This document shows positions 1 to 54,102 of a stretch of DNA of 54,102 nt, piece by piece (position 1 is the stretch's first letter; each line of letters starts with the position of its first letter). Position numbers and translations under genes: made by a program. The DNA lies in NCBI GenBank assembly GCA_011089965.1, contig JAANAU010000023.1, forward strand, positions 1-54,102. The letters run 5' to 3'. This stretch comes from Magnetococcales bacterium (lineage in GTDB: Bacteria > Pseudomonadota > Magnetococcia > Magnetococcales > Magnetaquicoccaceae). The notes below the pieces were generated by a model. The model ran no database searches, was not told the DNA's origin, and saw only the letters and a program-made list of their open reading frames with translations.

Positions 1-44
1 TGTTTGCGGACGATCCATCGGTTGTGACTCATTGATGCAGCGGA

Positions 45-803
45 TCAGGGAGTGACCGGATCTTGATCTGCGGTTTTGGTGAAACAGTAGAGAAACTCCT
101 GATTGCCGGTGGCCCCCAGAATCGGGGAGGGCAACAGGTGCATGGGGGTCAAACCAATGGTGTGGCCGATCTGTACCACCTGTTCAAGGGCGCGTTGATG
201 CAGGGTTGGATTCGTAATCACCCCCCCTTTGGGAATGCACTCTTTGGGAAGCTCGAATTGCGGCTTGACCAGGGCCACCCCATGTCCTCCGACACGCAGA
301 CAGGCAGCGGCAGGCGGCAGGGCCAGTTTGAGGGAGATGAAACTCAGATCCAGAGTGAGAAAATCAATCGGACCTGGAAGATCGGTCGGTTGGAGATGAC
401 GGACATTGCAGCGATCCATCACCACCACACGTGGATCCTGCACCAGCTTCCAGGCCAGTTGTCCATAGCCCACATCCAGGGCAAAGACCCGTAATGCCCC
501 GCGCGTCAACAACAGATCGGTGAATCCGCCGGTCGATGCCCCGACATCCAGACAGATCAGACCTCTTACATCGCGCTGGAGGGCTGTCAGGGCCGCTTCC
601 AGTTTGAGCGCCCCGCGTGATGCCCATGCCAGGGCAGGCTCTTTGATGCGGATCGGCACCTGTTCGGCAACCTGGGTGCCAGGTTTGAGGACCGGACGCT
701 CGTGAACAAGAACCTTGCCGGTCATGATCAATGCGCGCGCAGCGGCCTCATCTGCAACCAGGCCGCGCTGGATCAGAACCTGGTCCAGACGTTGTTGAGG
801 CAT
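45..803 (-). CDS. tlyA: TlyA family rRNA 2'-O-methyltransferase (S4 + FtsJ-like)
   Basis: 252 residues. An S4 RNA-binding domain occupies about residues 4-60 (RLDQVLIQRGL start, then the typical ALIMTGKVLV strand). A Rossmann methyltransferase domain follows, with the SAM-binding loop LDVGASTGGFTDLLL near residue 85 and an acidic DVGYGQL motif. This order is the TlyA/hemolysin-A family, whose studied members methylate cytidines in 16S and 23S rRNA; the exact target here is inferred. It is the last gene of the xseB-ispA-dxs-tlyA run, 12 bp after dxs, an arrangement seen in many bacteria. No strong ribosome binding site precedes the ATG, so translational coupling to dxs is plausible. Confidence 0.93.
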   Translation of the reverse strand: MPQQRLDQVLIQRGLVADEAAARALIMTGKVLVHERPVLKPGTQVAEQVPIRIKEPALAWASRGALKLEAALTALQRDVRGLICLDVGASTGGFTDLLLTRGALRVFALDVGYGQLAWKLVQDPRVVVMDRCNVRHLQPTDLPGPIDFLTLDLSFISLKLALPPAAACLRVGGHGVALVKPQFELPKECIPKGGVITNPTLHQRALEQVVQIGHTIGLTPMHLLPSPILGATGNQEFLYCFTKTADQDPVTP

Positions 804-815
804 GGAGCTGGTGCG

Positions 816-2699
816 TCAGGCGGGAAGTGGGCGGGCCAAAAGCTTTTGCACCCGTTGGACGAGACCTTGGGTATCCAGTTCCAACTCGGCGCGTAGTTCG
901 GCCTGGGTGCCATGGGGGATGAAGCGGTCCGGCAGTCCCCAGGTGCGCACGGTCAACCCGGTGTCCAGCAACCCTTCCGCAGCCAGAAATTCCAACACCG
1001 CAGCCCCAAAGCCGCCCATGGTGGTATTCTCTTCCAGGGTGACCAGGGTTTGGTATTGAGCCGCCTGACGCAGCAGGTTCTCATCCAGGGGTTTGATGAA
1101 ACGGGCATCAAAGACCGCAGCCGAAATCCCCAGGGAGTGCAGGGCATCGGCAGCTTGAACCGCGACATGGACCAGTTGGCCGACGGCCACGAGAGCAATA
1201 TCCTGACCTGTTCGCATCTGTCGTCCGGTGCCGAGCGCAAGGAGCTGCAACGGTTCCGGGGGGAGATTCAAGGCTGAACCACGAGGATAGCGCAAGGCGA
1301 CCGGTCTTTCCAGGGAGATGGCAGTGGCCAGCATGTGGCGCAATTCGTTTTCATCGGCTGGAGCCATCAGGACGATCTCGGGAATGGCGCGCAGGAAGCT
1401 CAAGTCAAAGGCTCCGGCATGGGTGGCACCATCCGCGCCCACCAGACCGGCCCGATCCACGGCAAACACCACGGGCAGTCTTTGCAAGGCCACATCATGG
1501 ATCACCTGGTCATAGGCGCGCTGCAAAAAGGTGGAGTAGATGGCAACCACTGGAATGTATCCTTCACAGGCCAGCCCGGCAGCAAAGGTGACGGCATGCT
1601 GTTCGGCAATGCCGACATCAAAGAAGCGATCCGGAAACCGTTCGTTGAATTCGTGCAGTCCGGTTCCTTCCGGCATGGCGGCGGTGATGGCCATGATTTT
1701 GGGATTGTTGTTGGCCAACTCCACCAATGCATCGGAAAAGACCTGGGTGTAGGAGGGGGTCACGTCACGTGTGGGCAACACCCCTTTGCGGCGGTCAAAG
1801 GGATTGACCCCGTGATAGGTGCAGGGGTTGCATTCCGCTGGGGTGAAGCCTTTGCCTTTCTTGGTGATGACATGCACCAGAATCGGGCCGGGCAGTTGTT
1901 TGACATTGCGTAATGTGGGGAGCAACTGGTTGAAATCGTGACCATCGATGGGTCCGAAATAGTCAAAACCCAGCTCCTCGAACAGAGTCCCTGGTGTGAA
2001 CATCCCCTTGACATGCTCTTCTGCTTTGCGGGCAGCATCGAGCAATGGCGGGGAGATGCGTCCCAGCATGCGGCCTGTGCCGCCTTTGATGCGCGTGTAC
2101 ATCCGACCGCTCATGATGCGGCTGAGATAGGCGGAAAAGGCCCCGACATTGGCGGAAATCGACATTTCGTTGTCATTGAGAATGACGATCAGATTGGCCT
2201 GTTTCTGGTGTTCTCCGGCATTGTTGAGGGCCTCGAACACCATGCCGGCGGTCATGGCACCATCGCCGATCACGGCCACGGTATGGCGGTCATGTCCCTG
2301 ATGGCGACTGGCCAGGGCCATCCCCAGGGCGGCGGAAATGGAGGTGGAGGAGTGACCGGCCCCAAAGGGGTCATAGATGCTTTCGGTGCGGTTGGTGAAA
2401 CCGGACAGACCATGGCGTTGCCGCAACGTGGGCATGCGTTCGCGCCGTCCGGTGAGGATTTTGTGGGGATAGGATTGATGACCCACATCCCAAATCAGTC
2501 GATCTTCCGGGGTGTTGAAGACATAATGCAAGGCAATGGTCAACTCCACGACGCCCAGGCTGGCGCCCAGATGGCCACCGGTCTTGGATACGGTGTCAAT
2601 GGTGAAGTCGCGCAACTCCTCAGCCAGTTGTCGCAAGGCGGATTCCGGCAAAGCGCGCAGCTGATGGGGTTCTTGAATGGTGCGGAGCAGTGGGTGCAT
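816..2699 (-). CDS. dxs: 1-deoxy-D-xylulose-5-phosphate synthase
   Basis: 627 residues, the usual length. It condenses pyruvate and glyceraldehyde-3-phosphate to DXP, the first step of the MEP isoprenoid pathway, using thiamine diphosphate. Visible marks are the N-terminal [13 protein letters not shown] and [13 protein letters not shown] segments, the ThDP motif beginning GDGAMTAGM and ending LNDNEMSIS, and the transketolase-like [15 protein letters not shown] with the catalytic Glu. It lies 15 bp after ispA, so two isoprenoid enzymes are made together. No damage or missing residues seen. Confidence 0.98.
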
Positions 2700-2714
2700 G
2701 AATGGCTTGTCCGT

Positions 2715-3611
2715 TCAGTGGGTCCGGTCCAGCAGCAATCCGACCAAAGCGCGCAACGGGTCGGCAGCCGGGCCAAGGGGAGAGAGGGCCTCCAGGGCCT
2801 CTTGAACCATGAGTTTGGCCTCTTGTCTGGCCTGGGCAAGCCCCATGAGGGCCGGATAGGAGGCTTTGTGGTTTTTCTGGTCTGTGCCCGGTTTTTTGCC
2901 CATGATACGGGCATCACCGATCACATCCAGAATGTCGTCGGTGATCTGAAAGGCCAATCCAAAGGCTTCGCCATAACGGTTGATGCGGCGGATCTGTTCC
3001 TCATCTCCACCGCCGAGTCTGGCTCCAATCAGACATGCGGCCCGAATCAGGGCACCGGTTTTGTGGATGTGGATGTTTTGCAACTCTGCCAGGGTGGTTT
3101 CGCGGTTTTCTGCCTGGATATCGAGCATCTGTCCGCCCACCATGCCGAAGATGCCGGCATCGCGCGCCAGTTGGGCAATCATGGCCAATACCGTGCTGTC
3201 CGGCTGTCCAGGAACCGGGGTGGCGGCCAATTGAAAGGCCAGGGTCAGCAAGGCATCCCCGGCCAGGATGGCCGTGGCTTCGTCAAAGGCTTTGTGACAG
3301 GTGGGAATGCCACGGCGCAAATCGTCATTGTCCATGGCGGGAAGATCGTCATGGATCAAAGAGTAGGTGTGAATGCACTCCAGGGCGCAGGCCATGGGAA
3401 GCACGGGTTCCAAAGAGCTGCCCACGGCTTCGGCAGAAGCCAGCAGCAGAATTGGACGCAACCGTTTGCCTCCTCCTCCCAGCAGGCTGTGGCGTATGGC
3501 GGCATTGAGGCGTTGCGGAGGGCGGCTGGCTGAGGGCACATGGAGATCGAGGTGTTTTTCCACCAGAAGCTTGCGATCATCCAGATAGACTTGCAATTCC
3601 AAAGGGGTCAT
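2715..3611 (-). CDS. ispA: Farnesyl/geranyl diphosphate synthase (short-chain polyprenyl synthase)
   Basis: 298 residues, typical of bacterial FPP synthase. It condenses IPP with DMAPP/GPP. Both aspartate-rich motifs are present: DDLPAMDNDDLRRG near residue 95 and ITDDILDVIGD near residue 228, along with GGGKRLRP and the GQMLDI segment. The start codon overlaps the xseB stop by 4 bp (ATGA), so the two are translationally coupled. Chain length of the product (C15 or C20) cannot be read from sequence alone. Confidence 0.96.
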   Translation of the reverse strand: MTPLELQVYLDDRKLLVEKHLDLHVPSASRPPQRLNAAIRHSLLGGGGKRLRPILLLASAEAVGSSLEPVLPMACALECIHTYSLIHDDLPAMDNDDLRRGIPTCHKAFDEATAILAGDALLTLAFQLAATPVPGQPDSTVLAMIAQLARDAGIFGMVGGQMLDIQAENRETTLAELQNIHIHKTGALIRAACLIGARLGGGDEEQIRRINRYGEAFGLAFQITDDILDVIGDARIMGKKPGTDQKNHKASYPALMGLAQARQEAKLMVQEALEALSPLGPAADPLRALVGLLLDRTH

Positions 3612-3826
3612 CGGGCAGCTCTCTCTTCTCCGGGGTTGGCCAGCAGCTCTTCAATCCGTTTTTCTGCGGCGTCCAGCCGCTGTTGGCAGTGACGGGAGAG
3701 ACTCATCCCCTCCTCAAAAGCGGCCAGCCCCTCTTCCAGGGGGAGATCTCCCTGTTCCAGACGGGCGACCACCTCTTCCAGACCTCTCAAGGCACGTTCA
3801 AAATCGTCAGATGACGGTGTATTCAT
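3608..3826 (-). CDS. xseB: Exodeoxyribonuclease VII small subunit
   Basis: 72 residues from the ATG at 3826, matching the family length. The frame stays open about 20 codons upstream, but that extension (MLCFLYLC...) has no family resemblance and overlaps the putative promoter region. The core, ALRGLEEVVARLEQGDLPLEEGLAAFEEGMSL read in short pieces, is the standard XseB helical hairpin. It binds XseA to form the ssDNA exonuclease. It is separated from xseA (4811-6151) by the M23 peptidase gene and a 135-bp gap with its own promoter-like sequence. First gene of the ispA-dxs-tlyA run. Confidence 0.95.
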   Translation of the reverse strand: MNTPSSDDFERALRGLEEVVARLEQGDLPLEEGLAAFEEGMSLSRHCQQRLDAAEKRIEELLANPGEERAAR

Positions 3827-3876
3827 CAAATCGGATCGTCCGTTCTGGTACAGGTTGGCAGCACACAAATAAAGAA

Positions 3877-3905
3877 AGCATAGCACTCCGGGAGGCTGGA
3901 AGCAA
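3877..3905 (-). promoter_or_regulatory. Putative sigma70-type promoter for xseB-ispA-dxs-tlyA
   Basis: Read on the minus strand: TTGCTT (3905-3900), exactly 17 bp, then TATGCT (3882-3877), about 50 bp before the xseB ATG. This is the only gap of notable size in the minus-strand run from 8.9 to 0 kb. Sequence match only; the start site is inferred. Confidence 0.55.
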
Positions 3906-3961
3906 TCATCGTGATCGCGATGGTGCAGAGCGGTGGCAAAAAGGGGCTGGTGGATATGATT

Positions 3962-4810
3962 TCACTCCCGTTCCTTGCGGATGCCGGGCAGAGAGATGGG
4001 GTCCACGCGCGCTCCGCGTACCAGAACCCCCCAATGGAGATGGGGTCCGGTGGCGCGCCCGGTCTGTCCGATGGTGCCGATGGGGGTTCCGGCTGGCAAC
4101 CATGCCCCTTCCTGGACCCGCATCTGCTCCAGATGGGCGTACAGTGAAATGATTCCGTGGCCGTGATGGATGATCAAGGTGTTACCGGTAAAAAAATAAT
4201 CCGGACCAGCCAGAACCACAGTGCCCGGAGCAATGGTCGTTACCGGTGTTCCGACCGGGGCGGCAATGTCCATTCCGTTATGGGGTTTTTTGGGTTGGCC
4301 ATTGAGAATGCGGCGGCTGCCAAAGACTCCGGAAAAGCGACCCTCCGCCGGCAAACGAAACCCCTGCTCAAAGCCGGTACGACCGGTACGCAGTTTGTAG
4401 GTGGCGGTGATGGCAGCTGTTTCGCGGTTGGCGCGTTCCAGATCCTCCGGATTGAGATCGACCTTTTTGGGGGGGAGCTTCAGGTGTTCTTCTTTGTAGG
4501 CCCGTTTGGGGATGGTGAGGGTTTTGGTGAGGGTTTCTGGTGGGCCGCTGCGGGGCGTGATGGACACTTCAAGGGAGATGGTTTTGGGGGGATGTTCCAT
4601 GTCCAGGGCGAGCAGGGCCACCCCTTGAGGTGTGATCGGAAAGGGTTCCTGATCCAGCGTGCCGCGCAATCCAGCCCCGGCAGGGAAATCCCGGACCGTC
4701 AGTTGGACGGCAGTGCCGGGTTGCAGGGGACCGGAGAGTTCCAGCCAGGCGCAGAACAAGGGGCCTGGAACCAGGAAAATCATCAGAGACAGATACAATA
4801 TCTGTAACAT
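3962..4810 (-). CDS. M23 (LytM-type) metallopeptidase, exported
   Basis: 282 residues. The hydrophobic N-terminus (residues 1-20, MLQILYLSLMIFLVPGPLFC) looks like a signal peptide. The Cys at its end is not in a clean lipobox. A beta-rich middle domain (about 25-130) precedes a linker and the peptidase domain: HNGMDIAAPVGTPV supplies the H-x3-D zinc ligands, and HLHWG supplies the second H-x-H. These enzymes cut peptidoglycan cross-bridges in the periplasm, or act as activators when catalytically dead; here the ligands look intact. The start codon directly follows the xseA stop with no spacer (TGAATG). Confidence 0.92.
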   Translation of the reverse strand: MLQILYLSLMIFLVPGPLFCAWLELSGPLQPGTAVQLTVRDFPAGAGLRGTLDQEPFPITPQGVALLALDMEHPPKTISLEVSITPRSGPPETLTKTLTIPKRAYKEEHLKLPPKKVDLNPEDLERANRETAAITATYKLRTGRTGFEQGFRLPAEGRFSGVFGSRRILNGQPKKPHNGMDIAAPVGTPVTTIAPGTVVLAGPDYFFTGNTLIIHHGHGIISLYAHLEQMRVQEGAWLPAGTPIGTIGQTGRATGPHLHWGVLVRGARVDPISLPGIRKERE

Positions 4811-6151
4811 TCAGGAATGCTCCGCATGGGTGGTGACCTGGACGGTCAGTTCTCCCTGGGCCAGTCGGATCCGCAAACGGGTGCCGGGGGGATAACGGCG
4901 GGCATCCCGGACCAGAGTACCCTGTTCATCCTGGACCAGTGCATAGCCGCGCGTCAATACCTCAAGCGGCGAAATGGCGGTCAAACGGGCCTGCAACAGT
5001 CGGACTGTTTCCCGGTGGTATTGGATTTGCCGGTTGATCTGGTGGAGCAGACGGTTGTGCAGGCGGTCGAGACGGGCTGTGCGCACTGCCAGAGGATGCC
5101 CTTCCGCCCATCCGGTCAGTCGGGTGGTTTGATGTCGTGTGGCATGACGGTGACGGTTGACAACCCCTTTCATGGCCATGAGCAGTCGTATTTGCAACTC
5201 ATCGCACCGTTGCCGGGTCTGTTCGATCCGGCGGCGGGGGTGGATCAGGCGGCTGCGTGTCAGTTTGAGCTGTTCTTGTTTGGTGCGCAGCCGGGTGGTC
5301 ATGGCAGTGCGCAGGCGCTGTTGTCCTCCCTGCACGCGGGCTGTGAGGGTGTTCCACTCCGGCATGGCCATTTCGGCGGCAGCAGACGGGGTGGAGGCAC
5401 GCGCGTCTGCGGCCAGATCCGCCAACGTGACATCGATTTCGTGTCCGACTGCCGAGATGACCGGAATGGGTGAGGCGGCAATGGCACGGATCACCCGTTC
5501 GCTGTTGAAGGCTGCCAGATCATCCGCCGAGCCACCGCCCCGTCCACACAGGATCACTTCCGCACGACCATCCCGGGCCAGACGGAACAAGGCGCGGGCA
5601 ATCTCTTCCGGAGCCTCTTCTCCCTGGACGCGCGCAGGTGCCAGAATCAGATGATATCCGGGAAAACGACGGTCCAACGTGCGGATGATGTCATGGATGG
5701 CAGCACCCGTTGGGGAGGTGACCACTCCGATGGCCCGGGGCAACAAGGGCAGGGGACGTTTCCGTTCCGGAGCGAACAGACCTTCGGCGCTCAGTCGGGC
5801 ATGCAGGGCAAGCCATTTTTCCCGTTCGCTGCCTGCACCTGCTGGCCGCACCCCTTCCACCACCAGTTGGTACTCTCCGCGCGGGGCATACACCGTGATT
5901 CGACCCGTCACAATCACCCCATCCCCGGAACGGGGCAAGGTCGGGATGCGGGTGCGCGTGGCTTTCCAGATCACGGCACGGATGCGCGCCTGGGCATCGG
6001 CCAGGGTGAAGTAGATGTGGCCGGATGGGGCCATTTTGTAATCCACGACCTCTCCTTGCACCTGGAGATAGGGATAACCGTTTTCCAACAGTTCCCGGAT
6101 CTCCTCGGTAAGCTGGGAGACGCTCAAACAACCGATTGAGTCTTTTATCAT
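4811..6151 (-). CDS. xseA: Exodeoxyribonuclease VII large subunit
   Basis: 446 residues. The N-terminal OB fold (residues about 10-105: LSVSQLTEEIRELLE, YPYLQVQGEV, ATRTRIP) is followed by the catalytic domain with VVTSPTGAAIHDI, the GRGGGSADDLAAFN motif and SAVGHEIDVTLADLAADARASTPSAAAE in pieces. A long basic coiled-coil region comes next. It degrades ssDNA together with XseB. It starts 2 bp after the stop of the AAA ATPase gene and ends directly at the M23 peptidase start, so it is clearly within a compact transcript. Confidence 0.97.
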   Translation of the reverse strand: MIKDSIGCLSVSQLTEEIRELLENGYPYLQVQGEVVDYKMAPSGHIYFTLADAQARIRAVIWKATRTRIPTLPRSGDGVIVTGRITVYAPRGEYQLVVEGVRPAGAGSEREKWLALHARLSAEGLFAPERKRPLPLLPRAIGVVTSPTGAAIHDIIRTLDRRFPGYHLILAPARVQGEEAPEEIARALFRLARDGRAEVILCGRGGGSADDLAAFNSERVIRAIAASPIPVISAVGHEIDVTLADLAADARASTPSAAAEMAMPEWNTLTARVQGGQQRLRTAMTTRLRTKQEQLKLTRSRLIHPRRRIEQTRQRCDELQIRLLMAMKGVVNRHRHATRHQTTRLTGWAEGHPLAVRTARLDRLHNRLLHQINRQIQYHRETVRLLQARLTAISPLEVLTRGYALVQDEQGTLVRDARRYPPGTRLRIRLAQGELTVQVTTHAEHS

Positions 6152-6152
6152 T

Positions 6153-7190
6153 TCAACGCATCTCGGTTTGGGTCTCCAGGGCGTGAGACAGGCCCTTCAG
6201 GGAGTAGTGAATCGCCTGGGCACCGGCTTCCGGATCCGGATCCAGTCGAAAAAAAGCACCGGCATTGGGAGTTTCTTTCCAGGCATCGTGAAAGCCCAAA
6301 ATGCAATCCTTGCTGTGCGTGGTGGCAAAGAGCTGAATATCAAGCTGGTTGGCCAGATGAAACAGAATTCGCCATAACTGATAATGTACGGTCCAGTGCA
6401 GTCCGTTTTCCATCTCGTCCAGGAGTACCACTCCGGCATCGGCATTGACCATGGCCAGAATGATCGGCAACAGGCGATTGATGCCGGAGCCGAGAGTGCT
6501 CAGGGATGTGCGTATCTGGTTCAGAGTGACAATGGCCATACGGTGTTGGTGCTCACCATTGGGACCGATGAATGCCAGGCGGGTAATCTTGGGGTAGAGA
6601 ATGTTCAGTGCCTCGATTACCCACTCTTCCCGCGTGGTCAGTTGAATCCGATCCCACAAATGATTGATCTGGGCATGGTTCAAACCGCCTGGTCGGATAT
6701 ATTGGATCCTGGTCATGGCCATCGATGTTGGCCAAAGGGTGTTGGATGGGGCTGGAAGAGGTGCGGGGGCGAGTATCTGGACGATGCCGTTGATATCACA
6801 GACAAGGCTGGGATTGGTGCCCTCTTCTTTTTTGGCATCATCCGCCAGATAGATCCGCAGGCGGTCGTGGTCCGTAAAATTGCCGATCTGGATGGACTCG
6901 TGAGGGCCTGATGGGAGTTTTCCATCCTTGAAAAGGGTATGTAACGGGAGGGTTTTATCTTCAACCGTATGGATTGGAGAGGGATGGATCAGGTTTGACA
7001 GATCATTCTGCCGGTCGATCAGTTCCAGCAGGATGCGTGGGTCGGCTCTTCCATAATAGATGTACAAGGCGTCCAGCAGACAACTTTTTCCGCTGCCATT
7101 TTTTCCGGTAATGAGATTGACCCTGCCCAATCGTTTGATCCGGAGTTCGCGGAACAGTCGAAAGTTGGCAATGAACAGGGAGTGCAGCAT
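6153..7190 (-). CDS. AAA ATPase of the OLD/RecF-like (AAA_15/21) type
   Basis: 345 residues. Walker A is GKNGSGKSCLLDAL near residue 30 after the usual FRLFRELRIKRLGRVNLITG start. An ABC-like signature region TLGSGINRLLPIIL is followed by Walker B VVLLDEMENGLH and the switch histidine in ATTHSKD. The fold matches ATPases found alone or with nucleases in defence and repair. No TOPRIM domain is seen at the C-terminus. It abuts both the acetolactate synthase-like gene upstream and xseA downstream (1-2 bp). The position next to exonuclease VII hints at a DNA role, but that is inference. Confidence 0.85.
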   Translation of the reverse strand: MLHSLFIANFRLFRELRIKRLGRVNLITGKNGSGKSCLLDALYIYYGRADPRILLELIDRQNDLSNLIHPSPIHTVEDKTLPLHTLFKDGKLPSGPHESIQIGNFTDHDRLRIYLADDAKKEEGTNPSLVCDINGIVQILAPAPLPAPSNTLWPTSMAMTRIQYIRPGGLNHAQINHLWDRIQLTTREEWVIEALNILYPKITRLAFIGPNGEHQHRMAIVTLNQIRTSLSTLGSGINRLLPIILAMVNADAGVVLLDEMENGLHWTVHYQLWRILFHLANQLDIQLFATTHSKDCILGFHDAWKETPNAGAFFRLDPDPEAGAQAIHYSLKGLSHALETQTEMR

Positions 7191-7191
7191 G

Positions 7192-8883
7192 TTACTCCAC
7201 CATGGGCAACAAACAGGTTTTGGCTTGCAGTTCTTCGGTCAGAACGCGGACATTTTCCGAGTAGTCCACTGGAATGTCGATCAGATGCACACCTCCCAAT
7301 CCCAGACATTTGGTCAGAAGTGGACGCAGTTCATCGGCACGGGTGACGCGGTGACCTTCGGCTCCGTAACTCTGTGCGTAGCGGACAAAGTCCGGATTGC
7401 CAAATTTCAGCCCATAATCCGGCAACCCCATGCTTTCTTGTTTCCAGCGGATCATCCCATAGGCATCATCGCGCAAGATCAGGATCACCAGATCCATGTC
7501 CAAACGCACGGCAGTCTCCAGCTCCTGGGAGTTCATCAGGAAACCGCCATCTCCGCAGACCGCCACCACCTGGCGTTCCGGATGGACCATTTTGGCCGCA
7601 ATGGCCGAAGGCAGACCTGTACCCATGCTGGCCAGGGCATTGTCGAGCAGGACGGTGTTTTGTTGACAGGCCGGATAGTTGCGGGCAATCCAGAGTTTGT
7701 ACATGCCGTTGTCGAGTGCCAGAATGCCGTTGTCTGGCATCACCTGCCGCAGATCGCTCACCACCCTTTGCGGCAGCAGCGGGAAATCCAGGGCATCAGC
7801 CCGGTCGAGCACATGGCGGGCATGGTCCTCACCCACCTGGTGAAAATAGGAGAAATCCCAATGGGGGGATGGGGTCAACAACCGGGTCAAGGCTTCGATA
7901 CCACGGGCGATGTCGCCGATCACCTCCAGTTCCGGGAAGTAGACATCATCGATCTGGGCCGGAGTGAAGTTGATGTGGATCACGGCGGCAGAGCTGCCGT
8001 GTCCCATGATGGCCGGGGGTTTTTCGGTGACATCGTGACCAATGGCAATGATCAGATCGGCCCGGTCAATGGCGCAGTGGAGATAATCGCCCTCGCTCAA
8101 GGCGGCGGTGCCCAGGTAACCGGGGCGGCGTTCATCGATGACCCCTTTGCCCATCTGGGTCGAGACAAAGGGAATGCCGGTTTTGTCCACAAAGGCGGTG
8201 AGTGTGGCAGAGACCTGCTTGCGGTTGGCTCCGGCAGCAACCAGCAACAAAGGTCGTGTGGCCTGCATGATTCGTTCGGCAGCGGCCAGCACAGCCTGGG
8301 GATCCGGGGCAGCGCGCTGGGTGGGAATGCTGCGCAGCGGTTTGGCATCGGTATATTCCCGGGCAATATCTTCGGGCAGCTCCAGATGGGTGGCACCCGG
8401 GCGCTCCTCTTCGGCCCGTTTGAACGCCTCGCGTACCAGGGAGGGGATTTTCTCTGCCGACGGGATCTGTTCTGCCATTTTGGTGATCGGACGCATGGTC
8501 CCCACCACGTCGATGATCTGAAAGCGGCCCTGTTTGCTTTTTTTGATCGGTTTTTGGCCGGTGATGGCCACCAGTGGCAAGCCGCCCAGCTGGGCATAGG
8601 CAATGCCGGTGATCAGATTGGTGGCTCCGGGTCCGAGTGTGGAGAGTACCACGCCCGGTTTTCCGGTCAGGCGTCCAAAGGTGGCGGCCATGAAGGCCGC
8701 AGCCTGTTCGTGGCGCGTCAACACCAGCTCAATCGAGGAGGTGCGCAACGCTTCCAGCAGATCGAGATTCTCTTCGCCCGGCACGCCAAAGATCCGTTCC
8801 ACTCCTTCGGCCTCCAGACACCAGACAAACAGATCCGCAGCCTTGATGGCACCGTTGGCATAAGGTTCAATGGTTTCTGACAT
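7192..8883 (-). CDS. Acetolactate synthase-like ThDP enzyme (large subunit type)
   Basis: 563 residues. The N-terminal ThDP domain has the catalytic Glu in LTRHEQAAAFMA. GPGATNLITGIA and the central domain follow, and the C-terminal ThDP-binding motif begins GDGGFLMNSQ. That motif normally ends in NN; here it ends RDDAYGMIRWKQ. Nearest to the acetolactate synthase (IlvB/AlsS) group, which joins two pyruvates to make acetolactate. No regulatory subunit (ilvH) or other branched-chain gene is nearby, so a catabolic or different decarboxylase role cannot be excluded. A clear ribosome binding site (AAGGAG) precedes ATG 8883. Confidence 0.82.
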   Translation of the reverse strand: MSETIEPYANGAIKAADLFVWCLEAEGVERIFGVPGEENLDLLEALRTSSIELVLTRHEQAAAFMAATFGRLTGKPGVVLSTLGPGATNLITGIAYAQLGGLPLVAITGQKPIKKSKQGRFQIIDVVGTMRPITKMAEQIPSAEKIPSLVREAFKRAEEERPGATHLELPEDIAREYTDAKPLRSIPTQRAAPDPQAVLAAAERIMQATRPLLLVAAGANRKQVSATLTAFVDKTGIPFVSTQMGKGVIDERRPGYLGTAALSEGDYLHCAIDRADLIIAIGHDVTEKPPAIMGHGSSAAVIHINFTPAQIDDVYFPELEVIGDIARGIEALTRLLTPSPHWDFSYFHQVGEDHARHVLDRADALDFPLLPQRVVSDLRQVMPDNGILALDNGMYKLWIARNYPACQQNTVLLDNALASMGTGLPSAIAAKMVHPERQVVAVCGDGGFLMNSQELETAVRLDMDLVILILRDDAYGMIRWKQESMGLPDYGLKFGNPDFVRYAQSYGAEGHRVTRADELRPLLTKCLGLGGVHLIDIPVDYSENVRVLTEELQAKTCLLPMVE

Positions 8884-8907
8884 GGGAGTTCTCCTTTTGT
8901 CCGGTCA

Positions 8908-10629
8908 TCATCCGACCGGAAAGGTGGTGCCGAGAATGGTTTCAAAGGTGGCGGCATTGACCGGTTTGTGAAACAGATAGCCTTGACCCATCTGACAGCC
9001 GCGAGTACGCAGAAAATCGGCCTGACTGAGCGATTCGATCCCTTCGCCGATCACCTTGCGATTCATGGCCTGGGCCAGCGACAGGATGGCCTGGACCAGT
9101 ACGGCGCTCTCCGAGTCCACGGCAATGTCCGGGATGAAGGTGCGGTCGATCTTGATGCCATTGACCGGCAGACGTTTCAAAACGCTCAACGAGGAGTAGC
9201 CGGTGCCAAAGTCGTCCAGCCACAGGTTGACCCCCTGGCGGCTCAGGTGGTGGAGCATGTCCATGGCCTTGCCTTCATCTTCGGAGAGGATGTTTTCCGT
9301 AATCTCCAGAATGAGGGCCGTAGGTGGCAATCCGGTGGCGCGCAGGATGTCCGGGATTTTGTCATCGGTGGAGAGTTCGCGGCAGCGGGTGCAGGAGATG
9401 TTGACCGAAATGACGAAATCGGCGCTGTCCGGACGTTGACGCCACTGTTGTGCCTGTGCGCAGGCAGTCTGGATGGTCCAGGCCGTGATCTGGGCGATCA
9501 TGCCGATCTCTTCGGCCAGGCGTACGAAGGTGGCAGGTGAGACATTGCCGCGTTTCGGGTGTTCCCAACGCAGAAAGCTCTCGGCACCGATCAACCGGCC
9601 TGAAGCCAGATCAACGATGGGTTGATAGTGAACCACCAACTCGCCCCGTTCCAGGGCATAGTGGAGATCCTTTTCCAGGGCCATGCGCTCTTCGGCTTCG
9701 GCATGCATGTCCGGAGTGAAGAAGCGGTAGGCGTTGCGACCATCACTTTTGGCCCGATACATGGCCGTATCGGCATTCTTGAGCAGGCTGTCCAGATCAT
9801 CGGCATCATCGGGACAGACCGTCACTCCGACCGAACCGGAGATGAACGCCTCCTGTCCCATCAGGACAAAGGGTTTGATCAACTGGGAGAGGATTTCGGC
9901 AGCCACACGTTCGGCATAAGGGCCGTGGGCCATGTCGGGAAGAATCACGGTGAACTCGTCGCCGCCCAGTCGGGCCACGGTATCCGATTTGCGTACGCAC
10001 GACAGGAGTCGTTTGGAGGTCTGGCGCAGCAGTTCGTCGCCGGCGGCATGGCCCATGGTATCGTTGACCCACTTGAAGCGGTCCAGATCGATGAACATCA
10101 AGGCCACACGGCTGTGCGAGCGTTTGGCGCGGATCAACTCCCGGTTGAGACGGTCCAGAAACAGGCTGCGGTTGGGCAGTCCGGTCAGGGTGTCGTAGTT
10201 GGCCTGGCGTCGCATCTCCTCTTCGCCCCGTTTGACCTGGGTGATGTCCCGCAAGGTCGACAGCAGTGCCGGTTCCCCCTGGAACATGGTCCAACCCGTG
10301 GCAATATCCACGATTCCCTGACGGTGGTCGCACCGGGTCAGCTCCATTTCAGCGGTCCAGCGTCCCGGTGTCATCGGGGGCTGGTCGTCGATGGACTGGA
10401 GTTGGCGATTCCAGGCATCGTTGTTGAAAAAGCCGCGCAATTGGGTTCCGTGCAACTCTTCTGCCTGACCCATGCCAAGGATGACGGCCGCCAGACGATT
10501 GGCCAACAGAATGGTGCCGTTGCGATGCAACAAGATTCCATCCGGAAGATTGGCCATCAGGAGTTGCAAATCCTCCAGGGCGATCTGACTGGTGGTGACG
10601 GAGGAGGTTACGGGTTCTGAATTGTCCAT
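8908..10629 (-). CDS. PAS-GGDEF-EAL cyclic-di-GMP enzyme
   Basis: 573 residues, no membrane segment, so probably cytoplasmic. A PAS-like domain (about 15-125) precedes GGDEF with intact RLGGDEF and the product-inhibition site RKSD ahead of it. The EAL domain follows: YQPIVDL, then ESF in place of EAL (the essential Glu is kept), VNIS, LEITEN, DDFGTGYSSL, KIDRTFI and IGEGIES. Known residues for both synthesis and hydrolysis of cyclic-di-GMP are present, so it may be bifunctional; direction in vivo is unknown. It lies 24 bp upstream of the acetolactate synthase-like gene and is probably first in the long minus-strand run. Confidence 0.93.
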   Translation of the reverse strand: MDNSEPVTSSVTTSQIALEDLQLLMANLPDGILLHRNGTILLANRLAAVILGMGQAEELHGTQLRGFFNNDAWNRQLQSIDDQPPMTPGRWTAEMELTRCDHRQGIVDIATGWTMFQGEPALLSTLRDITQVKRGEEEMRRQANYDTLTGLPNRSLFLDRLNRELIRAKRSHSRVALMFIDLDRFKWVNDTMGHAAGDELLRQTSKRLLSCVRKSDTVARLGGDEFTVILPDMAHGPYAERVAAEILSQLIKPFVLMGQEAFISGSVGVTVCPDDADDLDSLLKNADTAMYRAKSDGRNAYRFFTPDMHAEAEERMALEKDLHYALERGELVVHYQPIVDLASGRLIGAESFLRWEHPKRGNVSPATFVRLAEEIGMIAQITAWTIQTACAQAQQWRQRPDSADFVISVNISCTRCRELSTDDKIPDILRATGLPPTALILEITENILSEDEGKAMDMLHHLSRQGVNLWLDDFGTGYSSLSVLKRLPVNGIKIDRTFIPDIAVDSESAVLVQAILSLAQAMNRKVIGEGIESLSQADFLRTRGCQMGQGYLFHKPVNAATFETILGTTFPVG

Positions 10630-10683
10630 CGTTATGTTTTTCCTTGGATTTTAATAAAGATTCCCGTCAGGCGCAATGCAAAT

Positions 10684-10689
10684 ATTATA
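10684..10689 (-). promoter_or_regulatory. Putative -10 box upstream of the GGDEF-EAL gene
   Basis: The minus strand reads a perfect TATAAT here, 55 bp before the ATG at 10629, in an AT-rich part of the 189-bp gap between this gene and the Rpn nuclease gene. No good -35 hexamer stands at 17 bp. The rest of the gap shows nothing else I can name. Confidence 0.35.
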
Positions 10690-10818
10690 TCTTAGCAGAC
10701 TTGGATCCGGACGGATAGCCCTGGATGGGGAGTTTCTGAATCCATTGTACATCATGTGCAGAGTATGGCACGATTCACATCCACTTTGCCTTTGTTGATA
10801 CGGGGGTGCGTGACTGTT

Positions 10819-11883
10819 ATGAGTGTCAGCAACACCATAGTACCGGATGAGCCGTTACTGGATATTGTCCGGCCCCATGATCGGTTGTTTAAAGTGTTGC
10901 TTTCTCATCCTGAAAGTGTTTATCACCTGCTGCGGGAGCATTTGCCTGAAGAACTGGTGGTGCTGTTGGCGGATGAATGGCCAGAAGCAGTAGAAGGATC
11001 ATTCATACCCGATGCATTGGGTGAATTCTTGTCTGACAAGTTGTTTCGTGTGCGTCTGGCCGGTCAAGATTTTTGTTATGTGCATGTATTGACTGAGCAT
11101 AAGAGTTTTCCGGATCGTCGGGTTGCCTGGCAGGTGGTGCGTGGGATCATGGCTGTGATGGAACAAGAGGTGCGTGCCACCGAGGGGGAGTGGGTCCATT
11201 TGCCTGTGGTCATCTCATTGGTGGTCTATCATGGAAATGCGCCTTGGTCGTATCCGACCGATCTGACTTCTTTGATGCGTGCCGATGCTGTCTGGCATCC
11301 GTGGTTGCTGAATGTGCGGTTTGTCCTGGTTGATTTGAGTACCGTAGCCGATCATGGACTTTCCAGCTATGCCCGATTGCGGGCTGGACTGTTGGCGTTG
11401 AAGTATGGAACCCGTTCGTCTCGCGAGCAGATGCGGGTGATTCATCAAATCGCCGCAGCCTTGAAGGAGGCACCCGAATTGTTGGTGCCAGTGGTTTGCT
11501 ATTTGATTGTCACGTTCGAGGATGTGCGACAGGACGTTGTGCGGGAGATCGTTGCTCACGTCAGACCTGAGGAGCAGGAGTTCATGTTATCCATCTATGC
11601 GCGAGAGTTGTTGGCCAAGGGCGAGGCCCGAGGCGAGGCCCGAGGCGAGGCCCGAGGCGAGGCCCGAGGCGAGGCCCGAGGCGAGGCCCGTGGGTTTGTC
11701 AAAGGGGGTGTTGCCGTGCTGATGAGTTTGTTGCAGCATCAATTTGGACCTTTGCCGACCTGGGTGCAGGCACGGCTTGAGGTGGCTGATCTTTCGGATC
11801 TGGAACTGTGGACCACGCGGATTCTGGCCGCAGGTTCACTGGATGAGGTTTTTGAGGGCAATCCGGCGGGCAAGCCGCATTGA
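10819..11883 (+). CDS. Rpn/YhgA-like PD-(D/E)XK recombination-promoting nuclease
   Basis: 354 residues from ATG 10819, chosen because a purine-rich GGGGGTG lies about 10 bp upstream; the frame is open 21 codons further. The family start [23 protein letters not shown] is clear in two halves. The nuclease core is SDKLFRVRL (Asp) followed by [12 protein letters not shown], where E-x-K supplies the PD-(D/E)XK residues. Known family members nick or cut DNA and promote recA-independent recombination; the domain is also called a putative transposase. The C-terminal third holds six exact GEAR repeats (separate entry) and then a helix region. Stand-alone gene, no IS ends seen. Confidence 0.85.
11620..11691 (+). 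repeat. Six tandem 12-bp units inside the Rpn-family gene
   Basis: Six copies of GGCGAGGCCCGA in a row, the last ending in T, encoding (GEAR)x6 at about residues 268-291. All units are otherwise identical, which suggests recent slippage expansion. Because 12 is a multiple of 3, copy-number change would lengthen or shorten the protein without frameshift. Confidence 0.95.
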
Positions 11884-11933
11884 TGAAGGTCAGCCGAACG
11901 GCGGTCTGTTTGGTTTCGATAGCGAGGTAAGGC

Positions 11934-12290
11934 ATGATCCTTGGTTTTTTGGTGTTGTTGATGGCGGTTGGGTTGGTGTTTGTGCCGCTGTTTGGGGGTT
12001 ATTTGACCGCGATTTCTGGCGTGCTGGCCTTTTTTGTCCGGCGGGCCGGGGCTGAGATGGCCCTGGTCAGCGTGTTGATCAGTGCGGTGCATGTGTTGTT
12101 TGGTTCAGAGTTCATCCGTTTCAACGCGGTGGTCGGCATGCAGGAGGGGGTCTATCGTCCGGTAGTCGTTTATGTGGGGTTGGCGCTGTTGCAGGTTGCT
12201 GCGGGTGTGGTGATTGCCTGGCGTCATCTGGTGGCCAGAGATGACGTGGATGATGATGAGGAGGATGAGGATCCTCAAGCCACTTTTTGA
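11934..12290 (+). CDS. Small membrane protein, unknown
   Basis: 118 residues. Three or four hydrophobic stretches (about 1-35, 42-62, 78-98) end in a charged tail rich in Asp and Glu (DDVDDDEEDEDPQ). A good ribosome binding site (GAGGTAAGG) precedes ATG 11934. It starts 50 bp after the Rpn-type gene and may be cotranscribed. I do not recognise the family; an inner-membrane location is inferred from hydrophobicity only. Confidence 0.65.
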   Translation: MILGFLVLLMAVGLVFVPLFGGYLTAISGVLAFFVRRAGAEMALVSVLISAVHVLFGSEFIRFNAVVGMQEGVYRPVVVYVGLALLQVAAGVVIAWRHLVARDDVDDDEEDEDPQATF

Positions 12291-12294
12291 AATG

Positions 12295-12325
12295 AAAAAA
12301 AACCGCCCGGAAACCTTCCGGGCGG
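12295..12325 (-). terminator. Rho-independent terminator after glnA
   Basis: On the minus strand: a 9-bp GC-rich stem (12325-12317 with 12311-12303, TCCGGGCGG pairing CCGCCCGGA), a 5-nt loop, then eight U residues (12302-12295). It lies 32 bp after the glnA stop and also just after the small membrane protein on the other strand. Confidence 0.9.
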
Positions 12326-12357
12326 CCTTCATGCAGACTCGCAACCATGCAGAGCAA

Positions 12358-13779
12358 TCAGACGCTGTAGTACATCGAGAACTCGACCGGATGCGGGGTG
12401 TGCTCCACCCGATAGACATCCTGCATTTTGAGTTCGATCCAGGCATCGATCAGATCATCGCTGAATACATCGCCTTTCTTGAGGAACTCCCGGTTTTGAT
12501 CCAGGGCCTCCAGAGCCTCGCGCAGCGAACCGCACACGGTGGGAATCCCTTTCAACTCTTCCGGTGGCAGATCATAGAGATTCTTGTCCATGGGTGCGCC
12601 CGGATCGATCTTGTTTTCAATGCCATCCAGTCCAGCCATCAACAGGGCGGCAAAGGCCAGATAGGGATTGGCCGACGGATCCGGGAAGCGGATCTCGCAC
12701 CGCTTGGCCTTGGGATTGGTGGCTGCCGGAATGCGGATGCTGGCCGAGCGGTTGCGGGCCGAATGGGCCAACAGCACCGGTGCCTCAAAGCCCGGGATCA
12801 ACCGTTTGTAGGAGTTGGTGGACGGATTGGTGAAGGCATTCAGGGCGCGGGCGTGCTTCTTGATGCCGCCGATGAAATGCAAGGCCATCTCCGACAGATC
12901 GGCATACTGGTTCCCGGCAAACAGCGGCTTGCCATCTTTCCAGATCGACATGTGGACATGCATGCCAGAGCCGTTGTCACCGCTCATCGGTTTGGGCATG
13001 AAGGTCACGGTCTTGCCCTGCTGATGGGCCACATTGTGGACCACGAATTTGTATTTCTGGATGTTGTCGCCCATGGAGACCAGGTCGGAGAACCGCATGT
13101 CGATTTCGCACTGACCGGCAGTGGCCACTTCATGGTGATGGAATTCGATGGTCAATCCCATCTCTTCCATGAGCATGCACATCTCGGAACGCATGTCCTG
13201 ATAGGAGTCCACCGGAGGAACCGGGAAATAGCCGCCCTTGATGCCAGGCCGATGGCCGGTGTTCCCTTCTTCGTATTCGGTATCGGTGTTCCAGGCCCCT
13301 TCGATGGAGTCGATTTCGACAAAGACCTTGTTGATTCGTGAGGTGTAACGCACCGAGTCAAAGATGAAGAACTCGGCTTCCGGCCCCAGATAGGCGGTAT
13401 CGCCAATGCCTGTGTATTTGAGATAGGCGGCAGCCCGTTTGGCCACGGCGCGGGGGTCACGGCTGTACCCTTCGCCGGTGAACGGATCCACGATGTCGCA
13501 GATCAGGATCAGGGTCGGGATATCGGTGAAAGGATCCAGCACGGCAGTTGTGGGATCGGGTTTGTACACCATATCGGACTGATTGATTTCGCACCAGCCG
13601 GCAATGGAGGAGCCGTCAAAACCGAACCCGCTCTCGAACACATCTTCGGTGAGCATCTTGGCGGGCGTGGAGATGTGTTGCCATTTGCCATGAAAATCCG
13701 TGAAGCGGAAATCCACGAAACGAACATCGTGGGTTTCGATCATGGCCATGACATTGCGAATCGCTTCTTGATCAGACAT
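12358..13779 (-). CDS. glnA: Glutamine synthetase, type I
   Basis: 473 residues from ATG 13779, the usual GS-I length. An in-frame start 6 codons upstream exists, but GAGG stands 9 bp before this ATG. It joins ammonium to glutamate using ATP. Seen: [20 protein letters not shown], the [12 protein letters not shown] strand, [18 protein letters not shown] and [19 protein letters not shown] contains the Tyr that GS adenylyltransferase modifies in this family, so activity control by adenylylation is likely. It follows amt on the same strand (71-bp gap with AT-rich TATAAG/TATACA sequences that may be a promoter) and ends at a strong terminator. Confidence 0.98.
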
Positions 13780-13850
13780 TCGGGTAAACCTCGTCAAATT
13801 TGGGGTGGATGTATAACAAAACCTTATAGGATTGAAGAGTGGGTAACGCC

Positions 13851-15143
13851 TTATTCCAGATTGTACCCTCTTTCATCGTGCAGAACCAGATCCAGACCTT
13901 CCGTCTCTTCATCCCTGGAAACACGCAGACCCACAAAGGAATCGATCCACTTCAGGATCACGACGGTGAGCAGACCGCTCCAGAGCAATGTGGCCATGAC
14001 ACCAATGCATTGCACCCACACCTGGGAGGCCATGGTGACCCCTTCCGGATAACCGATCCCGCCAAATATCGGGGAAGCGAAAATTCCGGTCAGGATGGTT
14101 CCCACAACACCGCCTACTCCGTGGACCGGTGAGACATCCAGAGAGTCATCGATCTGGTACTTCCGTTTCACCAGTTGCGTGGCAAAATAACAGACTACAC
14201 CGGCAATCGCCCCGATGATCAACCCGCCAATGGGTCCGATATACCCGGAAGCCGGAGTGACCGTACCCAACCCGGCCACCATGCCGGTGACAATACCCAG
14301 TACACTCGCCTTGCCGTGGCGCAACCACTCCACGATCATCCAGGAGATCGACCCGGCGGCGGCTCCCATGTGGGTGGCCAGCATGGTCATTCCGGCTGCG
14401 CCATTGGCCCCCAAAGCACTGCCCGCGTTGAAGCCGAACCAGCCCACCCACAGCATGGCCGCACCGGTGAAGACCATGGTCATGTTGTGTGGAAGCATCA
14501 TGGAGGTCGGGAAACCGCGCCGCTTGCCCATGACCAGGGCAGCGACCAAAGCAGCGATGCCAGCATTGATATGTACCACTGAACCACCGGCAAAGTCCAT
14601 GAATCCCATGGCTGCCAGCCAGCCACCTCCCCAGACCCAATGACACAAAGGAAGATAAACAAACGTTACCCAGAGTATTGTGAACCACAACACCGCAGAG
14701 AAACGCATGCGCTCGGCAAAACCACCCACCACCAGAGCCGGAGTGATGATGGCGAAGGTCATCTGGAACATGGAAAAAACCGTCTCGGGTATGTCTCCTT
14801 TCAAGGTGTCAGGACCGATCCCGCGCAGAAATCCTTTGTCCAATCCACCAATCAGCCCGTTCCAGGCCCCTCCATCCCCAAAGGCCATGGCATAGCCATA
14901 AATCAACCACATGACCGACACGACACATGTGATGGCAAAGCACTGCATGAAGATCGACAACACATTCTTGGTGCGGACCAGACCACCATAGAACAGGGCC
15001 AGACCCGGCAACGTCATGAACAGCACCAAGGCAGTGGCAGTCAAAAGCCAGCCGGTGTTGGCCATGTTCAGTGCGGTCACAGGTTCCGCCCAACCTGTCG
15101 CAGGCATTGCCAACAGAATCACAAGCATCCATGAGAACGTCAT
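13851..15143 (-). CDS. amt: Ammonium transporter (Amt/MEP/Rh)
   Basis: 430 residues. A cleavable-looking signal ([19 protein letters not shown]) is followed by eleven hydrophobic segments. Family motifs are [35 protein letters not shown] read in parts, and the C-terminal [14 protein letters not shown]. The short cytoplasmic tail is where PII proteins dock in this family, yet no glnK or glnB lies beside it. It precedes glnA on the same strand, giving an uptake-assimilation pair. A sigma54-like site stands about 70 bp upstream, which fits nitrogen control. Confidence 0.97.
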
Positions 15144-15515
15144 ATTTCGGCCTCAACGACATGGTCAACAGTTTATACCATCCGCACATTTTTGTCTTTG
15201 CCCTCTGTTAGCGCAAACACCATTCCAAAACGATATGTTTGTTTTATCTGTTTGTTTTTTTAATTTATTTTTTAAAAAAGGCATCTGATTAACCTGTTGT
15301 CCCGCCTGATTTCTCAGCACGATGACTCATTTTTGAGCACACGGAATTGTTGAAAAAATAAGCAGATGTCTGGCGGACATTTCCGATGCCGTGCAGCGAT
15401 AATTTTTCCCATTCCCTCTTGCATCCGGATCGAGGATGCCTATATCCAGAAACGGCCAGTCTGTCGTTTGTTGGCCACCTGGCTCGTCGCTTCACCACCG
15501 AGGAATGAGAAAGAG
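15144..15515. other. Intergenic region between divergent amt and the Gld-type ABC operon
   Basis: 372 bp without a gene. It holds the sigma54-like element for amt near its left end. A very AT-rich stretch lies at about 15235-15285 with T runs and an A run, which could bend DNA or bind nucleoid proteins. The right half must contain the promoter for the ABC genes. I could not pick a convincing -35/-10 pair there, nor a clear NtrC dyad. Confidence 0.6.
15213..15227 (-). promoter_or_regulatory. Putative sigma54 (-24/-12) promoter for amt
   Basis: The minus strand reads TGGAATGGTGTTTGC. It keeps the invariant TGG at -24 and TTGC at -12 with the correct spacing, compared with the consensus TGGCACG-N4-TTGC. 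It stands 70 bp before the amt ATG. Nitrogen-regulated amt genes are commonly sigma54/NtrC dependent. An enhancer site was not found by eye. Confidence 0.6.
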
Positions 15516-16472
15516 ATGACGGAAACCATGATCCACCTGTCCGGGGTTTCCCGGAGCTTTGGCAGTGTCAAGGCGCTGGACCAGATCCATCTGGAGGTAC
15601 GCCGAGGGGAGGTGATGGGGTTTCTCGGGCCAAATGGCGCGGGCAAGACCACCACCATGCGCATTCTGGCGGGTCTGCTCGCCCCTACCGAGGGGAGTGT
15701 GGCGGTGGCCGGAGTGGATGTGCTGGACCACCCTGTAGAGGCCCGCGCCCGCATCGGTTTTTTGCCGGAAAATCCTCCGATCTACGGCGAAATGACCGTA
15801 TATGAATATCTTGGCTATCTGGCCACGCTGCGTCGCGTGCCGGGGGTTGGCCTGAAACAGGCCGTGGAACGGGCCATGGAACGGTGTGGCCTGACTTCTG
15901 TGCGTGACCGGCTGTTGCGCAATCTCTCCAAAGGGTTCAAACAACGCGCCGGTATTGCCCAGGCCATTGTCCACAGTCCGGACGTGGTCATTCTGGATGA
16001 ACCGACGGTTGGACTGGACCCGATCCAGATTCGCGAAATCCGCGCCCTGATTCGGGAGTTGGGCGGGGAACACTCGGTGTTGCTCTCCACCCACATCCTG
16101 CCGGAAGTGCGCATGACCTGTCAGCGGGTGGCGGTGATTCATCAGGGCCGGATCGTGGCCGATGACACCCTGGATGCCCTGGAGAGTCGCGCCCATGGCA
16201 GCACCATGTACTATCTGCGGTGGCGTCAGCCGCCGGTCATCGAGACCTTGCGTCAGATTCCGGGCGTGGGCAGCGTCACCCCCAAAGAAGAGGGGTGGTT
16301 GATCCGGGCCGAGTCACCGGACGATCCTTTGCCGGAACTGGTGCGGCTTTCGGCAGCGGAAGGCTGGGATCTGCGGGAGTTGACCCAGGCCGGAGGCTCT
16401 TTGGAGGAGATCTTCCTGCAACTGACCACCCGCGAAGAGCGCCCGGATGAGAACGAGGAGTCCAAGGCATGA
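15516..16472 (+). CDS. ABC transporter ATPase, GldA-like
   Basis: 318 residues from ATG 15516 (GAGG about 14 bp upstream). The open frame begins 50 codons earlier, but that part lacks ABC similarity. Walker A GPNGAGKTTTMRIL, Q-loop FLPENPPIYGEMTV, signature LSKGFKQRAGIAQA (with K in place of the usual G of LSGG) and Walker B VVILDEPTVGLD are followed by the switch His in LSTHIL. The C-terminal extension of about 90 residues matches ABC-2 exporters. It overlaps the permease by 4 bp. Confidence 0.93.
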   Translation: MTETMIHLSGVSRSFGSVKALDQIHLEVRRGEVMGFLGPNGAGKTTTMRILAGLLAPTEGSVAVAGVDVLDHPVEARARIGFLPENPPIYGEMTVYEYLGYLATLRRVPGVGLKQAVERAMERCGLTSVRDRLLRNLSKGFKQRAGIAQAIVHSPDVVILDEPTVGLDPIQIREIRALIRELGGEHSVLLSTHILPEVRMTCQRVAVIHQGRIVADDTLDALESRAHGSTMYYLRWRQPPVIETLRQIPGVGSVTPKEEGWLIRAESPDDPLPELVRLSAAEGWDLRELTQAGGSLEEIFLQLTTREERPDENEESKA

Positions 16473-17236
16473 AAGCGATTTTCACCATAGCCCTGCGCGA
16501 GTTGCGCGGCATGTTTCACTCCCCCTTGGCCTGGAGCCTGCTGGCGGTATTGTTTGCCATCTGCGCCTACATGTTCAATGCCGGTGTGCTGACCTATCAG
16601 ATCCAAATGGTGGAATACCAAAGCTACGGCATGCGTGGCGGGCTGCCTTTGACCGAACGGACCATTGCCCCCATGCTCGGCAATGCCGCTGTCCTGTTGC
16701 TGCTGCTCATGCCTTTGCTCTCCATGCGCCTGATCGCCGAAGAGAAACGGCAGGGCACCTGGCCGGCCCTGGCCTGCTCGCCGTTGTCACCCATGACGAT
16801 CATTTTGGGTAAATATACGGGGTTGCTGTTGTTTCTGGCCATAGCCATCGGTTTGCTGGCCATTCCTCCTTTGACCCTGTACTCCTTTGCCAATCCCGAT
16901 ACCGGACAGTTTCTCGCCGGGCTGTTGGGGCTGTTTCTGACCGCTGCCGCTTTCGGAGCTGTGGGGCTGGCAGCATCGAGTGCCACCGAGAACCCGAATG
17001 TGGCGGCAGTGATCTCCTTTGGGGTGCTGTTGATGCTTTGGATTCTCTCCTGGATGGGCAATGCTTCGGGTGGGGTGGTGGACAAGATGCTGGCCTATTT
17101 CTCGTTGCTCAACCACTACCAGAATTTTCTTTCCGGCATCATCAGCAGCGCCGATTTGAGCTATTTTCTGCTGTTGTCTGCTGCCGGACTGCTGTTTGCC
17201 CGGCAACGGCTGATGGCAGAACGGATTCAAGGATAA
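16469..17236 (+). CDS. ABC-2 type permease, GldF-like
   Basis: 255 residues with six hydrophobic segments (near 20-42, 65-90, 105-125, 140-170, 185-205, 225-242). The opening MKAIFTIALRELRGMFHSPLAW and the motif RLIAEEKRQGTW are typical of ABC-2 and gliding-motility permeases. It overlaps the ATPase gene by ATGA and is followed by a GldG-like gene, so it is the membrane channel of this complex. The transported substrate is unknown; in gliding Bacteroidetes the homologues support motility, but in proteobacteria the role is unclear. Confidence 0.9.
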   Translation: MKAIFTIALRELRGMFHSPLAWSLLAVLFAICAYMFNAGVLTYQIQMVEYQSYGMRGGLPLTERTIAPMLGNAAVLLLLLMPLLSMRLIAEEKRQGTWPALACSPLSPMTIILGKYTGLLLFLAIAIGLLAIPPLTLYSFANPDTGQFLAGLLGLFLTAAAFGAVGLAASSATENPNVAAVISFGVLLMLWILSWMGNASGGVVDKMLAYFSLLNHYQNFLSGIISSADLSYFLLLSAAGLLFARQRLMAERIQG

Positions 17237-17263
17237 GCGATCAACTGCAAGGACCGAACGACC

Positions 17264-18622
17264 ATGAAGATGGACCGTGCCACCCGTTTGAATCTCCGCT
17301 CGCAGAACTTCGTCCTGGGCGTGATCCTGACGGTTCTGCTCGCCCTGGCCGCCTACGCCAGCCACCGCTATCCGGTCCGCTGGGACTGGACCCGTGGCGG
17401 CCTCCACACCTTGGCCGAACAGTCGCTCAAGGCCGTCAAATCGTTTCCGGATGGTGTGACCATGACCGCCTATATCCAGGAGCGGGGCGACCGGCGGCAA
17501 CAGATTCAGGATTTGTTGGAAAAGTATCAGGTGGCCAACCCGGGGGTCACGCTGCGCTATGTGGATCCGGATCTGGATCCGGCAGCGGCCCGTCAGGCTG
17601 AAGTGGCGGTTTACGGCACCGTGATCCTGCGTGCTGGTGAAAAAACCGAAAAGATCACGGAAGCCACGGAAGAGGCGGTCACCAACGGTCTGATCCGTCT
17701 GGCCAAAGGGAGTACCAAGACCATCCGCTTCATCAGCGGTCATGGCGAACACCCTCTGGACGCCACCGGGGATGCCTCTGGCAAGGATCGGTTTGCCTAT
17801 GTCCAGGCCAAAGCTCTGCTGAAAGGGGAGGGGTATCAGGTGGAGAGCCTGAATCTGGCCGAACAGGACAAGGTGCCGGACAACACTTCGGTATTGATCC
17901 TGGCCGGACCACGCAAGCCCTTGTTGGAGATCGAAACGCAGCGGCTGACCCAATGGATGGAGACCGGAGGACGGTTGCTGGTCATGGTCGGACCCGGCAG
18001 CAAGGCAGGGATCGATGGATTGCTGAAATCCCACGGCATCACCGTGCTGAAGGGAGTGACCCTGGATCCCACGGCCCAGATGATCGGTGGTTCCGCAGCC
18101 ACACCTTTGATCAGCCGCTACCCTTCGGACCACGCCATCACCAAAGGGATGAGTGCCGCCACCATCTTTCCGGATACCGGCGGGTTGGAACTGGATCCCT
18201 CCCCGGATGGCAAGGAACAGAGGATGGCTCTGTTGGAAGGAGCGGCACGCGGTTGGCTGGAGACCGGGGCACTGACCTCCGGGAGCGTGGAGTTCAATCC
18301 GGATCAGGATCGCAAAGGGCCGATTCTCATCGGAACCGCGATTCAGGCTGACAAAAAGCGTCTGGTTGTCATGGCCAACTCCAACTTTGCTGCCGATGCC
18401 TATGTGGGGGCGCTCGGCAATGCGGATTTGTTTCTGAACATCACCCGTTGGCTGGCTGAAGATGAAGATTTCATTGCCATCAAACCCAAGGAGATCCAGG
18501 ATTCCGGTTTGAATCTGCCGGCAGGCAGTGCCATGCTGCTCTTCTGGGGACTGGTGGTGATCATTCCCGTGGCGCTGTTGGCCATGGGAGGGGCCATCTG
18601 GTATCAAAGACGGCGGCGTTGA
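17264..18622 (+). CDS. GldG-like ABC auxiliary protein
   Basis: 452 residues. One N-terminal anchor (about 15-33), a large periplasmic part and a C-terminal membrane segment (about 425-445) followed by basic residues. The middle matches the uncharacterised ABC-associated GldG family: the DWTRGGLHTLAEQSLKAVK start, the YVDPDLDP stretch, and an ILAGPRKPLLEIE ... LLVMVGPG Rossmann-like domain. Found with GldA/GldF-type pairs; thought to form a complex with them. It lies 27 bp after the permease. Confidence 0.88.
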   Translation: MKMDRATRLNLRSQNFVLGVILTVLLALAAYASHRYPVRWDWTRGGLHTLAEQSLKAVKSFPDGVTMTAYIQERGDRRQQIQDLLEKYQVANPGVTLRYVDPDLDPAAARQAEVAVYGTVILRAGEKTEKITEATEEAVTNGLIRLAKGSTKTIRFISGHGEHPLDATGDASGKDRFAYVQAKALLKGEGYQVESLNLAEQDKVPDNTSVLILAGPRKPLLEIETQRLTQWMETGGRLLVMVGPGSKAGIDGLLKSHGITVLKGVTLDPTAQMIGGSAATPLISRYPSDHAITKGMSAATIFPDTGGLELDPSPDGKEQRMALLEGAARGWLETGALTSGSVEFNPDQDRKGPILIGTAIQADKKRLVVMANSNFAADAYVGALGNADLFLNITRWLAEDEDFIAIKPKEIQDSGLNLPAGSAMLLFWGLVVIIPVALLAMGGAIWYQRRRR

Positions 18623-18644
18623 CGCATCTCAAAGAGGAGGAGTC

Positions 18645-19934
18645 ATGTCCAAGGGTTGGCGAAACAATCTCATTTTGGCTGCGGTCGTGGCTTTGGCCGG
18701 AGGTGGACTCTGGTTGCTGGACTCCCGGGAGAAGGCCAAAGAAGAGGCAGACAAACAGGCGCGTCTCCTCTCGACACTCAAGGCGGATGCTATACGCGCC
18801 GTGGAGTTTCAGGATGGCGCAGGCACGCAGCTCACCTTGACCAAAGAGGGGGAGGGGAAGTGGCAGATCACGGCTCCGACCAAACTGCGCACCCAGACCT
18901 CTGCCGTGCAGGGTCTTTTGGATCTGATGCAAAAAAACTATGAGAAAAAGGTCGCGGAGAGTTGGACCGATCCGGTTCCATACGGATTGGCCACGCCCGC
19001 AGCCCGGATGCAGCTCACCGATGGCTCAGGCGGCAAGGCTCTGTTTCTGATCGGGGGGGCCGCCCCGGCCAATGCCCAGAAACGCTATGTCAGTCTGGGA
19101 GAAAAGGGACCAGTGGTGTTGATGGCGCAAAGTGATCTGTCCAGGGTCATGCAACGGGCCGAAGATCTGCGTGACAAACGGTTGGCCATGACCAACTCCC
19201 AGGATCTGACCCGTATTCGACTCATCCAATCACCCGGTCAGGAGCTTGCGATTCAGAAGGACAAAGAGGGTGGATGGCACCTGGAGACCCCGTTTCAGGA
19301 TCAGGCCGATCCCAATCGCATCAGTGCCTGGATCTTTGCGCTCACCGGCACTCAGGGTACGGCTTTTCAGCCTGTCACCGGTCCGGTGGCCAGCAAAAGT
19401 GGAGAAAAACCGGAAGAGTGGCGGGTTGAGTTGACCCCAACCCAGGGCGATCCGGAGACCATCATCATTCAGCGCCTGGGTGAAGAGCTGGTGAGTCAGC
19501 GCCCGGGTGAGCCGGACCGGATGGTGCTCCCCAAATATCTTGCCGAAGAGCTGAACAAGAACGCTTTGGAGTTGGTGGCCATGCGGCCTGTCAGCGCCAG
19601 GAACGGTCTGGAGGCACTGCGTCTGGAGATGGCAGGGAAAACCCTGCACGCCGAAAAACAGGCCGGCAAGTGGCCAAAAAACGAATGGGGCGAGATCGAA
19701 GAGATGTTGATGCGCGATGCCCATCGGGGCGTTGCCCGTCTCACCTCGGCCACTCCCTGGGTGACCGTGACCCATGGTACTGGGGACCAGGCCCGGACAT
19801 TGACGCTCCACCAGGTTGAAAAGTCCCTGATCGTCTCTCCGCCGGATCGTCCGGTTTCTCTGGAGTTGACGCCCTTGCAGGCCGAAACCCTGCAAAAGGC
19901 CATTACTGCTTTGTTGGCACCACCCTCCACCTGA
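18645..19934 (+). CDS. DUF4340 domain protein, exported/anchored
   Basis: 429 residues with a single N-terminal hydrophobic anchor (about 7-24) ahead of a hydrophilic, beta-rich body. A clear AAAGAGGAGG ribosome binding site stands before ATG 18645. Its repeating pattern (AIRAVEFQDGAGTQLTLTKEGEGKWQIT in two parts, then similar later segments such as GWHLETPF) is typical of DUF4340. This family regularly follows gldG-like genes. Function unknown; a periplasmic partner of the ABC complex is the likely role. Last gene of the cluster; 61 bp separate it from the next ORF. Confidence 0.85.
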   Translation: MSKGWRNNLILAAVVALAGGGLWLLDSREKAKEEADKQARLLSTLKADAIRAVEFQDGAGTQLTLTKEGEGKWQITAPTKLRTQTSAVQGLLDLMQKNYEKKVAESWTDPVPYGLATPAARMQLTDGSGGKALFLIGGAAPANAQKRYVSLGEKGPVVLMAQSDLSRVMQRAEDLRDKRLAMTNSQDLTRIRLIQSPGQELAIQKDKEGGWHLETPFQDQADPNRISAWIFALTGTQGTAFQPVTGPVASKSGEKPEEWRVELTPTQGDPETIIIQRLGEELVSQRPGEPDRMVLPKYLAEELNKNALELVAMRPVSARNGLEALRLEMAGKTLHAEKQAGKWPKNEWGEIEEMLMRDAHRGVARLTSATPWVTVTHGTGDQARTLTLHQVEKSLIVSPPDRPVSLELTPLQAETLQKAITALLAPPST

Positions 19935-19995
19935 TTCGGGAGTCCAGCAAAATCTCTTATCCTGGCGCAGTTTCCGGACGAAAAGGGTCTCACAC

Positions 19996-20541
19996 ATGGA
20001 TGGACCCCAAGCCGAGGAATGGAGCCTGACCACAATGAAAAAAGATCCCAAGCTGGATGCCTGGATCGCTTTGGACGATTATATCTTGAATGGTACACGC
20101 AAACCCAAAAGTCGGATCGTACATCAGATTGGCAAGCATCCCGCGCCTTTGCCAGACACCTGGGTCAACTATGAGGATTATCTCCTGCACGGGGTGCGGA
20201 AAAAACATGTCATTCCTGAAGACGAAGCCTTCATCGACCCTTTGAAACCGCCACCGCCCCCTCAGGAGGTGCCGGAAGAGGCGTATCTGACCCTGTTCGA
20301 TGCCTTGCAGGAGATCTGGGCCGTCCCTTCGAGCCGAGGTGCGGTCTTTTCCCGACTGACCATGATGGGCATGGCCGATCTGGCCGACTGGCAGGAGGGA
20401 CGCATCACCGAAAGTGAATTCAAACGGCGTCAGAGTGCCATTGAAGAGATCCGTCTGCACTATGCCGTACGTGCCGAAGAGGCCACCGAATGGTTTTTGA
20501 ACCAAAGATTGCGTCTGTTTGAGACCCTGCCCAACGCTTGA
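19996..20541 (+). CDS. Unrecognised soluble protein with internal repeat
   Basis: 181 residues, no signal or membrane segment. Residues 21-36 and 54-69 are two versions of one motif: D-x-W-x4-[DE]-D-Y-x-L-x-G-x-R-K (DAWIALDDYILNGTRK and DTWVNYEDYLLHGVRK), 10 of 16 identical. A proline run (PPPPP) separates them from a helical C-terminal domain. ATG 19996 is chosen for the AAAAGGG 8 bp upstream; a second ATG at 20035 is possible. It overlaps the reading region of the next ORF closely. No function assigned. Confidence 0.7.
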   Translation: MDGPQAEEWSLTTMKKDPKLDAWIALDDYILNGTRKPKSRIVHQIGKHPAPLPDTWVNYEDYLLHGVRKKHVIPEDEAFIDPLKPPPPPQEVPEEAYLTLFDALQEIWAVPSSRGAVFSRLTMMGMADLADWQEGRITESEFKRRQSAIEEIRLHYAVRAEEATEWFLNQRLRLFETLPNA

Positions 20542-20564
20542 ACCTTTTGCCAACGGGGTGCTGC

Positions 20565-21005
20565 ATGAAAGTCGACTGGCCGCAACAGGCTGAGAAACTC
20601 AAGGATATGTTGGTCAATGGGGAAGATTTCTCCGCAACCTACAACTTTTTTTTCAACCAGTTCGGAGAAAATCTCGACTTTCTGCGCACCTCGAAAGATT
20701 TGACTCATCCGGCGCTGCGCGCTTTGGTTATTGAGATGCTGGAGCAACGGTTCAAGTGCAAAAAGGAGAAGATCAACACCATGTTCCGGCGTTCACGCCT
20801 GGCTCCGGATCTGGTACATGGTTTTTTCCAGATGCCCGGGGGTGGTACGGGTATGGTCATCTATTTCGGGTCGGTCAACAAGGGGATGTTGGCCATACCA
20901 CGGCGCGACGGATCCAGCATTGTGGATTATTTTCGTTTCACCACCATTGCCGTGACTGAGGACAACTTGACCCTGATGCCTGGAGATCCTTCACGGATTC
21001 ACTGA
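20565..21005 (+). CDS. Unrecognised small soluble protein
   Basis: 146 residues from ATG 20565 (24 bp after the previous stop); an upstream TTG start overlapping the previous stop is possible. It shows a helical N-terminal half and a beta-rich C-terminal half (GGGTGMVIYFGSVNKGMLAIPR). No motif I can name. Cotranscription with the preceding repeat protein is likely from spacing. It ends 11 bp before the convergent methyltransferase-glycosyltransferase gene. Confidence 0.65.
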   Translation: MKVDWPQQAEKLKDMLVNGEDFSATYNFFFNQFGENLDFLRTSKDLTHPALRALVIEMLEQRFKCKKEKINTMFRRSRLAPDLVHGFFQMPGGGTGMVIYFGSVNKGMLAIPRRDGSSIVDYFRFTTIAVTEDNLTLMPGDPSRIH

Positions 21006-21016
21006 GGAGGTTGGAT

Positions 21017-23134
21017 TCACGACGGCTCCAGCCACCATTGGGTGGTTTCCGAGATCGCCTCGTTGTTGGCGTACAGCGACAGAAAGCGATACTCTCTGGA
21101 CAAGGTGCGGAACTGTTCCATATTGCCTGAGGTGAACATGTAGTTGTTGATGTCAAAGTGATGAAACCGTCCAAGCCGGGGTTGGGCATGCCGCAAGAGA
21201 TGCCAGCGTGCCAAGGTCAAAGCCACCTGATCGATGAAATCGGAAACCAGACCCCGGCTCATCACCCGCACGATATAGAGCCTTAGAAAAGCGGCCATCC
21301 GTTTGGCCAGTGGCGTAGGATGGAACAGGGTCATATTGGCGACGAAACGGTCCGCAATGGTCATGGTGGCCCGATTTTCGTTGAAGACCACGTCGAAACC
21401 GGCACAGCGATCCAGCATCTCCCGGATGCCACGGGTCAGAATCAGATCCACATCCGTACACAAGACCGGTACGGCGAATGTGTCCAGCAGCGTTTCCAAC
21501 AGCACGAAGCGCATGCATCCATAATAGCGATAGTCCACGATGGGTGGTTGGGGATCATGGCCGCATACCATCAGGCGCTCATCCCGGATGCCAAGAGAAC
21601 GGACCAACGAACACAACCGTTCCCCGCCTCCGATGATGCAGAGTACGATCCAACCGTTCATATCGGATTTGGCCAACAGCCCTTCGACATACACTTTGGC
21701 ATATTTGGTGAAGTATTTTTCATCCATGGCGGCCAGAAACAGCAGTTCCACCCCGTGTTGTGCGGCGCGCGCGCGCCAGGTGGCCAAGGGAACCTCCTGG
21801 CCATCTCCATCGACCCACAACAGATTTGGCCAGGGTATGACCGGCGGCTGCGGATCCAACACCACCTCCAGATCCATGGCCACCAGCAACTCCTTGAAGC
21901 GGTGGTTGGTTTTGAGCATGGCGGGATCCAAACCTTCCAACAGGTAACCGTCATATTGACGGCCGGCATGCAGAAGATTCTGCAACTGCCCGGTACGCTC
22001 CGGCGAGATGTCGGCAAACAGAATCAACGCGCTGATGGCATGATAGAGATTCTGCAAATGCAGGACGCACTCGGAGACGGTTTGCGGATCGCTGGCAGCC
22101 TGTGTCACCTTGGCATCGATTTCGGCTTCAGAAAAATGGACCTCCCGGGTTACCAGAGCCACATGGGCTTCGTGATGCTGGGGATTGAGGCTCAACAGGG
22201 TCGAACCGAACCGATCAACCTGATCCGGTCGATTCAGGATGCCGTTGACGCGCAATGCCATCTCCAACACCGGCTGACTGTTGGGGTAACAGACCGTGGC
22301 CAGAAAATCGATCACCCGTGCGGCCTCGTGCCACGCACTCCGTGCCACGGCGTCGTTGAACCGTTCCAATAAAAATGTTGAGTGGGTCTCCCGCGCCTCG
22401 GGCTGTTCCTGCCATCCCTGCATGGCCCGTTTCACACGCCACTCCTGGATCGAGGGGAGCGTGGTCAACCGGGTTTGCAAGGTCAGCAGCAACCCGGTAT
22501 CTTCGTAATCCCGGAACCGTCCTTCATCGGTCAACAGTCGCTCACAGGCAGCCAATTCGGCATGCGCGGCCTGCATGGCGGCTCGGGCCAGCTCCTGACC
22601 TGCGGGTGAGCGGGCACAGATCATGATGGCCAATGCGGGATGGCCGAGCAGCACCACATGCACCCCGCCAGGAATGGCATGCAACTCATCCGGAGTCCAG
22701 AGATGCACCCGGTGATTGAACGGACGTTCGGCCCAAACCGTGGCATGCCACTCCCCGAGCGGCAGTGAGATCAGTACATACTCCATTCTGGTCAACAATC
22801 GGTTCACCACGGCCACGGCTTGGGGCAGGCTCATCCGATCCAGCACCTCTCCCAGCAGTGCCACGCCACCATCCGGAATCAGAGTCAGATCCAGACATTG
22901 CACATCGGCAATGTACACAGAATCATACAATCCATTCAGACAGGCCGATTCCACCTCCGGTCCCCAGATCTCGACGGCGCTCCAGGGGGTTTGCGGCAGC
23001 AATTCGCGCATCAGTCGGGCATGACTTCCGCTGCCTGCTCCGATATCCACGACAGCCGTCAGTGGTCGGGCACGCTCCAGATTGCACAAGGTCAATGCCA
23101 TGAGGTTCCGTCCCTCATACAGTTCCAAAGCCAT
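21017..23134 (-). CDS. Methyltransferase-glycosyltransferase fusion protein
   Basis: 705 residues from ATG 23134, preferred over the ATG 18 bp upstream because GGGGAG lies 6 bp before it. Residues about 25-190 form a SAM methyltransferase fold with VVDIGAGSGSHARLM. A helical middle of about 250 residues follows. The C-terminal part (about 430-690) resembles nucleotide-diphospho-sugar transferases: YYGCMRFVLLETLLD, the acidic DVD in CTDVDLILTRG (D561 and D563), and DFIDQVAL. No signal peptide. No sugar-nucleotide or polysaccharide genes are near, so the acceptor is unknown. An RNA, protein or glycan modifier is possible. Confidence 0.7.
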   Translation of the reverse strand: MALELYEGRNLMALTLCNLERARPLTAVVDIGAGSGSHARLMRELLPQTPWSAVEIWGPEVESACLNGLYDSVYIADVQCLDLTLIPDGGVALLGEVLDRMSLPQAVAVVNRLLTRMEYVLISLPLGEWHATVWAERPFNHRVHLWTPDELHAIPGGVHVVLLGHPALAIMICARSPAGQELARAAMQAAHAELAACERLLTDEGRFRDYEDTGLLLTLQTRLTTLPSIQEWRVKRAMQGWQEQPEARETHSTFLLERFNDAVARSAWHEAARVIDFLATVCYPNSQPVLEMALRVNGILNRPDQVDRFGSTLLSLNPQHHEAHVALVTREVHFSEAEIDAKVTQAASDPQTVSECVLHLQNLYHAISALILFADISPERTGQLQNLLHAGRQYDGYLLEGLDPAMLKTNHRFKELLVAMDLEVVLDPQPPVIPWPNLLWVDGDGQEVPLATWRARAAQHGVELLFLAAMDEKYFTKYAKVYVEGLLAKSDMNGWIVLCIIGGGERLCSLVRSLGIRDERLMVCGHDPQPPIVDYRYYGCMRFVLLETLLDTFAVPVLCTDVDLILTRGIREMLDRCAGFDVVFNENRATMTIADRFVANMTLFHPTPLAKRMAAFLRLYIVRVMSRGLVSDFIDQVALTLARWHLLRHAQPRLGRFHHFDINNYMFTSGNMEQFRTLSREYRFLSLYANNEAISETTQWWLEPS

Positions 23135-23163
23135 GCTGCTCTCCCCAAACAATCCACAGGCTC

Positions 23164-23184
23164 TGTGGATAACTCTGTGGATAA
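23164..23184 (-). promoter_or_regulatory. Pair of perfect DnaA boxes
   Basis: TTATCCACA occurs twice on the minus strand (as TGTGGATAA at 23164-23172 and 23176-23184 on the plus strand), 12 bp apart start to start. Both fall wholly inside the 51-bp gap between the mtaB stop and the start of the methyltransferase-glycosyltransferase gene. A third, inverted partial copy (TCCACAGG) lies at 23153-23160, so TCCACA and TGTGGA could also form a hairpin. DnaA binding is inferred from the consensus. Confidence 0.6.
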
Positions 23185-23185
23185 A

Positions 23186-24505
23186 CTACTGCCAACGACA
23201 GGTTGCCAGCAGACAATGATCTTGCAGATCCACGCCCTGCACCTCTACCGGCACCAGGGCGCCACGCCACTCCTCCCGGCCCGCATCCACCAGCCGCATG
23301 GGCAGGAAACCCGCACTCTTGCCCACAGCCCGTCCCGATTCCAGACTCTCCACCAGAAGCTCTTCCCTGCCACCCACACGGGTACGCAACACCTGTTCCA
23401 GTTGATTCAAACCGGCCTGTCGCAGGCGTGCCGCCCGGGCGCGTATCGTCTCCCCGGGAACCTGAAGCGTCTGGGACCAGGAGGCTGCCAGGGTATCCGA
23501 ACGCACCGAATAGGGAAAGACATGCAGCAAGGCCAATTCCGCTTCAGTGGTCAACTCCAGGGAACGCTCGAATGCTGCTGCGCTTTCCCCAGGAAATCCG
23601 ACGATGAAGTCCGCTCCCAGCACCAGATCCGGACGGGCGGTGCGCACCCGGGCAATCCGTTCCAACACCGCATCCCGGCCTCGTCCCCGCCCCATGCGCC
23701 GCCGCACGTCATCATCCCCGGACTGGATCGACAGATGCAAATGGGGACAAATTCGTTCACAATCAGCCAACAGGGCCACCAATCCGGCATCGATATCCAG
23801 AGGGTCCAGTGAGGAGATGCGCAAACGCCAGCCGGTGGAGATCTCCAGAAGCTGCCGTGCCAATGTGGCCAGGGAGGGATCTCCCGGCAGATCCCGTCCA
23901 TATGCGCCCAAATTGATCCCGGTTACGACCAGTTCCCGGTATCCCGCATCCAGAAACCGACGCGCCTGCTCCACCACCCGTTCCGGGAGCACCGAACGGC
24001 TTGGCCCCCGCAGACGTGGAATCACGCAATAACTGCATGACCGATCACATCCATCCTGAACCTGCAAAAAGGCGCGGGCACGCTCGCCAAAACGGTCCAC
24101 CAACCCCCGTTCCGGTACGCGGGTCAGATCGTTGACATCGCCCACCCGGATGTGTCCATGCTCTCCGTCCGCCCCTGGCAATTGATCCAGCCACTCCCAA
24201 AGTTGACCCTTTTCACCGTTCCCCAGCACCAGATCCACACCCGGCAAGGCCGCAGCCTGTTCCGGGGCATTCTGGGCATAACAGCCGGTCACCACAATGC
24301 GGGCACCGGGATGGTCGCGTCCAGCCTTGCGAATCAACTGTCTGGCCTGACGGTCGCTTTCGCCGGTCACCGAACAGGTGTTGATCACCACCAATTCGGC
24401 CTGCTCTCCGGTATGCGCCAAACGATAGCCGCGTGCGCTGCCTCCCTCTTCGAGCAGTGCGCTCTCGAACTGATTGACACGACACCCCATGGTCAACACC
24501 ATCAT
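23186..24505 (-). CDS. mtaB: tRNA t6A37 methylthiotransferase (MiaB family)
   Basis: 439 residues from ATG 24505, which has GGAAG 4 bp upstream; longer in-frame starts at 24589 and 24649 give an extension without family similarity. The N-terminal domain has the three cluster ligands in MGCRVNQFES, NTCSVTGESDRQ and VTGCYAQ. The radical SAM centre is DGCDRSCSYCVIPRLRG. A TRAM-like tail ends the protein. MtaB adds a methylthio group to t6A at position 37 of ANN-decoding tRNAs using two 4Fe-4S clusters. Divergent from the CCA-transferase homologue. Confidence 0.93.
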   Translation of the reverse strand: MMVLTMGCRVNQFESALLEEGGSARGYRLAHTGEQAELVVINTCSVTGESDRQARQLIRKAGRDHPGARIVVTGCYAQNAPEQAAALPGVDLVLGNGEKGQLWEWLDQLPGADGEHGHIRVGDVNDLTRVPERGLVDRFGERARAFLQVQDGCDRSCSYCVIPRLRGPSRSVLPERVVEQARRFLDAGYRELVVTGINLGAYGRDLPGDPSLATLARQLLEISTGWRLRISSLDPLDIDAGLVALLADCERICPHLHLSIQSGDDDVRRRMGRGRGRDAVLERIARVRTARPDLVLGADFIVGFPGESAAAFERSLELTTEAELALLHVFPYSVRSDTLAASWSQTLQVPGETIRARAARLRQAGLNQLEQVLRTRVGGREELLVESLESGRAVGKSAGFLPMRLVDAGREEWRGALVPVEVQGVDLQDHCLLATCRWQ

Positions 24506-24530
24506 GGGTCTTCCGGTCTCCCTGGGACCA

Positions 24531-24559
24531 TTGACGTTGGGTGACAACGGGTCTAATGT
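24531..24559 (+). promoter_or_regulatory. Putative promoter for the CCA-transferase homologue
   Basis: TTGACG (24531-24536), 17 bp, TAATGT (24554-24559), 28 bp ahead of ATG 24588. It lies between the chosen starts of the two divergent genes, which supports both start choices. Confidence 0.5.
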
Positions 24560-24587
24560 ATCGGCAGCCAAACTTGACAAGGACCCC

Positions 24588-25946
24588 ATGATCCCATCCT
24601 TTCCTAACGCTTTTGCGCCTTTTATCCGCAGCCTGTTGGACGATGTCAATCGTCTGATCGGGCCGATTCATCTTGTGGGCGAGGCACCCATCTGCGGTCT
24701 TCTGGGCAAACCTTTGCCCAACACCCTGGAACTGCTCGTGGCCCGTCCCTTGACCGAATGTCGCAAGCGGCTGTTGCGCGGCGATCATCCGGATGCCGTC
24801 ATGGGACACAAGCATAACAGCCTGTTGCTTCCGATCAAAGAGTGGAACCATCCCAAGGTGCTGGATATCGGTTCTTTCCGGAACCGACCCAACCATCTGG
24901 CCACCTTGGAAGAGGATCTTTTGCACCGGGATGTCACGGTCAATGCCATGGCCTATACCTGGCCCCATGGTCCGCTGATCGATCCTTTTCATGGGCGTCA
25001 CGATCTGCTGAATGGGGAGATCCGACTGGTCAATGGCGAAGAGACCCTGCGGCTGAATCCTCTGCGCGCCCTGATCTTTTTTCGGTTTGCCATTCAGTTG
25101 AACCGTCCCATGCATGCCGACGATCTGGATCTGGCCATGCAAACCCCTTTGGATGCGGTTCCTCAAGAACTGGTTCGTGCCGAGTTGGATCGAATTCTCT
25201 CTTTGCCGCTTGCGGATGAAGAGACCCAGAACCATCTGCGCATTCTGTTCGCCTCGCCTCTGGTCGATCCGATCCTGCCTCACCTGGCGGCCTTGAAACA
25301 TATGGGCGCAGGTCCAAGCGGTGAAGATACCTGGAAACAGATTCTCGATACCACTCTGGCCATTTCGGCTCCGGCAGATGGCGAGGAGATCTCTCTGTTG
25401 GATCTGCGTTGGGCCATTTTGCTGGGCGGTTTTGGTTTGTCCAAGAGCACATCGCAGGATCTCATGGAGAGCAGCCTGGGACTGGTCAACCGGCGACTGG
25501 ATGCTTTGGAGTTTTCCAAACGCCGTGCCCGCCGCATCCTCAATCTGCTGCGCAACCTGAACAGCACCATCAATCCGACCGACCGGCAACTGAAACGTTA
25601 TCTTCAGGATCACATCCCCATGGAAGGGGTGTTCCGTTTGATCCAGGCCATCACCACGGCCAATCCGCACCTGCCCGAAGAGGCGCGCATCCATGAAGAG
25701 TTGAAATTCCAGGAGATTCGTACCCGCTGTCGCAACCTGAGACAGGCTGAACATCGGGTACGGGCCACGGATCTGGCGTTGTCGGGCGGCGAGATTCTCG
25801 ATATCGTCCGTCTTGCGCCCGGTCCCTGGCTGGGGGAGATGCAGCATAAACTGGTGGACCTGGTGAGCCAGGAACCCCACCGCAACAACAAAAACGAATT
25901 GCGCAACTACGTACGCAACTGGATCGCCCAGCAACGCGAGCTATGA
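24588..25946 (+). CDS. CCA-adding/poly(A) polymerase homologue with degenerate active site
   Basis: 452 residues from ATG 24588 (AAGG upstream). The class II nucleotidyltransferase frame is clear: RDVTVNAMAY (114-123), DPFHGRHDLLNGEIR (132-146) and NPLRALIFFRFA (157-168), then the helical body. The catalytic start is not. Where active enzymes have LVGGAVRD-x-LLG and a DxD, this protein has LVGEAPICGLLG (29-40) and TLEL (46-49), so the GG/RD signature and the first metal-binding Asp are lost. It is full length and has its own promoter, so probably expressed with a non-catalytic or altered role. Its end overlaps the histidine kinase end by 6 bp. Confidence 0.8.
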   Translation: MIPSFPNAFAPFIRSLLDDVNRLIGPIHLVGEAPICGLLGKPLPNTLELLVARPLTECRKRLLRGDHPDAVMGHKHNSLLLPIKEWNHPKVLDIGSFRNRPNHLATLEEDLLHRDVTVNAMAYTWPHGPLIDPFHGRHDLLNGEIRLVNGEETLRLNPLRALIFFRFAIQLNRPMHADDLDLAMQTPLDAVPQELVRAELDRILSLPLADEETQNHLRILFASPLVDPILPHLAALKHMGAGPSGEDTWKQILDTTLAISAPADGEEISLLDLRWAILLGGFGLSKSTSQDLMESSLGLVNRRLDALEFSKRRARRILNLLRNLNSTINPTDRQLKRYLQDHIPMEGVFRLIQAITTANPHLPEEARIHEELKFQEIRTRCRNLRQAEHRVRATDLALSGGEILDIVRLAPGPWLGEMQHKLVDLVSQEPHRNNKNELRNYVRNWIAQQREL

Positions 25947-28343
25947 ATCAGATCGCAGAGCGCTTTCCAAATCCATCAGGGCCGTGCGGGCCGTCACAAA
26001 ATCAAACCGATCCAGGGCACTGCTCACCGCCTCGATGCTTTTTGTGGGGAGGATGGGGTCCAGGACCGGACGCAACCGTTCCCACCCCTTCAAGGCAATG
26101 AAATCCTGATTCTGGATCAGCTCTGCCAGCTCCCGCACCTGTCCAAGCATCTGTTCCGGTTTCATGGAGACCGCATCGGCATTTGAAACCATCACGGTGG
26201 CCGCAGACCAGGCTCCAATCCCGCGCAGTACCTGCTGCAACTCCAGATCAAACCTCTCCAGCACTTCCGGCAAATGTGTATGATCTTTTGTGCGCAAGAG
26301 TTTTTCCAACTCCCGCGCTGTCATGAAGACACCTTCTGCACCAATATTGCCCGCCACCCCCTTGATCGTATGGACCCACTCTCCAGCCGCCTTCCATTGT
26401 GCAGTGGTCAACAGTGTTTTCAGATGGGGCATGGCATCCAGATAGTCCCGCCGGAATCGTATCATTAAATGATGCAACAACTCATGGTTGCCATCCATCC
26501 GCTCCAGGGCGGCCAGGGCATCGATACCCGGAATCGCCACCATCTCCTCAGTGACGAGACCGGAGTCAGCGGGTATGGATAACGATGCACCTGCCGACTC
26601 TGCCGGGTTGCGCCAGGCGATCCAGTGCAACAAGGCACGATACAGCTCTCTTTTGTCAATCGGCTTGGCCACATGATCGTTCATGCCAACAGCCAGACAC
26701 CGTTCCCGCTCTTCCAGCATGGCATGGGCCGTCATGGCCACAATGGGTACATCATTCCGCACGGGATGGGCGCGAATGCGACGTGCAGCCTCCAGACCAT
26801 CCATCACCGGCATTTGCAGATCCATCAATACCAGATCAAAAGGGGACTCCAGGACTTTGCGCACCCCTTGCAAGCCATCCTCGGCCACATCCACGATCAA
26901 CCCCACCCCACGCAACACTTCGCAAGCCACTTGACGATTGATGGCATTGTCTTCCACCAGCAACACCCGCGCGCCCCCGATTTTGCCGCGCACCTCTGTT
27001 GGGGTGATGGCCACACTCTTTTGGCGGGCTGGAATCGTTGACGAGGGCTGCTGTTCCAGATCGTGGCGGCGGGGCATCCGGATCGTAAAGAAAAAACAAC
27101 TGCCGATCTCTGGTGTGCTGGTCACCCAGATCGTACCACCCATCCGTTCCACCAATCGCTGGCAAATCGCCAAACCCAGTCCGGTCCCCCCAAACCGGCG
27201 CGTCATGGAGCCATCGGCTTGCACAAACGGTTGGAACAGTTTGGCGATCTGCTCTTCCGTCATTCCCATGCCGGTATCCTGCACCTGGAATTCCAAACTT
27301 ACGGTCGGATTCTCCTCCAGAATGCGCACACCTACGCCAATGGCTCCTGTCTGGGTGAATTTGATGGCATTGGAGAGCAGATTGCTCAATACCTGTTCGA
27401 GCCGCAAAGGATCCCCAACGAGAACGCAGGACCACTCCGGGGTGCGGGGCAGGTTCAACACCACACTTTTCTCCCCGATTTGACCGGTGAACAGGGTGGA
27501 CAACCGTTCCATGACCTCGCCCAAAGCAAACGGGATCGACTCCATCTCCAATTTCCCGGCATCCATTTTGGAAAGGTCCAGAATGTCGTTGATGAGCCGC
27601 AACAAGGAGTGGGAGGCATCGACCACCTTGCACAAATAGTCACGGGTATTGGGATGCAATTCGGTCTGCAATGCCAGATCGGTCAGACCGATCACGGCAT
27701 TCAGTGGAGTGCGCAGTTCATGGCTCATATTGGCCAGAAATCGGGATTTGGCGGTATTGGCCTCCTCAGCCGCCTGCCGTGCCTGCTCCAAGGCAGTCAT
27801 GGCCTGACGTACAATGCGGATTGAAAGCGTGCGCACCGGGAAGAAGATCGCGAATCCCAAGATTGAACTTGTAATGATAATAATAATAAATCCCAGCCAC
27901 AACTCCCTGATCGACCGGGTGATTTCGATCTTGCCAACCAGCTCTCCATAATCGAAGAGATCTTCTTGCAGAGTCCAATGGGGCCAGGGCAAAGGCTCCA
28001 CCAATTCACTGGCCATCATCAACTCCCCCTGTTTCCCCAGATGCAGCACGTGTACCGAGGTGTGTGGGGCATGAATGTCTTCCAGGATTCCGCGCAAACG
28101 AATCCCCTGCGCAGACCAGATCTCAGGGTTTTGACTGATAAACTTGTTGATGAAAATGGTATGGATGCGCAACTCGGAGTGGATCTGTTTCTCGACATGA
28201 TCCCAGCCCAGATAGCCGAAAATCAACGGCGGGAGCAAGACCACCAGACCGGCGATCACGCCCGAAGCGGTCGTGATCAGACGTGGCAGAGGTGTCCCCT
28301 GCTGGAAGGGATCAACGGGTTCGGTTGGAGATGCCAAGTGCAT
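25941..28343 (-). CDS. Hybrid histidine kinase (sensor-HisKA-HATPase-REC-HPt)
   Basis: 800 residues from ATG 28343; the frame is open 22 codons further upstream. Two membrane segments (about 22-46 and 150-170) flank a periplasmic sensor of about 100 residues. HisKA has the phosphorylated His in NMSHELRTPLNAVIG. The ATP-binding domain has SNAIKFT, DTGMGM and GGTGLGLAICQRL. REC has VLLVEDNAINRQ and the Asp in LVLMDLQMPVMDG. HPt has WVHTIKGVAGNIGA. A complete phosphorelay in one chain, so a separate response regulator should exist elsewhere. It overlaps the PstS-like gene upstream by 32 bp, suggesting that protein feeds it ligand. Confidence 0.93.
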   Translation of the reverse strand: MHLASPTEPVDPFQQGTPLPRLITTASGVIAGLVVLLPPLIFGYLGWDHVEKQIHSELRIHTIFINKFISQNPEIWSAQGIRLRGILEDIHAPHTSVHVLHLGKQGELMMASELVEPLPWPHWTLQEDLFDYGELVGKIEITRSIRELWLGFIIIIITSSILGFAIFFPVRTLSIRIVRQAMTALEQARQAAEEANTAKSRFLANMSHELRTPLNAVIGLTDLALQTELHPNTRDYLCKVVDASHSLLRLINDILDLSKMDAGKLEMESIPFALGEVMERLSTLFTGQIGEKSVVLNLPRTPEWSCVLVGDPLRLEQVLSNLLSNAIKFTQTGAIGVGVRILEENPTVSLEFQVQDTGMGMTEEQIAKLFQPFVQADGSMTRRFGGTGLGLAICQRLVERMGGTIWVTSTPEIGSCFFFTIRMPRRHDLEQQPSSTIPARQKSVAITPTEVRGKIGGARVLLVEDNAINRQVACEVLRGVGLIVDVAEDGLQGVRKVLESPFDLVLMDLQMPVMDGLEAARRIRAHPVRNDVPIVAMTAHAMLEERERCLAVGMNDHVAKPIDKRELYRALLHWIAWRNPAESAGASLSIPADSGLVTEEMVAIPGIDALAALERMDGNHELLHHLMIRFRRDYLDAMPHLKTLLTTAQWKAAGEWVHTIKGVAGNIGAEGVFMTARELEKLLRTKDHTHLPEVLERFDLELQQVLRGIGAWSAATVMVSNADAVSMKPEQMLGQVRELAELIQNQDFIALKGWERLRPVLDPILPTKSIEAVSSALDRFDFVTARTALMDLESALRSDS

Positions 28344-29142
28344 GTAACGCTGCCTGACCTTCCGGAGTTCCCAGATAATCGGCAATCCCCCGTACCGTTG
28401 CCGAGGCATCGGTACGCATGATCAGAAAAGCGGGTTTGATCAGGGGATAGCGGTTCTCCTCCATGGCTTTCACGGTCGGCTCCACCCCATCGAGGTGCAA
28501 GGGTTTGAGCCGGCGTTTTTCTGCGAGGATCAAGGTCAATGCCACCGATCCCACCCCCCCGGGCACCTTTTCCACCAGATCCACCAGATCGATATCGGTT
28601 TCCGCCAGACCGGAACCGGGCTGCCGGTTGGCATGGGCCAGGGTCAGAGCCTCTTTCATGGCTGGAGAGATGGCTGTCAGAATGGCGGTGTCGGCATCTG
28701 CGACAGGACGCAGAATCACCCGAATACGTCCGCCTTCTGCCCAATTTTTTTGACGACCGGCATAGATCTCTGTCATCTCCTGCATCGTTGTGTGCGATAC
28801 GGCGGCACCCTGATGAACGACAAAGACAAAGGGGGAATGACCCAAAGCGATCTGGATCAAACCCGCATCCTGCTCTTCCGGTTTCAGGGGGCGTCCGGTC
28901 AAGGCCAGATCCAACTGTTTGAGCGTCAGCGCCTTGATGGCGCCACTGCTCCCAATCGGGGGAAACCGGAAATCAAAACGGATCTCGGATTGGTTCTGAT
29001 AGTGTCTTTCAACAATTTGCTGAATGGCGCTCAGCATGGCTCCCGTGCCGTTGACCCGAATCGACTCTGCGTCCACCCGGGATGCTGACATCAGCCAAAC
29101 CAACACCATCCAGATCCAGAAGATGCGACGAGAAGCTGGCAT
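28312..29142 (-). CDS. PstS-like periplasmic substrate-binding protein
   Basis: 276 residues with a signal peptide (residues 1-25, ending SRVDA before ESIRVNGTG). The start VNGTGAMLSAIQQIVERH, then FPPIGSSGAIKAL and the alternating ALTGRPLKPEE and GHSPFVFVVHQGA strands, match the phosphate-binding (PBP-like) group. No pstC, pstA or pstB is present. It overlaps the hybrid kinase gene, and this pairing is known from sensor systems where a binding protein presents the ligand. It lies 3 bp after dcd on the same strand. Phosphate as ligand is inferred from family only. Confidence 0.85.
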   Translation of the reverse strand: MPASRRIFWIWMVLVWLMSASRVDAESIRVNGTGAMLSAIQQIVERHYQNQSEIRFDFRFPPIGSSGAIKALTLKQLDLALTGRPLKPEEQDAGLIQIALGHSPFVFVVHQGAAVSHTTMQEMTEIYAGRQKNWAEGGRIRVILRPVADADTAILTAISPAMKEALTLAHANRQPGSGLAETDIDLVDLVEKVPGGVGSVALTLILAEKRRLKPLHLDGVEPTVKAMEENRYPLIKPAFLIMRTDASATVRGIADYLGTPEGQAALHALGISNRTR

Positions 29143-29145
29143 GGA

Positions 29146-29754
29146 TCATTCTCCTTCGGTTCCAGTGAGCAGAGGCATGCCATCCTTTCCGAGGCGACTG
29201 GTCAATGGGGCTTGTTGCCCCTGATACTTGGCACCTGGTTTTTTGCCATAGGGGCGCAGGGCAGGGGACGAGAGGGTTTCAAACGAGATTGCCCCGATGC
29301 GCAATCCGGGGTGCAGGGCCAAGGGGAGACGACCGGCATTGAAAAATTCAAAGGTGATGTGACCATCCCAACCCGGATCAATGGAGTGGGCGGTGATGTG
29401 GACCATCAAACCGAGCCGCGCCAGACTGCTGCGACCATCCAGCCAGCCAACCAGGTCATCCGGTATGCCGATCCGTTCGCGCGTCATGCCCAGGGCAAAC
29501 TCACCGGGGTGGAGAAAAAACCGATCCTCGTCTTGCAGACGGATCTCCTCCATGCAGGCTTCCCCGACGGCATGAATACTCTGCGAGTCGGCCAGATCCA
29601 GATAGGGCACATGCACGTGCCGAAAGGTGCGAAACCGCCACCCCAGGCTCACATCCACGGAAAATGAACCAAAACAGTGATCCGGCGGCAAAGGATCGAT
29701 CACAATCCGACCCGCCTGGATGGCGGCCATGATCTCCCGATCAGACAAACGCAT
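29146..29754 (-). CDS. dcd: dCTP deaminase
   Basis: 202 residues from ATG 29754, with AAGGAG 7 bp upstream; a TTG 6 bp earlier is the alternative. It converts dCTP to dUTP, feeding dTMP synthesis. Highly similar to the enterobacterial enzyme: RLSDREI, SVDVSLGWRFRTFR, LHPGEFALGMT, LVGWLDGRSSLARLGLMVH with the catalytic Glu later in HITFEFFNAG, and YGKKPGAKYQGQQ at the nucleotide-binding C-terminus. Part of the compact minus-strand series with the thymidylate-synthase-like gene, which makes a shared nucleotide role likely. Confidence 0.97.
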   Translation of the reverse strand: MRLSDREIMAAIQAGRIVIDPLPPDHCFGSFSVDVSLGWRFRTFRHVHVPYLDLADSQSIHAVGEACMEEIRLQDEDRFFLHPGEFALGMTRERIGIPDDLVGWLDGRSSLARLGLMVHITAHSIDPGWDGHITFEFFNAGRLPLALHPGLRIGAISFETLSSPALRPYGKKPGAKYQGQQAPLTSRLGKDGMPLLTGTEGE

Positions 29755-29789
29755 CCGCAATCTCCTTGATCAAGATGATACGGGTGGGT

Positions 29790-30434
29790 TCAGGCCAGCA
29801 ACGTGGCAGGATTGGTGGATTTGCGCTGCTTCTGGATGCCATCGAAGACCGCGTTGAAATCCCGGAACAAGGCCTTGTATTGGGTTGGATCCCGATACTC
29901 TTTTTTGATGAATTCGTTCGGAAGCTCTTCCAGTTCCACCACGTCGTCCCATCCCTTTTTGAGAGCATAGGCATAATACGGATATTCATGGGGTACGTCC
30001 ACCGCCAATACGATATTGATCGGCACCCCAAGACGCATCGCCGTATAGACCCGGTGCATACCGTCGTTGATCAACGGGATGGTCCGACCATCCGGTTCCA
30101 GGGAGTGTTCCACGACCGGTGGCATCAATGGGATCGGTCCCTCTTCACCGTGCGGGGCGTCCGGATCTGCCAACCAGAAGAACAGTCCACCCTCCAGATT
30201 GAAGATGTCGATCCCTTCATGCCGGAATAGATGATACAAATCAAACAGACGTTGATGATCGGCGCGCAACACGTAGCGTTGCGCTGGATAGAGCGTGGCC
30301 GGATCGACCCGGCGTACCAGCTCCAGCCTGGCCCGGGCATAGATCAACGGTTGCCCGTGACCGCGCAATCGCGTGGTCGCGAAGCGCTGCAACAGTTCTG
30401 CTTCACCGATCTGTTCCATACGGGTAATCTTCAT
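29790..30434 (-). CDS. Unrecognised protein with ParB-like DGMHR motif
   Basis: 214 residues from ATG 30434; the frame is open much further upstream, but that part is antisense-like and overlaps the HAD gene. The most telling segment is IPLINDGMHRVYTAMRLG (119-135). DGxHR followed by a helix is the core of ParB/sulfiredoxin-type folds, which bind or hydrolyse nucleotides. The rest is not recognisable. No signal peptide. The start overlaps the HAD stop by 4 bp, so it is translationally coupled. Function open; a nucleotide-binding role is inferred from both motif and neighbours. Confidence 0.7.
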   Translation of the reverse strand: MKITRMEQIGEAELLQRFATTRLRGHGQPLIYARARLELVRRVDPATLYPAQRYVLRADHQRLFDLYHLFRHEGIDIFNLEGGLFFWLADPDAPHGEEGPIPLMPPVVEHSLEPDGRTIPLINDGMHRVYTAMRLGVPINIVLAVDVPHEYPYYAYALKKGWDDVVELEELPNEFIKKEYRDPTQYKALFRDFNAVFDGIQKQRKSTNPATLLA

Positions 30435-31123
30435 TTTGTGCTCCACAATGCCAGTAATCGTTCCACACGCAACGCCTCCATGGAGGCCAGGGTCAAATCC
30501 GGAGTGGGCTGCTGACGATTGAGGAGTGCCACCAGGTCGTCCCGCTCTTTTTCCGGTCGATGCAACAGCCAGACGCTTTTCATGCCCAGGTTGATGGCAG
30601 GCAGCATGTCCATGGCATAGGTATCCCCGATCATCACGGTCTGTTCCGGTGCCAGACCAGACAGGGTCAACGCCTGCCGATAGATCCCGGCATCCGGCTT
30701 GGACAGACCGGTCTGGCACGAAGCCACCACCGGAGCCTGGGCATACGGCCCGGGAAAGAGCCGGGCAAATCCCAACAAAAACGGGGTCCAGATATTGGTG
30801 ATGAAACCGTACCGAATGCCTTCTGCTTCCAACTGTACCAACAGATCCCTGGCGCCCGGCAAAGGGAAACAGGTTTCAATCTGTTGTTGCCAGAATCCTT
30901 GCACCACCTGCCGGGTCTGATCCGGGTTCAGATCATGGGTCTGGAGCAGTCGTTGCGTCAACTCTTCGGCAGAGCTTAACGGGGTGGTGAACAACCAGCT
31001 TTTCAAGGTCTCCTTGGCGTTCGGAGGCAAGCCCAGGGCGCGGATCAGCCAGGCTGAAGGTCCGATCTCCGGTCCGCCGATCATGGTGAAGCCAATATCG
31101 AGAAATACAAAGATTGACTTCAT
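30431..31123 (-). CDS. HAD family hydrolase
   Basis: 230 residues from ATG 31123, overlapping the thymidylate-synthase-like stop by 4 bp. HAD motifs in order: FLDIGFT with the nucleophile Asp9, FITNIWTP, the Lys in GLSKPDAGIY and the acidic GDTYAMDM. Position 11 is Gly instead of the usual second Asp, as in some HAD subfamilies with DIGN or DLGN. The helical cap (about 20-90) is of the haloacid dehalogenase subclass I. A phosphatase acting on a nucleotide or sugar phosphate is likely; the substrate is not readable. Confidence 0.88.
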   Translation of the reverse strand: MKSIFVFLDIGFTMIGGPEIGPSAWLIRALGLPPNAKETLKSWLFTTPLSSAEELTQRLLQTHDLNPDQTRQVVQGFWQQQIETCFPLPGARDLLVQLEAEGIRYGFITNIWTPFLLGFARLFPGPYAQAPVVASCQTGLSKPDAGIYRQALTLSGLAPEQTVMIGDTYAMDMLPAINLGMKSVWLLHRPEKERDDLVALLNRQQPTPDLTLASMEALRVERLLALWSTK

Positions 31124-32598
31124 GGTTCCCCCTTGCCCCGTTGCAGACTCTTGAGTCTGGCTTCGGCCCGTCCCAGCTCGCGTCCCAGATAGAGGGCATG
31201 GCCAATATCGGAGAGGGCGCAATCCAGCACAAGTTGGCGTTCCAGCTCCTCGGCGCTGCGTCCGGTGTAGCGATGCAACTGTTGTCCTTCAAAACGATGA
31301 TCCACCACGATCATGCCGTTCTCCCCATGGACCGAAATGATAAAATCCCCATGTGGATCGGGCTGGAAACGGTTCTCTGCCCGCAGCTCTGCATTGCGGA
31401 AATCATGGATGGCTCTGGCTTGATCCAGACCGCCGCCGCCCGGGTCGATGGTGATCGAATGGCTGATCAGGGTGAGTGGTCCAGGGGTCAATCCGCAGCC
31501 CGTGGCAATCAGTCGCTGGATGGCGATCAAGCCATGAACATTCATCAACCACGCCTTCAGGGCATTGTGGGTGCGAAACAGCGCCGTCAGGGTCAACACC
31601 TCCTCAAAACGGCGCACGAACAGAGAGACCAGGCACGGATGACCCGGCAGATCCGAAAGCAGATCCCGTCCCGTATCCCACAGCGCGACAAAGGCATGCC
31701 GGGAGTCGGGATCCCGGGTCAGCAGACGGACCATGCGCATCAGGGTATCCTGTTCGGTGGTCCCGAAATGGCCACGCAATCGATTGCCGTAACCATAGTG
31801 TTGATCCGGCGGCAGTGCAGCGGACAGAATGGCCTGTTGATAGCGTCGGAATGCCTCCGGATCAAAACCATGCTCTTGCAGAAGTGTGTCCGGCTCCTCT
31901 TGCGGCACTGTGATCGTGACTTGAACGTTTTGCAATTCGATGCGTTCACCCTTGGCCAGAGTCACCCGATGGCCAAAACGATAGAGCCGGTGAATCAACT
32001 CCTTCCATGCTGCCAGTGGCGAGGAGGCCCGGATGCGATGGCCGCGCGGATCCGAGGGCAACCGGGTCACCTCGAACCGGGCCAAAGGCACGGCACATCG
32101 TTCTGCTGTGACCGGTTCAGGTGCGGGCAGATCGGCAAAGAAGGCACGCAGCCGGTTTCCGGAGTCCGGATCTGCGGGTTTGCCCAGATCGAACAGACGC
32201 AGTCGTCCGGCAAAGGCCTCTGGCAACACCCCGCAATCGATTTTGTGATGGGTTCCCACGATCTGCCACACCTGCTGGCCAAGACACAGGGTCGGTTCCA
32301 GACCTTGCCCGAAGAAGTTCCACAAGGCAACACGGGATCCACCCAGATCCACTCCAAACAGAACCAGATGGCGGATCTGTGGATTATACAGCAAATTGCG
32401 CAGCATCTCGGGCAACCCTTCGCCGTACAGGGTGCCCAATACCGCCACCCGTGCCTGCTTTGGATCCAGTTCCACCCCGGCCCGGTGCAGATGCTCCTGG
32501 ACCACGGCAATCGGTGACCACAACGTGACCACCCCGACATCGCCCTGCGGGTTGATCACCGTCACCCGGTCCGGGTAATGCAACGGAATGAATTCCAT
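31120..32598 (-). CDS. MtrA-like/DUF4346 domain fused to thymidylate synthase-like domain
   Basis: 492 residues from ATG 32598 (AAGGA upstream). Residues about 1-160 resemble the DUF4346/MtrA corrinoid-binding-type domain: VVTLWSPIAVVQEHL, VAVLGTLYGEGLPEML, IRHLVLFGVDLGG. Residues about 265-480 follow the thymidylate synthase fold: YGNRLRG, DPDSRHAFVALWD, then HPCLVSLFV with the catalytic Cys at 322, and RTHNALKAWLMNV. The Asp normally in RSxD is Asn here (345), and the folate-site Asn is kept (353). It may methylate or hydroxymethylate a pyrimidine nucleotide with an unusual one-carbon donor. That reaction is inference; the fold assignment is firmer. First gene of the coupled series. Confidence 0.75.
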   Translation of the reverse strand: MEFIPLHYPDRVTVINPQGDVGVVTLWSPIAVVQEHLHRAGVELDPKQARVAVLGTLYGEGLPEMLRNLLYNPQIRHLVLFGVDLGGSRVALWNFFGQGLEPTLCLGQQVWQIVGTHHKIDCGVLPEAFAGRLRLFDLGKPADPDSGNRLRAFFADLPAPEPVTAERCAVPLARFEVTRLPSDPRGHRIRASSPLAAWKELIHRLYRFGHRVTLAKGERIELQNVQVTITVPQEEPDTLLQEHGFDPEAFRRYQQAILSAALPPDQHYGYGNRLRGHFGTTEQDTLMRMVRLLTRDPDSRHAFVALWDTGRDLLSDLPGHPCLVSLFVRRFEEVLTLTALFRTHNALKAWLMNVHGLIAIQRLIATGCGLTPGPLTLISHSITIDPGGGGLDQARAIHDFRNAELRAENRFQPDPHGDFIISVHGENGMIVVDHRFEGQQLHRYTGRSAEELERQLVLDCALSDIGHALYLGRELGRAEARLKSLQRGKGEP

Positions 32599-32717
32599 CC
32601 TGTTTTCCTTCCAGTGTACTCCCGAGCGGTCCAAAAGGGACCATTCTGACGGGCGTGAGTTGACCGTGGAGCGCGAAGCCTTTCTTCTGCCGTCCCATCC
32701 AGGCCTGAGGATTGGAA

Positions 32718-33386
32718 CTATGGCTTTACGGTGTGCAAAATCCCGGCTTCCAGGCGCAAATGACGGTCGGTACGCGCAGCCAGATCCGGGTTGTGGGTCA
32801 CCAGTACCATGGCTGCATGCCAACTTCGGGCCAAGCCGAACAACAGATCCATGACGCGATTTCCAGTCTCCTGATCCAGATTGCCGGTCGGCTCATCGGC
32901 CAGGATCAGGGCCGGACGTGCCACAAAGGCGCGTGCAATGGCCACCCGTTGCTGTTCTCCTCCGGACAGTTCCAGGGGACGGTGCTCTGCCCGGTCGCCA
33001 AGACCAACCTGTTCCAACAGTGTACGCGCCTGGGACATGGCCTGTGGACGACCGGCCAACTCCAGAGGCAAAGCCACGTTCTCCAATGCGGTCAAGGTGG
33101 GGATCAAATGAAAGTCCTGAAAGACGATGCCAAGTCGTTCGCGTCGCAAACGGGCCAACCCCTCTTCGGCCAGGGTGGCCAGATCCAGTCCATCCACCCG
33201 GATCCGGCCTGAGGTTGCCCGTTCCACCCCGGCGATCAAAGCCAGCAGCGTACTTTTTCCGCTTCCTGAAGGTCCGGTCAGGGCCACGAACTCCCCGGGG
33301 GCCACCTCCAGATTCACCCCGCGCAGGATCTCCAGGTGGCGTCCGGAGTGATCCACGGCATACTCTACCGATGACATGGCAATCAT
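32718..33386 (-). CDS. ABC ATPase of the LolD/YbbA type
   Basis: 222 residues; ATG 33386 has AAGGAG 9 bp upstream (a second ATG at 33377 is possible). Walker [18 protein letters not shown]-loop FQDFHLI, signature [16 protein letters not shown], Walker [13 protein letters not shown] and switch His VTHN are all intact. YbbA sits beside and divergent from tesA in many proteobacteria, with the permease ybbP after it. Here the ATPase is followed by the thymidylate-synthase-like gene instead and no permease is found. It either pairs with a distant permease or has been separated from it. Confidence 0.92.
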
Positions 33387-33554
33387 GCGCTTTCGACTCC
33401 TTTTTCATGTCTTCGCGATTGTGATTTTCATGGAGGATCGTCCATTCATGAGATATGCTGTCCAAAGAACTTGAAGTGGAATCGTTTCTCTGTATGATTT
33501 CTTGAAGTTGGTTTCAACGTGTGACATGGCAATGATGCGCGCTCGATCCTTTCT
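33372..33554 (+). repeat. Imperfect 33-bp direct repeat at the tesA/ABC divergent region
   Basis: The segment at 33372-33405 (TGACATGGCAATCATGCGC and onward) is repeated at 33522-33554 (TGACATGGCAATGATGCGC and onward). The first 19 bp differ at one position; the rest differs at a few positions plus one gap. The second copy is the tesA start. The first copy covers the ABC gene start and itself opens a short frame that resembles a signal peptide ([18 protein letters not shown]). Confidence 0.6.
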
Positions 33555-34209
33555 GCTTTGTTTGTTTGGCTCTCTGCTCTCGGGACTGCTTTTCATGAAC
33601 GCTTTCTCCCATGCCTCGGAATCGGCACCGGTGATCCTCTGTCTCGGTGACAGCCTGACTGCCGGATTCGGGGTCATGCCGGGTGAGGATTATCCGGCCT
33701 TGTTGCAGCAACGGCTGCGCGCGCACGGTTTTGCCCATCGTGTCATCAATGCCGGACTCTCTGGCGACACCACGGCTGGTGCCATGCGTCGACTCGACTG
33801 GTCGTTGCGTTCCCAACCTAAGATCGCCATCGTGGTTCTGGGTGCCAACGACGGCCTGCGTGGACTCGATCTGGCAGAGATGAAACAGAATCTGCTCACC
33901 ATCATGACCCGCCTGCGTCAGGCCAAGGTGGAGCTGATGTTGTTGGGCGGCATGCAACTTCCTCCCAACTACGGCGCAGGCTATGATGTTCGTTTCCAGG
34001 CCATCTATCCCGAAGTTGCCGAAGAGACTGGTGCAACCCTGATTCCGTTTTTTCTGGAAGGGGTGGCAGGACAGCCGCACTTGAATCAATCCGATGGCAT
34101 CCATCCCACGGCAGCCGGTTACCGGATTATTGCAGAGCATGTCTGGCGTCACCTGCTGCCATGGTTGAACGGCTCCTCTTCCTCCGCTGCATCCGGGTCA
34201 TCGCCCTGA
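33526..34209 (+). CDS. tesA: SGNH-type arylesterase/lysophospholipase (TesA-like)
   Basis: 227 residues from ATG 33526; ATGs at 33532 and 33535 and a TTG at 33502 are alternatives and no strong ribosome binding site decides. A signal peptide covers about residues 1-28 (hydrophobic LLCLFGSLLSGLLF). SGNH blocks: ILCLGDSLTAGFG with the nucleophile Ser, the Gly in NAGLSGDTTAGAM, VVLGANDGLRG with Asn, and the catalytic DGIHPTAAGY. Periplasmic hydrolysis of acyl esters or lysophospholipids is the family role. Divergent from the LolD/YbbA-like gene, as in E. coli. Confidence 0.92.
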   Translation: MAMMRARSFLLCLFGSLLSGLLFMNAFSHASESAPVILCLGDSLTAGFGVMPGEDYPALLQQRLRAHGFAHRVINAGLSGDTTAGAMRRLDWSLRSQPKIAIVVLGANDGLRGLDLAEMKQNLLTIMTRLRQAKVELMLLGGMQLPPNYGAGYDVRFQAIYPEVAEETGATLIPFFLEGVAGQPHLNQSDGIHPTAAGYRIIAEHVWRHLLPWLNGSSSSAASGSSP

Positions 34210-34229
34210 CAAACGGTCAACGTGCGTCT

Positions 34230-36308
34230 TCAGTCATTGGCAGATTTGCGCAGCTCTTTTTTGGCCTGATGCAAGGCTTTCTGGGCCGAGTGCAGCTCCT
34301 GATCGGCAGCCAGAAGTCGTTGCATGGCCTGTTCGATATCTGTTCCGGCCATCATGCGCGAAACCCGTTTGATCTCCTCTGAGGAACCTTCCAGGAAATT
34401 GAGCGATTTGGTGTTTCTGGTCAGAACCGCAAACAGATGGTGACAGATGGAGTCGTGTTTTTCGGAGGCACAGCTACAGGTGCAGGTCATGTTGCTCCCT
34501 TCGCGCCGGAAATGCATGCGATAGATCTCATGACCTTCATCCTCCTGGATCAACAGCTCGATCTCTTGCAGCGGATGTTGTATGGATTCAAATTCTTCCA
34601 CTGCCTTTTTGACCGAGATGTGAAACAGATGGTGGCCCAGATCATCCGAGATGCCGACCTTTTTCAACTGTACCAATAAAGGATGAGGGGCATCGGCAAT
34701 CCGGACCTCGATTCCCTTGGATTTCATCTCGTGCAGGAGTTCGGCAAATCTTTGGCCAGCCGTGATATCCATGTCGGTGATGGCCTGGGCATCGAGGATG
34801 AGCCAGCGAATGGGGGGGTCGGTCACGGCCACGAGCTGGCGCAACCGGGAGGTGACATGGCGGGCGTTGGCAAAGATCATCGGGGCGTAGAGCCGATAGA
34901 CCAGCAAACCAGGGGTTTGTTCCGCTTCAACAGGTGGACTGGCACCGAAATCATGGTGTTTTTGTCCAGGTCCGAGACGGTACAAGACGGCATCTCCGGG
35001 CCGGGAGATCTCCACAATGATGGCGATGAGCGAAATCAACAGCCCCAGAATGATTCCGGGGACCACTCCCGCCAACAGAATTGCCACCGTCACGATCACG
35101 GACATGAAGCATTCAAAGCGATCCATCTGATACAGTTCGCGTAACGCCTTGATTTCCAGCATGCCCAAAGCCGTCACGATCAGGATGGCCGCCAGGGCCA
35201 CCTTGGGCAGATCCATCAACAGATCCGTGCCGTAATTGAGAAAGAGCAGCAGGCCGCCAGCGGCAATCAGTTGCGCCAGTTGGCTTTTGCCTCCGGCAGA
35301 GTCCACGATGGAGGTGCGTGACTGGCTGGCGGAAACGGGGAACCCCTGAAACAATCCAGCCGTGACATTGGCTACGCCCAAGGCGGTCAATTCCCGATTC
35401 GGGTTGATTTCGTAGCGATTTTTGTCGGCAAAGGCCTGTGCCAGCAAGATGCCGTCGGAAAAGGCGAGAAAGGCAATGGCCAGGGCAGCAGGGGCCAGGG
35501 CCGGAATGTCGGTCCAGTACATGCTGGGCAGTACCAGATCGGGAGCGCCTTGGGGGACTTGTCCCACCAGGGCGATGCCACTGTCATGCAGTCCAAACCA
35601 GCGCGTGATCACAATCGCGGTCACCGAAACCAGCAATGCACCCGGAAGGGCAGGAAATCGGCGCGCCAGAACGATCATCAGCACGATCAAAACCGCGCCC
35701 AGGGTCAGGGTGGGAAAATGGGTATTGGAGAGACCGGTGATGATCTGCCACATGATGGGAAAGAAGTCTTCCCCCTGGGTTTTGATGGCAAAGAGTTTGC
35801 CGATCTGGGTGGAGGCAAGGATCAGCGAGGCACCGTTCAGATAGCCGATCAATACCGGACGGGAGAGAAAATCGGCAATGGCTCCGATGCGCAACCGGGC
35901 AGCCAGCATCAGGATGATTCCGGACAGCAGGGCCAGTGTGGCGGCCAGCATGGCGGTACGGATGGGATCTCCTCCGGCCAGAGGCAGAATGGCTGCTCCG
36001 GCCAACAGGCCAATGGCAGCATCCGGACCGGCAATCACCTGACGGGAAGAGGAGAACAGGGCATAGCCGATGGCTGAAGCCAGGGCCGCGTAAATGCCGG
36101 CAATGGGTGGCATGTGGACCAGTTCGGCATAGGCCAAAACCGATGGAATCATGATCACGCACGCTGACACCCCACCGACCAGGTCTCCGGTCAACCAGGC
36201 TGGCTGATAGTGACGCAATTGGGAGAAGATGGGTGGGATCCAATTGTGGAGATGCAAGAAGCGCTTCCAAGACATGAGATCGAGCCTGAATGGACAGGGG
36301 GTGGACAC
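34230..36308 (-). CDS. SulP anion transporter with STAS and C-terminal SWIM-type zinc motif
   Basis: 692 residues; the start at 36308 is GTG, and an ATG at 36275 is the alternative. The SulP core spans about 35-440: GDLVGGVSACVIMIPSVLAYAEL, the NREL segment and GFPVSASQSRTSIVDSAGG. SulP carriers move sulfate, bicarbonate or other anions. A STAS domain follows (about 465-575, WLILDAQAITDMDITA). Beyond it is an unusual tail: at about 585-630 a sequence with C609-x-C611-x-C613 and C622-H-H, giving CxC-x8-CxH as in SWIM zinc fingers (CSCASEKHDSICHH). A charged coiled-coil-like end closes the protein. Substrate unknown. Confidence 0.85.
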   Translation of the reverse strand: MSTPCPFRLDLMSWKRFLHLHNWIPPIFSQLRHYQPAWLTGDLVGGVSACVIMIPSVLAYAELVHMPPIAGIYAALASAIGYALFSSSRQVIAGPDAAIGLLAGAAILPLAGGDPIRTAMLAATLALLSGIILMLAARLRIGAIADFLSRPVLIGYLNGASLILASTQIGKLFAIKTQGEDFFPIMWQIITGLSNTHFPTLTLGAVLIVLMIVLARRFPALPGALLVSVTAIVITRWFGLHDSGIALVGQVPQGAPDLVLPSMYWTDIPALAPAALAIAFLAFSDGILLAQAFADKNRYEINPNRELTALGVANVTAGLFQGFPVSASQSRTSIVDSAGGKSQLAQLIAAGGLLLFLNYGTDLLMDLPKVALAAILIVTALGMLEIKALRELYQMDRFECFMSVIVTVAILLAGVVPGIILGLLISLIAIIVEISRPGDAVLYRLGPGQKHHDFGASPPVEAEQTPGLLVYRLYAPMIFANARHVTSRLRQLVAVTDPPIRWLILDAQAITDMDITAGQRFAELLHEMKSKGIEVRIADAPHPLLVQLKKVGISDDLGHHLFHISVKKAVEEFESIQHPLQEIELLIQEDEGHEIYRMHFRREGSNMTCTCSCASEKHDSICHHLFAVLTRNTKSLNFLEGSSEEIKRVSRMMAGTDIEQAMQRLLAADQELHSAQKALHQAKKELRKSAND

Positions 36309-36692
36309 TCTCTTTTCCAGCCGGAGTGTAAGGCGCCAAAGAGGGAGAATGATAACCGATCATTCTGAATTCTTCCTGAATAATTTTTTTTAAGCGTGAG
36401 CATCGGAATGATCGGCTGAGGGTGATGAATAGGAATGTCTGTAAGGTGGAGTGCTATTGCCTGGTTATTATTTCGGGATGAGATGCATATCCGAACCGTT
36501 GCTTTGTTTCTTGAATGGCTGTAAATAGTTTGACAATATATGCATTCTTGACATCGTTTGCTTGCATCATTGTGGATGATATGGGATGTGACCTGTGCAA
36601 TAATCCATGATGTCAGGTTGGGTATGAGCCGGTATGGAAACAACACAGAAGGTGGAACAATAATTTATAGGATTGGAGGATGTTTTATTGGA
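36309..36692. other. AT-rich intergenic region between SulP and PstS-like genes
   Basis: 384 bp with visibly lower GC than neighbours and no convincing gene; short open frames here lack ribosome binding sites. Two TTGACA hexamers (36530-36535 and 36548-36553) point rightwards to the PstS-like gene, but neither has a clear -10 at 17 bp. The region must serve both divergent genes. GGAGG at 36675-36680 is the ribosome binding site candidate for the PstS-like start. Confidence 0.5.
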
Positions 36693-37436
36693 ATGATAAA
36701 AATATTTTTTATTATATTTTTGATCGTTGGATCGTCCGCCCATGCAGCAGAGATCCTGAATGTGGCTGGATCCACCACAGTGGAAAAGGGGTTGCTGGAA
36801 CCCACTGCCAGTGCCATGGAACAGGCCATCGGAATCAAGGTCCAGGTACGCGGTTTGAACTCCGGAAAGGGGTTTGATGAGCTTAGAGATGGCAAGATCA
36901 TTGCTTCCGTCTCCTCGGCACCGTTGTCCAAATTGTTGGAAAAGGCCGGGTTGGCCGGGGACACTTCGTATCAGGAACATGTCATTGCGACTGATGTCAT
37001 TGTGCCGATTGTGCATCTGGAGAATCCGGTCTCTGAACTCACACACGCCCAGTTGAGCGATCTGAATACAGGCAAGATCGGCAATTGGCAAGCGGTGGGT
37101 GGTAAGGATCAGCCTGTGGTGGTTGTCACCTCTCAAAAAACCGCTGCCACCCGGTTGATGTTTCAAGAGCAGGTGATGCAGAAGGCCGAGTATGCTCCCG
37201 GTGTGCGCGAGGTCCGCTCCACCCGCGAGGAGATCAAACTGGTCAGCAAATTTCGCGGGGGCATTGGGGCGGTTTCCGAATCGTTCATCAAGAAAAATCC
37301 CGGCAAGGTGAAGGTTGTCAAGTCCAAGGCCATTACACGTCCCTTGAGCTTCATTACCAAAGGCGTACCGGAGCCGATGGTTCAAAAGGTGATCGATTTT
37401 CTGCGATCCGACGCAGCCAAGGCGATCTACCAATAG
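36693..37436 (+). CDS. PstS-like substrate-binding protein
   Basis: 247 residues from ATG 36693; the longer frame reaches into the AT-rich gap and is not family-like. Signal peptide residues 1-19 (MIKIFFIIFLIVGSSAHAA). VAGSTTVEKGLLEPTASAM and the FDELRDGKIIASVSSAPLS segment match phosphate-binding PBP-like proteins. SQKTAATRLMFQEQVM and GGIGAVSESF follow the usual order. There are no pst permease genes; the next gene, 66 bp on, is a chemoreceptor. A periplasmic ligand presenter for that receptor is plausible. Family firm, ligand and partner inferred. Confidence 0.88.
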   Translation: MIKIFFIIFLIVGSSAHAAEILNVAGSTTVEKGLLEPTASAMEQAIGIKVQVRGLNSGKGFDELRDGKIIASVSSAPLSKLLEKAGLAGDTSYQEHVIATDVIVPIVHLENPVSELTHAQLSDLNTGKIGNWQAVGGKDQPVVVVTSQKTAATRLMFQEQVMQKAEYAPGVREVRSTREEIKLVSKFRGGIGAVSESFIKKNPGKVKVVKSKAITRPLSFITKGVPEPMVQKVIDFLRSDAAKAIYQ

Positions 37437-37502
37437 ACGGGTCGTGATCCAAAGTGGCTTTCTCCAGTTATCAATATTCCAGGAAAGTTGCGAGAGTAGA
37501 CT

Positions 37503-39935
37503 ATGAAGCTGCATGCAAAAACCGTCATCATACCGACAGGCATTATGATGGCGATTTTTCTGGTGACAGGTATCGTGTTTTTTGTGCAAATTTTTCAAAA
37601 CGCACAACAAAATCAAAAAGATGTCATGTCGCGTCAATTGCGTGCGGATGGTCATTTGTTGATCAGCAATCTGGGTTTGCTTCTTTCGACCGCCGGACCT
37701 GCCGAAGCCCTTTTTGGATTGGGCGTCAAAGATGACGGTGTGGTCAAAACTCTGTTGGAGTCGTTGCAACCATTGGGCTTGAGCGAGGTGATCATCACGG
37801 ACAAGTTGGGCAAACCGCTTTATCCGGCCAATGCCACCTTGCCGGAAGGGTTGGCAGGCAATCTGAATCGATCTGCGCCGATCATGGGTGCAGCGCATCT
37901 GGTCATGCAACCGGATCGGATCCTGGTGTATGGCCCGATCATCGATGTGGAGACCCATACCGGTCATCTGATATTTGTCGTGCGGTTGCCTGACTCGTTT
38001 CGAGAGATTCCTTCCCCCTGGCCGGAGGGGCTGACCCGGGATCCAACCAGGAACCAGCTCAGGGGATCCATGAGTGAGCAGTTGGCAAGCGTGTTCCAGG
38101 AGACCGAACAGCGCGAGGACAAATTTCTGCAAAGAATGATGCTGGTGAATGGCGGGGTTCTGGTGGTCTGTCTGGCTCTGACCCTGTTGGTCCAGAGGAT
38201 GGTTGCCACAGGCATGTTGCGTCCGCTTCATGGTATCATGCAGGGAGTGGAGGAGATGCGTTCGGGCGATCTCACGAAGCGAATCCCGGTTCGGACTTCT
38301 GGTGACGAGATCGATGATCTGGCATCTCATATCAATCAATTGGCGGACAGTTTGACCGGGACGGTCGGTCTGGTGCGGCTGCAATCGGAAACCGCTTCAG
38401 CCATTTCGTCTGCCTTGTCGGGAGCCTCCCGGAGCATGTCCCGGGATTCTTCGCTCATTGAGGAGATGGCGCACAATTCAGTGGGAGAGAATGACCGGGT
38501 TGATGCTGAAACGCGCGCTTTGGTGCAAAGTATTGAGCTGGCTACGGAGAATATGTCCGGGGTTAAATCGGGGGTGGAGCAGCTCTCTCTCAATATTGGC
38601 GCTCTGGCGCGGGAGGGGGAGAAGGCCAGCCTCAACGTCAACACGGTGGCCACTGCTGCCGAGGAGATGAGTACCAATCTGGAAGGGGTCAATCATAACC
38701 TTGATCAGGTGCAGGGAGCGGTCCTTGCGGTTTCCGGCTTGATCAGCGATTTGACCGGTTCGTTCGACGGGGTTCGGGAACGGTGCGCCAATGCCAATGC
38801 CGAAACCTCCAGGGCGATGCGCATGGTTCGGGAAAACAACGAAATCATGACTCGTTTGGTGGCCTCAGCGGTAGAGATTGGTAATGTTGTGCAGATCATC
38901 AACACCATTGCCGAACAGACCAACATGTTGTCGCTCAATGCGGCCATTGAAGCCGCAGGAGCAGGCGAAAAGGGGGCAGGATTCGCTGTGGTGGCAGGGG
39001 AGGTCAAAGAGTTGGCCCGGCAGACCGCGGATGCCACCTCCGGAATTTTCCGCATGGTTGATGAGATTCAAGGGCATTCCAGAAGTGCCATGGATGCGGT
39101 TCAAGGGGTGACGGTGGCTTTCGACCGAATCAACGACTCCAACATGGAGATTGCGGATGCGGTCAATGAACAAGGCGAGATGGTCAACCGCATTTCCGGT
39201 TCCATGGACAATCTGAAGGGGGCTGCCGAAGAGGTGACCCGCAATGCCCGGGAGATCGGAGCGGCTGCTCAGGATGTTTCCCGTTCGGCGCTCGAAGCCG
39301 CGCAAAGTACTGTTCAGATCGCTGATCTGGCAATGCTGGCAGAGGAGGCGGCCCAGTCCCTGACTCGTGATGGCGAGGAGGCGCAATCACGCATTCACCA
39401 GGTTTTGCAATCGGGACAGGGGATTCTGTTTTCATCGGCTGAGGTTCAAAAGAAGGGGGTGCAGGCATTGGACCGCATCCGCCTGATGAACGGTTGGATT
39501 GAACAATCGGTCATGTTGACCGATGTGGTGCGTCATACCAGTCAGGCCATGGAGCAGGCTACCCAGGGATTGCAAACCGGAGAGTCGCCGTTTGATGTCC
39601 GCAAAGTCAAAGAGTTGCATCTGCACTGGCTGGGACAGCTTGGACAGGCGGTGCGCGGGGCATCAGGCATGGAGGAAAAGGTGGTCAGCAGCCATCACGA
39701 ATGCGCTTTTGGTAAATGGTATCATCAAGAGGGCAGGCAACGCTTCGGGGAGCATCCTTTGTTTCAGGATGTGGGCAAGGTCCACGAGGAGATACATCGG
39801 GTTGGTGCCGACGCATTGCAGGATGCGCGGCAGGCCCGGTTCTCCGAGGCTGCGCAAAAATTTGCGACTTTGAACGAGATACGTGCCCGTTTGTTTGCAC
39901 GGCTGGATGATCTTTATCTGGCAATCAGTCAGTAG
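37503..39935 (+). CDS. Methyl-accepting chemotaxis protein with CZB zinc domain
   Basis: 810 residues. Two membrane segments (about 10-32 and 215-235) enclose a periplasmic sensor of about 180 residues; HAMP follows (about 237-290, ending GDEIDDLASHINQLADSL). The signalling domain tip IINTIAEQTNMLSLNAAIEAA is intact and binds CheA/CheW. The C-terminal CZB domain has its zinc ligands: HLHW, HECAFGKWY and VHEEIH. CZB domains sense zinc or hypochlorite redox state. It is 66 bp after the PstS-like gene. No cheA, cheW or other che genes in the window. Confidence 0.95.
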   Translation: MKLHAKTVIIPTGIMMAIFLVTGIVFFVQIFQNAQQNQKDVMSRQLRADGHLLISNLGLLLSTAGPAEALFGLGVKDDGVVKTLLESLQPLGLSEVIITDKLGKPLYPANATLPEGLAGNLNRSAPIMGAAHLVMQPDRILVYGPIIDVETHTGHLIFVVRLPDSFREIPSPWPEGLTRDPTRNQLRGSMSEQLASVFQETEQREDKFLQRMMLVNGGVLVVCLALTLLVQRMVATGMLRPLHGIMQGVEEMRSGDLTKRIPVRTSGDEIDDLASHINQLADSLTGTVGLVRLQSETASAISSALSGASRSMSRDSSLIEEMAHNSVGENDRVDAETRALVQSIELATENMSGVKSGVEQLSLNIGALAREGEKASLNVNTVATAAEEMSTNLEGVNHNLDQVQGAVLAVSGLISDLTGSFDGVRERCANANAETSRAMRMVRENNEIMTRLVASAVEIGNVVQIINTIAEQTNMLSLNAAIEAAGAGEKGAGFAVVAGEVKELARQTADATSGIFRMVDEIQGHSRSAMDAVQGVTVAFDRINDSNMEIADAVNEQGEMVNRISGSMDNLKGAAEEVTRNAREIGAAAQDVSRSALEAAQSTVQIADLAMLAEEAAQSLTRDGEEAQSRIHQVLQSGQGILFSSAEVQKKGVQALDRIRLMNGWIEQSVMLTDVVRHTSQAMEQATQGLQTGESPFDVRKVKELHLHWLGQLGQAVRGASGMEEKVVSSHHECAFGKWYHQEGRQRFGEHPLFQDVGKVHEEIHRVGADALQDARQARFSEAAQKFATLNEIRARLFARLDDLYLAISQ

Positions 39936-40124
39936 GCCATTTGATTCAGTCGGCTGCCCTTGGGATCCGGTGGTATGCAGATCGTATCCGCATGGATGCC
40001 TCACACCTCACCGGTCATTTCGTGATGATGGACAGTCAGCACTACGGCAACTTGCATGCAGATGGTGCAATCGGTTAAACTGAACCGTTTGCCAATTATC
40101 TGAATATGGACCGGTGCCGGATCG

Positions 40125-41105
40125 ATGACTCAGACCGTTTTTTCCTGCATTCTTGGACATGCCGCACTTGTGGCCCGGTTGCAGTCGGCCTTGCACCACG
40201 GTTCTCCAGGCCATGCCCGGCTGTTCCATGGCCCCGAGGGAGTTGGCAAGCAGACCGTGGCCCTGGCCTGGATCCAAAGCCTGTTCTGTCTCCAACCCGT
40301 GACGAACGATCAAGGGCTGGCCGGATGTGGAACGTGTTCCTCATGCATCAAGTGCACAACAGGCAATCATCCGGATCTGCAACGCCTGGAGCTGTTGGAA
40401 AAGAAATCCCGCATCTCCGTGGATCAGGTGCGCGAGTTGACCCGCGCCATGAGCTTCACCCCTCTGGAGTCTGACAGAAAGGTGGCCCTGATCGATGATG
40501 CTGCCCTGATGAATGAATCCGCTGCCAACGCCCTGCTCAAAACCCTGGAAGAGCCGCCCGCCCATTCCGTGTTGATTCTCATTACCAGTCGGCCTGGGGC
40601 TTTGTTGCCAACCATCCGTTCCCGCTGTCAGCAGGAACGATTTCATCCTCTGGCACCCGCAGAGATGGCGGCACTGTTGCAACGATTGGCCCCGGGACTC
40701 TCTCCTGCGGAACAGAGTGAGACCATTCGTCTGGCTGGAGGCAGCATTGGTGCGGCCTTGCGGTTGGCCGACCCCGGCGTGCTGGAACAGCGCCACCGTT
40801 TTTTTCGTACCCTGGAGAGCCTGTCTGTCGGCTCTTTGAACGATCTGATTGCCGCAGCTCAGGAGTGGAGCGAAAGCGAACGGTTTGCCCAGGTGCCGGA
40901 GTATCTGGAAACATGGTTTGCGGAACGGATTCGTGCTAGCGTACAACAGGGTGCCAGCCTGGATATCGGGCCAGAGCAGTGGTTGGAAGGAGCCAACCAA
41001 CTGGTGCGATTGGCGCGGGAGGCACGGATTTTCAATCTCAATGCGCGTCTGACCTTGGAAGCGATCTTCATTCGTTTGGCACGCATGCGCGGAGTGGCGT
41101 TTTGA
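40125..41105 (+). CDS. holB: DNA polymerase III delta' subunit
   Basis: 326 residues. The AAA+ clamp-loader fold shows an intact P-loop-like GPEGVGKQT, the zinc knuckle CGTCSSC followed by a further Cys and HPD, the SRISVDQVRELTRAM segment, and AANALLKTLEEPP with the sensor region LLPTIRSRCQ. It helps load the beta clamp in the replisome. Its stop shares a base with the start of the PSP1 gene (TGATG), so the two are coupled. tmk, the usual upstream neighbour, is absent; the 189-bp gap before it shows only a weak hairpin (CGGTT/AACCG at 40072-40087). Confidence 0.94.
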   Translation: MTQTVFSCILGHAALVARLQSALHHGSPGHARLFHGPEGVGKQTVALAWIQSLFCLQPVTNDQGLAGCGTCSSCIKCTTGNHPDLQRLELLEKKSRISVDQVRELTRAMSFTPLESDRKVALIDDAALMNESAANALLKTLEEPPAHSVLILITSRPGALLPTIRSRCQQERFHPLAPAEMAALLQRLAPGLSPAEQSETIRLAGGSIGAALRLADPGVLEQRHRFFRTLESLSVGSLNDLIAAAQEWSESERFAQVPEYLETWFAERIRASVQQGASLDIGPEQWLEGANQLVRLAREARIFNLNARLTLEAIFIRLARMRGVAF

Positions 41106-42568
41106 TGAGTGGTTCAGCTCAGGATCCCATGGCAATCTTGGATGCATCGACTCCTGTCCCTGCGGGTCAGTGTCTGCTCGGGTTGAAGATTCCCGACTCC
41201 TGCATGGAGTACCGGGTGTGGTCAGATCTGACAACCGTGAGTGCCGGGGATCAACTGTTGGTGCAGGTGCGCGATGGGGAAACCATCGCCACGGTCCAAA
41301 GACGGTTTCAACTGCCGGTCGAGCCTTTTCCTGGGCCGATCACCAAGATCATGCGACGTTTGAATGACAAGGATCTGCGTTTCTTGTCGTGGCGGGCCGA
41401 GCAGGAACCCCGGGCACAACGCATCTGTCGGGACCGGATTCGAGAATTGCAACTGCCCATGAAGCTGTCCAGGGTGGTCTATCCGTTCGGGGGCGGCAAG
41501 GCGATCATCTATTACACCTCGGAAGAGCGCATCGATTTCCGCGATCTGGTGCGCCTGCTGACCGCAGATCTGCGGGTGCGGGTCGAGATGCGTCATGTGG
41601 GGGTGCGTGATGAAAGCAAATTGCTGTGCGGATTGGGTCCGTGTGGGAAGACCTTGTGTTGTTCGCAATTTCTGACCCGTTTTCATCCGGTTTCGGTCCG
41701 CATGGCCAAGAATCAGGATCTCTCCCTGACACCGGAAGGGATTTCCGGGGTGTGTGGTCGTTTGATGTGCTGTCTGGCCTATGAAAACGATGCCTATCTG
41801 GAATTGCGCAAGGGTCTGCCCAAGGTCAAATCCAAGGTGGTGCTCAAGGATGGTCGCGAAGGGGTGGTGCGGTCGCTCTACCCGTTGCTGAACCGGGTGG
41901 AGATCCTGTTTGGTGAAGGTGTGACCGAACAGATGGATGTGGAAAAACTGGTGGGGGATTTTACGGCAGCTGCGGTGGTGGAGGCAGGAGGCGAAGAGGA
42001 GGAGGAGAATGGCAAAAAAGCGGATGGCGTACCGACCAGGCCGGTGAAAAAGCCCATGGCTCCGGAGCGTTCCCGAGGGGCCACATCGGGAAGAACACCG
42101 CAGAAAACCGAACCCCCAACATCCAGAAAAAATCGTCCACCTGTCCCCTCTGTCTCCAATGTCGCACCTCAGCAGGTGGCGGTTGTGCCACTGCCGGAGG
42201 CGAGCGTGGCTGAAGAGATGGGAGATCCCGGTGGCCAGAGTGGTCAGCCGGAAGAGCAGGCTGCTGCAACTTCTGCCAAACGTCCTCCACGCCGTCGCCG
42301 TCGTGGTCAACGGAGCGCATCGGGAGGGGGGGGAGATGCGGCCAGCATGGAGGTCACGCCAGCAATGGACCTGGCAGGAGCGGAACCGGTTGCGGCTCCG
42401 ACGCCATTGGTGCCCATGGCCTCTGATACAGAAGATGCCCATGGCACCGGGCAGGAGCAGCCCGTGCGCCCGGCAGGCAGCGGGCGGAGGCGTCGTCGTC
42501 GCTCTGCCGTCCGACGTGGTGGGGGGGGAGAAACACCTTCGGCTGCAACGGAAGGAGGCCAGAAATGA
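41105..42568 (+). CDS. PSP1 domain protein (RicT/YaaT-like) with arginine-rich tail
   Basis: 487 residues from ATG 41105. The PSP1 domain lies at about 25-275: RIRELQLPMKL, VVYPFGGGKAIIYYTSEERIDFR in parts, HVGVRDESKLL, CGLGPCGKTLCC, and VCGRLMCCLAYEND. The Cys pairs are those that hold an Fe-S cluster in the RicT group, which regulates RNA decay and other processes in Bacillus. The last 200 residues are low-complexity: an acidic GGEEEEENGKK block, then Pro/Ser/Ala with two basic runs, PPRRRRRGQR and GSGRRRRRRSAVRRGGGG. Such tails bind RNA in other proteins; here that is inference. Overlaps the TatD gene by 4 bp. Confidence 0.88.
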   Translation: MSGSAQDPMAILDASTPVPAGQCLLGLKIPDSCMEYRVWSDLTTVSAGDQLLVQVRDGETIATVQRRFQLPVEPFPGPITKIMRRLNDKDLRFLSWRAEQEPRAQRICRDRIRELQLPMKLSRVVYPFGGGKAIIYYTSEERIDFRDLVRLLTADLRVRVEMRHVGVRDESKLLCGLGPCGKTLCCSQFLTRFHPVSVRMAKNQDLSLTPEGISGVCGRLMCCLAYENDAYLELRKGLPKVKSKVVLKDGREGVVRSLYPLLNRVEILFGEGVTEQMDVEKLVGDFTAAAVVEAGGEEEEENGKKADGVPTRPVKKPMAPERSRGATSGRTPQKTEPPTSRKNRPPVPSVSNVAPQQVAVVPLPEASVAEEMGDPGGQSGQPEEQAAATSAKRPPRRRRRGQRSASGGGGDAASMEVTPAMDLAGAEPVAAPTPLVPMASDTEDAHGTGQEQPVRPAGSGRRRRRRSAVRRGGGGETPSAATEGGQK

Positions 42569-43971
42569 TCCGTCTGGCAGACAGTCATGCCCATTTGAAC
42601 TTTCCGGATTTCCAGGAGGATCTGGCCTTTGTGCTGCAACGTGCCCGGGAGGCCGGAGTGGAATACATCAACTCGATTGCCACCCGTTTGACCGAGGTGG
42701 AGCCGCTGTTGAAGCTGTTGGAGCCGTATCCGCATGTCTATACTTCGGTGGGGATCCATCCCCATTATGCAGCGGAAGTTCCGGACGATTCGGTGGCAGC
42801 GATTGTGGCCCATGCCCGGCATCCCAAGGTGGTGGCCGTGGGTGAGACCGGGTTTGATCTGCATTACGCATTCAGCCCCAAAGAGCGTCAGGAACGGGCG
42901 TTTCGTCATCATATCCAGGCAGCACGGGAACTGGGTTTGCCGCTGATCGTTCATACCCGTGAGGCTGAGGCCGATACCCGCCGGGTGATGGAGGAGGAAC
43001 GGGCCGCAGCGTGTGGCGGTGTATTGCACTGTTTCACCGGTTCCACCGCCATGGCCCATTGGGCCTTGGAGCAGGGGTTTTATCTGTCGTTTTCCGGGAT
43101 CTTGACCTTCAAGGCTGCACAAGAGTTGCAGGAGACTGCCAAAACCTTGCCCCTGGAACGGCTGCTCATCGAAACCGATGCCCCTTATCTGGCCCCCATG
43201 CCGTATCGTGGCAAGCGCAATGAGCCTGCCTGGGTGGTGCGGGTGGCTGAGACCCTGGCCACACTTTTGGATCGCTCTGTGGATGAAGTGGCCCGGATCA
43301 CCACGGAGAATTATTGTCGTCTGTTTCATGTCGGGGCTGTGCCTGCTGTAGGGCAGCCTGTCGATCATCCTCCGCTGTTGGCCTATCCGATTGGTCACGG
43401 GTTGTATATCAATCTGACCCGTGCCTGCACCCTGCATTGCGGCTTTTGTCCCAAATGGAGCGCAGCACCGGTGGTCAAGGGGCATGATCTGACGTTGCGG
43501 CGTCATCCGAGTGCCGCAGAGGTGATTGCAGCCATGGGAGATATCACGGGTTATACAGAGATCGTCTTTTGCGGATTCGGGGAGCCGACCTTGCGGCTGG
43601 AGACCTTGCTGGAGGTGGCGGCTGAAGTCAAACGGCGTGGTCCGTTCCGGGTACGGATCAATACCGACGGCTTGGCCAATCGGGTGTATGGCGTGGATGT
43701 CACCCCGCGCATGCAGGGGTTGATCGATGCCTTGTCCGTGTCGCTGAATGCCCAGGATGCCCAAACCTATGACAGGATCTGCCAGCCGGCTTTGAGCGGC
43801 TCCTACGAAGCGGTCAAGGCGTTCATTCGTGCTGCCCGGGTGCATGTGCCCGAGGTGGTGGCTACAGCGGTTCAAGGGGTGGAAGGGGTGGATATTCCCG
43901 CCTGCCGCCGGATCGCGGAACAGGAGTTGGGTGTGGGTTTCCGGGCGCGTTATCTGGACCGTTTGGGTTAG
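42565..43971 (+). CDS. tatD: TatD nuclease-radical SAM fusion
   Basis: 468 residues. The N-terminal half (about 1-262) is a complete TatD metal-dependent DNase/hydrolase: ADSHAHLNF, the Glu in AVGETGFDLHY, LIVHTREAE, LHCFTGS and the Asp in IETDAPYLAP. The C-terminal half (about 270-468) is a short radical SAM domain: NLTRACTLHCGFCPKW (CxxxCxxC) and CGFGEPTLR. A TatD-linked radical SAM family is known in bacteria, usually separate or fused, with unknown substrate. Starts inside the PSP1 gene end (ATGA), third member of the holB run, and ends overlapping the convergent DUF2062 gene by 4 bp. Confidence 0.9.
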   Translation: MIRLADSHAHLNFPDFQEDLAFVLQRAREAGVEYINSIATRLTEVEPLLKLLEPYPHVYTSVGIHPHYAAEVPDDSVAAIVAHARHPKVVAVGETGFDLHYAFSPKERQERAFRHHIQAARELGLPLIVHTREAEADTRRVMEEERAAACGGVLHCFTGSTAMAHWALEQGFYLSFSGILTFKAAQELQETAKTLPLERLLIETDAPYLAPMPYRGKRNEPAWVVRVAETLATLLDRSVDEVARITTENYCRLFHVGAVPAVGQPVDHPPLLAYPIGHGLYINLTRACTLHCGFCPKWSAAPVVKGHDLTLRRHPSAAEVIAAMGDITGYTEIVFCGFGEPTLRLETLLEVAAEVKRRGPFRVRINTDGLANRVYGVDVTPRMQGLIDALSVSLNAQDAQTYDRICQPALSGSYEAVKAFIRAARVHVPEVVATAVQGVEGVDIPACRRIAEQELGVGFRARYLDRLG

Positions 43972-44576
43972 GAGCGGTTGTCGGAGGGGGAGGGTTGTTG
44001 GGCGGCCTGCCGTTTGGCGCGATGGCGCTGAATCAGCCGGATGGTCCAGACATAGCCGATCCAACCGGTTCCGATTCCCCAGGGCAGTGAACCGATGAAG
44101 AGCGGCAGACCAAACAGTTCCCACAGTTGTACCAGTTGCAGCCAGAGCGATTCCAGCCAGTTTTCGCCCCCATGCATCCCTTGCAGAGTCTGGACAAAGC
44201 GGTCGAAATCATTCGTTTCATCCCAGTTCCCGAGCATCAGACGACCGGTGACGATAAAGGTGTAGTACATCGGCGGTACAGTCGGCAGACTGGTCAGCAG
44301 GGTCCAGGCGCTGGCAACCCCGATGTGAAACTCCCAGCGGGGGAGCAGCAGGCGGGTCACGCTCCAGATGGCCACGATCAGAGGGATCTGCGCGCCAACA
44401 GAAGGGGTGAAATTCATGAAAAATCCGATTGCCGTTGCCCGGGCATAATAGGCTGGATCGTGTTGCCCCCGCAGCATGGGAGTGATCAGGCGACGCCGAC
44501 CGGTGATCCGGAGAATGGCCAACCAGCGGCGCCAACCGCTGGGACGGGCAGATTTGGCAGGAGAGGGTGGCAACAT
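43968..44576 (-). CDS. DUF2062 membrane protein
   Basis: 202 residues from ATG 44576; no good ribosome binding site, and a TTG start 14 codons upstream is possible. DUF2062 signature: IGFFMNFTPSVGAQIPLIVAIW in parts, then LLTSLPTVPPMYYTF. Three to four membrane segments (near 65-85, 90-115, 125-140, 165-185 by eye). The family is widespread, sometimes fused with glycosyltransferases; function unknown. Divergent from the polysaccharide deacetylase. Confidence 0.85.
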   Translation of the reverse strand: MLPPSPAKSARPSGWRRWLAILRITGRRRLITPMLRGQHDPAYYARATAIGFFMNFTPSVGAQIPLIVAIWSVTRLLLPRWEFHIGVASAWTLLTSLPTVPPMYYTFIVTGRLMLGNWDETNDFDRFVQTLQGMHGGENWLESLWLQLVQLWELFGLPLFIGSLPWGIGTGWIGYVWTIRLIQRHRAKRQAAQQPSPSDNRS

Positions 44577-44607
44577 GGCAGGGTCAGTCACGGAAAGGGA
44601 ATCAGGA

Positions 44608-45357
44608 ATGTCGTACAAATGTCAATGGGTTGCAGCATGGTTGCTTCTGGTGTTGTGTTTCGGTCATGCCTGGGACTCCTGGGCAGTGGAAAAGAACGTT
44701 TATCTCACGTTTGACGATGGCCCGCGCGAAGGCACGAAAGAGATTCTGGAGTTGCTGACCCGCGCCGGGTTGCCTGCGACCTTTTTCATTGTGGGCGGCC
44801 ATATCATCAATGCTGAGCGTCGTGAGGTGTTTGCACAGCTTAAGGTCGCACCTCTGATCCAGTTGGCCAACCACTCTTTCACCCATGCCTATGAGAAATA
44901 TCAGAGCTTTTATGCCAATCCGGACGGGATGTTGGTGGATTTGTCCAAGAATAACGAGATCCTTGGATTTGTGCAACCGCCATTTCCCACCCGGCTTCCT
45001 GGCCGGATCGATTGGCGTTTTGGCGAGCATTATATCGATACCCGCTCCTATCCGGTCCAGAGTCCTGCCAAGGTGCCTGCCGGAGTGGCCAGGCTCCATG
45101 AACATGGTTTTGTCATTTATGGTTGGGATGTCGAGTGGGGCCGTCCGGGCCGCAAAAATCCTTTGGAGCCGGTGGAGTCATTGGTCAAGCGTATCCATCG
45201 GCGTTTGGAGACCGGGCAGACGGTCAAGCCGGGTCATCTGGTCTTGTTGATGCACGATTTTCATTTCAATACAGCGGCGGCATTGGCAGGTTTGCAACGC
45301 CTGATCGATACCCTGAAACAGGATGGGGTGCTGTTCAAGAACATGAAAGATTATTGA
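44608..45357 (+). CDS. Polysaccharide deacetylase (NodB-type), exported
   Basis: 249 residues from ATG 44608, chosen because MSYKCQWVAAWLLLVLCFGHA is a clean signal peptide start and CAGGA precedes it; ATG 44575 with GAGAGGG upstream is a close alternative. Motifs: the TFDDGP metal and catalytic Asp pair, the HSFTH zinc pair, PPFPTRLPGR and a C-terminal LVLLMHDFHF. It would remove acetyl groups from a cell-wall or surface polysaccharide such as peptidoglycan or chitin-like material; substrate not known. Its end overlaps the convergent radical SAM gene by 7 bp. Confidence 0.92.
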   Translation: MSYKCQWVAAWLLLVLCFGHAWDSWAVEKNVYLTFDDGPREGTKEILELLTRAGLPATFFIVGGHIINAERREVFAQLKVAPLIQLANHSFTHAYEKYQSFYANPDGMLVDLSKNNEILGFVQPPFPTRLPGRIDWRFGEHYIDTRSYPVQSPAKVPAGVARLHEHGFVIYGWDVEWGRPGRKNPLEPVESLVKRIHRRLETGQTVKPGHLVLLMHDFHFNTAAALAGLQRLIDTLKQDGVLFKNMKDY

Positions 45358-46853
45358 GCTGTTTCCGGATGATGAGAGAGATGACGTTGCTGTCTGGGTG
45401 GGGGATGGCTGTCCGGGTGTTTTTGAGATTTGGCATGCCAGTTGGCTTGATCGTGTTCCAGTGCGGATGTGAACCGGGCCTGTTCCCGGGCATCCAGAAG
45501 TGGCAGGAAACACTCTTTGACCAGCATGGCCAAACGGGGCAGGGCAATGCGATGGGTTTGACCTGAGACGGCATGGAGCCGGTCGGAAAAGGCCAGAAAG
45601 GTGGCAAAGGGAGGGTGATGCGAAAAGATCGCGCGCAAGGCATGGGTGAAACGTCCGGAGTTGCCAACCAGATCCCAATAGCGGGCAAACCGCTTGAGAC
45701 GCCGCATGGTCAGAAAATCGAGTTGCCGGTTCTCCAGCAGCTCATAAGGAGGGTGGGGATCAAATCGCATGGCCTCGGAGGCGCTGCTGGAACACAACGG
45801 AGTGCCAGCCAGTCGTTTCAGAATGCCGACTTGTATCTCATGCGGTCCGATGGCGATCAGACGATCAAATCCCTGGGCCAGGCTCTCCAGACTCTCCTGT
45901 GGCAGTCCGACGATCAGATCGGTGTGAATATGGGCCTGGGTGGAGGTCAGCAGCCAGCGGAGGTTCTCTTCGGCCCGCCCGTTGTCCTGATGGCGATCAA
46001 TGGCCTGCAAGACCTGCGGGTTGAAGGACTGGATGCCGATCTCCAGTTGCAGGCTGCCGGGCGGAAAGGCGGCCAGCCGTTCCTGAAGGCCAGCGGTCAG
46101 CCGATCCGGGACCATCTCAAAATGGATGAACAATCCCGGGATCTGGATCCGCTCCAGAAAAAAGTCCAGAATGGCGGTGGCATGCTCTTCGCCCAGGTTG
46201 AAGGTGCGATCCACGAACTTGAAGTGGCGTCCACCGCGCGCGATCAGGCTCTCCAGTGCGGTCAGCAATCGGGGTATGGGAAAGCGCCGGACCTTGTGAT
46301 CCAGAGCTGAGAGACAAAAACTGCATCGATAGGGACAGCCGCGCGACGACTCCACATAAAGATGGCGGTGGGCCAGATCGTGGGCACTGTATTCATCATG
46401 TGGAAACTGCACGGTGGCAAGATCCGGGGGTGGGGCCAGAATCTTTCTGGCCAGAGGAGGGTGTCCATGCAACAAAGCGTGGCAGATATCGGGAAAGATC
46501 AACTCCCCTTCGCCAACCACCCGGTGATCGGCCAGCTCGCCCAGGGGGTGATGATCCAGGGCATGACTGGCCTCGGGACCGCCCAGAACCAGCTTGATTT
46601 CGGGACGGATGGTTTTCAACAGGGTGGCAAAACGGGTCACCAGTGCGGTATTCCAGATGTAAACCCCGCAACCGATGATGCGTGGATTCAGGTGCAACAC
46701 TGCTTCCAATGCCTCTTCCGGCCGTGTTTCCAGATCAAACTCCAGCAGAGCGGTCTGAGGACGTAAAGGACCGAGATTGGCGAGCAGCGCGCGCAATCCC
46801 ATGGAGGGATGGGAAAAACGGGCATTAAAGGCGGTCAGAACGATTTCAGCCAT
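45351..46853 (-). CDS. B12-binding domain radical SAM protein (DUF4080 C-terminus)
   Basis: 500 residues. The first 130 residues form a cobalamin-binding-like Rossmann domain (GPLRPQTALLEFD, GPEASH, VVGEGE). The radical SAM core follows with SSRGCPYRCSFCLSALD (CxxxCxxC), FVDRTFN and LEIGIQSFN. The last 130 residues match the DUF4080 group. B12-type members often transfer methyl groups or rearrange carbon bonds, but DUF4080 proteins have no known substrate. The DxH cobalamin His motif is not seen, so cobalamin may not bind. Stand-alone gene. The C-terminus has an unusual run rich in His, Pro and Gln. Confidence 0.88.
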   Translation of the reverse strand: MAEIVLTAFNARFSHPSMGLRALLANLGPLRPQTALLEFDLETRPEEALEAVLHLNPRIIGCGVYIWNTALVTRFATLLKTIRPEIKLVLGGPEASHALDHHPLGELADHRVVGEGELIFPDICHALLHGHPPLARKILAPPPDLATVQFPHDEYSAHDLAHRHLYVESSRGCPYRCSFCLSALDHKVRRFPIPRLLTALESLIARGGRHFKFVDRTFNLGEEHATAILDFFLERIQIPGLFIHFEMVPDRLTAGLQERLAAFPPGSLQLEIGIQSFNPQVLQAIDRHQDNGRAEENLRWLLTSTQAHIHTDLIVGLPQESLESLAQGFDRLIAIGPHEIQVGILKRLAGTPLCSSSASEAMRFDPHPPYELLENRQLDFLTMRRLKRFARYWDLVGNSGRFTHALRAIFSHHPPFATFLAFSDRLHAVSGQTHRIALPRLAMLVKECFLPLLDAREQARFTSALEHDQANWHAKSQKHPDSHPPPRQQRHLSHHPETAQ

Positions 46854-46880
46854 GTGTCATGGTGTCAAACGTGTTAAGCT

Positions 46881-46912
46881 GTTGACCAGGATGGTTATCA
46901 ACAGCGTATTTT
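46881..46912 (+). promoter_or_regulatory. Putative promoter and operator for the small protein gene
   Basis: TTGACC (46882-46887) with TATTTT at a slightly long 19-bp spacing (46907-46912). The -35 lies within an imperfect inverted repeat, GTTGA-CCA ... TGG-TTA-TCAAC (46881-46902), a possible repressor site. Weak evidence. Confidence 0.3.
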
Positions 46913-46923
46913 AAGAGGGGATT

Positions 46924-47124
46924 ATGACGCAATCCGATCAAAAGACAATTCCATATGCCGAGCAGGAGCAGCATCCAGGGGATGAGAGCATACCGGTTGG
47001 TTTGCGTCGTCCCCTGACCACTGCGCTGACCCGCATGTTGGCTGGCCGCTCCCTGGATGAAGAGATCCTGGATCCGGCCAATCCCAATCTGCAATGGGAG
47101 CGTACCACGCAGGATCATGCATGA
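46924..47124 (+). CDS. Small hypothetical protein, 66 residues
   Basis: ATG 46924 follows a good ribosome binding site (GAGGGG, 5 bp spacing). The protein is hydrophilic, with RRPLTTALTRMLAGRSLDEEILDP forming a likely helix in the centre, and has no signal or membrane segment. It is 17 bp from the next gene and may be cotranscribed. No family recognised. Confidence 0.6.
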   Translation: MTQSDQKTIPYAEQEQHPGDESIPVGLRRPLTTALTRMLAGRSLDEEILDPANPNLQWERTTQDHA

Positions 47125-47141
47125 ACAGATCAGGAGATCAA

Positions 47142-48161
47142 ATGTCCATTCAAACATTGGCAGTGATGTTGGTGTTGTCGGTTGGTCTGGCCACCCCGGC
47201 CTGGGCCAAAAATGAACTCTCTTGTCCGGATTCGGTCAAGAATCTGCCGCGTCTGGTGGCGGATGGGGTGGCCCTGGAGCCTTCGGGAGTGGCCTGGGAT
47301 CCGGTGAACAAGGTGGCGGTCGGGGTGTCGGATGAGGCATCGACCGGAGCCTTGTTTGTGTTTGATCCGGCAACCGTCAGCGGGGACAAGACCATTCGTG
47401 CCACGCCGCTGTTGTCCTCGGCCCAGGTGGAGCAGTTCAAGCCCAAAGATCTGGAGGGGATCACCCGTCTGGCGAGCGGAGAGTGGGTTGCGACCGCTTC
47501 CCATTCGCTCAACAATGGCAAGGCCCGTGATACGGTCTTGCGGTTTCGTCTGGTGAAAAAGGGGGCACAGTGGAGTCTGGACACCCTCCAGAAAATACCG
47601 CCCTCCGGAGGATTTCAGAAATGGTTGACCCAGAGCGCCAAGACTCCGTGGGATGGCAAGTTCAATCAGGCTGAGGGCGAAGCAGGGATCAATGTGGAAG
47701 GATTGGCGGCTTCCGAGCGTGACGGCAATCTGTTGTTCGGTTTTCGTGGCCCGGTGATCGGCAACAAACCGGCATTGTTGGCCGTGCGTCTGGAGGCCAA
47801 CGGGACACCGACCGTGGCAAAGTGGTATTCCTTGAAACTGGATGCCAAATTTGATGAAGGCGGCATTCTGGGTCTGGCCAAGGAGTCTCTGGGTGTGCGG
47901 GATATGACCCCGTTGGCTGGCGGCAAAGGGGAGTATCTGATCGTGCTGGGAGCCAGCGGTTCGGGTAGCGATGTCCCATTCCAGCTCGGCTTTTGGCGTG
48001 AAGGGCAAGAGGAGGTCGCTTATGTGGGCAAGTTGACCAAAGGGTTCCGCGCCGAAGGGATCACCGTGCTGTCGGAAACACCGGAGTCGCAGCGTCTGTT
48101 GCTGGTGAGCGACAAGGGGGGGCTGGTGATGGAGTGTCAAAGCACCTTGAAAAAGCGATAA
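47142..48161 (+). CDS. Secreted DUF3616-like beta-propeller protein
   Basis: 339 residues from ATG 47142, with AGGAG 5 bp upstream. Signal peptide residues 1-22 (MSIQTLAVMLVLSVGLATPAWA). The rest has regular beta-strand segments: SGVAWDPVNKVAVGVSDE, FKPKDLEGITRLASGEW, INVEGLAASERDGNLLFGF and FRAEGITVL, the EG-IT/EGLA repeats of DUF3616-type propellers. The family is exported, with unknown role. No enzyme residues recognised. Confidence 0.75.
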   Translation: MSIQTLAVMLVLSVGLATPAWAKNELSCPDSVKNLPRLVADGVALEPSGVAWDPVNKVAVGVSDEASTGALFVFDPATVSGDKTIRATPLLSSAQVEQFKPKDLEGITRLASGEWVATASHSLNNGKARDTVLRFRLVKKGAQWSLDTLQKIPPSGGFQKWLTQSAKTPWDGKFNQAEGEAGINVEGLAASERDGNLLFGFRGPVIGNKPALLAVRLEANGTPTVAKWYSLKLDAKFDEGGILGLAKESLGVRDMTPLAGGKGEYLIVLGASGSGSDVPFQLGFWREGQEEVAYVGKLTKGFRAEGITVLSETPESQRLLLVSDKGGLVMECQSTLKKR

Positions 48162-48200
48162 TTTGGATTTGAATCATCTGTTTTGACAAGGATCATGCAC

Positions 48201-48803
48201 ATGGCTGATGTCAATGATACCGTTTCGTCCCTGATGGAGGGTGCTGCTGAGGCAGAGTCCCGTTTCAATATGCGGGTGGCAGCACTGGCAGCCATTCTGG
48301 CCACCCTGTTGGGGGTGTTCAATGTCAAGGACGGCAATATCGCCCAATCCATGGCACAACATCAGGCCCATGCCGTGGACTCCTGGGCACATTACCAGTT
48401 CAAGAATGTCAAACAGCATCTGGCGGAAAACATGGTCGACTCTTTGACCCTGGAACAGGCCAAAGGCAACCCATCTGCCGAGTATCGTTTGCTTCTGACC
48501 GAAAAGATCGCCCATTTCCAGAGTGAGGGGCAACGGTATGGCCGTGAAAAAGAGGAGATCCGGGTGCGGGCCGAAGGGCATGAGAAGGAGTACGAAGCCC
48601 TCAATTTCCGCGATGATCAGTTCGACATGGCCGAGGCAGGCATCGAGATCGCGATTGCCTTGTTGAGCATCAGTGTGTTGACCCGGCGGCGCTGGCTGTT
48701 CGGGGTGGCATTGGTTTTTGCCGGGTTTGGGATTGCCACCGGGTTGTCCGGTTTTTTTGGTTGGTCGTTTCATCCCGATCTGGTGGCCCAGTGGTTGAGT
48801 TGA
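48201..48803 (+). CDS. DUF4337 membrane protein
   Basis: 200 residues from ATG 48201, with AAGG 9 bp upstream; ATG 48195 is the alternative. An early hydrophobic segment (RVAALAAILATLLGVFNVK), a long helical stretch with QAHAVDSWAHYQFKNVKQHL, and two C-terminal membrane segments (near 155-190) match DUF4337. The central part likely forms coiled coil. Function unknown. It lies 8 bp before the molybdopterin oxidoreductase gene. Confidence 0.8.
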   Translation: MADVNDTVSSLMEGAAEAESRFNMRVAALAAILATLLGVFNVKDGNIAQSMAQHQAHAVDSWAHYQFKNVKQHLAENMVDSLTLEQAKGNPSAEYRLLLTEKIAHFQSEGQRYGREKEEIRVRAEGHEKEYEALNFRDDQFDMAEAGIEIAIALLSISVLTRRRWLFGVALVFAGFGIATGLSGFFGWSFHPDLVAQWLS

Positions 48804-48811
48804 GATGACCC

Positions 48812-50833
48812 ATGTCCGCCTCCTTTGACAGCGTTTGCTCTTTGGATTGTCCCGGAACCTGTGCCCTGAAGGTCACAATCGATCAGGGACGTCTGGTCTC
48901 GATGGCTGGTCACCCCGATCATCCCCTGACAAAGGGAGTGATTTGCGGCAAGGTGAGCCGCTATGCAGAGATCCAACACGGACCGCGCATCATGCAACCG
49001 ATGTTGCGTCAGGGGCCGAAAGGCTTGGGAGATTTCCGACCGGTTTCCTGGGATTGCGCCCTGGACCATATCGCTGAACAACTTCAAGCGATCATGGGTC
49101 AATTTGGTCCTGAGGCGGTATTGCCATTCCATTATGGCGGGACCATGGGGGTGATCCAGCGTCGCGCTTATCAACGTCTGGTGACCCGTGCCGGTTTTTC
49201 CGTGCTGGATGGCAATATTTGCTACTCCATAGGTTGGGCTGGCTGGCGGGCGGGTGTGGGATTGGCATTGGGTCCAGACCCTATAGAGATCGCAGCCAGT
49301 GATCTGCCGATTTTGTGGGGGATCAATGCTGTCTCCACCCATATCACCCTCATGAGCCATGTCAAACAGGCACGGCGTCAGGGTGCCCGTCTGGTGGTGG
49401 TGGATCCTTATCGCAATCCGACGGCCCGTCTGGCGGATTGGCATCTGCCGGTACGCCCTGGTACGGATGGTGCCCTGGCTGTGGCCATGATGCATGTATT
49501 GCTGGATGAGGGGTTGGCACAGCGTTCTTATTTGCAACGTTTGACCGATTTCGATGCCGAGGTGGAAGCCCATTTGGCATGCCGGCCACCCGAATGGGCA
49601 GCGCCGATCACCGGTCTGGATGCGTCCACGATTCGGGAGTTCGCGCGTCTGTATGGTCAGGCGCGTGCGCCGTTCATCCGTATCGGGTTGGGGATGAGCC
49701 GACAGTACAATGGGGCAGTCAATCTCCATGCGGTTTCGTGTCTGCCTGCCATGACCGGAGCCTGGGAAAAAGTGGGGGGCGGTGCTTTGTTTGCCACGGG
49801 AGGTGCTTTCAACCTGACCGGGGAACCCATGCCGCCCCCTTTGAATCCTCGGCATACGCCACGCAAGCTGGATATGAGCCGTTTGGGTGCGATTCTGACC
49901 GATCCGGGTCTGAATCCTCCGGTCAAGGCCCTGCTGGTCTCCCATGCCAATCCGGCAGCGAGTTGCCCGGATTTGCAACGGGTGTGGTCGGGTTTGGCGC
50001 GGGACGATCTTTTTACCGTGGTCCATGAACAGGTGATGAGCGATACCGCCCGTTTTGCCGATGTGCTGTTGCCAGCCACCACCTTTCTGGAACATGAGGA
50101 TCTGTACAAGGCGTATGGGCAGTATACGCTGCAACATGCCCGTGCGCTCATGCCTCCGACTGGTGAGGCGCTGTGCAACCATGATTTCGTGAACGCACTG
50201 GCCCGGCGTTTGGGGTATGATGATCTGCCGTTCCAGATGGGGGTGACAGAAACCATAGCCGCGATTCTGGAGCACTCTGGACTCCCACCTGTGGCGCGTT
50301 GGGAGCGCCCCTGGATCGATTGCGCCCCGGAGTGGCGCGCGGGTCATTTTCTGGATGGATTTCCACAACCGGATGGTCGTTTTCATTTTCGTCCGGGCTG
50401 GTCGCAGGCCCGGATGCCGGAGTTTCCTGACCATTGGCCGGTCAATCGGCGTGACAATCCGGTTGAGGCTGCGGTTTATCCTCTGGATTTCATGACGCCA
50501 CCAGCCATGGATGTGTTGAACTCGACCTTTTCTGACACCCCCAAGGCCAGACAACAACCGCCCCGATTGTGGATCCATCCCGCAGATGCAGCCCAGCGTC
50601 AGATTCAGGAGGGGGATCGGGTGGTGGTTTTCAATGGTCAGGGACAGTTGACCATGCAGGCACGGGTAACAACGGACGTGCGGCCAGGCTTGACGCTGTG
50701 CGAATCCAATCAGACTGCGCGTGCCTTTCCACAGGGGATTGGCTTGAACACCTTGACCCATGCCGATGTGGTGGCACCCGATGGGGGACCAGCCCTGCAC
50801 GACAACCGGGTGGAGGTGTACCGGTTGCCGTGA
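48812..50833 (+). CDS. Molybdopterin oxidoreductase (formate dehydrogenase-like)
   Basis: 673 residues, without TAT or other signal, so cytoplasmic. An N-terminal 4Fe-4S site is formed by Cys9, Cys13, Cys17 and Cys45 (CSLDCPGTC ... ICGK). The molybdopterin domains follow, with GGTMGV, YSIGWAGW at the metal-ligand position, NAVSTHITLM, VVDPYRNPTARLADW in parts, and the C-terminal DVLNSTFSD and GDRVVVFNGQG beta domain. No selenocysteine, and no Cys in the place where formate dehydrogenases carry it. A DMSO-reductase-family enzyme of unknown substrate. No partner electron-transfer subunit in the window. Confidence 0.9.
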   Translation: MSASFDSVCSLDCPGTCALKVTIDQGRLVSMAGHPDHPLTKGVICGKVSRYAEIQHGPRIMQPMLRQGPKGLGDFRPVSWDCALDHIAEQLQAIMGQFGPEAVLPFHYGGTMGVIQRRAYQRLVTRAGFSVLDGNICYSIGWAGWRAGVGLALGPDPIEIAASDLPILWGINAVSTHITLMSHVKQARRQGARLVVVDPYRNPTARLADWHLPVRPGTDGALAVAMMHVLLDEGLAQRSYLQRLTDFDAEVEAHLACRPPEWAAPITGLDASTIREFARLYGQARAPFIRIGLGMSRQYNGAVNLHAVSCLPAMTGAWEKVGGGALFATGGAFNLTGEPMPPPLNPRHTPRKLDMSRLGAILTDPGLNPPVKALLVSHANPAASCPDLQRVWSGLARDDLFTVVHEQVMSDTARFADVLLPATTFLEHEDLYKAYGQYTLQHARALMPPTGEALCNHDFVNALARRLGYDDLPFQMGVTETIAAILEHSGLPPVARWERPWIDCAPEWRAGHFLDGFPQPDGRFHFRPGWSQARMPEFPDHWPVNRRDNPVEAAVYPLDFMTPPAMDVLNSTFSDTPKARQQPPRLWIHPADAAQRQIQEGDRVVVFNGQGQLTMQARVTTDVRPGLTLCESNQTARAFPQGIGLNTLTHADVVAPDGGPALHDNRVEVYRLP

Positions 50834-50858
50834 GGTTATGTGTGAGAAGTGGGGTAGA

Positions 50859-51311
50859 TCAGGACCAGGAGAGCCGCATGAAACGGGGCAGTACCCATGC
50901 CAGGCGGGCCTCACGGCGTGCCCGATAGAGTTCCACCAGGGCAATGGCCAGAGCCGCGCCCAAAGCGTCTGCAAGCAGATCGAGCAGATCTCCATACCGA
51001 CCCGGCACAAAGAGTTGATGCCACTCGTCCGTGATGCCGTAACCAACCGCATAGACCCAGGCCCATAACCAGCAGTGACGCAATAAAGTCCATTGCCGCA
51101 GAGCCAGCCACGCCATGATCGCCATGAAGCCGTAAGCGACCAGATGTTCCAGTTTGTCCTGGTTTTCGAAGAATGGCTGCGGCAGATCCAGATTGGTCAA
51201 TGAGGAGAGGCTGAAGATCATCAGCGAGTACCCAACCAGTATTCCGGCAAGCAGTGCCCTTTTTTTCCAGTTGGCAGGAAACCCAAACTGATTGATCGGT
51301 GCGCGTTGCAT
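50859..51311 (-). CDS. VanZ-like membrane protein
   Basis: 150 residues, four membrane segments (near 18-38, 58-72, 82-98, 118-135). Family motifs: DKLEHLVAYGFMA and DEWHQLFVPGRYGDLLDLLADALGA. The VanZ family includes a teicoplanin-resistance protein, but most members have unknown membrane roles. Divergent from nagZ; the 85-bp gap has an AGGTG-TGAT-CACCT inverted repeat at 51338-51351. Confidence 0.88.
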   Translation of the reverse strand: MQRAPINQFGFPANWKKRALLAGILVGYSLMIFSLSSLTNLDLPQPFFENQDKLEHLVAYGFMAIMAWLALRQWTLLRHCWLWAWVYAVGYGITDEWHQLFVPGRYGDLLDLLADALGAALAIALVELYRARREARLAWVLPRFMRLSWS

Positions 51312-51396
51312 TTTTGTGGACCATATCCTAGTGTTGGAGGTGTGATCACCTTTTACTGAACAGCTCCTTGCTGAGGCCAGGCAGGATTATAGCAGA

Positions 51397-52485
51397 ATGA
51401 AACCGCAAATCCACCTAATTATCGCACTTCAGGGTCCAGAGCCTTCAGAGGCGGAATTGACCTTTTTGAATCGGGTACGACCAGCCGGCGTGATCCTGTT
51501 TGGGCGCAATCTGATCGGGGTGAAGCAGATCAGCACCTTGATCAAGGCCATTGGCGATACGGCGGGCGCACCGACCATTTGGATTGATCAGGAGGGTGGA
51601 CGTGTCCAACGACTCCGGGATCCCTTGACCCGCTATCCCAGTCCCTATCAATTTGCCGTGCTGGCGCGCACGGATCCCATACGCGCCGAGCGGCTGCTGT
51701 TTACGGCAGGTCGACTCTGCGGTGAGGAGTTGGGGGCATTGGGTATTGGTGTCAACTGTGCGCCTGTCTTGGATATTCGTGAGGCCGAGGCTGATCCGGT
51801 GATTGGGGATCGCGCTTTTGGATCGCATTTTTCCGAGGTGATCATGAATGCGACCTCGTGGCTGCACGGCTTCCGTCAAACAGGTGTCATGCCAATTGGC
51901 AAGCATTTTCCGGGCCATGGTGCAGCTTTGGCCGATTCGCATCATGCCTTGCCGGTTTTGGATAAGAGCATCAAGGCGATGGAGAAGTGGGAGTTGAATC
52001 CGTTTCGTGCTGTTTTGCCGCATTTACCGGGAATTATGACTGCCCATCTGGCCTTGTCGCGGGTGGATGACGGTGTGCCTGCCACCTGGTCGCGCACTCT
52101 GTTGCACAAGCTGTTGCGTCAAAAATGGCGTTATCCGGGTGTCATAGTTTCTGACGCTTTGGAGATGAAGGCGTTGCACGGAACCATGGAAGAGCGGGCA
52201 CGACTGGCCATGATGGCGGGTTGTGATTTATTATTGTGTTGCACAGGGCGCATGGAGGATAACGAGGCGGTTATCGAAGGGATTGCGCGCGCCACCAAGG
52301 CCATGGATGCACAAGAGGTCGAGGCGTCGCGACGGCGGGTGCGTCATGTTTTGGCCCCGTATCGTTTGCAACCCGGATCCATTCGGCGTCTGTTGAAAGA
52401 TCCCGGCTACCGCAAGAGACGGCAACAGGTGGAAGCGGTTGCCGAGGAGGTGTTTGCCCTGGATCCCACCATTCCATTGGCTTAA
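51397..52485 (+). CDS. nagZ: Beta-N-acetylhexosaminidase, GH3
   Basis: 362 residues. It cleaves GlcNAc from anhydromuropeptides in cytoplasmic peptidoglycan recycling. GH3/NagZ marks: PAGVILFGRNL, IDQEGGRVQRLR, KHFPGHG followed by the catalytic ADSHHALP loop, and IVSDALEMKAL with the nucleophile Asp (SDAL form, as in Gram-positive homologues, rather than SDDL). No signal peptide, as expected for a cytoplasmic enzyme. The C-terminal extension after about residue 310 is basic. It lies 15 bp before a DUF971 gene. Confidence 0.94.
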   Translation: MKPQIHLIIALQGPEPSEAELTFLNRVRPAGVILFGRNLIGVKQISTLIKAIGDTAGAPTIWIDQEGGRVQRLRDPLTRYPSPYQFAVLARTDPIRAERLLFTAGRLCGEELGALGIGVNCAPVLDIREAEADPVIGDRAFGSHFSEVIMNATSWLHGFRQTGVMPIGKHFPGHGAALADSHHALPVLDKSIKAMEKWELNPFRAVLPHLPGIMTAHLALSRVDDGVPATWSRTLLHKLLRQKWRYPGVIVSDALEMKALHGTMEERARLAMMAGCDLLLCCTGRMEDNEAVIEGIARATKAMDAQEVEASRRRVRHVLAPYRLQPGSIRRLLKDPGYRKRRQQVEAVAEEVFALDPTIPLA

Positions 52486-52500
52486 GGGAGTTTCTGGTCC

Positions 52501-52896
52501 ATGTCATACGGAAGTCAACACATCCCCACCGAGATTCGTCAGAAGCGTGCCGAACGGGTGGTGGAGATCACCTGGGATAGTGGTGAGAGGTTCAGCTATT
52601 CCATGGAGTACCTGCGGGTTCGTTGCCCTTGTGCCAAGTGTGCGGGTCACACTCCGGAAGAGGCGCAGCTGGTGGATGGCAAGCAGGATGTCACCATAAC
52701 GGCCATCACTCCGGTGGGGCATTATGCGGTCAAGCTGGTTTTCAGCGATGGGCATGACAGCGGTCTGTATTCGTGGGAGACCCTGTTTGAACTGGGAGTC
52801 AATCAAAATGCCATCTGGGAGAGCTATTTGGAAGAGCTGCGTCTGGCTGGCAAGCGACGCAAATCCAACATCATTCCGATTGTCCCTGCCTCCTGA
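52501..52896 (+). CDS. DUF971 protein
   Basis: 131 residues. The DUF971 domain (gamma-butyrobetaine-hydroxylase N-terminal-like) occupies about 10-110: TWDSGERFSYSMEYLRVRCPCAKC with its Cys cluster, ITPVGHYAVKLVFSDGHDSGLYSW, LFELG. Often found near Fe-S or Mrp-type genes; it probably binds metal through the Cys-rich loop, role uncertain. AAGGGAG precedes the start. Confidence 0.9.
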   Translation: MSYGSQHIPTEIRQKRAERVVEITWDSGERFSYSMEYLRVRCPCAKCAGHTPEEAQLVDGKQDVTITAITPVGHYAVKLVFSDGHDSGLYSWETLFELGVNQNAIWESYLEELRLAGKRRKSNIIPIVPAS

Positions 52897-52943
52897 AACG
52901 GCGGGTCAAGAGAAAATTGTGCAGTCTGATGCAAAAAAGTTCC

Positions 52944-52972
52944 TTGCCCCAGGAGTCATTTACAGGTAGAAA
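52944..52972 (+). promoter_or_regulatory. Putative promoter of tRNA-Glu
   Basis: TTGCCC (52944-52949), 17 bp, TAGAAA (52967-52972), about 18 bp ahead of the mature tRNA 5' end. Matches sigma70-type at 4 of 6 in each box. Confidence 0.4.
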
Positions 52973-52989
52973 AGGCGCTGTTCCGCCAC

Positions 52990-53065
52990 GTCCCCATCGT
53001 CTAGTGGCCTAGGACGCCGGCCTCTCACGCCGGTAACACGGGTTCGACTCCCGTTGGGGACGCCA
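52990..53065 (+). tRNA. tRNA-Glu, anticodon CTC
   Basis: 76 nt. The acceptor stem GTCCCCA pairs with TGGGGAC (53055-53061), followed by discriminator G and an encoded CCA. The anticodon loop CTCTCAC between CCGGC and GCCGG gives anticodon CTC (codon GAG). The T loop GGTTCGACTC is normal. A duplicate of its 3' end that could mark an integration site was not found in the window. Confidence 0.97.
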
Positions 53066-53158
53066 TTCAAATTTCGCGAGGGCACTGGGCTCCGACTATT
53101 CGCACGATCCCATCATGGCGTGAATTTGACCGACCAACCCCATCGGCTCACCCCATGA

Positions 53159-54102
53159 TCAAGCTGCTTTCCTCATCCGCAAGATCGCTTCCACCGTCAG
53201 AGGTGCCTTCCGAATCCCCAGTTTGACTGCTGGAACCTCACCTGTCGTCCAATGTCGAAAAAAAGTTATGGTTGATCAAATGGACATCCAGCGTCCTTTG
53301 CAGCCCTTCCGTGGTCTTGGCATAGGTGTTCGTTCGTCGCCGAAAGGCGCTGTTGCGACGACGGGTGGCGGCATTCTGCCCCTCCTGATGGTTGGCATGG
53401 ATCTCCTGATCACGGATGTCTTGCACGGTTTCCGGATGTTCGGGTTGCGGAGCCTGGTACTTGGGCCGTTTCGGTCCTTTGTTTATGCTTCTGGCTGCCT
53501 TTGTTCTTGATTCTGACTTTGACCCCTTTGGGCAGCACACATGCCGAGGGCGCCCCCTATGTCCAGTTCTCAAGACCTCCGAGCACAGATCAAACAAGGT
53601 CTGCCCGTAACTGAACAGTTTGCCGTCTTTCTTGCCGCAACACTGATCCACCAAAAACCGACTGCCGCGCTCCATGATGATTGCCGTCCAACCCGATGAT
53701 TGGCTGGGATCCATGCGCTTGCCAACGATTGTGTACAGGTCATCTCCTTCAAACGTAAGGCGCAGGAACTCATGGCACAGGCCGTACAGCATCAAGGTCT
53801 CTTTCTGACCGGCAAAGCGTTCCTCCCACTCGGCGATGTCTTCTTGTGAGAACCAACGACACGTCCCGTTGCCCTCAACCCCATGCCTTCGTCGCGCATC
53901 CTGATGGCCAACGACACTTTGCTGATCGGTATTTCAAATGCTCCATGGGCGTCCCATGGGTCTCGGAGAATCGGGACACCGCAGGCTTTACATTGAAGCA
54001 ACTCACGAACCCCGTTATGCACGGTGGTGTAGTGGGTCAACAAAGCTGAATTGACGGGTAAAGACGCTTCAGTTTGATCCTCGCGTCCTGAGCCGTGAAC
54101 TA
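53159..54102 (-). pseudogene. IS1-like transposase remnant, frameshifted, runs past the window edge
   Basis: Three frames together give one transposase. The N-terminal zinc/helix-turn-helix part (54102 to about 53846: LLQCKACG, then MRDEGMGLRATGRVVGSH) breaks at 53838-53846 where one base is missing. The middle (IAEWEERFAGQKETL to KRPKYQAPQPEHPET and RRRNSAFRRRTNTYAKT) runs to a T7 tract at 53258-53264 where one extra base shifts the frame. The correct third frame then gives FRHWTTGEVPAVKLGIRKAP and ends at 53159. The 5' end is beyond the window. A programmed frameshift for the first break is possible, but two breaks point to decay. The 93 bp between it and the tRNA hold no clear inverted repeat. 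Confidence 0.8.

Follow-up and report, generated by a model that had tools for sequence, protein, structure and literature searches.

The fusion protein encoded at 31120..32598 of the window (the whole stretch of DNA analysed here, 54,102 nucleotides in length) is proposed to be a thymidylate synthase (TS) that replaces ThyX, and ThyA, in a non-orthologous manner and works with two partners, a HAD-fold hydrolase-like protein and ParB-CE, a protein of the ParB/Srx fold; we give this reading a probability of roughly 0.75. Taken alone, the role of the fusion as the dTMP synthase of the cell is likely; that it acts together with the two partners is less certain. The proposal draws on gene content, motifs, folds and distribution, from which we infer the dTMP product, the folate carrier, the source of reductant and the roles of the partners. 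The synthesis of dTMP is needed by every cell, and to our knowledge ThyA and ThyX are the only established thymidylate synthases.

The fusion gene, which encodes 492 aa with an MtrA-like, a TS-fold and a PterinBD-DUF4346 domain, is the first of four tightly packed genes at 29146-32598, all on the minus strand, as are all features given below. It overlaps the HAD gene (30431..31123, 230 aa) by the 4 bp ATGA, and the HAD gene overlaps in the same way (4 bp, ATGA) that of ParB-CE (29790..30434, 214 aa). A gap of 35 bp separates ParB-CE from the dCTP deaminase (DCD; 29146..29754, 202 aa), whose ATG is preceded by AAGGAG. This is the arrangement described in the initial annotation, which had also set the co-occurrence of the genes elsewhere as a check, and the block genes are neighbours in other genomes too. 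Among the 25 fusion loci of Magnetococcales, ParB-CE lies in one stretch (at most 15 kb) with the fusion in 19, HAD in 16 and DCD in 13. The genes flanking the block in the window recur in no more than two of these 25 loci; since they are not conserved, chance synteny of the block was ruled out, and chance co-location of the genes is excluded. A PstS-like gene lies 3 bp downstream of the dCTP deaminase.

The identity of the dCTP deaminase is clear from TIGR02274 (198 bits, cut-off 92.8). It had been given the task of supplying the deoxyuridine nucleotide, and it can be retained as an accessory that would feed this substrate. Its linkage to the fusion is limited to Magnetococcales: DCD was not linked to the fusion in other phyla, nor to ThyX in the seven loci inspected. 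DCD was consequently rejected as an essential part of the module and is, judging from this distribution, an accessory of Magnetococcales.

The role in dTMP synthesis is most directly suggested by the distribution of the fusion. In the host genome, which is 98.9% complete, PF00303 matches nothing but the fusion, and ThyX (PF02511) has no match in the whole genome; the check for a normal thyA or thyX proposed beforehand therefore found neither. The fusion, PF00303 and PF02511 were looked for in sixty relatives, 48 of them belonging to Magnetococcales. The fusion is present in 25 of the 48 Magnetococcales genomes, ThyX in 19 and both in none, and canonical ThyA is absent from all 48. The four genomes with neither the fusion nor ThyX are 65-76% complete, and exactly one of the two occurs in every one of the 37 Magnetococcales genomes that are at least 78% complete (Fisher p=8e-10 for the exclusion, with genomes treated as independent and kinship uncorrected, although related genomes are not independent cases of co-occurrence). 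The exchange reaches into a single genus, where three genomes carry ThyX and eight others the fusion, and it is also seen within one family. A thyA missed through genome incompleteness was considered and discarded, given the completeness of the host and a pattern that holds in 37 genomes. The fusion is like ThyX in genomic role, in mutual replacement and in the lack of DHFR, but no sequence match between the two was detected. It seems to be the only enzyme for dTMP synthesis in these bacteria. The unusual route to dTMP suggested from the letters alone is thus strongly supported: the genes do neighbour one another elsewhere, the genome has neither another thyA nor a thyX, and fusion and ThyX are fully exclusive.

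Across 85,000 species genomes, 47 fusion loci were found, in five phyla as judged from the record titles. The fusion-bearing groups are Magnetococcales, Desulfobacterota (Desulfobacca, Desulfacinum, Syntrophobacterales), Bacillota (Desulfovirgula, Desulfocucumis), Eremiobacterota and one Terriglobia (Acidobacteriota). Cultured bearers include Desulfacinum hydrothermale and Desulfovirgula thermocuniculi. ThyX was found in 0/23 fusion genomes outside Magnetococcales, a figure that tests exclusion and not frequency, as these genomes were picked for carrying the fusion; none of them has canonical ThyA. The fusion is the sole PF00303 match in 20 of the 23, and the other three (G068, G069, G070) contain an extra short TS-like open reading frame related to TIGR03283. 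Phages also carry these genes. On one phage contig with a terminase, the fusion adjoins an adenosylcobalamin (B12)-type ribonucleotide reductase and a cobalamin adenosyltransferase; company of this kind is typical of viral thymidylate synthases. In a locus from a virus collection, ParB-CE and a divergent fusion, with Arg at 345 and Gln at 380, are close together beside baseplate genes, and a further locus (L156) combines ParB-CE with a dCMP-deaminase-like gene. Spread of the fusion by plasmids or GenBank phages was examined and set aside, as no protein match was found there.

The PF00303 match of the TS-fold domain (31384..32040, residues about 187-405) covers residues 267-378 and barely exceeds the gathering score (E=1e-5, 24.9 bits against 24.3). 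The best family match is the methanogen TS TIGR03283 (residues 189-383, E=4e-27), but its 95 bits do not reach the cut-off of 174.6, nor does the best score among the scanned fusion members, 127 bits; in locus L104 the match has E=8e-37. Other differences from the methanogen enzyme are the fused MtrA-like and DUF4346 domains, the HAD and ParB-CE partners, and the bacterial hosts, in which H4MPT synthesis was not detected. In the AlphaFold2 model of the fusion (pLDDT 86.9), residues 190-400 match solved TS-fold enzymes with Z 20-24. Equivalents of ThyA Cys146, Arg126, Arg166 and Asn177 are retained, and Cys322, Arg300, Arg342, Asn345, Asn353 and His380 are invariant in 37 aligned orthologues. 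The codon of the catalytic Cys322 (31633..31635) aligns with E. coli ThyA Cys146, that of Asn353 (31540..31542) with Asn177, which in ThyA is uracil-specific and confers the preference for uracil over cytosine, and that of Asn345 (31564..31566) with Asp169, a residue that contacts the pterin in ThyA. The folate-site Asp is not kept, Asn345 being present in 37/37 orthologues; both the retained Cys and the Asn in place of the usual Asp had been pointed out initially.

These residues bear on the reading of the fusion as an ordinary ThyA-type enzyme, in which methylene-THF would give both carbon and hydride, a reductase outside PF00186 would recycle dihydrofolate, and HAD and ParB-CE would have house-cleaning or regulatory tasks. 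The fold is shared with ThyA (Z about 20), and 100-130 residues are aligned with it in sequence. The retained Cys, Arg and Asn of ThyA agree with this reading, as do the NCBIfam neighbours of HAD, which include YjjG-type pyrimidine nucleotidases. However, the Asp169 equivalent is Asn throughout, and ThyA requires DHFR because of THF oxidation. DHFR (PF00186) was found in 0/25 Magnetococcales fusion genomes and in 4/23 fusion genomes outside, so that 44 of the 48 are without it; it is missing from the ThyX genomes of Magnetococcales as well, which is what one would expect of ThyX hosts. An enzyme outside PF00186 may take the place of DHFR. The co-occurrence of ParB-CE is moreover tighter than expected of a mere accessory, and an ordinary ThyA-type enzyme appears somewhat unlikely. 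The combination of the Asp169 to Asn change with the absence of DHFR suggests instead that THF is not the final hydride donor, in which case the reduction must come from elsewhere; the module contains no oxidoreductase. As for the carrier, RFAP synthase of H4MPT synthesis was over the cut-off in 0/41 fusion genomes tested, which led to the rejection of H4MPT; with no H4MPT synthesis gene found, folate is the likely carrier.

ParB-CE is present in 24/25 fusion genomes of Magnetococcales versus 0/19 ThyX genomes. The single Magnetococcales fusion genome without it is 57% complete. It also accompanies the fusion in 22/23 fusion genomes outside, mostly unlinked, and was not seen in the remaining one, a MAG (G070) that may be incomplete. 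Genes that co-occur without being linked argue more strongly for a functional tie than genes that share an operon. ParB-CE shows the DGMHR motif and belongs to the ParB/Srx fold by both its fold and PF24392. In its model (pLDDT 91), all listed structural matches at Z of at least 4.6 are members of the ParB/Srx superfamily (sulfiredoxin, SerK, SbnI, ParB, Noc and relatives). The Z values are modest (5-6.5), but the match to SerK extends over almost its whole length. The likeness to the free serine kinases SerK and SbnI, to sulfiredoxin and to ParB comes from fold alone, as ParB-CE has no significant sequence match to them and no real one to solved structures. Relatives of the ParB fold bind CTP, ATP or GTP, differing by relative (PMC12704722), which makes ParB-CE probably an NTP-using protein; from its modelled fold it may act as a kinase.

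An NTP-binding fold might also serve a nucleotide-triphosphate switch, in which ParB-CE would sense CTP, dCTP or dTTP and control the synthase without catalysis. The diversity of nucleotides bound by ParB-fold relatives (PMC12704722) and the match of the fold to both ParB/Noc and SerK/Srx at Z 5-6.5 would fit such a sensor. Yet the 214 residues include neither the HTH nor the dimer domains of ParB, and a mostly unlinked co-occurrence across five phyla exceeds the usual pattern of a regulator. A purely regulatory ParB-CE is on these grounds doubtful.

Of the superfamily motifs, the HAD partner retains the nucleophile Asp, S/T, Lys and GDxxxxD. Its motif I, however, reads DIGxT (DIGFT in the window), in which Gly replaces the general-acid Asp at D+2 in 32/32 sequences from several phyla. 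It adjoins the fusion or ParB-CE in Magnetococcales, Terriglobia, Desulfobacterota and Bacillota. In five loci it stands beside a relocated ParB-CE, in Desulfovirgula HAD comes first, followed by ParB-CE and then the fusion, and in one locus fusion and HAD share one open reading frame. HAD was not beside the fusion or ParB-CE in four genomes (one of them on a short contig) and several Desulfobacterota. The protein had been introduced as a phosphatase that could dephosphorylate an intermediate. It appears to be a true partner; the label of phosphatase does not suit a motif with Gly at D+2, and ordinary nucleotide dephosphorylation is doubtful as the general acid is missing.

The nearest solved folds of the TS domain are the CMP hydroxymethylase MilA (Z 22) and the phage dCMP hydroxylase AfhB (Z 24), which rank above ThyA, and they would fit a hydroxymethylase route. 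The fusion would then form 5-hydroxymethyl-dUMP without THF oxidation, ParB-CE would phosphorylate the hydroxymethyl group, and HAD with a reductant would finish dTMP. Such a route would account for the absence of DHFR, the kinase-like fold and the HAD without general acid. It is nevertheless improbable, as the module has no reductase and chemistry is not shown by fold ranking. MilA and AfhB are, unlike the fusion, stand-alone enzymes with other substrates and 15-19% identity.

The N-terminal Rossmann-type domain (32074..32598, residues 1-175) is a true relative of MtrA, the corrinoid subunit of the H4MPT S-methyltransferase (profile match to structure 8q3v, E=6e-5), but its Pfam score is sub-threshold (12 bits versus 25). 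The cobalt ligand of MtrA is His84 (PMC4915002), and this position falls in a gap of the alignment, so the domain lacks the corrinoid-ligand His. Methylation of dUMP by a corrinoid donor through this domain, as initially suggested, was rejected for the loss of this ligand and is highly improbable; the cobalamin adenosyltransferase of the phage cluster, which could speak for it, is explained by the B12-type ribonucleotide reductase found there. Equally improbable is that the module makes a modified pyrimidine, destined for DNA or a natural product, with dTMP from salvage: this alternative product of the initial proposal recalls what MilA and AfhB make, but it is at odds with the exact complementarity with ThyX and with the lack of another TS in most fusion genomes; a further source of dTMP was not detected.

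The C-terminal PterinBD-DUF4346 domain (31144..31359, residues 414-485; PF14251, E=4e-17) is present in 37/37 orthologues, and a search for a solved structural relative of it gave none. By the comparisons above, the fusion is a member of the TS superfamily that departs from tested features of ThyA, TIGR03283 and MtrA, and it is best read as a third type of thymidylate synthase in bacteria, one that uses folate, does without DHFR and is assisted by two partners. In the mechanism proposed for it, the TS-fold domain would bind dUMP covalently at Cys322, Asn353 would select for uracil, and the one-carbon unit would most likely come from 5,10-methylene-tetrahydrofolate. The pterin site is probably supplied, in whole or in part, by the MtrA-like and DUF4346 domains. 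ParB-CE is probably a SerK/SbnI-type enzyme that uses an NTP. HAD would be an atypical enzyme for the handling of a phosphoryl or leaving group, with the same intermediate or donor as its substrate. In Magnetococcales, the dCTP deaminase would feed dUTP/dUMP. More tentatively, a third class of thymidylate synthesis may be envisaged, present in phages and in five or more bacterial phyla, in which the TS fold uses folate, the hydride does not come from THF, and a phosphorylated intermediate is activated or resolved by a kinase-like enzyme of the ParB fold and a HAD without general acid.

In the literature searched, no paper dealt with DUF4346 or reported a new kind of TS; a search on ParB/Srx found a fold survey, in which PF24392 is not mentioned. 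The Pfam names PterinBD-DUF4346 and Parb-CE indicate that the domains were already described by others, perhaps with this context. Ordinary thymidylate synthases do not need kinase-like and phosphatase-like partners, and their presence suggests a third route to dTMP. Such a system, if true, would explain the magnetotactic, sulfate-reducing and syntrophic genomes without thyA and thyX, and mostly without DHFR, and would assign a biochemical function to DUF4346 as well as to a family of the ParB fold.

A single open frame at locus L095 (4388-6568) spans the genes of the fusion, the proposed dTMP synthase, and of its HAD-fold partner, and possibly encodes a four-domain protein. One Magnetococcales genome, G036, carries two diverged fusion copies at loci L040 and L052, each with its own gene for the ParB/Srx-fold partner ParB-CE (PF24392), and no HAD gene was found near either copy. 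In the window, genes for a PstS-like binding protein (28312-29142) and a hybrid sensor kinase (25941-28409) lie close after the dCTP deaminase gene on the same strand; they are not conserved with the four-gene block.

DHFR (PF00186) was found in none of the 48 Magnetococcales genomes, including those with ThyX. Three fusion genomes encode standalone TS-like proteins of 257-268 aa, which are related to methanogen TS (L152:391-1197, L153:4278-5051, and L154:4884-5663).

Some of these genes also occur on viral contigs. ParB-CE is present on two of them (L156:5986-6588 and L157:6001-6603), with no fusion within 6 kb; L156 additionally encodes a dCMP-deaminase-like protein, a phosphoribosyltransferase-domain protein, and a terminase. 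On a terminase-bearing phage contig (IMGVR_UViG_3300035670_000127, L155:6001-10383), the fusion, an RTPR-type ribonucleotide reductase, and a cobalamin adenosyltransferase are encoded by adjoining genes. On a virus-collection contig with baseplate genes (L158:5863-8944), ParB-CE and a cupin are encoded together with a divergent version of the fusion, in which Asn345 and His380 (numbering of the window's protein) are replaced by Arg and Gln, respectively.
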